In this document: one piece after another, positions 1 to 41,320 of the stretch | Numbering within the stretch: position 1 is the first letter of the stretch | Layout: every line of letters begins with the position of its first letter | NCBI RefSeq assembly: GCF_002735305.1 | Contig: NZ_PDYG01000040.1 | Coordinates: 1-41,320, forward strand | DNA length: 41,320 nt | Direction of reading: 5' to 3' | From: Agathobacter ruminis | Lineage (GTDB): Bacteria > Bacillota > Clostridia > Lachnospirales > Lachnospiraceae | Made by a program: the position numbers and the translations under genes | The notes under the pieces: model-generated | Database searches by the model: none | The model's input: only the letters and a program-made list of their open reading frames with translations | Told to the model about the DNA's origin: nothing

Positions 1-93
1 TATTCAAAACATTTCTGTTTTAAAACATTTTTATTGACTTTCTTTAATAGTTAGTCTTACTGATTGTGTATCGGCTCAAACTCTTGGCTGCAT

Positions 94-130
94 AAAAAAA
101 TAGCGTAGCAGCCATCAGACTGCTACGCTA
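94..130 (-). terminator. Rho-independent terminator of purL
   Basis: A perfect 11-bp stem (arms 101-111 and 120-130, loop of 8) is followed on the minus strand by a run of seven T (A-run 94-100 on the plus strand). It lies 65 bp past the purL stop, so it should end the purL transcript. The plus-strand side lacks a T-run, so it is not an obvious terminator for plus transcripts. Positions 1-93 hold nothing I can assign. Confidence 0.9.
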
Positions 131-195
131 AAAAAATCTAACTTTTGGGAGTCACCTCACATTATGAAAGATTTAATGGTTCTTTCTTCTAGAAA

Positions 196-3100
196 TTATT
201 TAAAATAAGCAACGCCGGATTCAAAGATCTTCAAATCCTGCTCTCCGTAAATATTGATTGCAACCGCATCGCCACGGCGTTCAGAATGTGCCATCTTACC
301 AAGCACACGTCCGTCAGGAGATGTGATTCCTTCGATTGCACAATAGGAACCGTTTACATTCCATTCTTCATCCATGGTCGGCTGACCGGCTTCATTTACA
401 TACTGCGTTGCAACCTGTCCGTTTTCGAATAAGCGATCCAGCCATTCCTTCGGCGCTACGAAACGACCTTCTCCGTGTGATGCCGGATTGGTATAGGTCT
501 TTCCGAGTTCTGCCTGTGCAAGCCAAGGGCTCTTGTTCGAAACAACCTTTGTATAAACCATCTTGGAAACATGACGGTTAATGGTATTGTAGGTCAGAGT
601 CGGTGAGTCTGCAGACTGCATACGCACTTCGCCATAAGGCACAAGTCCAAGCTTAATCAATGCCTGGAATCCGTTACAGATACCGAGAGCCAAACCGTCG
701 CGCTCATTTAAGAGGCGTGTGATTGCTTCTGTCATCTTTGCATTTCTAAATGCTGTCGCAAAGAATTTTGCAGATCCTTCCGGTTCATCACCTGCAGAGA
801 ATCCACCCGGGAACATGATGATCTGTGACTGATCGATAGCCTTCGCAAATGCATCTACTGAATCGCGGATATCCTCTGCACTTAAGTTTTTAAATACCTT
901 TACGATCGTATTGGCACCTGCGCGTTCGAAAGCTCTTGCACTATCATACTCGCAGTTTGTTCCAGGGAATACCGGAATAAATACGGTTGGCTTAGCAACT
1001 TTATTCTTGCATACGTAAATTTCTTTTGCCTTGTAAAGACCGGTATCCACCACAGAAGTATCCTCATGTGAACGGGTATGGAACACGCCCTCGAGCTTCT
1101 GTGTCCATGCAGCGATTGCCTGTTCCATCGGAATGCTGACATTATCGCAGTCGATGGTCTTGGTATCGTTGATGAAACCAACAACACTTGCGGTATCGTC
1201 CAGACCTGCCTTGGACAGAATTGCACGAACTGCCTCAAGCTTCTCCACTTCGATTTCGGCCACAATATTACCAAATCCAGGTGCGAACAGAATATCGCTT
1301 GTCACATCATCTTCGATGGTCACACCCAGCTTATTTCCGAATGCCATCTTGGAAACTGCTGCTGCAAGGCCCTTGGAATCCAGAGCATATGCAGAGCGGA
1401 TCAATCCGGCACAAACCATCTCATGGAAGGCATCATATAATTTCATCACCTGTTCATATACAGGCATATCGAACTCATCTTTGTCGATGGTGAAGAGCAC
1501 AAGCTGATTGCCGGCCTTCTTCAATTCAGGCGAAACAATCTCTCTCTCCTTTGCCACATCTACTGCAAATGATACCAGTGTCGGAGGTACATCAATTTCA
1601 TTGAAGGTTCCGGACATGGAATCCTTTCCTCCGATAGAAGGAAGTCCAAAACCAATCTGTGCATTGTAGGCTCCGAGCAGTGCAGCAAACGGCTGACTCC
1701 ATCTGTATGGGTCCTCATTCATTCTGCGGAAATACTCCTGGAATGTCAGACGAATCTTCTTGTAATCACCACCGGTTGCAACAATACGAGAAACAGATTC
1801 AAGCATTGCATAAGCAGCACCATGATATGGGCTCCAGCTTGACAGATACGGATCAAATCCGTAAGCCATCATGGTAACGGTATCGCACTTGCCTTTTGCT
1901 ACAGGAAGTTTTGCTACCATTGACTGCGTCTCTGTCAACTGATAACGACCACCGTATGGCATGAATACGCTTCCTGCTCCGATGGAGCCGTCAAACATCT
2001 CTACGAGTCCCTTTTGAGAGCATACATTCAAATCAGACAGTTCTGCCATCCATGCTGCCTTCATATCGCCACGCGAAAGCGCATCCTCAACTGCAGGCAG
2101 CGCAATCTTCTTGAGATAATTCTCCTTTGGATCCGGCATTTCCACTGCCACATCGGTCTCCTGATGTGCACCATTGGTATCCAGGAAAGCGCGGGAAAGA
2201 TTGACAATTTCCTGGCCTCTCCATACCAATACCAGACGAGGATCTTCTGTGACAACTGCAACTTCTGTTGCCTCTAAGTTTTCTTCTTTTGCATAAGCCA
2301 TAAACTGGTCTACATCTTCCGGTGCAACCACTACAGCCATACGTTCCTGAGACTCGGAAATGGAAAGCTCTGTTCCATCGAGTCCGGCATATTTCTTCGG
2401 AACCTTATCCAACTGAATACGAAGTCCCGGAGCCAATTCTCCGATTGCGACAGATACACCGCCGGCACCGAAGTCATTACATTTTTTGATGATATGAGAT
2501 ACTTCCTCACGGCGGAATAATCTCTGAAGCTTACGCTCTGTAGGCGCATTTCCCTTTTGTACTTCTGCACCGCATACAGAGGTAGATTCTGTATTATGTG
2601 CTTTAGAAGAACCGGTTGCACCACCGATTCCATCACGTCCGGTGCGTCCACCCAAAAGGATGATCTTATCACCCGGATCGGAATTTAATCTCTGTACTGC
2701 GCGTCTTGGAGCAGCACCCATAACCGCACCGATTTCCATACGCTTTGCAACATAATCAGGATGATATACTTCTTTGACATATCCTGTTGCAAGACCAATC
2801 TGGTTTCCGTATGAGCTGTATCCATGAGCAGCTTCGCGTACAAGCTTCTTCTGCGGAAGCTTGCCTTCGATGGTATCCTTTACCGCAACGGTAGGATCAG
2901 CAGCACCGGTTACACGCATTGCCTGATATACATAGGTTCTGCCTGAAAGCGGATCGCGGATCGCGCCACCAAGACAGGTTGCAGCGCCACCGAACGGTTC
3001 AATTTCTGTTGGATGATTATGTGTCTCATTTTTGAAGTTTACAAGCCACTCTTCTGTCTTGCCATCCACTTCAACAGGAACTACGATGGAGCAGGCATTG

Positions 3101-3999
3101 ATTTCATCGCTCTCTTCCTGATCATCCAGCTTGCCTTCTTTTTTCAGTCTCTTCATTGCAAGAAGTGCGACATCCATCAGACATACGAATTTGTCATCGC
3201 GGTCTTTGTACAGATCTGCAAATGTCTTCTGATAATCTGCAAATGTATTTTCGATTGGAGTCTTATAGAATCCGTCATCAAATTTGATATTTTTTAATTC
3301 TGTTGAGAATGTGGTATGACGACAATGATCGGACCAGTAAGTATCCAGAACACGAATTTCGGTAATGGATGGGTCACGCTTTTCTTCATTCTTGAAATAA
3401 GTTTGGATATGGAGGAAATCCTTGAAGGTCATTGCGAGATTCAATGAAGCATACAGCTCATTCAGTTCCTTCTCTGCCATATGTGCAAATCCGTCAAGAA
3501 TTGCGACATCGGCCGGCTCCTCAAAATTTTGAACAAGAGTTTCAGGCTTTGCCAAGTCTGTCTCTCTGGAATCGACTGGATTAATACAATATTTTTTGAT
3601 TGCTGCAAACTGTGCATCGGTCACGTCGCCCTCGATGACATAAGTTGTTGCGGTGCGAATAATCGGCTCTTCATTTTCATTTAAGAGTTTCATACACTGT
3701 TCTGCAGAATCAGCGCGCTGGTCAAACTGTCCAGGCAGGTATTCGACGGAGAAAACTCTGGCATCGCCGTAGTCAAAGGATTCCTCATAAATATCGTCTA
3801 CAGGTGGCTCCGAAAAAACGGAAAGAAGCGCTTTCTGATAGGTCTCTTCGCTGACATTTTCCACATCATAGCGAATCAGTACCCGGACATTACGGATGCC
3901 GGTCACATCCAGATAATGTTTGATCTCGTGCTTCAGTTCTTTTGCTTTTACTGCAAAATCGGGTTTCTTTTCCGCGTACACACGCCGTACATTGGCCAT
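196..3999 (-). CDS. purL: Phosphoribosylformylglycinamidine synthase, single-chain clostridial type
   Basis: It catalyses the ATP- and glutamine-dependent conversion of FGAR to FGAM in de novo purine synthesis, in the cytosol. The protein is 1267 residues long and combines PurS-like, PurL synthetase and PurQ glutaminase regions, as in the fused enzymes of clostridia and bacteroidetes. A conserved synthetase stretch reads NETHNHPTEIEPFGGAAT. The C-terminal class I amidotransferase has its nucleophile in GICNGFQ (Cys about 1108) and the His/Glu pair in AHSE (about 1238/1240). I chose the ATG at 3999 because GGAGG lies at ideal distance before it. The frame stays open to 4059 but has no comparable ribosome site there, and those extra residues would overlap the leader hairpin. 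It is a single-gene transcript with its own promoter and terminator. No other pur genes are in the window. Confidence 0.97.
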   Translation of the reverse strand: MANVRRVYAEKKPDFAVKAKELKHEIKHYLDVTGIRNVRVLIRYDVENVSEETYQKALLSVFSEPPVDDIYEESFDYGDARVFSVEYLPGQFDQRADSAEQCMKLLNENEEPIIRTATTYVIEGDVTDAQFAAIKKYCINPVDSRETDLAKPETLVQNFEEPADVAILDGFAHMAEKELNELYASLNLAMTFKDFLHIQTYFKNEEKRDPSITEIRVLDTYWSDHCRHTTFSTELKNIKFDDGFYKTPIENTFADYQKTFADLYKDRDDKFVCLMDVALLAMKRLKKEGKLDDQEESDEINACSIVVPVEVDGKTEEWLVNFKNETHNHPTEIEPFGGAATCLGGAIRDPLSGRTYVYQAMRVTGAADPTVAVKDTIEGKLPQKKLVREAAHGYSSYGNQIGLATGYVKEVYHPDYVAKRMEIGAVMGAAPRRAVQRLNSDPGDKIILLGGRTGRDGIGGATGSSKAHNTESTSVCGAEVQKGNAPTERKLQRLFRREEVSHIIKKCNDFGAGGVSVAIGELAPGLRIQLDKVPKKYAGLDGTELSISESQERMAVVVAPEDVDQFMAYAKEENLEATEVAVVTEDPRLVLVWRGQEIVNLSRAFLDTNGAHQETDVAVEMPDPKENYLKKIALPAVEDALSRGDMKAAWMAELSDLNVCSQKGLVEMFDGSIGAGSVFMPYGGRYQLTETQSMVAKLPVAKGKCDTVTMMAYGFDPYLSSWSPYHGAAYAMLESVSRIVATGGDYKKIRLTFQEYFRRMNEDPYRWSQPFAALLGAYNAQIGFGLPSIGGKDSMSGTFNEIDVPPTLVSFAVDVAKEREIVSPELKKAGNQLVLFTIDKDEFDMPVYEQVMKLYDAFHEMVCAGLIRSAYALDSKGLAAAVSKMAFGNKLGVTIEDDVTSDILFAPGFGNIVAEIEVEKLEAVRAILSKAGLDDTASVVGFINDTKTIDCDNVSIPMEQAIAAWTQKLEGVFHTRSHEDTSVVDTGLYKAKEIYVCKNKVAKPTVFIPVFPGTNCEYDSARAFERAGANTIVKVFKNLSAEDIRDSVDAFAKAIDQSQIIMFPGGFSAGDEPEGSAKFFATAFRNAKMTEAITRLLNERDGLALGICNGFQALIKLGLVPYGEVRMQSADSPTLTYNTINRHVSKMVYTKVVSNKSPWLAQAELGKTYTNPASHGEGRFVAPKEWLDRLFENGQVATQYVNEAGQPTMDEEWNVNGSYCAIEGITSPDGRVLGKMAHSERRGDAVAINIYGEQDLKIFESGVAYFK

Positions 4000-4044
4000 T
4001 GTTGTTTCCTCCGTGTTATAAAATTGTTCTTGTAAATCATAGCT

Positions 4045-4063
4045 TTGGTCGCTTCGCAACCAA
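4045..4063 (-). other. Stem-loop at the 5' end of the purL mRNA
   Basis: Arms 4045-4052 and 4056-4063 pair over 8 bp (one G-U) around a 3-nt loop. The predicted purL transcription start, about 7 nt after the -10 box, falls at about 4062, so the hairpin would form the extreme 5' end of the roughly 63-nt leader. No purine-riboswitch core is recognisable and there is no T-run. A role in RNA stability is only a guess. Confidence 0.4.
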
Positions 4064-4068
4064 GATTA

Positions 4069-4097
4069 AGTATAACATTTAAGTGCACATTCGTATA
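4069..4097 (-). promoter_or_regulatory. purL promoter (extended -10)
   Basis: On the minus strand an extended -10 (TGTTATACT; TATACT at 4069-4074) lies 17 bp after a weak -35 (TATACG, 4092-4097). The upstream TG can compensate for the poor -35. The predicted start is about 63 nt before the purL ATG. Confidence 0.6.
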
Positions 4098-4115
4098 TTA
4101 AAAGAAAATACGAAT
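4089..4115. promoter_or_regulatory. Inverted repeat over the purL -35, possible operator
   Basis: Perfect 8-bp arms ATTCGTAT (4089-4096) and ATACGAAT (4108-4115) are separated by 11 bp. One arm covers the purL -35 region, a position where a bound repressor or activator would act. Each arm has a CGAA/TTCG core as in PurR boxes, but the arms point the opposite way from the Bacillus PurBox arrangement. I therefore call it a candidate operator without naming the protein. It could also form a hairpin at the end of the upstream operon mRNA, but no T-run follows. Confidence 0.4.
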
Positions 4116-4128
4116 TCTAAAGGTAAAA

Positions 4129-6471
4129 TTAGTCATTTTGCCAAAATTTGCGAACCACTTCCGATATTTGTTCGCAGTTGACGGTCCGGGCATGCTCCCA
4201 TTCGATTGGAAACAGGCCCTTGTATTCATGCGACAAAAATCTTCGATCGAGCAGAATCATGATTCCTCGATCCGACGTTGTCCGAATCACGCGTCCTGCC
4301 GCCTGCAAGACCTTGTTGAGCCCCGGATAGCGATAAGCATAATCGAATCCGCTCTCATCATTTGAATCATAATAATTCTTCAAGATTTCCTGCTCATTGG
4401 ACACCTGCGGCAGTCCGGTGCCGACAACAATCGCTCCGATCAGACGGTCCTCCTTCAGATCGATGCCCTCACCAAAGATGCCTCCCATCACACAAAATGC
4501 CAACAGCGAATCGTCTGTCTGTTCTTCAAACTGCGCCAAGAATTCCTCCCTCTGCGCCTCATTCATATGATTCGTCTGCAGCAGCATTTTCACAGGCAAT
4601 GTGCTTTCTTCGCAACGTTCTTCAAACACTGCTGCCACATCCTGCATCATGCGGTATGAAGGGAAAAAGGCCATATAATTGCCCTGCTTTTCCATCACCA
4701 CCCTGATCAGATACTCCGCAATCTTTTCGTAGCTTGCGCGCCCGCGCTCGGTATATTTGGTGCTGACATCATTGCCAAAGGCGATCAGACTCTGCTCCTT
4801 CTCAAATACCGAATGCGCATAGACCGCATAATTGTCGGTTCTCGTCGAAAGCAGACGCTTATAATACTGAATCGGAAGCAGGGTCGCAGAAAAAAAGATG
4901 GTCGCTCTGGCCTTGTCGATACAATTCTGCAAATTCTCCGACGGGTCCACGTTGAACAGTTTGATGCGAAATCTTCCATCCTCCGTCTGCTCCGTATAAA
5001 TCACATACTTTTCCGCAGTCAGATCATATATTTCAAGGAAATTGCGCAATGCAAAATAAAACTCCGTCACCTCTTTGCGCTCCGGGTATTCCGGATGCTT
5101 CTTTTGGAATTCGTTGAGTTCCGTTGCAAGTCGCATCAGAGAATACAGGAATCCACCGATGTCCTCATAGGTTCGGTATGTCTCGCATTCGCGCTTGTAT
5201 TCGAGCATGGTCTTGTTGCATTTTTCGCACAGTTTGGACAGATACGGATGATACTGCTTTAAGATGCGCTTCATCGTTAGGAAATCTTCTTTGTACAGCT
5301 CGGCAGAATACATTTCCCGGCTTCGGTCAACCAGATTATGCGCCTCATCCACAAGAAAAATATAATCGCCGCGCGTCCCCTCCGCGAAAAACCGCTTCAG
5401 ATATACATGCGGATCAAATACATAATTGTAATCGCATATGATGTCATCGCACCAGGATGAAATATCCAATGCCATCTCAAACGGACAGACCTGATATCGT
5501 TCGGCCTGCGCAAGGATTTCTTCTCTCGTAAAGACATTTCCATGCTGTAGGATATCAAAGACCGCATCATTGACGCGGTCAAAGTGCCCTTTTGCATACG
5601 GGCATTGAACCGGATTACATTCCATAGTCTCACACGGACATAGTTTTTCCTTTGCAGTTAACTGAATCAGTTTTGCCTGATATCCGTTTGTCTGCAGCAA
5701 ATCATAAGTTTCTTTTGCAACCGATGCCGTAATCGTTTTGGCTGTCAGATAAAAAATACGATCGCCCTTGTTTTCTCCCACGGCTTTGACCGCCGGAAAG
5801 AATGTGGAAATCGTCTTGCCGACACCGGTTGGCGCCTGGAGAAACAATGTCTTTCCTCGCGCAATGGTCCGATATACATCTGCCACCAGTTTCTTTTGTC
5901 CTTCACGATAAGGGAACGGGAATTCCAATGGTTTAATCGATGCGTTTCTCTTCTGCTTCCAGTGATATTCAAAATCCGACCACTTCTTGTAGGCAAGCAG
6001 AGTCTCCTCAAACCAGGTCTGAATCTCTTCAAACGAGTATTCAAACCTGAAATATTTCTTTTCTTCGGTATCCAGATTGACATATGTCATCTGAACACCG
6101 ATTTCATCGAGTGCATGATCATTTGCAAAAATAAACGCGTAGCACATCGCCTGCGCCTGATGAACGAAGATCGGCTCGGTAAATGATTCCACCTTCTGGT
6201 ACATTCCCTTGATTTCATCGACAAAGGTCTTTTGATCTTCCATAAAGATTCCGTCAGCACGACCCTCAATCACCAGATCATATTCGTCGTATTTTTTTGC
6301 ATACTTTAAGGGAACCTCCGCCTGATAAGAGGTTCCCATGGATTTTTGTATTTTGCGATGGATACGCAAACCTTCTTGCATTGCTTCAGGGCTGTTCGCG
6401 CGTCCCCTGTTATCTATATCTCCGGAGCGAAAAATAAATTCCACGAGATTTCGAACCGAAACATTTGGCAT
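4129..6471 (-). CDS. PD-(D/E)XK nuclease / XPD-DinG family Fe-S helicase fusion
   Basis: A 780-residue superfamily 2 DNA helicase of the Rad3/XPD/DinG type with a RecB/Cas4-like nuclease domain in front. The nuclease signature is visible: GRAD (Asp73), DEIK (residues 85-88) and a QxxxY motif (107-111). The helicase part has Walker A APTGVGKT (213-220), a DEAH box (375-378) and a motif VI QAAGRVIR near the C-terminus. Between Walker A and DEAH lies a Cys-rich insert (Cys 278, 280, 285, 290, then 329, 341, 346) that probably holds the [4Fe-4S] cluster of this family. It is expected to unwind and trim DNA during repair; the substrate is unknown. It is the last gene of a three-gene run, 12 bp behind the upstream gene, with an AAGGG ribosome site before the ATG. 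Confidence 0.88.
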   Translation of the reverse strand: MPNVSVRNLVEFIFRSGDIDNRGRANSPEAMQEGLRIHRKIQKSMGTSYQAEVPLKYAKKYDEYDLVIEGRADGIFMEDQKTFVDEIKGMYQKVESFTEPIFVHQAQAMCYAFIFANDHALDEIGVQMTYVNLDTEEKKYFRFEYSFEEIQTWFEETLLAYKKWSDFEYHWKQKRNASIKPLEFPFPYREGQKKLVADVYRTIARGKTLFLQAPTGVGKTISTFFPAVKAVGENKGDRIFYLTAKTITASVAKETYDLLQTNGYQAKLIQLTAKEKLCPCETMECNPVQCPYAKGHFDRVNDAVFDILQHGNVFTREEILAQAERYQVCPFEMALDISSWCDDIICDYNYVFDPHVYLKRFFAEGTRGDYIFLVDEAHNLVDRSREMYSAELYKEDFLTMKRILKQYHPYLSKLCEKCNKTMLEYKRECETYRTYEDIGGFLYSLMRLATELNEFQKKHPEYPERKEVTEFYFALRNFLEIYDLTAEKYVIYTEQTEDGRFRIKLFNVDPSENLQNCIDKARATIFFSATLLPIQYYKRLLSTRTDNYAVYAHSVFEKEQSLIAFGNDVSTKYTERGRASYEKIAEYLIRVVMEKQGNYMAFFPSYRMMQDVAAVFEERCEESTLPVKMLLQTNHMNEAQREEFLAQFEEQTDDSLLAFCVMGGIFGEGIDLKEDRLIGAIVVGTGLPQVSNEQEILKNYYDSNDESGFDYAYRYPGLNKVLQAAGRVIRTTSDRGIMILLDRRFLSHEYKGLFPIEWEHARTVNCEQISEVVRKFWQND

Positions 6472-6483
6472 AAACTCATTCCC

Positions 6484-8724
6484 TTACATCTGATAATATT
6501 TCAGGTTTTCCTTGAATTCAGCCGTAATCTCACCACCGGCCTTTTCATAACGATCATAGAGCATATTCAATCGCTGCTCATTCTTCAGATTCTCCGCATT
6601 GAGTTTTCGGAATGCATTCTCGTACATCGGATTCAGATTCAGTCCTGCGCGAATATCGGCAGCAAACGGACAATATGTCACCAGAATATTTCTTGCCACC
6701 TTATTCAGACGGAATCCGCCCTTAGACTCATATTTGAGCCAGTTTACATAATCTTTGACAAATACTTCCCGATAGCTGTTCTTTGCGCGTGTCAGCTGGC
6801 TTTTGACCTTCTCTCGCGCCTCCTGTGAAAGATCATGATTTTTCTTGTAGAATTGCAGATAATCCGAATATTCCGCAGTCAGACTCTTTTCACGGATGTC
6901 ATTCCATCTGACACCCATGACATGCTTGCAATATTCCCAACGATATCTCGCCACCAGTTCAATCATCTGCTCACTCAAATCCATAGAGCTAAAGATTGGC
7001 AACAGGAAGCGGCCCGGCGTTGCCGAACGGATGCCTGCGGTCTCCTGCCACATCATACCTTTGCTTCCGAGCGTTGGCATCAGAATCACATATGGCAGAA
7101 TTTCTTTTTTGAAGGTTTCATTGTTGATGCCATGCTCCGGATCCACAAACTGGACATCGTGGAAGAACGCCTGATAATCGATATTGCGCACTTCATTCAT
7201 GGCTTCACGAATCTTCTCCGCAGTCACTGCCATCTTCTCAACCGAAGACATCATCTCTTCTCCCGACAATACCGGCAGGAAGGAAGTCACGCGACCATAG
7301 GTGATGCGATGACCTGACGTAAACATATTGCGAATTTCAAATTTTACCTTTTCATCCTGGTTGGTCTTTAATTCTGCCATCTGTTCCGCAGTAATACGAC
7401 CGTTCTTCTTTTCATCCACCAGATATTGATTATAATCCATATCCAGCTCGCTGCGGGAAGGTTCCTCCTCTCCGCGATAGATTTTGCACAGCCATTCATA
7501 TGCCGTCACAACATTGGCTGAGCGGAAGAAGCTCATTCGTTCCACCAGACTGACCAGTGAATTGATCTTGTCTTCACCCAGAAAATCCACATCCATGAAT
7601 CCAAAATTAAAGAACATCACCATGACAGGATCAAGTTCTTCATTTTCTTTTACGGAGCGCATAAATGCCTTCTCATAAATATCATAGAAAGTCTTGGTAA
7701 TGCGCTTCTTAATCTGGAACTGCTCCGGCTCGAGCGATGATTTGTCCGGAATTTCACGGAAATCATCGAGATCTTTCTTGTATGCCTGTGCCTGGGCAGT
7801 TTCAAATCCGGCATATTTCATAATATGTTCTACACAATCAATGCGTGTTACATCAAAATACTCCTTCTTGTCCTTCACCTGACTGTAATTTTCATTGGCC
7901 TGCTCGCAGGCACCAATTTGTCCCTTTGTGAAGATGCCGAGCTTTTTCATCAATTCGATGACACGATTTAAGGAATCCTTAATCTGATCCGTCGGCTTTG
8001 ATTCAGCATGAAGTGTCGTAGCCAGATCGTATAACAAATGAAACAGTCCGTCTTCATGCTCACTGTATATGATATCCTTGTTGAACATCAGATAGTTGAC
8101 CATCTCTTCGATTCCCTGTGTCACACGGCGCATCTGTGCGGATGCTTCCATAATCGCACCGACCGTCAGAGCTTCGTCTTTCATCATCATTTGCATATAT
8201 TCCGAGAAATATTTGCCGACAAGGCTATTGCAAAAATGGATTTCCCAATCTGCTGCCTTGTGTGTCATAAAGATTGGCTCAAAGTTCTCAATCTTCGGGA
8301 ACGGACGCTCCGGAATCATATTTTCCTGCGCAATCTCGCTGTATTCTGTATAAAAGCGCTCCGTGTAGGAATGCATCATATAGCATTTTGTGCTTAATTT
8401 GGAATACAAACTAAATGCTTTATGTCTTTGCATAATTGCGGCACGCAAAAAAAGCGGTCTAAAATTACCATGTGTACGAAGTAATTTTTCCAGATCCGCC
8501 GCATCCTTACAAGGAATCACGATCAGTGTCGTATCCTCTTTTGCGACATAATCACAAATAAACCATTCCGCTTCGAGAATTCCAATGATGGAATTGGTTT
8601 CCAGCTCGATATCTTCCAGTTCGAACTTTTGCAAAACAGTACCTTTTTGAACAAGATACCATTCCATCACTTTATCGGAGCGGGATGCAATGACCTGTCC
8701 CTTTTTGAACTCTAAAACCTTCAT
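6484..8724 (-). CDS. Large protein with N-terminal cyclic-nucleotide-binding-like domain, function unknown
   Basis: 746 residues. The first 110 or so resemble a CRP/CAP-type cNMP-binding beta-barrel. The phosphate-binding cassette is not conserved: the stretch around SIIGILEAEWF lacks the usual GE...R pattern, so nucleotide binding is doubtful. No helix-turn-helix follows. The remaining 630 residues are mostly helical, soluble and charged, without transmembrane segments or a motif I recognise. Known CNB proteins use the domain as a sensor or docking module, so a sensor/scaffold role is inference only. The gene lies 14 bp downstream of the OhrR-type regulator and 12 bp upstream of the nuclease-helicase, implying one transcript. 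The ATG at 8724 is preceded by GGGGG. Confidence 0.75.
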   Translation of the reverse strand: MKVLEFKKGQVIASRSDKVMEWYLVQKGTVLQKFELEDIELETNSIIGILEAEWFICDYVAKEDTTLIVIPCKDAADLEKLLRTHGNFRPLFLRAAIMQRHKAFSLYSKLSTKCYMMHSYTERFYTEYSEIAQENMIPERPFPKIENFEPIFMTHKAADWEIHFCNSLVGKYFSEYMQMMMKDEALTVGAIMEASAQMRRVTQGIEEMVNYLMFNKDIIYSEHEDGLFHLLYDLATTLHAESKPTDQIKDSLNRVIELMKKLGIFTKGQIGACEQANENYSQVKDKKEYFDVTRIDCVEHIMKYAGFETAQAQAYKKDLDDFREIPDKSSLEPEQFQIKKRITKTFYDIYEKAFMRSVKENEELDPVMVMFFNFGFMDVDFLGEDKINSLVSLVERMSFFRSANVVTAYEWLCKIYRGEEEPSRSELDMDYNQYLVDEKKNGRITAEQMAELKTNQDEKVKFEIRNMFTSGHRITYGRVTSFLPVLSGEEMMSSVEKMAVTAEKIREAMNEVRNIDYQAFFHDVQFVDPEHGINNETFKKEILPYVILMPTLGSKGMMWQETAGIRSATPGRFLLPIFSSMDLSEQMIELVARYRWEYCKHVMGVRWNDIREKSLTAEYSDYLQFYKKNHDLSQEAREKVKSQLTRAKNSYREVFVKDYVNWLKYESKGGFRLNKVARNILVTYCPFAADIRAGLNLNPMYENAFRKLNAENLKNEQRLNMLYDRYEKAGGEITAEFKENLKYYQM

Positions 8725-8738
8725 AAAGCCCCCATTAA

Positions 8739-9176
8739 TTAATCTGTAACCTGTTCGAGAATGTTATGCAATACTTTGCTCAACAGTTTTGCTTCTTCCT
8801 GTGAGATGGTAAAGCAACTTCCCATTTTCATCGGAATCATGACTGCTTTCTCTTTCAGCTTCTCTCCCTTTTCTGTAATGGTTACATTCAGGATTCTCTC
8901 ATCACTCTCATCGCGTTGTCTGGTCACATAGCCTTTCTGCTCAAGTTTCTTCAAAACCGGAGTCAGTGTCCCAGAATCCAGATACAGATATTCCCCCATC
9001 TGTTTCACATTCATGGCCTTGTGCTCCCAGAGAACCATCATGGAGATATATTGTGTATAAGTCAGATCTATCTCATCCAGAAATGGCTTATATTTACGCA
9101 CAATCTCCTTGGAACATGCGTATAACGGAAAACACAGCTGGTTTTCCAATTTTAAAACATCATACTTGTCACTCAT
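8739..9176 (-). CDS. ohrR: MarR-family peroxide sensor, OhrR type
   Basis: A 145-residue winged-helix repressor. The N-terminal LENQLCFPLYAC matches Bacillus OhrR closely and puts the reactive cysteine at position 15, its position in B. subtilis OhrR. The recognition region LYLDSGTLTPVLKKLEQKG is the hallmark of this subgroup. Two more cysteines (21 and 121) could form a disulfide, but Cys15 alone suffices in one-Cys OhrR proteins. Oxidation by organic hydroperoxide or hypochlorite normally releases the DNA. No ohr peroxidase gene is in the window. The gene instead leads an operon with the CNB-like protein and the nuclease-helicase, and a matching operator lies in the promoter of the neighbouring flavoprotein. 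The ribosome site is AGGGAG. I could not find a convincing promoter in 9177-9236. Confidence 0.9.
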   Translation of the reverse strand: MSDKYDVLKLENQLCFPLYACSKEIVRKYKPFLDEIDLTYTQYISMMVLWEHKAMNVKQMGEYLYLDSGTLTPVLKKLEQKGYVTRQRDESDERILNVTITEKGEKLKEKAVMIPMKMGSCFTISQEEAKLLSKVLHNILEQVTD

Positions 9177-9236
9177 TCTTTCTCCCTCTACTTTTTTCGA
9201 TTTTACATTTTCACTTGCAACATATTCCTATATCAT

Positions 9237-9287
9237 AAAAAAACTTGCATACAATAAAAATATCACTAATTTCTATTGTACGCAAGT
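9237..9287 (-). terminator. Terminator behind the flavoprotein gene
   Basis: Arms 9243-9255 and 9275-9287 pair over 13 bp with one mismatch and a 19-nt loop. On the minus strand seven T follow (plus-strand A-run 9237-9243). It starts 16 bp past the stop of the flavoprotein gene, so a terminator is the simplest reading. The inner arms read TACAAT and ATTGTA, the half-sites of OhrR operators, but they are too far apart for a normal dimer site. Confidence 0.75.
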
Positions 9288-9302
9288 AAATTGTCCTTTT
9301 CG

Positions 9303-10160
9303 CTATGCAAGTTTGCTCAGATATTCAATGACACTGTGAGATGCCACATTTCCTTCGCCCATTGCTTTTGTATACTGATATGGGCGACCGGTGCAATCTC
9401 CTGCTGCAAAAACACCCGGAAGATTGGTCTCCATCATACGGTTTACTTTGATATGACCATTCTCCGATTCCAGATTCGGCAACAGATTGGAAAGTGCAAT
9501 CGAATCACGAAGGAAGAATACGCCATCCACTTCCGTTCTGCTCTCATCCTTTCCGATTACCGCTTCCACATGATCGGCTCCTTCGACAGCTGTCAGTCTG
9601 GTATTCATAATCTCAACATTGTCTGCAACTGCTGCCGGCTCAACATATTCCTTGAACAGATAAACATGCTCTGCAAGTTCCGAAAGGAATGTAATCTCAT
9701 GTTCAAAGCGCTTTGAATTGCACAGTACCGCAATTTTCTTTCCGCGATACAGCCCGCCGTCACAGGTCGCACAATAGCTGACACCCTTGCCAAGCAGTTC
9801 AGACTCTCCCGGAAGTGTCATCTTGTTTGCAACACCCGTTGTCAGGATTACGCTCTTTGTCTCATAATAATCGCTGCCTGCCATCAAAGCATAAGTTTGT
9901 CCCATCGGCATGATCTGATTGACCATCTTTTCGGTCACTTCAATTTCCATTTCCTTCATCTGCTGCAAAAATGCATCAATCAGCTTTTCGCCGGAGATGT
10001 TTGCAAATCCCGGATAATTGGAAATCCGCTCTGCCTTTCTGATCTTATCACTCAGATTTTTGCTTCCGAGCCAAAGAAAATTCTTATTATGTATTTTCAG
10101 GTTCAATGCTGCTTCAAGTCCGGCAGGACCGCTTCCAACAATCACACAATCGTATACCAT
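9303..10160 (-). CDS. Thioredoxin-reductase-like flavoprotein lacking NADPH motifs (FFTR-like)
   Basis: 285 residues. The FAD-binding GSGPAG is at 9-14, the redox-active CATC at 130-133 and the FAD motif GVFAAGDC near the C-terminus. The fold and the active disulfide match thioredoxin reductase. The two NADPH elements of normal enzymes are gone: GGGNTA is replaced by CNSKRF (147-152) and HRR by FKE (169-171). The clostridial flexible flavin thioredoxin reductases lack the same motifs and take electrons from ferredoxin, so I infer the same donor here. An electron acceptor other than thioredoxin is possible; no trxA is adjacent. The start is the ATG at 10160, 8 nt after GGAGG. An upstream in-frame ATG at 10175 has the GGAGG inside it and is unlikely. 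Its promoter carries an OhrR-like operator. Confidence 0.85.
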   Translation of the reverse strand: MVYDCVIVGSGPAGLEAALNLKIHNKNFLWLGSKNLSDKIRKAERISNYPGFANISGEKLIDAFLQQMKEMEIEVTEKMVNQIMPMGQTYALMAGSDYYETKSVILTTGVANKMTLPGESELLGKGVSYCATCDGGLYRGKKIAVLCNSKRFEHEITFLSELAEHVYLFKEYVEPAAVADNVEIMNTRLTAVEGADHVEAVIGKDESRTEVDGVFFLRDSIALSNLLPNLESENGHIKVNRMMETNLPGVFAAGDCTGRPYQYTKAMGEGNVASHSVIEYLSKLA

Positions 10161-10201
10161 ATCTTCTACCTCCATTTTGTTCGAATCAACTGTATGTTTG
10201 G

Positions 10202-10230
10202 ATTGTACACAATTAAATTGTACTTGTCAA
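10202..10230 (-). promoter_or_regulatory. Flavoprotein promoter with OhrR-like operator in the spacer
   Basis: On the minus strand a consensus -35 TTGACA (10225-10230), a 17-bp spacer and -10 TACAAT (10202-10207) form a strong sigma-A promoter. The palindrome ACAATT-A-AATTGT (10209-10221) lies wholly in the spacer. A second overlapping repeat, ATTGT-AC-ACAAT (10202-10213), covers the -10. The sequence closely resembles the TACAATT/AATTGTA operator of Bacillus ohrA as I recall it. A repressor bound here would block polymerase. Confidence 0.85.
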
Positions 10231-10243
10231 CACTTTTTTAACA

Positions 10244-10272
10244 TTGCGAAGATTTTTATCTCGTTCTATAAT
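10244..10272 (+). promoter_or_regulatory. Promoter of the rhomboid gene
   Basis: TTGCGA (10244-10249), a 17-bp spacer and a perfect TATAAT (10267-10272) stand 33 bp before the rhomboid ATG. It diverges from the flavoprotein promoter; the -35 boxes are 13 bp apart, so a protein bound at one could affect the other. Confidence 0.75.
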
Positions 10273-10305
10273 AAGCAATAGACTTGAAAAGGAACAATCT
10301 ACATT

Positions 10306-10902
10306 ATGAATTCAGAGAAAAAAAGACTTTATGAACCGGCAAGAGTCATTGCCGTTTGCATTTTAATCGGGTTGCTTGCCGCAATCTATTTTGTTGTCGG
10401 CGATGGTGCCGCAGTCCGCTTTGGAGACAATTATGAAACCGTATGGGTACAGCATGATTTTTATCGTCTTTTCACAGCGATCTTCATGCATGCGGATTTT
10501 CATCATTTATGGAACAATTGCCTCTCACTTTTGATTCTGGGCCTGGCATTTACCAGAAAAAGCAAACCAATCACCTTTTATTTTATCTTTTTGGCTGGAG
10601 GACTCATCGGCAATATCGGAAGTGTCTTCTACCACGGTATCATGATCCATGACACCACAACCTATTCACTCGGAGCCAGCGGAGCCGTCTATGCCATTCT
10701 CGGTGCGCTGGTCATTGAATCATTTGTGATGGAACACGGCAGCGACCGCTACGGTGCATTGATTTATGCATTTCTCGCACTGGCCATCAGCCTTGAGCAG
10801 CCGCATATCGATCATGCGGCACATCTTTGCGGACTGGTCGCAGGACTCGCACTCGAAGGCGTCCTGCTCTATATACAAACACAAAGGAATCTTTATGATT
10901 GA
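10306..10902 (+). CDS. Rhomboid-family intramembrane serine protease
   Basis: 198 residues with about six hydrophobic segments. The catalytic serine is in GASG (Ser125) and the partner histidine is His173 in AAHLCG. The oxyanion/structural HxxxN motif appears as HHLWNN (residues 66-71). It should cleave transmembrane substrates in the plasma membrane; the substrate is unknown. An AAAGGA site lies a little far (about 12 nt) from the ATG. It overlaps the next gene by 8 bp, so translation of the two is probably coupled. Confidence 0.93.
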   Translation: MNSEKKRLYEPARVIAVCILIGLLAAIYFVVGDGAAVRFGDNYETVWVQHDFYRLFTAIFMHADFHHLWNNCLSLLILGLAFTRKSKPITFYFIFLAGGLIGNIGSVFYHGIMIHDTTTYSLGASGAVYAILGALVIESFVMEHGSDRYGALIYAFLALAISLEQPHIDHAAHLCGLVAGLALEGVLLYIQTQRNLYD

Positions 10903-12010
10903 TCGTATTTCTTTTTTTGATGAATTTGAATGTCTCAAAGGGGATTGTCCCGTCGCCTGCTGCCACGGATGGAAAGTTCCGATTGATCCGGAAAGTGTCC
11001 TCCGCTATCGGAAGGAAAAAGGCAAACTGGGACTGAAATTGCGACTTGCAATGAAAAAAGAAGGGGAATTCTCTGTCTTTAATCCGCTCGCATTCCGATG
11101 TCGTTTCTATACCAAAGACGGGCTTTGCGGATTGCAGATGCAAAAAGGGGAATCCTATATTCCGGGCATCTGCCGGCGCTTTCCCCGCCGCATGAAAAAT
11201 TATGGATATTTTGCTGAGGAATCGCTCGAACTGGCTTGTCCCATGGCTGCCGGTTTATTTCTGCGTCACCGAGATAATCTGCTTTATCATGAAACGGACG
11301 AGATTCCTTCATATCCTGACACATCGGAAAATGATGACAGAGATTATCTCTTTTCGGCGCGCAAATGCCGCAACCAATTGATTGCCAGGCTGCAGCAGAT
11401 TTCCCCTATCGAACTGTTCCCGTTTATCAGGCGTATGCAAAAATACGCAAAAGCAATTGAAATTGCATGCGTCAATGACGGAATTTTGGAGAAGCCGGCC
11501 GATCCGGGAAGTGTGAATTTTGACGAAATTGTTCTGACCGAGGAAGAGTCACATAAAGCAGCACGTTTTTTATTTAGCGCACTCGATACCGATCAGTTGA
11601 TGTGTCATGGGATTTATCATGTTGCATTGAAACGCCGACTTCCGTTATTTTACCAAATCTGTCTGCGCTATTTTGAACAATTTGATGAGTTGACGATTGA
11701 AGATGCAGATTCACATCTTGAAGAATTATTTCAAAAATACCGCGCAGCGCATCCGGATATCGATGCGCTCTTGCGCGATTATCTGATTTATTATTTACAG
11801 AATCATTTTTTGCAGGTATATGAGGATTACAGCTATTTGCGCATGCTCTCACTGGCTACGCTCCATGTGCATTTTCTGTTTTTGTTCTTCTGTCTCTATG
11901 AGCCCACGGATGAAAATGACATTGCTGTCATGATTGCCACCTATGAGCGTCATATGCATCACAATGATGATGTACTCGAAGAATTATGGAAAGTCATGCC
12001 AAAGTCATAA
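10895..12010 (+). CDS. FliB-like Cys-rich protein (possible lysine N-methylase)
   Basis: 371 residues. The N-terminal Cys13, Cys18, Cys22 and Cys23 (C-x4-C-x3-CC) and Cys69, Cys78 and Cys93 in the block ending GICRRFPR match the metal/Fe-S binding signature of flagellin lysine N-methylase FliB and its relatives. The C-terminal two thirds are helical and I recognise no motif there. Known FliB methylates flagellin surface lysines. No flagellar gene is in the window, so another target is possible. I start at the ATG at 10895, with AAAGGA 5-6 nt upstream. The frame stays open further up, inside the rhomboid gene, without a ribosome site. Its stop codon abuts the stop of hypE on the other strand with no base between them. 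Confidence 0.72.
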   Translation: MIDRISFFDEFECLKGDCPVACCHGWKVPIDPESVLRYRKEKGKLGLKLRLAMKKEGEFSVFNPLAFRCRFYTKDGLCGLQMQKGESYIPGICRRFPRRMKNYGYFAEESLELACPMAAGLFLRHRDNLLYHETDEIPSYPDTSENDDRDYLFSARKCRNQLIARLQQISPIELFPFIRRMQKYAKAIEIACVNDGILEKPADPGSVNFDEIVLTEEESHKAARFLFSALDTDQLMCHGIYHVALKRRLPLFYQICLRYFEQFDELTIEDADSHLEELFQKYRAAHPDIDALLRDYLIYYLQNHFLQVYEDYSYLRMLSLATLHVHFLFLFFCLYEPTDENDIAVMIATYERHMHHNDDVLEELWKVMPKS

Positions 12011-13003
12011 TTAACAGATGCGCGGCAGTCCTTCTCCCTGCAAAATGTCAATGCTGCGGCGTCCACCGATATGTGTCTTTAACAGAACATTTCCGGTTGG
12101 ATGCTCCGCAGTAACGGTTCCGATGGTAACAGCGTCCTTGCCGTATCTGGCCAAGCGGATGATTTCAAGCGCTTTTGCTTCATCCTCCGGGTCTACAATT
12201 GCAACCAGCTTTCCTTCATTTCCCATATATAACGGGTCAAGTCCCAGCAAGCCGCAAAAATCTTTTACGGTAGCGCTTACCGGAATCAAATCCTGCTCCA
12301 CTTCAAATTCACAATGGCTGCTCTGTGCCAGTTCTTTCAAAACCGTTCCAAGACCGCCTCTGGTCACATCACGCAGAACATGCACTTTGATTCCCTGTTC
12401 CAGCAACTGTAATACCATCTCATTTAATGGTGCATTGTCCGAAACAATCTTGTTTTGAATATTCATTCGACTGCTCAGAATTGTTGCATGATGGTCTCCC
12501 ATCGTACCAGAAACCAGGATTTTGTCACCAACCTTTGCATTTGCAGCCTTGATATCGACATCCGTCGGAACAATTCCCACACCCGTGGTATTGATATAGA
12601 TACCTCCGTTGCCCTCAATGACTTTTGTATCTCCGGCAACAACCATCACGCCGGCCTCTCTTGCCGTCTGTGCCATGGATTGCACGAGTCGCTTCAGCAA
12701 AGCAACCTCCGCGCCCTCTTCGAGAATAAAGCCACAGGTCATATATTTTGGGGTTGCACCACGCATCAACAGATCGTTGACCGTGCCACATACACACAAT
12801 CTTCCGATATCTCCTCCCGGGAATTCAAGCGGGGTCACAACAAAACTGTCTGTTGTCATTGCGATCTGCGCACCGCCCGGAATCACAGCCGCATCTTCCA
12901 TCTGTGACAAAACAGGATTTGAAAATGCATCTTCAAAGATTGTCCGAATCAATTCGCCGGTAGCGCGTCCACCGCTACCATGCTCCATAATAATTTTTTC
13001 CAT
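12011..13003 (-). CDS. hypE: Hydrogenase maturation protein HypE
   Basis: HypE (330 residues) dehydrates the thiocarbamate on its C-terminal cysteine to thiocyanate, the source of the CN ligands of [NiFe] centres. The conserved C-terminus PRIC ends in that cysteine. The N-terminal HGSGGRA and the AIR-synthase-like core (EDAAVIPGG, VAGDTKVIEG, DVTRGGLG) are all visible. It is the last gene of the run hypF-hypC-hypD-hypE, 22 bp after hypD. Partners are HypF (carbamoyl donor) and the HypC-HypD complex (acceptor). The only hydrogenase in the window is Ech, its likely client. No terminator lies between it and the convergent FliB-like gene. Confidence 0.97.
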   Translation of the reverse strand: MEKIIMEHGSGGRATGELIRTIFEDAFSNPVLSQMEDAAVIPGGAQIAMTTDSFVVTPLEFPGGDIGRLCVCGTVNDLLMRGATPKYMTCGFILEEGAEVALLKRLVQSMAQTAREAGVMVVAGDTKVIEGNGGIYINTTGVGIVPTDVDIKAANAKVGDKILVSGTMGDHHATILSSRMNIQNKIVSDNAPLNEMVLQLLEQGIKVHVLRDVTRGGLGTVLKELAQSSHCEFEVEQDLIPVSATVKDFCGLLGLDPLYMGNEGKLVAIVDPEDEAKALEIIRLARYGKDAVTIGTVTAEHPTGNVLLKTHIGGRRSIDILQGEGLPRIC

Positions 13004-13025
13004 TTTTTCTCTTCTCTTTCATTTC

Positions 13026-14069
13026 TCACGCTTTTGTCTGAAAAGCAGTAAAACAACTGCCCTCATAACTGACCATACATGCGCCCTGCGGATTGGAAGG
13101 ATTGCATACACGTGCAAACAATGGACAATCCGTCGGCTTTGCTTTTCCCATCAAAATCTCGCCGCATCTGCATGCATGATTTTTCTTTTTGTCTTCTTTT
13201 AAGCCGATGCTGCCCGCATCGAATTGCGCATATTCTTTGCGCAGGCAAAAGCCGGAACCTTCTATCTCGCCCATGCCTCTCCATGCGACAGTGCATGGCT
13301 CAAAATAAGTATTCAATTTGTCCAATGCCACGGCATTCCCACCTGATTCCACCACAGATGGATAAAAGTTTTTGACACCGGTCTCTTTCTGTTCAATCAT
13401 GCGAACCAGTCCGTAAATGGCAACCACCAGTTCTTCGTCGCCAAATCCGGATACTGCAAACGGAATATGAAATTCCTCGGCAAGCTTGCCGAAATAGTCC
13501 GCTCCCGTGATGGCGCATACGTGGCCCGGGGCCAAAAAGCCATCGATTTGAGCTTCATTGCGCAAAAGATAGGCAATGACATTCGGCATGGATTTTAATG
13601 CCGTCAGGATGCGGATATTGGACAGATTCTGCTTCATCGCCTCTTCAATCAGCAGCGCATACAACGGTGCCGTTGTCTCGAATCCGACTGCTGCAAAGAC
13701 ATAATTGGTCATGGGATTGTCTTTTGCAAGCTTTAGAATGTCCATTGGCGAATAAACCATCTGTGCATTTGCGCCATCCGCTTTGGACTCGCTCAGACTT
13801 TTCGAACTGCCCGGCACGCGAAGCAAATCGCCGAATGTAGCCACACAGGTATTCGGCTCCTTTGCCAGTTCAATCAGGCGATCCACATATGCCGAAGGCG
13901 TCACACAGACCGGACATCCCGGACCACTGATCAACTCAATCCTGTCGGAGAGCAAATCTCGAATTCCGAATTTGGAAATGGCGGCCGTATGGCTGCCGCA
14001 TACCTCCATCAGGCGAATGACCGGTCCCTGATAATTTTGCAAATATTCGATTATTTCTTTGATTTCCAC
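13026..14069 (-). CDS. hypD: Hydrogenase maturation protein HypD
   Basis: 347 residues; the Fe-S scaffold on which Fe(CN)2CO is assembled with HypC. Visible signatures are MEVCGSHT, SGPGCPVCVTP, GFETTAP, the PGHVC motif and the C-terminal cysteine set in CRCGEIL, PTDCPLF and GACMVSYEG. Length and motif order are normal. The start is a GTG at 14069; no in-frame ATG stands before the conserved N-terminus and a weak GGGAT precedes it. It follows hypC by 16 bp. Confidence 0.97.
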   Translation of the reverse strand: MEIKEIIEYLQNYQGPVIRLMEVCGSHTAAISKFGIRDLLSDRIELISGPGCPVCVTPSAYVDRLIELAKEPNTCVATFGDLLRVPGSSKSLSESKADGANAQMVYSPMDILKLAKDNPMTNYVFAAVGFETTAPLYALLIEEAMKQNLSNIRILTALKSMPNVIAYLLRNEAQIDGFLAPGHVCAITGADYFGKLAEEFHIPFAVSGFGDEELVVAIYGLVRMIEQKETGVKNFYPSVVESGGNAVALDKLNTYFEPCTVAWRGMGEIEGSGFCLRKEYAQFDAGSIGLKEDKKKNHACRCGEILMGKAKPTDCPLFARVCNPSNPQGACMVSYEGSCFTAFQTKA

Positions 14070-14085
14070 AATATCATCCCGGCGG

Positions 14086-14295
14086 TTACTCCGCCAATCC
14101 TCCCATTAATTCTGCGATTTCTTCTGCCTCAGTCTGCTTCATGGTCTGAATGACACAGCCTGCATGAACCAGCGCATAATCGCCTACTTTGACATTTACC
14201 AGGCCGATATAAGCTTCCACCTGATTGCCCGAGAAATCGATGATTGCCTTGTTGTCACGAATTTCCACAACTTTTCCCGGAATTGCTACACACAT
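14086..14295 (-). CDS. hypC: Hydrogenase maturation chaperone HypC
   Basis: 69 residues, a small OB-fold chaperone that carries the Fe(CN)2CO unit and hands it to the hydrogenase large subunit. The N-terminal MCVAIPGKV contains the essential Cys2. Next comes the family pattern of acidic beta strands (IDFSG, VKVGDYALVHAG). A GAGGA site precedes the ATG. It lies 18 bp behind hypF and 16 bp before hypD, in one transcript. Confidence 0.96.
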   Translation of the reverse strand: MCVAIPGKVVEIRDNKAIIDFSGNQVEAYIGLVNVKVGDYALVHAGCVIQTMKQTEAEEIAELMGGLAE

Positions 14296-14313
14296 ATTGA
14301 TATCCTCATTTCA

Positions 14314-16656
14314 TTATTGTTTTTTGAACATTGCTGCCAGATATGCCTGACCGACACATATGCCTCCGTCACCGGAAGGGATTTTCTCATTGATATATAC
14401 CTGATATCCCCGCCCGGTCAATCCTGTGATTGTGCGTTCCAACAGAATCCTGTTCTGGAAAGTACCGCCGGACAATACGACCTGCTTAACAGGCTGTGTT
14501 TCACAGGTGTCTATGATCCAATCAGCAACTGCATGGATAAAACCGCGCGCAAGCGCTTCTGTTGCAGTCCCATCGATGCGCAGTTTCATCAAATCGCTCA
14601 GCCAGTATTCCGGCTTTGCAGACAATTGAACCGCTTCTTTTGTATGCGCCGCACAATTTTCCAGTTCGATCGGGGCCTCGCCCTCATAGGAATTATAATC
14701 ACAAATTCCAAGAAGGCTGCTCGCCGCATCAAACAGGCGTCCCATCGAAGTCGAGGTGACCGTATGAATTCCCGCTGCGATTGCCTTTTGGACGACCTCA
14801 TATCGCGCATATTGTTCGCCGAGGAATTCTTTGATCTGTGACTCCATGTCACAATCCTGCAATCTGCCCACATTGGCCAGATAGCCATACAGAATCGTCT
14901 GCGCATTGCGCGCACCCTCATCGCCTCCAATCAGCTGAACCGGCGGCAAATGATTGATTCGGGTCATTTGTCTTTCGTCTGCCGACCACAGGAATACTTC
15001 ACTTCCCCATATGGTTCCGTCCGTACCATAACCTGTTCCGTCAAAAGCAAAACAAATTGCATCCCCTTTGACATCATGCTCCGCCAAAACAGAAGCGGCA
15101 TGCGCCATATGATGCTGGATTTGTACCATTTTGTTTCCGCGACGTTTCAACAGTCCTTCCATCATTTTCAGATGCTGTACACTGCGATATCCCGGATGTG
15201 CATCATGTATGACGGTCGATGGAATGAATTTGAACAGCGCTTTCATATGTTCCATCTGCTTTTGGTATTCTGCAAAGCAAGCCTCATCCGACAAATCTCC
15301 CAGATATTGGCTCAAATAGGCGCGATTGTTTCCCGTATAGCAGAATGTTGCTTTTAAATCGCCTCCGACCGCAAGAAAATGTTCCGAAAACGGAACCGTA
15401 ATCGGATTCGGTACATATCCGCGCGCCCTGCGGATGGTCTGTTCATAATATACCTGATTCGGTTTCTGTCCGATGCTGATTACACGCACAATCGAATCAT
15501 CAAGCGGTGTCAGGATTGGTCTGTCATGCGTGAGTATCGCAAGATGATCCATCTCCGATGCCTCAAACATTCTGCGAACCTGCTCCTCCTCGAGATAAAG
15601 CAGCTCTCCGGAGTGATTCGCACTCGTCATAATGAGCGGTCCGCAATTCTCCAGCAGCATAATCTGAATCGGATTGCATGGCAAAAATGCACCGATATCC
15701 GGGCTGTTGCCATAGACATCCGGATGAATTGCTGCCTCTGCATCGTTCATTTCTTTTCGTTTAAGCAATACAATCGGTCTTGCATCATCCAGCAGCAAAG
15801 ACTCTTCTCTTGTATTGACTTCACAATATTCACGCACATGATTGATATCGCGAAACATCACGGCAAAGGGCTTTTTTTCACGTCCTTTTAATATTCTGAG
15901 TGCCGCAACGGCTTCTTTGCAACCTGCGCTGCAAGCCAGATGAAATCCGCCAATATCTTTTACGGCCAGTATTTTGCCCTGCAAAATCCAGTTTCGTGCC
16001 GCTTCAATGCAGTCATAGTCATGCGACTCATCCGTAATCCACTGCTTTTGCTGCAGATCCCATCGCATAAAGCTCACCTGTGGTCCACAGTCCCAGCATG
16101 CGACTGTCTGTGCATGGCGGCGCCTGTTTGCCTTCATCTCGTATTCTTCACGACACCGGCTGCACATCGGGAATTTTTTCATTGTGATGCGCTCTCTGTC
16201 ATATGGCAAAGCCTCGATAATCGAATAGCGCGGTCCACATGCTGTACAGCTGATGAAAGGATGGTGATATCTCCGATTCTCCGGATTGCGCAATTCCGCT
16301 TCGCAGGTCTGACAGGTCGCCAGATCCGACGGAATGAGCGGATAATCAGAATAATCAATTTTTGCACTTTCCATAATATGGAACAGCTTTCCGTCATCCG
16401 GCACTTCAACGATCTCGTCTTCGGTAATATCCCGCGTCTCGATGGATACAACATTTGCACCCAGTGGTGCATTGAATTTCAGTGCATGCAAAAAAACAGC
16501 CAAAAACGCATCTTCCGCTGTTGCATGGATGACCACACTTCCGTTTACATTGCGCACCCATCCGCTGATTTGAAATTTTTCGGCCAGTTCGGCCACAAAA
16601 GGACGGAAACCGATTCCCTGTACCATCCCTTTTACAATAATTTCTTTCGTTGTCAT
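14314..16656 (-). CDS. hypF: Carbamoyltransferase HypF
   Basis: 780 residues. It makes carbamoyl-adenylate from carbamoyl phosphate and passes the carbamoyl group to HypE. The domains occur in the expected order: acylphosphatase (VQGIGFRPF near the start), two zinc-finger pairs (CQTC/CTAC and CSRC/CWDC), a YrdC-like domain (VKDIGGFHLAC), and a Kae1-like carbamoyltransferase domain (HHMAH; FDGTGYGTDG; VLSGGTFQN). It is the first gene of the hyp run and follows the ech terminator. A possible promoter lies directly before the ATG (see 16666). Confidence 0.96.
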   Translation of the reverse strand: MTTKEIIVKGMVQGIGFRPFVAELAEKFQISGWVRNVNGSVVIHATAEDAFLAVFLHALKFNAPLGANVVSIETRDITEDEIVEVPDDGKLFHIMESAKIDYSDYPLIPSDLATCQTCEAELRNPENRRYHHPFISCTACGPRYSIIEALPYDRERITMKKFPMCSRCREEYEMKANRRRHAQTVACWDCGPQVSFMRWDLQQKQWITDESHDYDCIEAARNWILQGKILAVKDIGGFHLACSAGCKEAVAALRILKGREKKPFAVMFRDINHVREYCEVNTREESLLLDDARPIVLLKRKEMNDAEAAIHPDVYGNSPDIGAFLPCNPIQIMLLENCGPLIMTSANHSGELLYLEEEQVRRMFEASEMDHLAILTHDRPILTPLDDSIVRVISIGQKPNQVYYEQTIRRARGYVPNPITVPFSEHFLAVGGDLKATFCYTGNNRAYLSQYLGDLSDEACFAEYQKQMEHMKALFKFIPSTVIHDAHPGYRSVQHLKMMEGLLKRRGNKMVQIQHHMAHAASVLAEHDVKGDAICFAFDGTGYGTDGTIWGSEVFLWSADERQMTRINHLPPVQLIGGDEGARNAQTILYGYLANVGRLQDCDMESQIKEFLGEQYARYEVVQKAIAAGIHTVTSTSMGRLFDAASSLLGICDYNSYEGEAPIELENCAAHTKEAVQLSAKPEYWLSDLMKLRIDGTATEALARGFIHAVADWIIDTCETQPVKQVVLSGGTFQNRILLERTITGLTGRGYQVYINEKIPSGDGGICVGQAYLAAMFKKQ

Positions 16657-16665
16657 TGTATCCTC

Positions 16666-16694
16666 ATTCTAACATGCACATCCACACTCTTCAA
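16666..16694 (-). promoter_or_regulatory. Possible hypF promoter
   Basis: TTGAAG (16689-16694), a 17-bp spacer and TAGAAT (16666-16671) end only 9 nt before the hypF ATG, which would leave almost no leader. The GAGGATAC between box and ATG looks like a ribosome site and argues for a longer transcript from further upstream. The call is weak; readthrough from the ech operon is the alternative. Confidence 0.35.
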
Positions 16695-16712
16695 CTCCCA
16701 AGACTGCAATTG

Positions 16713-16742
16713 AAATAAAAGGGGCTGCCCGATGACAGCCCC
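16713..16742 (-). terminator. Terminator of the ech operon
   Basis: A 7-bp GC-only-but-one stem (GGGGCTG/CAGCCCC, arms 16721-16727 and 16736-16742, loop 8) is followed on the minus strand by TTTTATTT. It stands 8 bp past the echF stop and separates the hydrogenase operon from hypF. Confidence 0.85.
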
Positions 16743-16750
16743 ATTCCCTA

Positions 16751-17209
16751 TTATGATTGTGCCTGTTCAGCAGCTTCCTTTGCCGCTTTTGCAGCAGCAG
16801 CTTTTTCCTGAGCAGCCTTGATTGCAGCCTGCTTGGCTGCTTCTTTTCTGGCTTCCTCCTCCGGATCAAACGGTTGCTGTACAACACATACTGCCTTTTC
16901 TCCGGCAGGAACCTGATAACCCGGTACCAGGCTTAAACATTTCTTTGGACATTTTTCGACACAATATCCGCACTGGATACAGTCGAAACGATTAATGGTC
17001 CACTGATGCTCCGGCTTCTTGACTTCAATCGCTCCCGGAGGACAACTTCTCATGCACATTCCGCACATGATACAATCTTCGATTTGAATTTCCACATGAC
17101 CTCTTGTACGCTCAGGATATTCCTTTGGTGCAAAAGGATATTGTGTGGTGGCAGGTTTGGAGAAAAGATTCTTCAACACCTGTCCTGCAAAAGGCATAAA
17201 CTGTCCCAT
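16751..17209 (-). CDS. echF: Ech hydrogenase ferredoxin-like subunit EchF
   Basis: 152 residues. Two [4Fe-4S] motifs are complete: Cys46, 49, 52, 56 and Cys77, 80, 83, 87. This is the NuoI/EchF electron relay between external ferredoxin and the small subunit on the cytosolic face. From residue 117 a roughly 35-residue Ala/Lys/Glu-rich tail forms a probable long helix; usual EchF proteins end soon after the second cluster. It is the last gene of the operon, 15 bp after echE with an AAAGGAG site. Confidence 0.93.
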   Translation of the reverse strand: MGQFMPFAGQVLKNLFSKPATTQYPFAPKEYPERTRGHVEIQIEDCIMCGMCMRSCPPGAIEVKKPEHQWTINRFDCIQCGYCVEKCPKKCLSLVPGYQVPAGEKAVCVVQQPFDPEEEARKEAAKQAAIKAAQEKAAAAKAAKEAAEQAQS

Positions 17210-17224
17210 GATCTCTCTCCTTTC

Positions 17225-18307
17225 CTAGCGCTCTGTACAACTGATACATGGATCAATTGTCAGAATCAACAACGGTACATCTGCATACTGGCATCCCTGA
17301 AGGGTTTGTGTCAGTGCCGGCAGATTTGCAAAGGTAGGTGTACGGACACGCATTCTGTCTAAGAATTTCGTTCCGTTGGTACGAGACATGTAAAATGCCT
17401 CTCCTCTCGGCTGCTCAATACGTACAATGGATTCGCCTTCCGGAGGATTGCCCTTTACTGCTACATTAATTTCGGTATCCGGGATTTTGCGGATACACTG
17501 ACGAATGATATCAAATGACTGGAAGATTTCACCGATACGAACCTCACAGCGACCGTAGCTGTCATACTTGTCGGAAGTGATTACTTCAAAATCAATATCG
17601 TCATATGCTGCATATCCGGTCTTACGCATATCAACTGCAATTCCGGCAGCTCTTGCCATAGGGCCTGCTGCGCCACGACGGATTGCATCCTCGCCGGTCA
17701 GAATTCCGATTCCCTCCAAACGGCTCTTTACTGTATAATCGTCCAGGAATACACGTGTCAGCTTACGAACTTCTTTTTCCATTTCATCAAAACGCTTCTG
17801 GAAATTAGCAAGCATTTCTTTGGACATATCTTTCTTTACACCACCGATCTGGTTGACAGAAAAGATCACACGTCCACCTGTTGACTCTTCAAACATATCA
17901 AGGATTCCTTCACGGATTCTCCACGACTGCATAAACAAAGACTCAAATCCAAATCCGTCAGCCAGCAATCCAAGCCACAGAAGGTGGCTGTGCAATCTGG
18001 ACATTTCCATCCAAATGGTTCTCAGATAATCGGCACGGCGCGGCACTTCGACATTCATAATATCTTCGATGGTCATGCAATAGCCCATACCATGTCCGAA
18101 TGAACAGATACCGCAAATACGCTCTGCCACATAAGCCATTTCCTGGAAATCTTTCTTGGTTACCAGGCTTTCAAGTCCACGATGCACATATCCGATAGAA
18201 GGCACGGCTGCGAGAACTTTTTCATCTTCCAATACCAAATCCAGATGGATCGGCTCCGGCAACACCGGATGCTGAGGTCCAAATGGAACAACACTTCTCT
18301 TACCCAT
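17225..18307 (-). CDS. echE: Ech [NiFe]-hydrogenase large subunit EchE
   Basis: 360 residues, the catalytic subunit homologous to NuoD. The four Ni ligands are present: RICGIC (Cys65, Cys68) and DPCISC (Cys354, Cys357). The protein therefore is a true hydrogenase and not a complex I-like relative. It stops three residues after the last Cys. Most [NiFe] large subunits carry a C-terminal extension that a peptidase removes; here there is none, as known for EchE and CooH types. It overlaps the echD stop by one base (TAATG), giving coupled translation. With EchC it evolves or oxidises H2 using ferredoxin. Confidence 0.97.
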   Translation of the reverse strand: MGKRSVVPFGPQHPVLPEPIHLDLVLEDEKVLAAVPSIGYVHRGLESLVTKKDFQEMAYVAERICGICSFGHGMGYCMTIEDIMNVEVPRRADYLRTIWMEMSRLHSHLLWLGLLADGFGFESLFMQSWRIREGILDMFEESTGGRVIFSVNQIGGVKKDMSKEMLANFQKRFDEMEKEVRKLTRVFLDDYTVKSRLEGIGILTGEDAIRRGAAGPMARAAGIAVDMRKTGYAAYDDIDFEVITSDKYDSYGRCEVRIGEIFQSFDIIRQCIRKIPDTEINVAVKGNPPEGESIVRIEQPRGEAFYMSRTNGTKFLDRMRVRTPTFANLPALTQTLQGCQYADVPLLILTIDPCISCTER

Positions 18308-18663
18308 TACTCATTCGCCTCCTTTTTGAACGGAGTCTGTGCATCAATACGATACAGACGATCCTTCAGATTTGTCTTGATTTCCGAAACATTAAGACCG
18401 AAGAGCTCATGCATCTCGTTCTCATAAAAGATTGCCGCATTGTAGACGCGGGAGATACTCGGTACCTCTTCATCTTTGTCGACAATCAGTCGGAAATTTT
18501 CAAATTCATATCCGTTTGCAAACGAATAAGTGATTTCATACTGGTCATTTACCATTGCACAGCAAATCTGTACCAGACGCCAAAGTGCATTTTTCTTTTC
18601 CATGATTACGGAAAGAAGCTCGACTTTTTCGATTTTAAATAAATAATCATTCATCTTTTCCAT
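18307..18663 (-). CDS. echD: Ech hydrogenase subunit EchD (30-kDa complex I subunit-like)
   Basis: 118 residues, similar to the NuoC/30-kDa family: ISRVYNAAIFYENEMHELFGL corresponds to the conserved signature of that family (residues about 70-90), with E-x-E-x(2)-D/E-hFG. It is shorter than NuoC, as usual for EchD, and has no cofactor. It probably bridges EchC and EchE. The AAAGGAG site lies inside the last codons of echC, 5 bp of intergenic sequence separate the two, and the stop shares a base with the echE ATG. Confidence 0.88.
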   Translation of the reverse strand: MEKMNDYLFKIEKVELLSVIMEKKNALWRLVQICCAMVNDQYEITYSFANGYEFENFRLIVDKDEEVPSISRVYNAAIFYENEMHELFGLNVSEIKTNLKDRLYRIDAQTPFKKEANE

Positions 18664-18668
18664 GCGTC

Positions 18669-19121
18669 TTATGCTCCTTTCTCCGTTTTTTCTTCTTTTT
18701 TCCAGGTCTTCTGCTTCTCTTTGTAAAGTGCAACAGCCTGAACAACACCGTCAATAATAGACTCCGGTCTTGCAGCACAGCCCGGTACATAGATATCAAC
18801 CGGGATCACAGTGTCCACACCGCCGAGAATGTTGTAGCACTCTTTGAAAATACCACCGGTGCAGGCGCAGGTTCCGACTGCCAGAACGACCTTCGGATTC
18901 GGCATCTGATTATAAATCTGCTTTACCACTTCCGCATTCTGCGAATTGATACCACCGGTTACAAGAAAAATATCCGCATGCATCGGGTTACCGGTGTTGA
19001 TCACACCGAAACGTTCTACATCATATACAGGTGTGGTGCATGCCAGAACTTCAATATCACAACCATTACAGCTGGATCCATCATAGTGGAGCAGCCAAGG
19101 CGATTTTTCGATTTTTGCCAT
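18669..19121 (-). CDS. echC: Ech hydrogenase small subunit EchC
   Basis: 150 residues of the PSST/NuoB family. Cys18, Cys21 (SSCNGCD), Cys85 (GTCACTGG) and Cys115 (PGCAARPE) bind the proximal [4Fe-4S] cluster that feeds the NiFe site. As in other group 4 enzymes there are no medial and distal clusters. The last 20 residues are Lys/Glu-rich. The ribosome site is GAGAGG; the gene is 14 bp after echB. Confidence 0.95.
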   Translation of the reverse strand: MAKIEKSPWLLHYDGSSCNGCDIEVLACTTPVYDVERFGVINTGNPMHADIFLVTGGINSQNAEVVKQIYNQMPNPKVVLAVGTCACTGGIFKECYNILGGVDTVIPVDIYVPGCAARPESIIDGVVQAVALYKEKQKTWKKEEKTEKGA

Positions 19122-19135
19122 TTTTTATACCTCTC

Positions 19136-20014
19136 TTAACGATTGATCAGGGTCAGGATAAACAGGTTTAATCCGCCTGCGATAATCGTTACTGACCATG
19201 CAAGTTTTAACATCAATTGCCATTTCACACGAGCGGACACGTTGTCAATCAGAATCTCAAGGAAATATACCGCAAGAATTGCAGCGACAGTCCAAAGGAT
19301 GCTCCATGGATTCGATGTGATAAAGAACAGTCCTACCACACCAAGTAAAAAGACTACCTCATACCACTCTGTGATTGTTGTCATCGCATATTCTTTTCCA
19401 ACCATCTCTGTTGTCACACCTTTGACAACTTCCTGATGTGCATGATGCGATGTAGAAAGGTCGAATGGGCTCTTGCGGAATTTGATGGTCAAAATGAATA
19501 CAAATCCCACAAAGAATCCCGGCAAATAGCAAATTGCCGGAATATCCGACTTGATGATTTCATTGACGCTGAAGGTATCGCATGCGAGATAAAATCCAAC
19601 AGCTGTCAGAAGTACCATTGGCTCATAGGCCATCATCTGCATCATCTCACGGTGTGTTCCCTGCGAACTGAACGGTGAATGTGTCGCAGAAGATGCAAGG
19701 ATCAAAAACATAACCGCTGTCGATAATGAGAAAAAGCATAACAGCAAATCCAATCCGGCATAAAACAGCACACCGGTCATCACAACCAGAATCATATAGG
19801 TCAATACCAGTACCAGCTGCAATCTGTATGCAGATAAGAACTGCTTTCCAAATAACTTTTTAATATCATAAAACGGCTGGAAAATGCTCGGTCCCTTTCT
19901 GCCCTGCATACGAGCGGAAATCTTGCGGTCAAAACCGTCAAGCAATCCTGCAATAAACGGTGCCAATACAACATAGCAGACGGCAACAAGAATACGAATT
20001 TGTAAATCGGTCAT
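19136..20014 (-). CDS. echB: Ech hydrogenase membrane subunit EchB (NuoH-like)
   Basis: 292 residues with about eight hydrophobic segments; homologue of NuoH/HycD that anchors the hydrophilic arm to the membrane arm. Signatures are RMQGRKGPSIFQPFYDIKKLF near residues 30-50 and the acidic loop FDLSTSHHAHQEVVKG. The start is the ATG at 20014: GGAGG lies 9 nt before it and it overlaps the echA stop as TAATG. The frame extends nine codons further upstream without a suitable start context. Confidence 0.95.
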   Translation of the reverse strand: MTDLQIRILVAVCYVVLAPFIAGLLDGFDRKISARMQGRKGPSIFQPFYDIKKLFGKQFLSAYRLQLVLVLTYMILVVMTGVLFYAGLDLLLCFFSLSTAVMFLILASSATHSPFSSQGTHREMMQMMAYEPMVLLTAVGFYLACDTFSVNEIIKSDIPAICYLPGFFVGFVFILTIKFRKSPFDLSTSHHAHQEVVKGVTTEMVGKEYAMTTITEWYEVVFLLGVVGLFFITSNPWSILWTVAAILAVYFLEILIDNVSARVKWQLMLKLAWSVTIIAGGLNLFILTLINR

Positions 20015-21936
20015 TAGAACGCACCTCCTACTATTGTGCAAAGAAGCACCAGAATAATTAATGTTGAAATGATAACAGAAGGTGTAAAGAGTTTCTTCTC
20101 ACCGAATACATCTTCCATATACCAGTTGGAAACCTGAAGTTCCTTTGGTTCTCCGACAGAGTCGAGGAATCGGACATTGTCTCCCGCATTGTCTCCACCC
20201 ATGTACGCCATCACTTCTTTGACGCCTGCATTTCTTGTCAGCAGATAGCAGAAGGTCGGGATTACAAGCAGTGCAACAATCATGATTACCATGACAATGA
20301 TATTGCCCTGTGAAATAACTGCAGATGCATTGCCATACATCTCACCTGTCAATGGAAGAACCACATATTTTGAAACAAGAGGGAAACATACACAAAGTGC
20401 CACAAGTAAAATTGCATGGAAGAACATGGAAATATACTCGTTCGGCTTGGTCAAATCTCTTGACTTGTTCGGGTTTACACCCAAAATCTTTGCAAACCAC
20501 TTGGTCCAGTAGAACATGGTTGTTGCAGAACCGAATACGACAAACAAGATCATCAATGCGCTTCTCGCATCAACAAATGCCTTTAAAGCAGCCCATTTTG
20601 AAACAAGCATACCGAATGGTGCAAGGAACATGCCTGCAATACCAATCATCAAAATAAATGCCAATTTCGGGAATCTCATAATCAGGCCCTGCATATCTTC
20701 AATATCACGGCTTCCTGTGGTATTCTCAATCGCACCCACACACTGGAAGAGCATGGATTTTGAAACTGCATGGAAAATAATCAAAAATACTGCTGCCCAT
20801 ACGGTTTCCTGATATCCGGCTCCCGCACACGCAACAATCAGACCAAGGTTTGAAATGGTGGAATATGCAAGTACTTTCTTGCCATCGCTGACTGTAATTG
20901 CAAGGCAGCTTGCTGCAAGGAAAGTAAATCCGCCTACCAGATAAACCATCTGTCCTACATAGTTGTTATTCATGACAACAGCCAGACGCAACAACAGATA
21001 TACGCCGGCTTTAACCATTGTTGCTGAGTGAAGCAACGCAGATGACGGTGTCGGTGCAACCATTGCGCCCAAGAGCCATCCTGAGAACGGGAACTGTGCA
21101 GACTTGGTCAATGCAGCGAATGCGAGCATCGCAATCGGAATCAAAGCCCCCCTTGCCGCATTATGCGCACCTGCCAGACTGATGACATCATACAGGTTTG
21201 CGGTTCCCTGAACCGTGATTGCATATGCAATTGCAACAGCAATTCCCAGACCGCCGAGCAAGTTCATCCACAATGCCTTGAAGCTGTTATTAATTGCTTC
21301 TTCAGATCTGGTATATCCAATTAACAGGAACGAAGTAACACTGGTGATTTCCCAGAAGAAATACAGCCAGATTAAACTCTGTGAAAGTACCAGACCAAAC
21401 ATTGCGCCATAGAACACAAAAATCATGGCCAGGAAAAAGCTTCTTCTGTCCGTTAATTCCTTGTGGTGATGAATGTGATATCCATGCATATAACCGACTG
21501 CATAAATTCCGATTGCCACACCGATGATACCGATGATCAGAATCATGATAAATGTAAGCCAGTCCATATGAATGACAGCCTTCTCTTCTACTTCCGGTCC
21601 GAACAATTCAATTCCGGCTACGAGAAGCGTCTGTATAATGGATAAGAAACTGATGATACCCTTCTTCCATTTGAAGGATAAATAGATAATGAGAAACATC
21701 AAAAGGAAGTCTCCCACGAGAATGATTTTGTCAAACACTTCTGTGTATGGCAAATTAAAGTCCATCGCCTTGCCTCCGGCCATGGCCCATTTTACGGCAG
21801 TAAATACAGACAATGCCATGACAATGGCACCGCACAAATATACGACCGCAGCTCTTGCCTTACTGTTTTTGATAATAGCCGGTAAAACAGCCATTACAAA
21901 CGGCAGACAAATTAAAATTGTTACCAATTTGTCCAT
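20014..21936 (-). CDS. echA: Ech hydrogenase ion-translocating subunit EchA (NuoL-like)
   Basis: 640 residues, strongly hydrophobic with about 15-17 segments, related to NuoL/MrpA antiporter-like subunits. The core motif around FFFWEITSVTSFLLIGY is recognisable, as is the lysine-containing stretch ALTKSAQFPFSGWLLGAM followed by APTPSSALLHSATMVKAGVYL. It is the first gene of the operon and carries H+ or Na+ across the plasma membrane coupled to ferredoxin oxidation. AGGAGG precedes the ATG by 11 nt. Confidence 0.95.
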   Translation of the reverse strand: MDKLVTILICLPFVMAVLPAIIKNSKARAAVVYLCGAIVMALSVFTAVKWAMAGGKAMDFNLPYTEVFDKIILVGDFLLMFLIIYLSFKWKKGIISFLSIIQTLLVAGIELFGPEVEEKAVIHMDWLTFIMILIIGIIGVAIGIYAVGYMHGYHIHHHKELTDRRSFFLAMIFVFYGAMFGLVLSQSLIWLYFFWEITSVTSFLLIGYTRSEEAINNSFKALWMNLLGGLGIAVAIAYAITVQGTANLYDVISLAGAHNAARGALIPIAMLAFAALTKSAQFPFSGWLLGAMVAPTPSSALLHSATMVKAGVYLLLRLAVVMNNNYVGQMVYLVGGFTFLAASCLAITVSDGKKVLAYSTISNLGLIVACAGAGYQETVWAAVFLIIFHAVSKSMLFQCVGAIENTTGSRDIEDMQGLIMRFPKLAFILMIGIAGMFLAPFGMLVSKWAALKAFVDARSALMILFVVFGSATTMFYWTKWFAKILGVNPNKSRDLTKPNEYISMFFHAILLVALCVCFPLVSKYVVLPLTGEMYGNASAVISQGNIIVMVIMIVALLVIPTFCYLLTRNAGVKEVMAYMGGDNAGDNVRFLDSVGEPKELQVSNWYMEDVFGEKKLFTPSVIISTLIILVLLCTIVGGAF

Positions 21937-21987
21937 AGATTTGAATCCCTCCTGGTTAATATATTATAAGCTCTCAAACCACCCTAT

Positions 21988-22016
21988 AATATATCAAATC
22001 CATTCAGGTTTGTTAA
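21988..22016 (-). promoter_or_regulatory. Probable promoter of the ech operon
   Basis: TTAACA (22011-22016), 17 bp, TATATT (21988-21993) lie about 50 bp before the echA ATG. A consensus TTGACA also occurs slightly upstream (22022-22027) but has no good -10 at the right distance. The 125-bp gap between hypA and echA has no terminator I can see, so ech may also be read from further upstream. Confidence 0.5.
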
Positions 22017-22061
22017 TCTTTTGTCAAATTGTTTCTGATTTAGTACATTACTTTTTTGTCA

Positions 22062-22403
22062 CTATTCAATTTCAATTGTTTCGATATAAAAATCCTTGAA
22101 AATATTCAGCTTCAGATGCTCACTTTTACAGTAGGGACAGACGTCCTTGAATTCCTGTCTCGTGAACTCCCGCCCGCAGTCTTTACAGATGACGGTCGTA
22201 TGCACATAATTTGCAACAATCTTACAATCCTTTGCAATGGTATCCTCCGCGAGCATCGAAAAATATTCCTGAATAATTTCCGCAACATAATCGCAGTTAT
22301 CTCCCATTTTGAGTGTGATTGTCTTAATCTTATTGGCATTTTGTTTTTCAGCCTCTGCCATAGCCGTTTTAAAAATACCCTTGGTCACTGGCAGCTCATG
22401 CAT
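22062..22403 (-). CDS. hypA: Hydrogenase nickel-insertion protein HypA
   Basis: 113 residues. The N-terminal MHE gives the Ni-binding His2, and the zinc site is Cys73, Cys76, Cys89, Cys92 (CKDC/CPYC). It delivers Ni to the large subunit. Its GTPase partner HypB is not in the window, nor is SlyD. GGGAGG precedes the ATG. It sits just upstream of echA, away from the other hyp genes, which supports Ech as the client. Confidence 0.93.
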   Translation of the reverse strand: MHELPVTKGIFKTAMAEAEKQNANKIKTITLKMGDNCDYVAEIIQEYFSMLAEDTIAKDCKIVANYVHTTVICKDCGREFTRQEFKDVCPYCKSEHLKLNIFKDFYIETIEIE

Positions 22404-22430
22404 TCTTTCCAGCCTCCCTCTATCCTTTGG

Positions 22431-23588
22431 TCATTCCCTGCACAATTCGCTCTCTGTAAGCAGTTTTTCCCAGGTAAAATTATTGGAAACCGCATATCCT
22501 GCTGCTTCCGCAATCTTTTGCAATTGATTCTCATCCTCGAGATATTCCGCAATCACACGCGGCAATTCCGACAAATGCTGCAGATCATACAAAATCAAAT
22601 CTCTGTCATCCGTAAAATTCTCCCGAATATAATCCGTCGCGTCCGTCACGCATACCGCGCCATGCGACATCGCGGTCAATACCCGGTCATGCATTCCATC
22701 TTTAAAATGCGGCATCACATTCAGCAGGATTTTGGCATCATAGGTCATTTCGAGCGCAGCCTCATAATCCTTTGCCGGCAAAATGATCAGATACTGGTTG
22801 TTCGGATCATCAAATTCCTGCCATCCGCCTCCGCAGACCGTAACAGGAATATGCGCTTCGAGCAGTGCCCGAATCACACGGTCCCTCACATATGCACAGA
22901 TAAATGTATCTGCCAGAAAATGACGATGCACATATTCTGCCATCTCATCATCCGGGATGGTCAGATGCATTTGCTCCTGCGCATATTGCTTCAGTGCATC
23001 CGGCAGTTCGAGTGTATAATCATCACGCATTTTTTCATAGAGCCAAATCAATTCCTGTTTTAGTTCCGGTGGCATGACCGCCATCTTTGCGGTTGCCCAG
23101 TTTGTGGAAGTATAAGTCCCCGGAAAAAAGACTGCAATATTGCGTCCTCGAATCGGTTTGATTTTCTTTGGGTCTCCTGGCATGCTTCCGACCGGAAGAA
23201 AAATCGCCTCACGAATATGCGGATAATAGGTGCGCACATATTCCACATGTTTTCTGTCAATGCAAATCACATTTTGCTCCACATTCGTTACAGAAAGCAC
23301 TTTGTGATGGTGCAGCGGATGTTCGAGCAGATAATTATAAAACCGACCCTTCAGGTGCGAAAGCACCGGGCTTCCATCATCCATCTTCATCAATGGCAAA
23401 TTCGAATTGAAATCGATAATCCTGTCATATTCTTTATCAAAGTAAGGAATAAAACGCTCCGGCTTGTCGAAACTGGTCAGACTGTCTACCTGATGTCCCA
23501 GATTTCGCAATGCCTCGGCCATAGTATCCGTAAAAAATTCAAGCGAATTATAGCAGATTGGTTTCGAATAGATGATTAGAAATTTCAT
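22431..23588 (-). CDS. CgeB-like family glycosyltransferase
   Basis: 385 residues of the GT-B fold. The C-terminal half has the pattern of the CgeB/Glyco_trans_1_2 group: KILLNVMPHFKDGMHDRVLTAMSHGAVCVTD, a nucleotide-sugar binding region. No transmembrane segment or signal peptide; it acts in the cytosol. Donor and acceptor are unknown. Family members often glycosylate surface proteins or spore-coat material. The start is the ATG at 23588, 8 nt after GGAGG; a TTG five codons upstream has no ribosome site. It lies 17 bp after the ACT-like gene and 27 bp before hypA, so it probably shares their transcript, though no functional link to hydrogenase is obvious. Confidence 0.75.
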   Translation of the reverse strand: MKFLIIYSKPICYNSLEFFTDTMAEALRNLGHQVDSLTSFDKPERFIPYFDKEYDRIIDFNSNLPLMKMDDGSPVLSHLKGRFYNYLLEHPLHHHKVLSVTNVEQNVICIDRKHVEYVRTYYPHIREAIFLPVGSMPGDPKKIKPIRGRNIAVFFPGTYTSTNWATAKMAVMPPELKQELIWLYEKMRDDYTLELPDALKQYAQEQMHLTIPDDEMAEYVHRHFLADTFICAYVRDRVIRALLEAHIPVTVCGGGWQEFDDPNNQYLIILPAKDYEAALEMTYDAKILLNVMPHFKDGMHDRVLTAMSHGAVCVTDATDYIRENFTDDRDLILYDLQHLSELPRVIAEYLEDENQLQKIAEAAGYAVSNNFTWEKLLTESELCRE

Positions 23589-23605
23589 GCCCGCACCCTC
23601 CAAAG

Positions 23606-24061
23606 TTATGCGCTTTTATTTCCGATGTCTACAAGTTCTCTGATAATACGGATTGCCGTGTCTTTACATTCATAGTCCACTCCGACAACCAATTTTTTGT
23701 TGCTGTTCATTTGTCTCATAATATGAGGATATACACCGTTAAACATCAATGATGTCATGAAATATCCCACTCTTCGGCTGGTAAATGTGATTCCTTCCAC
23801 ACAAAGCAGGAGGAATTCATTATCCAAAATCACATTTGTGCCTTTCAGTTCTTTGCCGACCGCCCACAAAAATTGCGGAATACGACTACGATATTCCTGC
23901 AATATCGTGACACTGATCCAGTCAATATTGATTGCAATGCATTCACACGGCACCCCAGCTTCCTCAAGCAAAGCAAAAATGCGGATAATCACCTTCGCAT
24001 TCTTGGCAATCTTCTCGCGTTCAATCTTGACACTGAACACAGGTAACTCTCTAATTCTCAT
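23606..24061 (-). CDS. Stand-alone tandem ACT-like domain protein
   Basis: 151 residues. Two repeats resemble the regulatory half of aspartokinase. Repeat 1 (about 8-75) has IIRIFALLEEAGVPCECIAINIDWISVTI. Repeat 2 (about 80-145) has FLLLCVEGITFTSRRVGYFMTSLM followed by a closing strand and helix. No kinase or other catalytic domain is attached. ACT pairs bind amino acids and regulate partners, so a sensor function is inferred from fold resemblance only. I did not recognise a named family. It heads the short run with the glycosyltransferase and hypA. An AGAGAG site precedes the ATG. Confidence 0.6.
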   Translation of the reverse strand: MRIRELPVFSVKIEREKIAKNAKVIIRIFALLEEAGVPCECIAINIDWISVTILQEYRSRIPQFLWAVGKELKGTNVILDNEFLLLCVEGITFTSRRVGYFMTSLMFNGVYPHIMRQMNSNKKLVVGVDYECKDTAIRIIRELVDIGNKSA

Positions 24062-24115
24062 CTCTCTGATAACCTATCCTTACATCATAATTTTGAGTAA
24101 AAATATATGTATCAA

Positions 24116-24124
24116 ATTATATCA
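24116..24124 (-). promoter_or_regulatory. Extended -10 promoter of the ACT-like gene run
   Basis: TGATATAAT on the minus strand (TATAAT at 24116-24121, TG at 24123-24124) is a consensus extended -10 about 55 nt before the ATG of the ACT-like gene. No good -35 is present. It lies in the 83-bp gap after the cobalamin operon, which has no clear terminator. Confidence 0.5.
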
Positions 24125-24144
24125 CAAACTAATCCCTGTTCCCA

Positions 24145-24390
24145 CTATTTTTCGGGATGTTTCAAAAACTCGATGATAACAGGATAATTCTCCGGCTCGT
24201 GCGGGAACGTGCAGTCGGTACAATTTTTGATTGCAACGCCATCCTTTTCAATCCATGTATGGGTTCCGGGACAATGCTTCCGACTGTACAAAGGACAATA
24301 ACAAAACAGACAATTCAAATGATCTATCCCTTTGTGACATGGATAATATTCACATTCCCGATTTTCAAAAAAGCGATACGAATTTTTCAT
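24145..24390 (-). CDS. Small Cys-rich metal-binding protein of cobalamin operons
   Basis: 81 residues with ten cysteines, including ECEYYPC, NCLFCYCPLY and NCTDC. It matches the 'cysteine-rich small domain' (zf-like) family, a probable metal-binding protein often found with cobalamin genes. The function is not known; handling of cobalt or an Fe-S role is speculation. It overlaps the 3' end of cbiA by 26 bp. GGAG lies 7 nt before the ATG at 24390, inside cbiA, so the start is well supported. It is the last gene of the cobalamin operon. Confidence 0.85.
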   Translation of the reverse strand: MKNSYRFFENRECEYYPCHKGIDHLNCLFCYCPLYSRKHCPGTHTWIEKDGVAIKNCTDCTFPHEPENYPVIIEFLKHPEK

Positions 24391-25696
24391 GATATTGCTC
24401 CATTTGCTCAACAAAATAATCAACCAGTTCCGGACATGACGGATAATAAAGATGCGGGAATCCCCAGATATGATTCTTTGCGATATGCATGCATGGCCAG
24501 GTTCGTTTTCCAACCGGTTTCTTTGCAACCGCATCCTCCCCATTGTTCGTGCTGTCATAATAATGGAATTCATGTCCTTTGACCGTGCCGAAGCGGTTGT
24601 TTCGATCAGAGATTTCCACATAGCCGAACCGACACAATTTCCCGGTGTTAAATACGGTTCCGTCTATCGCACCGACCATCGGATATTCCGTTCCATCCAT
24701 ATCCCGCAAAAACCGGTGCAGATACATAAAACCACCACACTCCGCCATCGAAGGCAATCCACGCTCAATTGCGGATTGAATTGAATCGCACATTGCGCGA
24801 TTCTCCGATAATGCTTTTGCATACAATTCCGGATATCCGCCTCCGAGCAGCAGACCGTCACATTTTGGCAGAGAAGAATCATGCAATGGCGAAAATTCAA
24901 CCGGCTTAATATTCTTCTGTTCCAGCTCTTTCAGATTCTGCTTGTAATAAAAGCAGAATGCCTCATCCCTTGCAACCGCAAGAGTAAGTGGTTTTCCACC
25001 TGTACTATTTTTTGTCGCAATTATTTTTCCTAATACAGGTTCTTTCGCATACGGAAGGAAATTGATACGATCCCGCATTTCTTCCGCCAGTTGGTCCAGC
25101 TGCAATTGCAACAGCTGAATTTCATCCGGCAGCTGCAGTCCGAGATGACGGCTTTCGATTTTCAGATCCGGCAATACAGGCAGGTATCCACATACCGGAA
25201 TTCCCACTTCCTCCTCAATCAGCGGCTTCATCAGTTCATAAAATGATTTTGAAGTCCGATTCAGAATGATACCTGAGATCAAATGCATGCGGTCTTCTGC
25301 GCAAATCCCTTTTAGAATCGAAATCATCGTCCGTCCCATTCCGCGTGCATCAAGCACCAGCAGAATCGGAATATGGAACATTTTTGCCAGATGATAGGAC
25401 GAACCTTCCTCCTTTATGCCACCAAGTCCGTCATACAGTCCCATGACACCTTCAATCAAACCATATGCTTCCTCGTGACCAGACAGAATCGCAGCGATTT
25501 GCTCCGGAGTCTGCAAATAGGTATCAAGATTTTCGGAATCCACCCCCAGAACTTTCCGATGAAACATCGGATCAATATAATCAGGCCCGCACTTAAATGC
25601 GGCAACCCCTTTTTCTTTTAACAGTTTCAGCATGCCGCAGGTGATCATGGTCTTCCCGCTCCCACTCGCAGGTGCTGCAATCATGAAAAGTTTCAT
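24365..25696 (-). CDS. cbiA: Cobyrinic acid a,c-diamide synthase CbiA
   Basis: 443 residues. It amidates the a and c side chains of cobyrinic acid with ATP and glutamine. The N-terminal P-loop APASGSGKT is at 8-16. The C-terminal glutaminase-like domain has its nucleophile in AECGGF (Cys320), and the GGGYPE turn is near 286. The start overlaps the stop of the preceding gene as ATGA, with GAGGA in front. Confidence 0.96.
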   Translation of the reverse strand: MKLFMIAAPASGSGKTMITCGMLKLLKEKGVAAFKCGPDYIDPMFHRKVLGVDSENLDTYLQTPEQIAAILSGHEEAYGLIEGVMGLYDGLGGIKEEGSSYHLAKMFHIPILLVLDARGMGRTMISILKGICAEDRMHLISGIILNRTSKSFYELMKPLIEEEVGIPVCGYLPVLPDLKIESRHLGLQLPDEIQLLQLQLDQLAEEMRDRINFLPYAKEPVLGKIIATKNSTGGKPLTLAVARDEAFCFYYKQNLKELEQKNIKPVEFSPLHDSSLPKCDGLLLGGGYPELYAKALSENRAMCDSIQSAIERGLPSMAECGGFMYLHRFLRDMDGTEYPMVGAIDGTVFNTGKLCRFGYVEISDRNNRFGTVKGHEFHYYDSTNNGEDAVAKKPVGKRTWPCMHIAKNHIWGFPHLYYPSCPELVDYFVEQMEQYHEKFVSLF

Positions 25697-27717
25697 TTCG
25701 ATTCCTCTTGTCTGCCGGGACCAAGTATCGCAATATAAATCGGATTCTGTGCCTGCATCAGCGTATACTGTCCGGCCTGCATATTTTTGGAAACCGATAC
25801 CTGAATCAACTCGGCTTCTTTGTCCTTATACCGCTTTAATACTTCCGTCATCTCACTGACAGTCTCTATGGTGACAGCCGTAATTACAATTCTTATATCA
25901 GGATTTCTTTTTAATAATAAATCTATGATTTCCCGAAGTCTGCCGGCGCTTCCACCAATAAATGCATGGGTTGGAACCGGTAAATTTTCCAACCGATCCG
26001 GAGCCTGTGCCTCCACAATTGTCACATTTTCTGCATGCAACAATGCAGCATTTTTTTGAATCAGTTCCACAGCTTCCGGTTTTTGTTCCACAGCAAAGAC
26101 ACGAATACTCTCATGCTGTTTTGCAATTTCGATTGCGACAGAGCCGGTTCCCGCACCGATATCATATACCACGGAATGCTCCTGCAATTCTAATCTTGCA
26201 ACACATAAATGTCGAATATCCGCCTTGGTCATCGGCACCTTGTCCCGTATAAATGCATCATCTGCCAGACAGATACTTAAATTCTGCTTCGGCGAAGGAT
26301 TATGAACATATGCCAGACAAAGTCCGCTCGGAGAAATCTCCAGATTCTTTGCCAAACATGTTTCCACAGACTGATCCGGATAAGACAGACGGCTTCCGAC
26401 CGTCACTTCACAATCACCCAGGCCGTATCCGTTCAAAAGTGCTCCCAGACGTGCCACATCTTCTCCGGCAGATAACAAAACATAAGTATCCGCATGGCGG
26501 GCAATCACTGCAGCCAGATGTCCCGGGTAATCCGGATCATCGGCTTTTCCGTGCCAACTCTCCAATTGCGCACATGAATACGGCTTTGCAATCTGTGCCG
26601 CAAAATAGGAAATGCTTGAGATTCCGGGCAACAGCTCAAGATTCATTCCACAGCAATCCCACTTTATTAATTCTTTATATAACTTTGTGCATCCGCTGTA
26701 AAATCCGCTGTCTCCGGATAATAGAATCACAATGTTTGCACCAGGATGATGCAGCAGATAGGATTCCAAATACGGGATGATATCCTTTGCCAGATAATAA
26801 GGCATCATCATTGCTTCCGTACAGCCGGCGGCATCATCCAGCAGTCGCTTCGCGCCCAGCACCAAATCCGCATTTTTCAACGCGGTTTTGCAGGCGCAGG
26901 TCATCATCTGTACATCTCCCGGCCCCAGTCCGCACAGACTGATATGAAACGGAATCGTCACATCTCCGGCATAAGTCCGGATTGCTTCTCCCACCGAAAT
27001 GCCGGTCTCTTTCATTGGCCGTCCGATGACAAAGACTTTACATCCGCATTCCTTTGCGGCCATTACTTTTTCCTCAAAACCACCATTTCTGCCACTGTCT
27101 TTTGTCACCAGACATGCGATGTCATACTGTTGCAGCATCGCATGATTCATTTCATAGGAAAACGGGCCAAACATTGCAATGATCTGCCTGCCCGACAATC
27201 CGGCATTTTCGCACAGTTGCAGACTTTCTTCCACCGGAAGTACGCGCGCAATCAAGCGGCTACGCACCGCCTCGTCCTCTGCAAAAATGTGCAAATCCTT
27301 GCTTCCGGTTGTCAGCAAAATTTTTCCTTCAACCTGCTTCATCGCCTTTGCACATTCCTGCACGGTTTCAAAATAAACCAGGTCCTCATCCGCCTCATCA
27401 TGCAGCTTTGATTCACGCACAATGCGCTGATAATCACATCCGCACTTTTCGGAAGCTTCACGTATATTTTTTGTCACTTCGCAGGCATAAGGATGTGTCG
27501 CATCCAGCACAACCTGAACCTGCTCTTTTACAAACAAATCTTCCATTTCACAGGCCTTTAGCCGTCGACTGATGATTCTGCGATGTTTTCCAGACGCCAT
27601 CACCTCGCGGCCGACATGGGTCGCCACACAGACAATATGTGCGATTCCCGCATGCTCAAACACATCTGAAATTGTCTTTCCTTCCGTTGTTCCGGCAAAA
27701 ATAATATACTTAGTCAA
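25693..27717 (-). CDS. cbiJ-cbiE-cbiT: CbiJ-CbiE-CbiT triple fusion (precorrin/cobalt-precorrin 6 and 7 enzymes)
   Basis: 674 residues joining three consecutive pathway enzymes. Residues 1-250 are cobalt-precorrin-6A reductase CbiJ (FAGTTEG at the N-terminus, DATHPYA at 72-78). Residues 257-470 are the C5-methyltransferase CbiE (SLCGLGPGD; LSGDSGFYSG; LLPGISSIS). Residues 485-665 are the C15-methyltransferase/decarboxylase CbiT, with the SAM motif DIGAGTGSVAIE at 519-530. CbiE-CbiT fusions (CobL type) are common; adding CbiJ in front is rarer. The start is a TTG at 27717: AGAGGA lies 7-8 nt upstream, it overlaps the cbiG-cbiH stop by 8 bp, and no ATG is in frame before the conserved N-terminus. 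Confidence 0.95.
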   Translation of the reverse strand: MTKYIIFAGTTEGKTISDVFEHAGIAHIVCVATHVGREVMASGKHRRIISRRLKACEMEDLFVKEQVQVVLDATHPYACEVTKNIREASEKCGCDYQRIVRESKLHDEADEDLVYFETVQECAKAMKQVEGKILLTTGSKDLHIFAEDEAVRSRLIARVLPVEESLQLCENAGLSGRQIIAMFGPFSYEMNHAMLQQYDIACLVTKDSGRNGGFEEKVMAAKECGCKVFVIGRPMKETGISVGEAIRTYAGDVTIPFHISLCGLGPGDVQMMTCACKTALKNADLVLGAKRLLDDAAGCTEAMMMPYYLAKDIIPYLESYLLHHPGANIVILLSGDSGFYSGCTKLYKELIKWDCCGMNLELLPGISSISYFAAQIAKPYSCAQLESWHGKADDPDYPGHLAAVIARHADTYVLLSAGEDVARLGALLNGYGLGDCEVTVGSRLSYPDQSVETCLAKNLEISPSGLCLAYVHNPSPKQNLSICLADDAFIRDKVPMTKADIRHLCVARLELQEHSVVYDIGAGTGSVAIEIAKQHESIRVFAVEQKPEAVELIQKNAALLHAENVTIVEAQAPDRLENLPVPTHAFIGGSAGRLREIIDLLLKRNPDIRIVITAVTIETVSEMTEVLKRYKDKEAELIQVSVSKNMQAGQYTLMQAQNPIYIAILGPGRQEESK

Positions 27718-29425
27718 TATGATATCCTCTCGGTGTCACCAGATGATTTCCCATGATTTTGGTCTGCGAATTGCCTATAAATACCGTTGTGAACATATTC
27801 ACCTTCCTGCTGCGCAATTCCACAAGCGTACAGACAGAGGCTTTCGTCCCGTCTCTTCCGATATTTTCCACATATCCGCAGGCATTGGATTCCTTCCTGT
27901 ATTCGAGCAAAATCTCGCAAGCCCATTGCAAATAATCATTTCGTTTATGGCTCGAAGGGTTATAGATTGCAATGGCAAAATCTCCCTGTGCAGCTGCGCG
28001 CAGACGTGCTTCAATGACAGAACGCGGAGTCAACAGGTCACTTAGACTGATCACACAAAAATCGTGATTCAGCGGTGCCCCAAGAATCGCAGCGCCGCTT
28101 GTAGCTGCCGTAATTCCCGGCACCACTTCAACTCCGACATCCGGATACTTGGATTGCAGATCCAGCAGCAGCGTCGCCATGCCGTAAACGCCTGCATCGC
28201 CACTGCATACCATTGCTACACATTTTCCTTTTTGCGCTTCTTCAAAACAAATTTCGCAGCGTCGCATTTCCTGACGCATTGGGGTCGATATCGTTTCTTT
28301 CTTTGCAAAACGTGCCCCAAGCAACTCCAGATAAACGGAATAGCCCACGATGGTATCCGCCTGTTCCAGTGCAGACAGTGCCTGCTGCGTCATCTGTATC
28401 TCTGCGCCCGGCCCCATTCCGACGACATAAACCAGATTTCTGACAGGCGCTTTCTTTTTCACTCCTGCCGGACTTGCAATTGCAACAGTCACCCCGTCGC
28501 ATGCAGTCTTTTGTACCAGAAGTGATGCTCCGTCCCCTGCCGCTGCAATTGCAGCACGTTCACAGACATTGTCAGTTCCTGTCGTATTTTTTACAAAATC
28601 AGAAGACGAAAAATGTCCCTGTATCCCATTCAATATTTCTGCATCAAATGTCAAAAACGGAAGTTTGTGCACTTGCGAGAAGCGAATCAGCCCCGGTTCC
28701 TCCGCTTTTAAATCAATGGATGCGATTGCTCCGATTCTGCTTTCATCAATCTGATGCTCTTTCAAAACAGATTGCACGGCAGATTCAATTTCTTCAAACG
28801 ATTTGCCTTTCTTGCATCCAATCCCAACCGCATAATCACGCGGGCACAGTGCCAGTGTTCCATGCCGGTATTTGGCAGAATCGCGTGTCACAACCACATC
28901 CGCAGATGCCGCCTTGAAATGTTCCACCATTAACCGGATTGGCTTCCCTTCAATGGCTTTTGCGGAAACACTGCGAATCCCTTCTCGGTTCATGATGCTC
29001 AAATTCTGCTCTTTTGCAAACAAATCAGCAGAAAAGGCATCATTGCAGTCTGTTGATGTGGTGATGACCGGTGTTGCAGACATTGCTTGTGCAATGGTAA
29101 GGGCGAGTTCATTTGCGCCTCCCATATGTCCGGATAAAAGCGGAACAACAAATTTTCCTGCATCATCCATTCCGACAACAGGGACATCCGTCAACTTATC
29201 CTTCACGCAACTGGCAATTGCCCGCATTGCAATTCCGATTGCGCATATGAAAACAAGCGCATGCCCGTTTTCAAATGCCTCCCTTGATTTTGTATAAATG
29301 TCCTCCGCATCTTTGTAATAAAGATGCCACTTCACCTCTTCATCCGCACATTTGCTGATGGATGTCATCATTTGATATGCAAGTTTTTCACCGTGTTCCG
29401 TAAAAGTTAAAACATCAATAAACAT
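27710..29425 (-). CDS. cbiG-cbiH: CbiG-CbiH fusion (cobalt-precorrin 5A hydrolase / precorrin-3B C17-methyltransferase)
   Basis: 571 residues. Residues 1-325 are CbiG, which opens the ring lactone and releases acetaldehyde; typical stretches are GIAMRAIA, LLSGHMGGANELA and GIGCKKG. From about 329 the protein is CbiH/CobJ, the ring-contracting C17-methyltransferase (VGMGPGAE, GYSVYLELL, CSGDAGVYGMA, VVPGITAATSGAA). The two enzymes catalyse neighbouring steps, with CbiF acting between them. Its ATG follows the cbiF stop directly (TAGATG). Confidence 0.96.
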   Translation of the reverse strand: MFIDVLTFTEHGEKLAYQMMTSISKCADEEVKWHLYYKDAEDIYTKSREAFENGHALVFICAIGIAMRAIASCVKDKLTDVPVVGMDDAGKFVVPLLSGHMGGANELALTIAQAMSATPVITTSTDCNDAFSADLFAKEQNLSIMNREGIRSVSAKAIEGKPIRLMVEHFKAASADVVVTRDSAKYRHGTLALCPRDYAVGIGCKKGKSFEEIESAVQSVLKEHQIDESRIGAIASIDLKAEEPGLIRFSQVHKLPFLTFDAEILNGIQGHFSSSDFVKNTTGTDNVCERAAIAAAGDGASLLVQKTACDGVTVAIASPAGVKKKAPVRNLVYVVGMGPGAEIQMTQQALSALEQADTIVGYSVYLELLGARFAKKETISTPMRQEMRRCEICFEEAQKGKCVAMVCSGDAGVYGMATLLLDLQSKYPDVGVEVVPGITAATSGAAILGAPLNHDFCVISLSDLLTPRSVIEARLRAAAQGDFAIAIYNPSSHKRNDYLQWACEILLEYRKESNACGYVENIGRDGTKASVCTLVELRSRKVNMFTTVFIGNSQTKIMGNHLVTPRGYHID

Positions 29426-30199
29426 CTACTCTTTTGCCTTTCGATATTTTGTCGAAAAATCTGCCGCATACAGACATGATTTTTGATAGCCCTGCTGCGC
29501 GATTACCGGACCAACCAAGACCAGTGCCGTCTTCGTAATCTGATGGATCCTTGCCACTTCCGGTAAATCCCGAAGTGGGCAAATATATTTTTCTTCATCC
29601 GGCCATGTGGCCTTGTAAACAATTGCCGCAGGTGTCTTCGCATCATAGCCTCCTGCAATCAGCCGCTCTGTCAATTCATCCAGCATCCCCGCACTCAAAT
29701 AGATTGCCATCGTAGACTGATGTGCCGCGAATTGCTCAATCTGTTCCTTTGGCGGAACTTTTGTGCATCCCTCCATCCGTGTCAAAATCAGAGACTGCGA
29801 GACATCCGGCAAAGTATATTCCAGATTTAATGATGATGCCGCACCGAAGGCTGCGCTGACACCCGGACAGGTCTCAAACGGGATTTCAGCCTCGATTAAC
29901 GCATCCATCTGCTCACGAATCGCGCCATAGATGCTTGGATCACCGGTATGCAGACGAATGACACATTTGCCCTTTTTCGCTGCCGGAATCATCACATCCA
30001 TGACCTCTTCCAATGTCATGGTCGCACTGTTATAAATTTTGCATTCCTCTTTGGCATATTCGAGAAGCTGCGGATTGACCAATGAGCCGGCATAAACAAT
30101 CAGATCCGCGCGTGCAATCAAATCTCTGCCACGCACCGTAATCAGATCAACCGCCCCCGGTCCTGCTCCGACAAAATATACCATACCCTGCTCGTTCAT
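29426..30199 (-). CDS. cbiF: Cobalt-precorrin-4 C11-methyltransferase CbiF
   Basis: 257 residues of the uroporphyrinogen-type SAM methyltransferase family. Motifs are VGAGPGAVDLITVRG at the start, RLHTGDPSIYGA and CPGVSAAFGAA, which specify CbiF/CobM. The ATG at 30199 has GAGGA 5 nt before it and stands one base past the cbiD stop. An alternative GTG four codons upstream overlaps cbiD and lacks spacing for a ribosome site. Confidence 0.96.
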   Translation of the reverse strand: MNEQGMVYFVGAGPGAVDLITVRGRDLIARADLIVYAGSLVNPQLLEYAKEECKIYNSATMTLEEVMDVMIPAAKKGKCVIRLHTGDPSIYGAIREQMDALIEAEIPFETCPGVSAAFGAASSLNLEYTLPDVSQSLILTRMEGCTKVPPKEQIEQFAAHQSTMAIYLSAGMLDELTERLIAGGYDAKTPAAIVYKATWPDEEKYICPLRDLPEVARIHQITKTALVLVGPVIAQQGYQKSCLYAADFSTKYRKAKE

Positions 30200-30200
30200 A

Positions 30201-31313
30201 TTAATCCTCACTCTTTATCCATGCCTCCGCCAATTCGGTAGCCGCAAGCAATCCGAATTCATTCGAAAACATGATAGTTTCCGCCTGTATTTTTCCGTTT
30301 GCACGTTTTTGCAAATGATATTGAATCCGCTCTGCAATGGACCTCATTGTCTGTTCGCACTGCTTTGGGCTGTACTCCTGTAAGATTCTGATGCCTTCTT
30401 CCGTGGTCACAGCCTGCATCACTTGCGAGAGTATCCCATTGTCAAAGTCATGCATTGCCGCATGTGCGGTCAGAATCTCCATTCTGCCATCCGCAAAACG
30501 CGAATGAGTATTCATAATCCCACCGGCCACTTTGATTAATTTCCCGATATGGCCAACCAGAAGCATTTTTTGAAAACCGCATTCCACCGCCAGATCGACG
30601 GTTTGACCAATAAAATTCGAACATTTTACACTGCGATCCAGGTCATAATGATATCGTCGCTGCATGAAATCCAGTCCATAATTCCCCGGCGCCACCACTG
30701 CAATCGGCATTCCCAAAGCTTTCTTCTGATTCAGTTCCACCCGAATCGTATCAACAAGGGCCTGCTCGCTCATCGGCTCGACAATTCCGCTGGTCCCAAG
30801 GATAGAAATCCCGCCTTCAATGCCCAGCCGTGGATTAAATGTATTCTGTGCGACTTCCTCGCCATGTTCCACCGACAGGATGACGGACAGGGAACCTCTG
30901 TAATCCAACAGTTCCATCACTTCCGTAACTTCTTTTCGAATCATTGCACGAGGCACTGAGTTGATTGCCGCATTTCCGACCGGTTGATCAAGTCCGGGCA
31001 ATGTCACGCGGCCAATGCCTTTTGCTCCATCAATCCATATCCTGTCTGCCTCATCCGATTCCTGTTTGCGGAAGGATACTGTCGCACAAATCCATAATCC
31101 CGTCGTCACATCCGGATCATCTCCGCCATCTTTCTGCACTGCGCAGGAAACCTGATTTTCAGATCGATTAATGTCAGCCACTTCAGCACGGAAGCTGATT
31201 CCCTTTGGAGTTTCAATCTCGATTTGATTTTTCTCTTTTCCAGACAAAAGCATAAAGGTTGCCGCTTTTGCCGCCGCTGCCGCGCAGCTTCCTGTCGTAA
31301 ATCCGTATCTCAT
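30201..31313 (-). CDS. cbiD: Cobalt-precorrin-5B C1-methyltransferase CbiD
   Basis: 370 residues. The N-terminal GFTTGSCAAAAAKAA and the central GGISILGTSGIVEPMS are the hallmarks of CbiD, found only in the anaerobic (early cobalt) pathway. It marks the whole operon as the oxygen-independent route. The start overlaps the cobD-cbiC stop as ATGA with a GAGGA site. Confidence 0.97.
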   Translation of the reverse strand: MRYGFTTGSCAAAAAKAATFMLLSGKEKNQIEIETPKGISFRAEVADINRSENQVSCAVQKDGGDDPDVTTGLWICATVSFRKQESDEADRIWIDGAKGIGRVTLPGLDQPVGNAAINSVPRAMIRKEVTEVMELLDYRGSLSVILSVEHGEEVAQNTFNPRLGIEGGISILGTSGIVEPMSEQALVDTIRVELNQKKALGMPIAVVAPGNYGLDFMQRRYHYDLDRSVKCSNFIGQTVDLAVECGFQKMLLVGHIGKLIKVAGGIMNTHSRFADGRMEILTAHAAMHDFDNGILSQVMQAVTTEEGIRILQEYSPKQCEQTMRSIAERIQYHLQKRANGKIQAETIMFSNEFGLLAATELAEAWIKSED

Positions 31314-33040
31314 TGATTCCTCATATCATATAATAATGCATTACATATCGCCGCTGCCACATTACTTCCGCCTTTGCGTCCGCGATTGACAATATACGGA
31401 ATGTCCGTCTCCATAATCATTTCTTTTGATGCAACCACATTCACAAATCCCACCGGAACACCTATGATAAATGCCGGGCGGTAGCCTTTTTCATACAGTC
31501 CCCGCAAAGCAACCAGCGCAGTCGGTGCATTTCCGATTGCAAAAATAATTGGTTTGTCTATGGTCGCCGCATGTTCCATGCTGACCGTTGCGCGGGTCAG
31601 ACCTCGCTTCTTTGCTTCCGCAGCCACAGATTCCTCCGCCATAAAACAGTGCACACAGCCACCGTATTTCGCCAGCTCTTTTTTGTTGATGCCGGACAAT
31701 CCCATATTGGTATCCGTCACAATATCAGCGCCCTTTCGAATCAGGTCCTGTGCAATACGGACCGCATTGTCCGAAAAGCACAATGTATCCGCATACTCAA
31801 AGTCCGCAGAAGTATGAATACAGCGCAAAATCACAGGCGCCAGTGTTTCATCCAGCTGGTAGTTCATCATCTGCAGTTCTTTGCGAATGGTCGCCATACT
31901 GGTTGACTCGATGTCCTGTGGCAGTACATGTTCAATTATGTTTTGTTCAAAAGTTATTTTTTCATGGGTTCGGCCGTTTGTAATCTCCGCCAGGGCATTT
32001 AACAGCAGCGCATTTTCCTTTGGCTGGCGGATGGCAATTCTCCAATAAGCTCCGGAAAGCCCCTGAAAAGAATCACAGTTTCGGATCAAAATCCCATACT
32101 CATTTAACAGGCGTTCCGCCATTTCAGCTGCCTGTTTCTCATCCGGCCATTTCACCAAAAGGAAATTTGCATCACTGTCATAAACCTTTGCTCCCAGATT
32201 CGAGAGCGATCGGCGCAAATTTGCTTTCCATTTTGTAATCTCACTTGCGCATTGCAGGACATATGCGCCCTCATGCACAGCTGCAATCCCCGCAGCCTGT
32301 GCAAAAATCGAATTGTTCCATTCCGGCATCGACATTCTGATTCTTTCCGCCAATTCCGGATCCCCGACAAAACCATATCCGATGCGTACTCCGGCCAGCG
32401 CAAGTGTTTTTGTAAATGCGTTTACAATCATCAGGTTGGAGTGATTGACCAGATTACAGATGCGCAAATGACAATCCATCCATTCCTGCTGACATTTTGG
32501 ATCCATCAATTCAAAAAAGCAAAGGTCCAGAACCACCATCGTTTGATTCTTTTTTGCGATTTCGATAATCTTCAAAAACAAATCAGGGTTTAACATTGAA
32601 CCGTTTGGATTGTTCGGGCATGCCAGATAGATGATATCCAAATCATCGGTCAGCTGTTCAAGCACCGCTGAAGTCAGGCAAAAGCCATCTGCTTCCGCCA
32701 GATTGTATTGCACGATTTCACAGGAGACTGCCTTTAAACTTCTCTCATATCCGCCGAAACAAGGCATCGTCAGCAAAGCTTTTTTCGGCTGCAAGGTCAA
32801 AGCGATACTCGTAAACAATTCCGATGCTCCATTGGCGCACAGGATTTGTTCCGGTTTCACTGCATATCTTTTCGCGAGCGCATGGGTCAGTTTTTCATGC
32901 TCCGGATCCGGATAATACTGTGCCTGACTGATTGCGTCCGCCAAGGCGGCATGCACGCGGTTTGGTATCCCAAACGGATTGGTATTCACCGAAAAATCAT
33001 ATTTGATTTCGTTGCGATAACGATCGCCACCGTGTTTCAT
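31310..33040 (-). CDS. cobD-cbiC: CobD-CbiC fusion (threonine-phosphate decarboxylase / cobalt-precorrin-8 methylmutase)
   Basis: 576 residues joining two non-consecutive activities. Residues 1-352 are a PLP class I/II aminotransferase-fold CobD, which makes aminopropanol phosphate for the nucleotide loop. YLACPNNPNG (138-147) and the PLP lysine in NAFTKTLALAGVRIGYG (Lys211) are visible. Residues 360-576 are CbiC, which moves the C11 methyl to C12 to give cobyrinate; HTSADFEYAD has the catalytic His409 and AIGNAPTAL is at 501-509. The reading frame is continuous across the join. AAAGGAG precedes the ATG. That the first half is CobD and not HisC is inferred from the context. Confidence 0.92.
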   Translation of the reverse strand: MKHGGDRYRNEIKYDFSVNTNPFGIPNRVHAALADAISQAQYYPDPEHEKLTHALAKRYAVKPEQILCANGASELFTSIALTLQPKKALLTMPCFGGYERSLKAVSCEIVQYNLAEADGFCLTSAVLEQLTDDLDIIYLACPNNPNGSMLNPDLFLKIIEIAKKNQTMVVLDLCFFELMDPKCQQEWMDCHLRICNLVNHSNLMIVNAFTKTLALAGVRIGYGFVGDPELAERIRMSMPEWNNSIFAQAAGIAAVHEGAYVLQCASEITKWKANLRRSLSNLGAKVYDSDANFLLVKWPDEKQAAEMAERLLNEYGILIRNCDSFQGLSGAYWRIAIRQPKENALLLNALAEITNGRTHEKITFEQNIIEHVLPQDIESTSMATIRKELQMMNYQLDETLAPVILRCIHTSADFEYADTLCFSDNAVRIAQDLIRKGADIVTDTNMGLSGINKKELAKYGGCVHCFMAEESVAAEAKKRGLTRATVSMEHAATIDKPIIFAIGNAPTALVALRGLYEKGYRPAFIIGVPVGFVNVVASKEMIMETDIPYIVNRGRKGGSNVAAAICNALLYDMRNQ

Positions 33041-33050
33041 AATTACTCCT

Positions 33051-34013
33051 TTATAACCACCATATCAGCATCATCACCGACAGGCAAAGAATTTCATTGA
33101 AAAAAGCGACCTGAAGCATCAGACGATTCACGCGGCGAATGTCCGCATACTCAACCGGTCTGATGGCATCTCCGATTGTCGGTTTGTCCACCATTTTGCC
33201 GAAGTAGGACGCCGGTCCTGCCAATTGAATATTCAAAGCTCCTGCACATGCGCTTTCCGTCTGTGCGGAATTCGGGCTCTTATGCCGGTAGCGGTCTCTT
33301 CGAAAAATTTTCCATGCATTTCTTCCGCTTGTCTCATGATTCAATGCAGCGCAAATCACAAAAAACAATGCACAGATGCGCGACGGGATAAAATTTAAAA
33401 TATCATCCAGTCTCGCCGCTGCCGTGCCAAAATGAAGATATCTGTCATTTTTGTATCCAATCATGGAATCCATCGTGTTCACAGCTTTGTAAAAGAATCC
33501 CAAAACCGGTCCGCCGAGCGCCGTAAACAGCATCGGTGCAATCACACCGTCCGATGCATTCTCAGCCACCGTCTCGATTGCAGCTTTTGCAATGCCCGTC
33601 TCATCCAGTTCTGCCGTGTCACGTCCTACAATCATGGAAACCGCATAGCGTGCAGCTTCCGTGTCATTTTTTTCCAATGCATGGCAGACTTTCATGCTCT
33701 CTTTTTTCAGACATTTGGTTGCCAGAATATAATATGTCATAATGCTTTCCACCACGATTCCGGCATACGGATGAATCCAATAGGCACAGACCAAAACAGA
33801 AGATGCCACAGTTACCGTAATCAGCAAAGTCAATATCACCAGTATAAATCCTCTTGCAAATGCAGACTGCTTGCGATACAACCACTTCTCCAGCTGCTGA
33901 ATCAAACTTCCGATCCAGCGAATCGGATGTGGGAGCCAGTATGGGTCCCCTACACACAAATCAATCACAAATCCTGCAAGAAATGCGATCATATGATATA
34001 ACACGAATTTCAT
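33051..34013 (-). CDS. cbiB: Adenosylcobinamide-phosphate synthase CbiB
   Basis: 320 residues, integral membrane protein with about five hydrophobic segments. It attaches the aminopropanol (phosphate) arm to adenosylcobyric acid, with CobD supplying the arm. Conserved stretches are DLCVGDPYWLPHPIRWIG, ETVAENASDGVIAP, GPVLGFFYKAVNTMDSMIGYKN and ARLDD. I keep the first ATG; an internal ATG at residue 8 is possible because both have poor ribosome sites (AGAGG is 11 nt off). It overlaps the upstream gene by 53 bp. Confidence 0.94.
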   Translation of the reverse strand: MKFVLYHMIAFLAGFVIDLCVGDPYWLPHPIRWIGSLIQQLEKWLYRKQSAFARGFILVILTLLITVTVASSVLVCAYWIHPYAGIVVESIMTYYILATKCLKKESMKVCHALEKNDTEAARYAVSMIVGRDTAELDETGIAKAAIETVAENASDGVIAPMLFTALGGPVLGFFYKAVNTMDSMIGYKNDRYLHFGTAAARLDDILNFIPSRICALFFVICAALNHETSGRNAWKIFRRDRYRHKSPNSAQTESACAGALNIQLAGPASYFGKMVDKPTIGDAIRPVEYADIRRVNRLMLQVAFFNEILCLSVMMLIWWL

Positions 34014-34584
34014 TTTCTAAGCCAACCTCTAAATTCAGGAGATATCCATCTCCGTTTTTTACCTGAAAATCATAATAATTGCTTCCGGTTAAATGAGACA
34101 TCAGGCTCATAACCGAACCGCCATGTGCAACAATTGCGGCATCTTTACAGCCGCGCGCACATTCCTGCGAAATGATTTGTGCCACAGCGCCGACCGTTCT
34201 CTCAATAAAAGCGGATTTGTTTTCGCCATTCGGGAATGTTGCCGTTCCACCGGAATCAATCCAGGCCTGATATTGAGGGTTCCCATTTAGCTCGCTATAA
34301 TTTTTGTATTCAAAATCACCGAAGTCCATCTCCCGCAAATCCTGTACTTTTTCGAGCTTTTTATCGGGGAAACAGATTCCCGCCGTCTGCATTGCGCGCA
34401 TCAAAGGACTTACAAAAACACAGTCGTTTGCAAGGTCAAAAGATGCCTTTTTCAGCATGCGCTGTCCTTCCTCTGTGACAGGTTCATCTGTCATACATCC
34501 GACATATCTGCCCTGCGCATTTCCCGCAGTCTGTCCATGTCGTATGATATATAATTTTATTTGATACTTTGACTCATTCCACAT
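33961..34584 (-). CDS. cobC: Histidine phosphatase, probable alpha-ribazole phosphatase CobC
   Basis: 207 residues of the phosphoglycerate-mutase-like histidine phosphatase family: RHGQT at 15-19 with catalytic His16, then the SPLMRAMQTA stretch and AHGGS near the end. By its place among nucleotide-loop genes it should dephosphorylate alpha-ribazole phosphate or the cobalamin phosphate. The start is the ATG at 34584, preceded by GGAGAG; it overlaps the upstream CobU-like gene by 28 bp. A longer frame to 34758 lies within that gene and lacks homology. Confidence 0.87.
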   Translation of the reverse strand: MWNESKYQIKLYIIRHGQTAGNAQGRYVGCMTDEPVTEEGQRMLKKASFDLANDCVFVSPLMRAMQTAGICFPDKKLEKVQDLREMDFGDFEYKNYSELNGNPQYQAWIDSGGTATFPNGENKSAFIERTVGAVAQIISQECARGCKDAAIVAHGGSVMSLMSHLTGSNYYDFQVKNGDGYLLNLEVGLENEIRVISYDRISCRICD

Positions 34585-34973
34585 ATGATTCTCTCCACAT
34601 AATCCGCACGCGCAGCCAATCGCACCAGAACGCGGCCCAGTATTTCTCTCCAGACGCGCTCCGCGCGTTCCATTGGAATAATCCCGTTCCCGACTTCCGT
34701 CGAGATAAAAATAATATCCTGCGTCCGTTCCTGCAGATATTGTTCCAATTGTTCCCATATTTCATCCGTCAAATGCTGCTCATCGACAACCGAATCGTCT
34801 TGATGCGATTCACAGATGCGGCGAACAAAAAGTTCCAGATGATAGACAATCAATGCATTCTGCGTCATTTTTTGCATTTCATCTGCCAAATCCACCAGCT
34901 CCGCGTCCGGCAATTGCCGTTTTGCATATTCCAGTTTTCCCTGTGCATATCCGCCGATCAAAAGTTTTATCAT
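34557..34973 (-). CDS. Second, short CobU-like protein with altered P-loop
   Basis: 138 residues, about 40 fewer than CobU. The N-terminal IGGYAQGKLEYAK aligns with the CobU P-loop but has Leu in place of the conserved Ser14 (GKL for GKS). The middle segment with the guanylylated histidine is missing. The C-terminal third is canonical: STEVGNGIIPMERAERVWREILGRV resembles the NEVGxGIVP...FRDxxGRVNQ signature. The other CobU-like protein here (35765-36301) shows the opposite pattern. The two may work together, or this one may be a regulator or decaying copy. The frame is intact and overlapped with both neighbours, so it is probably expressed. I start at ATG 34973; a GTG at 34988 has no spaced ribosome site. 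Confidence 0.75.
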   Translation of the reverse strand: MIKLLIGGYAQGKLEYAKRQLPDAELVDLADEMQKMTQNALIVYHLELFVRRICESHQDDSVVDEQHLTDEIWEQLEQYLQERTQDIIFISTEVGNGIIPMERAERVWREILGRVLVRLAARADYVERIICGMSQSIK

Positions 34974-34991
34974 AATTTTATTTGTCACTTC

Positions 34992-35768
34992 CTATTTGAT
35001 GCTGTGTAAAATACAATTTGCAACTGCAAGTGCCAACGGGCATACCAGTTCGGTAACTGTCACAAACCATCCTGCCAGATCTCCTGTAATTCCGCCAAAG
35101 GTCCGTCTGCTCATCCATCCATAATAAGCAAAGGTCAATAATGCCGCACCAACAGCAACACATCCGGCAATCGGCTCATACAGAATCATTACCGCAACAA
35201 TACCGATCAGTTCCAGACTCAAAACAATCAGATTCGTCATTCTCTGTGCCGTCTTTGCAGTATAAAAAAGCATGCCTTCCTGTCGTGCCGAACGAAAAGT
35301 CACCACAGAAATCCCACTGAGGATGCGCGACAGACAATAACATAATGCAAAAACAATCAGCCATTTTTGCTCCTGCAAAACAGAAAATGATGCAAGCAAC
35401 AGCAATTCATATACGACCACACGAATCACCGCAAATGCTCCAATGTTTGGATCTTTTAAAATCTCAAGCTTGCGTTCCCTCGATTGATAAGAAGCGCGCG
35501 CATCCGCCGTATCCATAAATCCATCCATATGAAATCCGCCGGAAACCACTAAAGGAAGTGCTGCCAATACTGTAATCCTTGCCACTTCCGGGATTTCAAG
35601 CCGACTGCAGAGCAGACTCCAGCCGATGGTCGCTGCAGCAATGATACAACCAACCATCGGGAAAAATATCATCATATATTTGCCGTCTTCCTCGTCACAT
35701 TCGATTTGCGGCATTGGAATTTTGGAATACATAGACAATGATAAAATCATTGATTTGATTAATCTCAT
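34992..35768 (-). CDS. cobS: Adenosylcobinamide-GDP ribazoletransferase CobS
   Basis: 258 residues, about six hydrophobic segments, membrane-bound. It joins adenosylcobinamide-GDP with alpha-ribazole(-phosphate) to make cobalamin (phosphate). The family motif GGFHMDGFMDTADA and the later GGITGDLAG are clear. The ATG at 35768 overlaps the cobU stop (ATGA) and AAGGAG lies 5 nt before it; a longer frame to 35816 lies in cobU. Confidence 0.96.
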   Translation of the reverse strand: MRLIKSMILSLSMYSKIPMPQIECDEEDGKYMMIFFPMVGCIIAAATIGWSLLCSRLEIPEVARITVLAALPLVVSGGFHMDGFMDTADARASYQSRERKLEILKDPNIGAFAVIRVVVYELLLLASFSVLQEQKWLIVFALCYCLSRILSGISVVTFRSARQEGMLFYTAKTAQRMTNLIVLSLELIGIVAVMILYEPIAGCVAVGAALLTFAYYGWMSRRTFGGITGDLAGWFVTVTELVCPLALAVANCILHSIK

Positions 35769-36301
35769 TTGATCTCCTTCGGAATCCCTACAACAACTTC
35801 TGTCACACGGTCGCATAAAGGTGCCAGCAGAACATGCAGCTTTCCCAACGCATTCCGATATGCAATGGTCGACGGATCATAGGAATCTCCATCTTCAAAA
35901 ATATTATTTGAAACAAGAATCAGATTCTTAAATTTACTTTTTACGCACGCGATGTCCGCAATGATTTTGGAACACAACTGCTCCGTTTTTTGTTGCTCCG
36001 GCGGCAGTGAAAACATCTCGTTGGCCAGCAAATTGGACAAATCCTCCAGGAGGATCGTCGCATATTCCGGTTGTTCCGCAAGGTCTGCTGCCTTTGCAAT
36101 ATCTTGCGTCAGCTCCATTGTCACAAAGCCTTTTCCCTCACGCAATTTACGATGCCGCCGGACACGAAATGCACCACTCTCACCATACGGCTGCATTGTA
36201 GCCAGATAATAATGTGCATCCCCACCGGCCATTTCCAAGGCCATTTTCTCCGCATATTCTGATTTGCCGGAGGCCGCACCTCCCAAAACCATCATCATCA
36301 T
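35765..36301 (-). CDS. cobU: CobU-like adenosylcobinamide kinase with unusual C-terminus
   Basis: 178 residues. CobU phosphorylates adenosylcobinamide and then transfers GMP. The P-loop GGAASGKS (7-14) and the histidine region RRHRKLR (His50, equivalent to the guanylylated His of Salmonella CobU) are intact. The C-terminal signature is not: VSNNIFEDGDSYDPSTIAYRNALGKLHV replaces the usual TNEVGxGIVPxxxxxRxFRDxxGxxNQ. This is reciprocal to the short copy at 34557. Four ATG codons stand in a row; the first (36301) overlaps the cobT stop as ATGA. Confidence 0.85.
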   Translation of the reverse strand: MMMMVLGGAASGKSEYAEKMALEMAGGDAHYYLATMQPYGESGAFRVRRHRKLREGKGFVTMELTQDIAKAADLAEQPEYATILLEDLSNLLANEMFSLPPEQQKTEQLCSKIIADIACVKSKFKNLILVSNNIFEDGDSYDPSTIAYRNALGKLHVLLAPLCDRVTEVVVGIPKEIK

Positions 36302-37374
36302 TTTGGCTCAACATCTCCGTTTCTATGATATTGCCCGACTGCCATCTCACCGAATTTTTCTCCGTTTGCATATAATGCCATTGCCATATCTAACAGTGGA
36401 AACAGCATCACTGCTCCGGTGCCTTCGCCCAAAGCCATATTGCCTAAAATAAACGGCTTAAGCTGCATCTTCGAAAACAACATCGGCAATACAGGTTCCC
36501 TGCCCCAATGACTGGCAATGAAATAAGCGCTTGCGCCCGGTAGAATACACTGTGCAAGATAAGCCGCAGTTGCAGAAATGAGTCCATCAATGACGATTGG
36601 CACATGATAGATTGCACCGCCCAGAAAGACCCCACACAAAGCTGCAATATCAAAGCCCCCAACTGCGCAAAGCGCCTCAAACGGATTTGCCGTAAGCAGA
36701 TCATATTTGTCGATTGCCTCAGATATCACCTGCTCTTTGCGACGCAGTCCTTCATCCGAAAGCCCTGCGCCCCGGCCCGGCATACTGCGGTCCCATATAT
36801 GTAACAAAGCCGCAGAGAGTGCAGTTGCGGTTGTGGTATTTCCAATGCCCATTTCCCCGGTTGCAATAATTGTATAATCTTTATTTAACAACTCTTTTAC
36901 TAATTTAATCCCAACATTGATGGCTTTTTCGGCCTGTTCTTTTGTCATTGCCTGCTCCATGCGGAAGTTTGCTGTGCCATAGGCAATCTTTTCATTTCTG
37001 ACGCCTTCGATGGCATCGACGGTTGCAATCCCGACATCCACCGGAAAAGTATCTGCACCGGCAACCGCAGCCATTTTTCCGACCGAGCTCGAACAGCGTC
37101 CCATGGCCTGCGCCACCGCAGCTGTCACTTCCTGTCCAGACTGGCTGACCTGCTCCTCCACGATGCCATTGTCCGCAATCATCATCACAACAGCCCGCTT
37201 TGCAATATCCGGAATCTCTTTTCTCTGAATGGCTCCAATTCGTGCGATTGCAGCCTCAAAATCACCGAGACCGTCCAAGGGTTTCGCGACCCGATCCCAG
37301 TGTGCCTGAATCTGATGATAGACCGCATCGGATGGCGCCTCTATTTTTATTTGTTGTATTTCTTCAATTGTCAT
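36298..37374 (-). CDS. cobT: Nicotinate-nucleotide-dimethylbenzimidazole phosphoribosyltransferase CobT
   Basis: 358 residues. It activates the lower-ligand base to alpha-ribotide. Key stretches are [26 protein letters not shown], and LGEGTGAV, which holds the catalytic glutamate. Length is typical. Which base it prefers cannot be read from the sequence; no DMB-synthesis (bza or bluB) gene is present. It overlaps cobQ by 11 bp. Confidence 0.97.
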
Positions 37375-38854
37375 CCTGTATTCTGCTCTCTTTCAACATT
37401 GCATAGATTGCATCCATGTCCATATATTGGCGCATACAATCCGCCAGTTTGTCATATTCCTGCTCTTTGATCGCCTGATAATCCATTGCAGCCAGATCAT
37501 CCATCTTCAGACCTTTCTTTTCGGCCAGTGATGTCACGATCGTCTTGCAGATTTCTTTTTGGTCAAACAGACCATGCACATAGGATCCGTAAATCTGCCC
37601 CTTTGTATATCCGCAGCCTGCCGTAAATTCCTGTAACAATTCATTCTCGGATTCTGTCTTTCCCATATGGATTTCATATCCGGATACTGTCAAACCTTCC
37701 AGTGCTGCAAAAATGCCCTGTGCCCTGCAAATGCGACCTTTATATTGACGGCGCACTTTTTCCTGTTGCAAAACCGTGCGCGTATCGAGCAATTCCATGC
37801 CCCGGATTGTGCCACCGTTCTCGACATTGTACGGATCCTCGATTGATTTGCCCATCATCTGATATCCGCCGCAGATGCCGATAATTGGCACAGTCTGCGC
37901 CATCCCGCGGATGCGCGCTTCCAGTCCCGATTCGCGCAGCCACATCAAATCCGCAATCGTATTTTTGGTTCCCGGCAAAATCAGCAAATCCGGGTTGCCC
38001 ATCTGTGCAACCGAAGAAACATATCTTACACTGACACCATCAAACTGCTCGAATACATCAAAATCCGTAAAATTGGAGATGCGCGGGAAATGCACAACCG
38101 CAATATCAATCAATCCGACATCCTTTTGCAAGAATCGTTCCGACAGACTGTCCTCGTCCTCCAATTGCAAATACATATATGGCAGAACGCCTACCACATC
38201 GATTCCGCTTTTTGCTTCTATCATTTCCACACCCGGATCAAGAATGCTTTTGTCTCCGCGGAATTTGTTGATTACAAGGCCTTTGATGCGATTGCGTTCC
38301 TCCTCTTCGAGCAAGGCAACCGTTCCGTACAATTGTGCGAATACTCCTCCGCGATCAATATCACCGACCAGCAAAACCGGTGCATCCACCAATTCTGCCA
38401 ACCCCATGTTTACAATATCATTCTCTTTCAAATTGATTTCCGCAGGACTTCCGGCGCCTTCAATGACGATGATATCCGCCTGTTGTTCCAGCTTTTTGAA
38501 TGCTTCAAGAATATTGGGAATCAATTGTTTTTTGTATGCAAAATAGTCCTTTGCTTTCATATTGCCAAGGACTTCTCCATTCACAATCACCTGAGAGCCG
38601 ACATGATTGGTCGGTTTCAGCAAAATCGGATTCATATAGACATTGGGTTCCATTCCTGCAGCTTCCGCCTGCATCACCTGGGCTCGCCCCATTTCAAGGC
38701 CATCTGCCGTAATATAGGAATTCAATGCCATATTTTGTGACTTAAAAGGGGCGACACGATATCCATCCTGATGAAAGATTCTGCACAAACCGGCTACTAT
38801 CAAGCTTTTCCCGGCATTGGACATCGTCCCCTGAACCATAATTACTTTTGCCAT
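37364..38854 (-). CDS. cobQ: Adenosylcobyric acid synthase CobQ/CbiP
   Basis: 496 residues. It amidates four side chains (b, d, e, g) of adenosylcobyrinic acid a,c-diamide. The N-terminal [10 protein letters not shown] nucleotide loop, [28 protein letters not shown] and the glutaminase-like [11 protein letters not shown] with its cysteine are present. It is the first gene of the cobalamin operon. The ATG has no Shine-Dalgarno sequence; a TGGTATAAT promoter ends 8 nt before it. Confidence 0.97.
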
Positions 38855-38862
38855 ACTGATTT

Positions 38863-38871
38863 ATTATACCA
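38863..38871 (-). promoter_or_regulatory. Extended -10 promoter of the cobalamin operon (near leaderless)
   Basis: Minus-strand TGGTATAAT (TATAAT at 38863-38868) ends 8 nt before the cobQ ATG, placing the start of transcription about 2 nt before the codon. No good -35 is seen. The 41-bp gap leaves no room for a cobalamin riboswitch. Confidence 0.65.
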
Positions 38872-38895
38872 TAACGCAACACAGAACATGCATAT

Positions 38896-40077
38896 TTATT
38901 TGCTGCCCCTGCGAATCGTGTCCTTTCCGTATTTGTCGTTAATTTGCCGCATCGCATCTTCAAGTTTACGCGACCGTTCATTCGATTCCAATTGCTTTTG
39001 AAATTCAAAAATATTCATTTGCTGCGGTTCATCCATATGTTCCAGTTTCGTGGTTCGAACACCCAGTAGACGAATCGGTTCTCCGTTCCAAAGCTCGTCA
39101 AACAATTCCACTGAATCATGCCACAAATCATCCACTTCATTGGACGAAAAATACATCCCTTTCTGGTGCGATACAGAATGGAAATCAGCATATTTGATTT
39201 CTACGCAAATGGAATTCGCGCGAAAATCTTTTTTCTTAAGTCGCGCAGAAACCGACTGACACAAATCCTTTAAAATTGGATAAGCAGCCTCCGCAGTCGT
39301 CACGTCCCGTTCCAGTGTCGTGGAATTGCCCACTCCCTTGACTTCTTCCCGGATTGGATGCACCGTCGATTCATCGATTCCATTTGCAAATTCCCAGAGC
39401 ATCCCGCCATGACTTTTCAGCCACGATTCCACAATGCTTCGATCCGTCTGAGCGAGATCTCCGATTGTGCGAATGCCCATCTGCGAGAGCTTCTTTGCCG
39501 CGCTCTTGCCACACATAAACAAATCTCTTATCGGCAGTGGCCACATCTTTTCATAGATTTCGGATGCATACAGAGTATGCACCTTGTCCGGCTTTTCAAA
39601 ATCAGATGCCATCTTTGCCAAAACCTTTCGATCTGAAATTCCTACATTGACTGTAAATCCGAATTTTTCCCGTACGCCGTCCTTGATTGCATATGCCGCT
39701 TCCTCCGGCGAAGCAAAACGATCCTTCATCGGATCGTAAAGCATATAGCACTCATCAATGCTCACCTGCTCAATCACCGGGCAAAAAGTGCGCAAGTAGT
39801 CCATCAGCATTCGACTTTGCTGACTGTAATATTTGTGTTCCGGAGGTACCATCACCAGATTCGGGCATTTACGCATTGCGGAAGCCACAGGCTCCGCTGT
39901 TTCTATCCCATATTTTTTTGCCGGAATGGATTTTGCAACCACAATCCCGTGACGGGTCGTGCTGTCCCCACCGACAATTGCCGGAATCTGACGAATATCC
40001 TGCGGATATCCTTCTTTCAATAATTTTACCGCTGTCCAGCTCAGAAACGCGGAATTGACATCAATGTGAAATATCAT
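38896..40077 (-). CDS. dinB: Y-family DNA polymerase IV (DinB)
   Basis: 393 residues, translesion polymerase. The metal-binding residues lie in FHIDVNSAFLSW (Asp6) and SIDE (106-109, Asp108/Glu109). Thumb helix-hairpin-helix and little-finger regions follow. Near residue 357 QMNIFEF fits the beta-clamp binding consensus. The start ATG is right for the family and carries no Shine-Dalgarno sequence; the promoter -10 ends 6 nt before it. The stop is 41 bp before cobQ, with no terminator between them, so dinB transcripts may run into the cobalamin operon. No LexA box is recognisable. Confidence 0.95.
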   Translation of the reverse strand: MIFHIDVNSAFLSWTAVKLLKEGYPQDIRQIPAIVGGDSTTRHGIVVAKSIPAKKYGIETAEPVASAMRKCPNLVMVPPEHKYYSQQSRMLMDYLRTFCPVIEQVSIDECYMLYDPMKDRFASPEEAAYAIKDGVREKFGFTVNVGISDRKVLAKMASDFEKPDKVHTLYASEIYEKMWPLPIRDLFMCGKSAAKKLSQMGIRTIGDLAQTDRSIVESWLKSHGGMLWEFANGIDESTVHPIREEVKGVGNSTTLERDVTTAEAAYPILKDLCQSVSARLKKKDFRANSICVEIKYADFHSVSHQKGMYFSSNEVDDLWHDSVELFDELWNGEPIRLLGVRTTKLEHMDEPQQMNIFEFQKQLESNERSRKLEDAMRQINDKYGKDTIRRGSK

Positions 40078-40083
40078 GCAATT

Positions 40084-40092
40084 ATTATACCA
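40084..40092 (-). promoter_or_regulatory. Extended -10 promoter of dinB (leaderless)
   Basis: Minus-strand TGGTATAAT (TATAAT at 40084-40089) ends 6 nt before the dinB ATG, so the +1 position should be the A of ATG itself. It starts within the T-run of the preceding terminator; no -35 match is present. Confidence 0.65.
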
Positions 40093-40126
40093 AAAAAAGA
40101 CCTGAATCGCCCACGATTCAGGTCTT
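40092..40126 (-). terminator. Terminator of the lipoprotein gene
   Basis: A perfect 13-bp stem (40097-40109 and 40114-40126) with a 4-nt loop is followed by a seven-base T-run on the minus strand. It stands 18 bp past the lipoprotein stop. Confidence 0.95.
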
Positions 40127-40143
40127 CTTTTCTGATTATTTTA

Positions 40144-41214
40144 TTATTGCATCAAAAAGCAATTGTTAACACTTCCAATATCAGGCGTATACAATAGCTC
40201 AACCTTGTGAGAATTGATATTATATCTGCACAGTCCATACGCACGACTATTTGAATTCGGATCCGATCCAATAAAATAAATCCTGCTGAAGTCATTTGGT
40301 AAAAAATAAATATATTCTGATACATTTGCAACTTCATCAATATTTAGAGCTTTCTCTGTTTCTAAGGTTTTAAGATCCATGTAAAAGCTTTCATATTCCG
40401 GATCCATATTCGGCAGCGTATCTGCCGTCGTTACAAACAGCTTTCCATCTGGAGTTGCCGCCATTCGACGAATATATTCATTTTTTGTGGTCATAATTTT
40501 TTTAGGATTATAAAAATCTTCACCAAATTCGAAAATGGTATAATCCGGAGGGGTAAAATTATCGTCATACTCTTCTTCCGGTCGTGAATTATATGCTTCG
40601 GTATAGGCTTCTTGCTCTTTCACATCACAGGCACTGGCATACAGTTTTCCGCTATAAATATCGTATACCAACAAGTTAAAAGTCCATATCCCTTCACGAT
40701 CAAACACGCTTAATTCTTTTGTATTTAAATCATATTTCACTATCGTAAGATAATGCGTGTTCTGCATTGCCACAAGCATATATACATAATCCTTAACAGG
40801 AAAAATATAATTGATGGCATATATATTGTCCGTTAACTGCACCGATTCCTGTGTCTTTAAATCATAGCAAAACAATTGATCATTATCATATACTCTTTCC
40901 GAATAATAGACTACCTCATTTTGCTTATCATATATGGTCAGCGGATATTGTGAAGAATCCGCAACTTCATGAACATTTATAGTATTTTCTTTTTGATTCG
41001 GCAAAATACATTTCACATTCGATAACCATTCTCCCGAAGAGCCTTGATAGGTTTCAGTCAAGGAAAAATATTCCAAAGTTTCATTCTGAGTTTCTTTAAC
41101 CTGCCTATTTTTTTCTGTATCTGCAGGTTCCTGGGCACCGCATCCAAACACAGTTGATAAAATTAAACCTGCAACAAAAAGAGACAACAGGCGATTGATT
41201 CTAATTTTTTTCAA
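40144..41214 (-). CDS. Predicted lipoprotein, beta-propeller-like, function unknown
   Basis: 356 residues. Residues 1-24 form a lipoprotein signal peptide (MKKIRINR, hydrophobic core, then STVFGC with the lipidated Cys25). An Asp/Glu/Thr-rich linker follows, then repeats of the form YDLKTQE / YDLNTKE / MDLKTLETE alternating with short strands. That pattern suggests a beta-propeller exposed on the outer face of the membrane. I do not recognise a specific family. The start is a TTG at 41214 with AGGGGG 8 nt before it; the ATG between them is out of frame and stops after two codons. It is a single-gene unit with its own terminator. Confidence 0.8.
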   Translation of the reverse strand: MKKIRINRLLSLFVAGLILSTVFGCGAQEPADTEKNRQVKETQNETLEYFSLTETYQGSSGEWLSNVKCILPNQKENTINVHEVADSSQYPLTIYDKQNEVVYYSERVYDNDQLFCYDLKTQESVQLTDNIYAINYIFPVKDYVYMLVAMQNTHYLTIVKYDLNTKELSVFDREGIWTFNLLVYDIYSGKLYASACDVKEQEAYTEAYNSRPEEEYDDNFTPPDYTIFEFGEDFYNPKKIMTTKNEYIRRMAATPDGKLFVTTADTLPNMDPEYESFYMDLKTLETEKALNIDEVANVSEYIYFLPNDFSRIYFIGSDPNSNSRAYGLCRYNINSHKVELLYTPDIGSVNNCFLMQ

Positions 41215-41320
41215 TATTGCATCCCCCTTATTTATCTTTCATATTCATAATTCTGTACAATTTTCAAACTAAAACCCATAAGTTCCTATAGAATTATAAT
41301 ACAGCGTAAAAAAAAAAAAA
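41215..41320. other. Upstream region of the lipoprotein gene ending in poly-A
   Basis: About 100 bp of AT-rich sequence. It carries the ribosome site, a TTGAAA-18-TATGAA promoter-like pair and a separate TATAAT (minus strand, 41293-41298) without a -35. The window ends in a run of 13 A (41308-41320), which may be a terminator tail of a neighbour or an assembly edge. Confidence 0.3.

Follow-up and report, generated by a model that had tools for sequence, protein, structure and literature searches.

OhrR regulators have mostly been described as switches of one peroxidase. In S. aureus, SarA, a SarA/MarR-like regulator, acts on the thioredoxin reductase gene trxB, and this pair involves neither OhrR nor a ferredoxin-dependent flavin thioredoxin reductase (FFTR). 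The OhrR-ohrA pair of B. subtilis, whose target is the Ohr peroxidase, has an operator printed as TACAATTNAATTGTA (PMC6034001). In P. aeruginosa, the OhrR homologue OspR has two needed cysteines, C24 and C134, and controls GPx within a gpx-ospR operon; the excerpt of that paper reports no control of thioredoxin or its reductase (PMC4999210). In C. violaceum, thioredoxin returns oxidised OhrR to its reduced form in vitro, which is the feedback that we propose below, but the target is ohrA and the part of the paper at hand does not state that thioredoxin genes are OhrR-controlled (PMC3469484). The same source cites the induction of trxA by organic hydroperoxide in A. tumefaciens and names no regulator there. 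Lastly, TrxA1-TrxB1 of C. difficile is a clostridial FFTR and TrxA pair serving stress defence; unlike the system proposed here, it is sigma-B-controlled and O2-induced, and the words 'OhrR' and 'MarR' are absent from the main text of the paper (PMC10880999).

We analysed a window of 41,320 nucleotides of the Agathobacter ruminis genome (G000 hereafter), in which an OhrR gene lies just downstream of an FFTR-like gene. The sensor is retained and the peroxidase that it would be expected to control is missing. Unlike in B. subtilis, the predicted targets are FFTR, TrxA and GPx, and no Ohr was found. We consider it quite likely, from the sequences compared here, that OhrR acts as a switch over FFTR, TrxA, GPx and probably its own gene in a bacterium without Ohr. 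The parts of such a circuit are known, as is control of gpx by a member of the OhrR family, the P. aeruginosa OspR. Among open-licence PMC papers, we found no report of OhrR controlling FFTR, trxA or an FFTR-thioredoxin relay, and none in which an organism lacking Ohr places an FFTR/TrxA/GPx relay under OhrR.

The FFTR promoter, its reductase and the OhrR protein

On the minus strand, the FFTR promoter comprises a -35 hexamer TTGACA (10225-10230), read from the sequence and recovered by the promoter scan, and a -10 hexamer TACAAT (10202-10207), separated by the 17-base spacer AGTACAATTTAATTGTG. It scores 11 out of 12, the highest of five candidates in 9150-10320, with a mean of 3.3 for shuffled sequences. 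The spacer contains the palindrome ACAATT-N-AATTGT (10209-10221, minus strand), which corresponds to a first register of the OhrR box (consensus in PMC6034001). Its sequence here, ACAATTNAATTGT (ACAATT-A-AATTGT), has no other exact copy within the window. A second repeat, ATTGTG-TACAAT (10202-10213, minus strand), covers the -10, which doubles as its right half; the trxA site has the same repeat. The sequence and the scan thus bear out the arrangement described in the initial annotation, a consensus promoter with a palindrome in the spacer and a second repeat over the -10. So does comparison with B. subtilis for the proposed operator type, as TACAATTTAATTGTG agrees with the printed box TACAATTNAATTGTA at all specified bases except the last. 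Since this OhrR-like box covers both the spacer and the -10, its geometry, as read from the sequence, is of the repressor type. Across the regulon, the prevailing register is [AG]ATTGYRYRCAATTNAATT over the -10 rather than the spacer palindrome alone. Allowing up to two mismatches, five matches to the 13-base palindrome were observed in the window against 4.8 expected, so a mismatched short palindrome is not special, and the palindrome alone was rejected as evidence.

The reductase gene (9303-10160, minus strand) encodes an FFTR-like protein with a CATC motif and without NADPH motifs, as judged from homology and alignment. Its longest open reading frame begins at 10175; position 10160, 41 bases past the -10, is the likelier start, because GGAGG precedes that ATG, the corresponding gene in the relative G031 begins there and the database protein has 285 residues. 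The nearest PDB entries are 6gnc, 6gna and 6gnd (E 1.7e-71 to 7e-69), which we take to be clostridial FFTRs, and the next thioredoxin reductase follows at 4e-40. In an alignment with the NADPH-type enzyme of a relative, the CATC motif is present in the protein but neither the GGG..A nor the HRR...R stretch is. Published criteria for FFTRs are the loss of the NADPH motifs GxGxxA and HRRxxxR with retention of CxxC (PMC10880999). The score against TIGR01292, the NADPH thioredoxin reductase model, is 194.7 bits for a cut-off of 343.45. On the grounds of this score, the nearest structures and the missing motifs, we rejected an NADPH-type enzyme; the earlier label of a thioredoxin-reductase-like gene stands as to the flavin thioredoxin reductase and is refined to FFTR-like. 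By homology, the enzyme is probably fed by ferredoxin, as FFTRs draw electrons from ferredoxin and are unable to use NADPH (PMC12796991). The FFTR query found two loci only in the contig collection.

The regulator (8739-9176, minus strand), identified from PDB and family matches, belongs to the MarR family and contains Cys15, Cys21 and Cys121. Its best PDB match is B. subtilis OhrR (1z91/1z9c, E 2e-44), followed by SarZ and Xanthomonas OhrR, and it scores 176 bits with the NCBIfam OhrR model NF052638, below the cut-off of 200. It has C15, Y29 and Y40, which are shared by all 42 distinct, near-full, stop-free OhrRs of relatives; Tyr29 and Tyr40 are the tyrosine partners of the N-terminal sensing cysteine in OhrR. 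By homology, the regulator is an OhrR, in agreement with the sensor gene that had been proposed just downstream of the site. C121 is found in 33 of the 42, and in an ungapped alignment it misses Cys127 of Xanthomonas OhrR, which is presumably the second cysteine of the two-Cys subfamily, by a single column. Neither C21 nor C121 is matched by a cysteine in the aligned B. subtilis chain, whose deposited form has a serine at position 15. By our own count in an ungapped alignment, the protein also has Arg94, a DNA contact in OhrR (PMC2650471).

Genome-wide sites and recurrence in relatives

In the genome-wide motif search proposed earlier, the longer 20-base unit exceeded chance. With up to three mismatches, this pattern, ACAATTTAATTGTGTACAAT, occurs at three places in the 2.86 Mb genome, before FFTR, trxA and ohrR, with no match to the backwards control. 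As the FFTR site supplied the pattern, the other two places constitute the test. The trxA promoter (contig C2 of G000) has the same syntax as that of FFTR, TTGACA-CAACTAATTTAATTGTG-TACAAT with a 17-base spacer and AATTTAATTGTG before the -10. The candidate auto-regulatory site before ohrR, ACAATTTACTTGCGTACAAT (9275-9294, minus strand), differs from the FFTR site at two bases, lacks a good -35 and overlaps a hairpin of 19 bp with a trailing run of T (9243-9287, minus strand; z -5.17), probably the FFTR terminator. It is the weakest case among the genome sites; an identical 20-mer stands before ohrR in G031. Over the stretch 9243-9294 (minus strand), where this hairpin and the candidate ohrR promoter and box overlap, a transcript begun past the -10 would miss the left arm of the hairpin and could escape termination. 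The leader of the gpx gene, whose product most resembles 'Peroxiredoxin HYR1' in sequence, holds a weak site, GATTGAACACAATCGAATT, which by our own count departs from the regulon pattern at two bases. Good operator sites precede GPx in relatives, and the G031 orthologue has GATTGTACACAATTTAATC, with one mismatch, at a like place.

A gene census of the assembly, which is 99.5% complete, was made at E <= 0.001. It yielded one PF00085 thioredoxin (13 of 14 control genomes positive), one thioredoxin-reductase-like gene, one GPx, and one full OhrR copy together with two distant MarR matches. In many relatives, the same reductase query found second, more distant, presumably NADPH-type genes. The lack of an ohr gene noted for the window extends to the whole assembly, in which no OsmC-family or Ohr protein was found (12 of 14 control genomes positive), and a hidden Ohr elsewhere in the genome was rejected as a candidate on this basis.

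Among 116 genomes, A. ruminis included, 34 have a near-full OhrR (E <= 3.2e-32); G001, with an OhrR fragment, and G115, with a broken copy, were scored as lacking it. Seven of the 116 have OsmC proteins, none of them inside the genus, and only G084 has both, so that in 33 of the 34 OhrR genomes no Ohr was detected. We examined 30 OhrR loci, our own and 29 among the matches listed. FFTR adjoins OhrR in seven of them (G000, G031, G012, G034, G035, G052 and G054). The neighbour is a near-full GPx in 12, reminiscent of the gpx-ospR arrangement of P. aeruginosa, an NADPH-type thioredoxin reductase with TrxA in two, TrxA in two, a GPx piece at a contig end with a TSCPD protein in one and, by eye, a peroxiredoxin-like protein in one; five have none of these. 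Co-directional FFTR-TrxA-OhrR gene runs are found in G012, G034, G035 and G052. In G034, FFTR is split over two contig ends, one with the box and the gene start and the other with the rest followed by TrxA-OhrR, and the box-bearing GPx-like frame of this genome is short. In G035, the run lies behind two tandem boxes and contains GPx remnants before and after FFTR-TrxA, and in G026, FFTR-TrxA and a full GPx follow one box, OhrR being located elsewhere. The G035 remnants (locus L122, contig C1) span about 2765-3018, shortened inside, and about 4277-4482, a C-terminal piece. The idea that the finding is peculiar to the A. ruminis genome was rejected, since it recurs in relatives, including those of the genus g59.

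The box RATTGYRYRCAATTNAATT, with at most one mismatch, occurs in 37 of the 116 genomes, namely in 21 of the 34 with OhrR against 16 of the 82 without (Fisher p 1.6e-5, an optimistic value because the compared genomes are related). Inside the genus, the corresponding figures are 15 of 21 and 6 of 41. The backwards control gave 13 matches in 11 genomes (own count), and at the cut-off used 13 of the 34 OhrR genomes have no box. Of the 12 box loci examined from genomes without OhrR (G001 aside), eight were flagged as lying inside a reading frame; one of these eight, L079, resembles a metal-transport promoter on reading.

The initial annotation had made its reading depend on the palindrome also preceding orthologues, and this is so in part: with the loosest labels, 10 of the 33 FFTR genes examined from the genus have the box and 23 do not. 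All 10 box-bearing genes are in OhrR genomes, against 9 of the 23 boxless ones. In an FFTR tree of 37 rows, two of them NADPH-type, with box labels set after the sites had been seen, the G000/G031 pair sits within a 22-row clade, the remaining 20 rows of which are labelled boxless, and apart from both the FFTR-TrxA-OhrR clade and G048/G036. The label changes five times under strict labelling, four times under middle and three times under loose labelling. A tree uniting all box-bearing FFTRs by a single origin was rejected (AU p 1.4e-6 with the loosest labels, a value that leaves the post hoc labelling unaccounted for). Judging from these label changes and the rejected one-clade tree, gain or loss of the box has probably happened repeatedly among FFTR genes. 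A partial match lies 78 bases upstream of one FFTR gene that was labelled boxless (L029 of G016).

At the level of the order, exact TTGACA-N11-ATTGYR-TACAAT is present in 105 of 392 genomes, with no control match among the matches listed. We examined 50 loci, 30 listed by the scan and 20 chosen, 19 of the latter for an OhrR-like spacer. GPx, FFTR or OhrR lies behind the promoter in eight of the 30 listed loci and not in the other 22; among the chosen loci, this is so for 19, the exception having been picked as another type. The 23 loci without these genes precede HMGL-like or metal-transport-like genes on reading, and mostly have ATTGTATACAAT with no OhrR half. As these genes carry the same core, ATTGTATACAAT is not diagnostic, and we rejected the idea that the -10 palindrome marks OhrR control on its own. 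OhrR-type sites precede GPx, FFTR or OhrR in 26 of 28 cases against 1 of 22 for other sites, according to a rule written after the sites had been seen and on a sample in which 19 of the 50 loci were selected for the spacer. FFTR-TrxA-OhrR follows a full site in six g59 species (G189, G229, G276, G289, G301 and G436); in all of these but G189, a promoter-operator of the same kind precedes a separate GPx as well. The g59 species G258, G337 and G431 show a GPx site. Loci L132-L135, L141-L153 and L174 have TTGACA-17-TACAAT with the perfect palindrome ATTGTATACAAT before genes read as HMGL-like. Elsewhere, on a contig titled Acholeplasmatales MAG, FFTR-TrxA (L007:1640-2860) stands behind TTGACA-17-TACAAT with ATTGTA before the -10, and no OhrR match is present within the 6.5 kb covered.

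The predicted circuit and competing explanations

We infer a circuit in which dimers of reduced OhrR would occupy the box over the FFTR spacer and -10, blocking RNA polymerase, together with the comparable sites of trxA and, more weakly, those of gpx and ohrR. An organic hydroperoxide would oxidise C15, probably followed by a C15-C121' disulfide, and OhrR would leave the DNA, so that FFTR, TrxA and GPx would rise together. Electrons would then pass from ferredoxin to FFTR, TrxA, GPx and finally the peroxide, and reduced TrxA may re-reduce OhrR, ending the response. The predicted regulon would carry electrons from ferredoxin by way of thioredoxin to a peroxidase of the GPx type. The initial annotation had predicted a peroxide-to-thiol-repair circuit of a different layout. 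The proposed rewired thiol circuit recurs in relatives, and the single trxA with a strong site and the single gpx with a weak one make it look like a peroxide-removal chain, not thiol repair alone. It offers a concrete candidate for how thioredoxin supply might be tied to peroxide in bacteria without Ohr.

Several alternatives must be weighed against a peroxide-responsive OhrR. It may be that OhrR controls these genes but that O2, hypochlorous acid, disulfide stress or sulfane sulfur acts on the same cysteine, in a general thiol-oxidation response. A regulon made of thiol-reducing machinery without Ohr would fit such a signal. Sulfane sulfur has been named as a signal for OhrR of P. aeruginosa (PMC9495516), and in another organism, C. 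difficile, a 'common still uncharacterized regulator' was proposed for the induction of trxA1B1 and trxA2 by 1% O2 (PMC10880999). However, C15, Y29 and Y40 are all retained, and in P. aeruginosa the response of OspR-controlled gpx is strong with organic hydroperoxides and slight with H2O2 or superoxide generators (PMC4999210); we regard a different signal as possible but rather doubtful.

The site might also belong to another regulator, for instance one of the GntR type reading ATTGTATACAAT, with OhrR as a bystander. The same -10 palindrome does precede HMGL-like genes in many genomes and, on reading, a GntR-like gene follows near the ATTGTATACAAT promoter of L174. Nevertheless, the HMGL-like sites mostly have ATTGTATACAAT without the AATTN[AG]ATTG half, and the skew of OhrR-type sites towards GPx, FFTR or OhrR (26 of 28 against 1 of 22, under the post hoc rule) argues for OhrR, making ownership by another regulator improbable. 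An AT-rich strong promoter might also have produced the palindrome incidentally, without any operator function, which would agree with the chance-level count of short palindromes with two mismatches in the window. The rarity of the full site in the genome, the identity of the genes that it precedes, its recurrence before the same genes in another genus and the three to five label changes on the FFTR tree, which amount to repeated gain or loss, make this reading very improbable.

If the peroxide-responsive OhrR circuit holds, it is tempting to speculate further that it forms a closed redox homeostat, in which OhrR controls the sole thioredoxin and the sole reductase and is reset by that same thioredoxin. 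As FFTR is ferredoxin-fed, OhrR would then read the low-potential electron supply besides peroxide. This extension is tentative, and we think it rather unlikely. Were it true, OhrR would stay oxidised upon ferredoxin shortage and the whole thiol system would stay on. The locus would make a simple test bed for asking whether a thiol sensor is reset by a thioredoxin under its own control.

Flanking genes and further regulon candidates

Further genes may belong to the response. In G000, a site resembling the OhrR box with one mismatch (contig C42, 40019-40037; L110:2520) precedes a TtcA-like gene, which matches the NCBIfam TtcA model at 1.6e-57, below its cut-off. The TtcA-like gene is a possible further regulon member. 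A one-mismatch site likewise stands before a gene read as TtcA-like in G034 (contig C26; L115:2157). A TSCPD-domain protein, assigned to TIGR03905 at L058:1163-1441, lies upstream of OhrR, and on reading, TSCPD-like proteins are found upstream of OhrR, often after GPx, in L055, L056, L060, L062, L136, L138, L139 and L140. This protein is a candidate member of the peroxide response.

Downstream of ohrR, a gene for a 746-residue protein (6484-8724, minus strand) begins after 14 bases and occupies the same place in G031; it matches nothing in Pfam or in NCBIfam at E <= 0.001 and is likely part of the ohrR operon. On the other side, a gene of the Rhomboid family (Pfam PF01694; 10306-10902, plus strand) diverges from FFTR. 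The promoter scan places a promoter-like TTGCGA-17-TATAAT before it (10244-10272, plus strand), which begins 13 bases from the OhrR site, and the rhomboid promoter may feel OhrR bound at 10202-10230. In G031, the start of a gene read as rhomboid-like is likewise divergent from FFTR.
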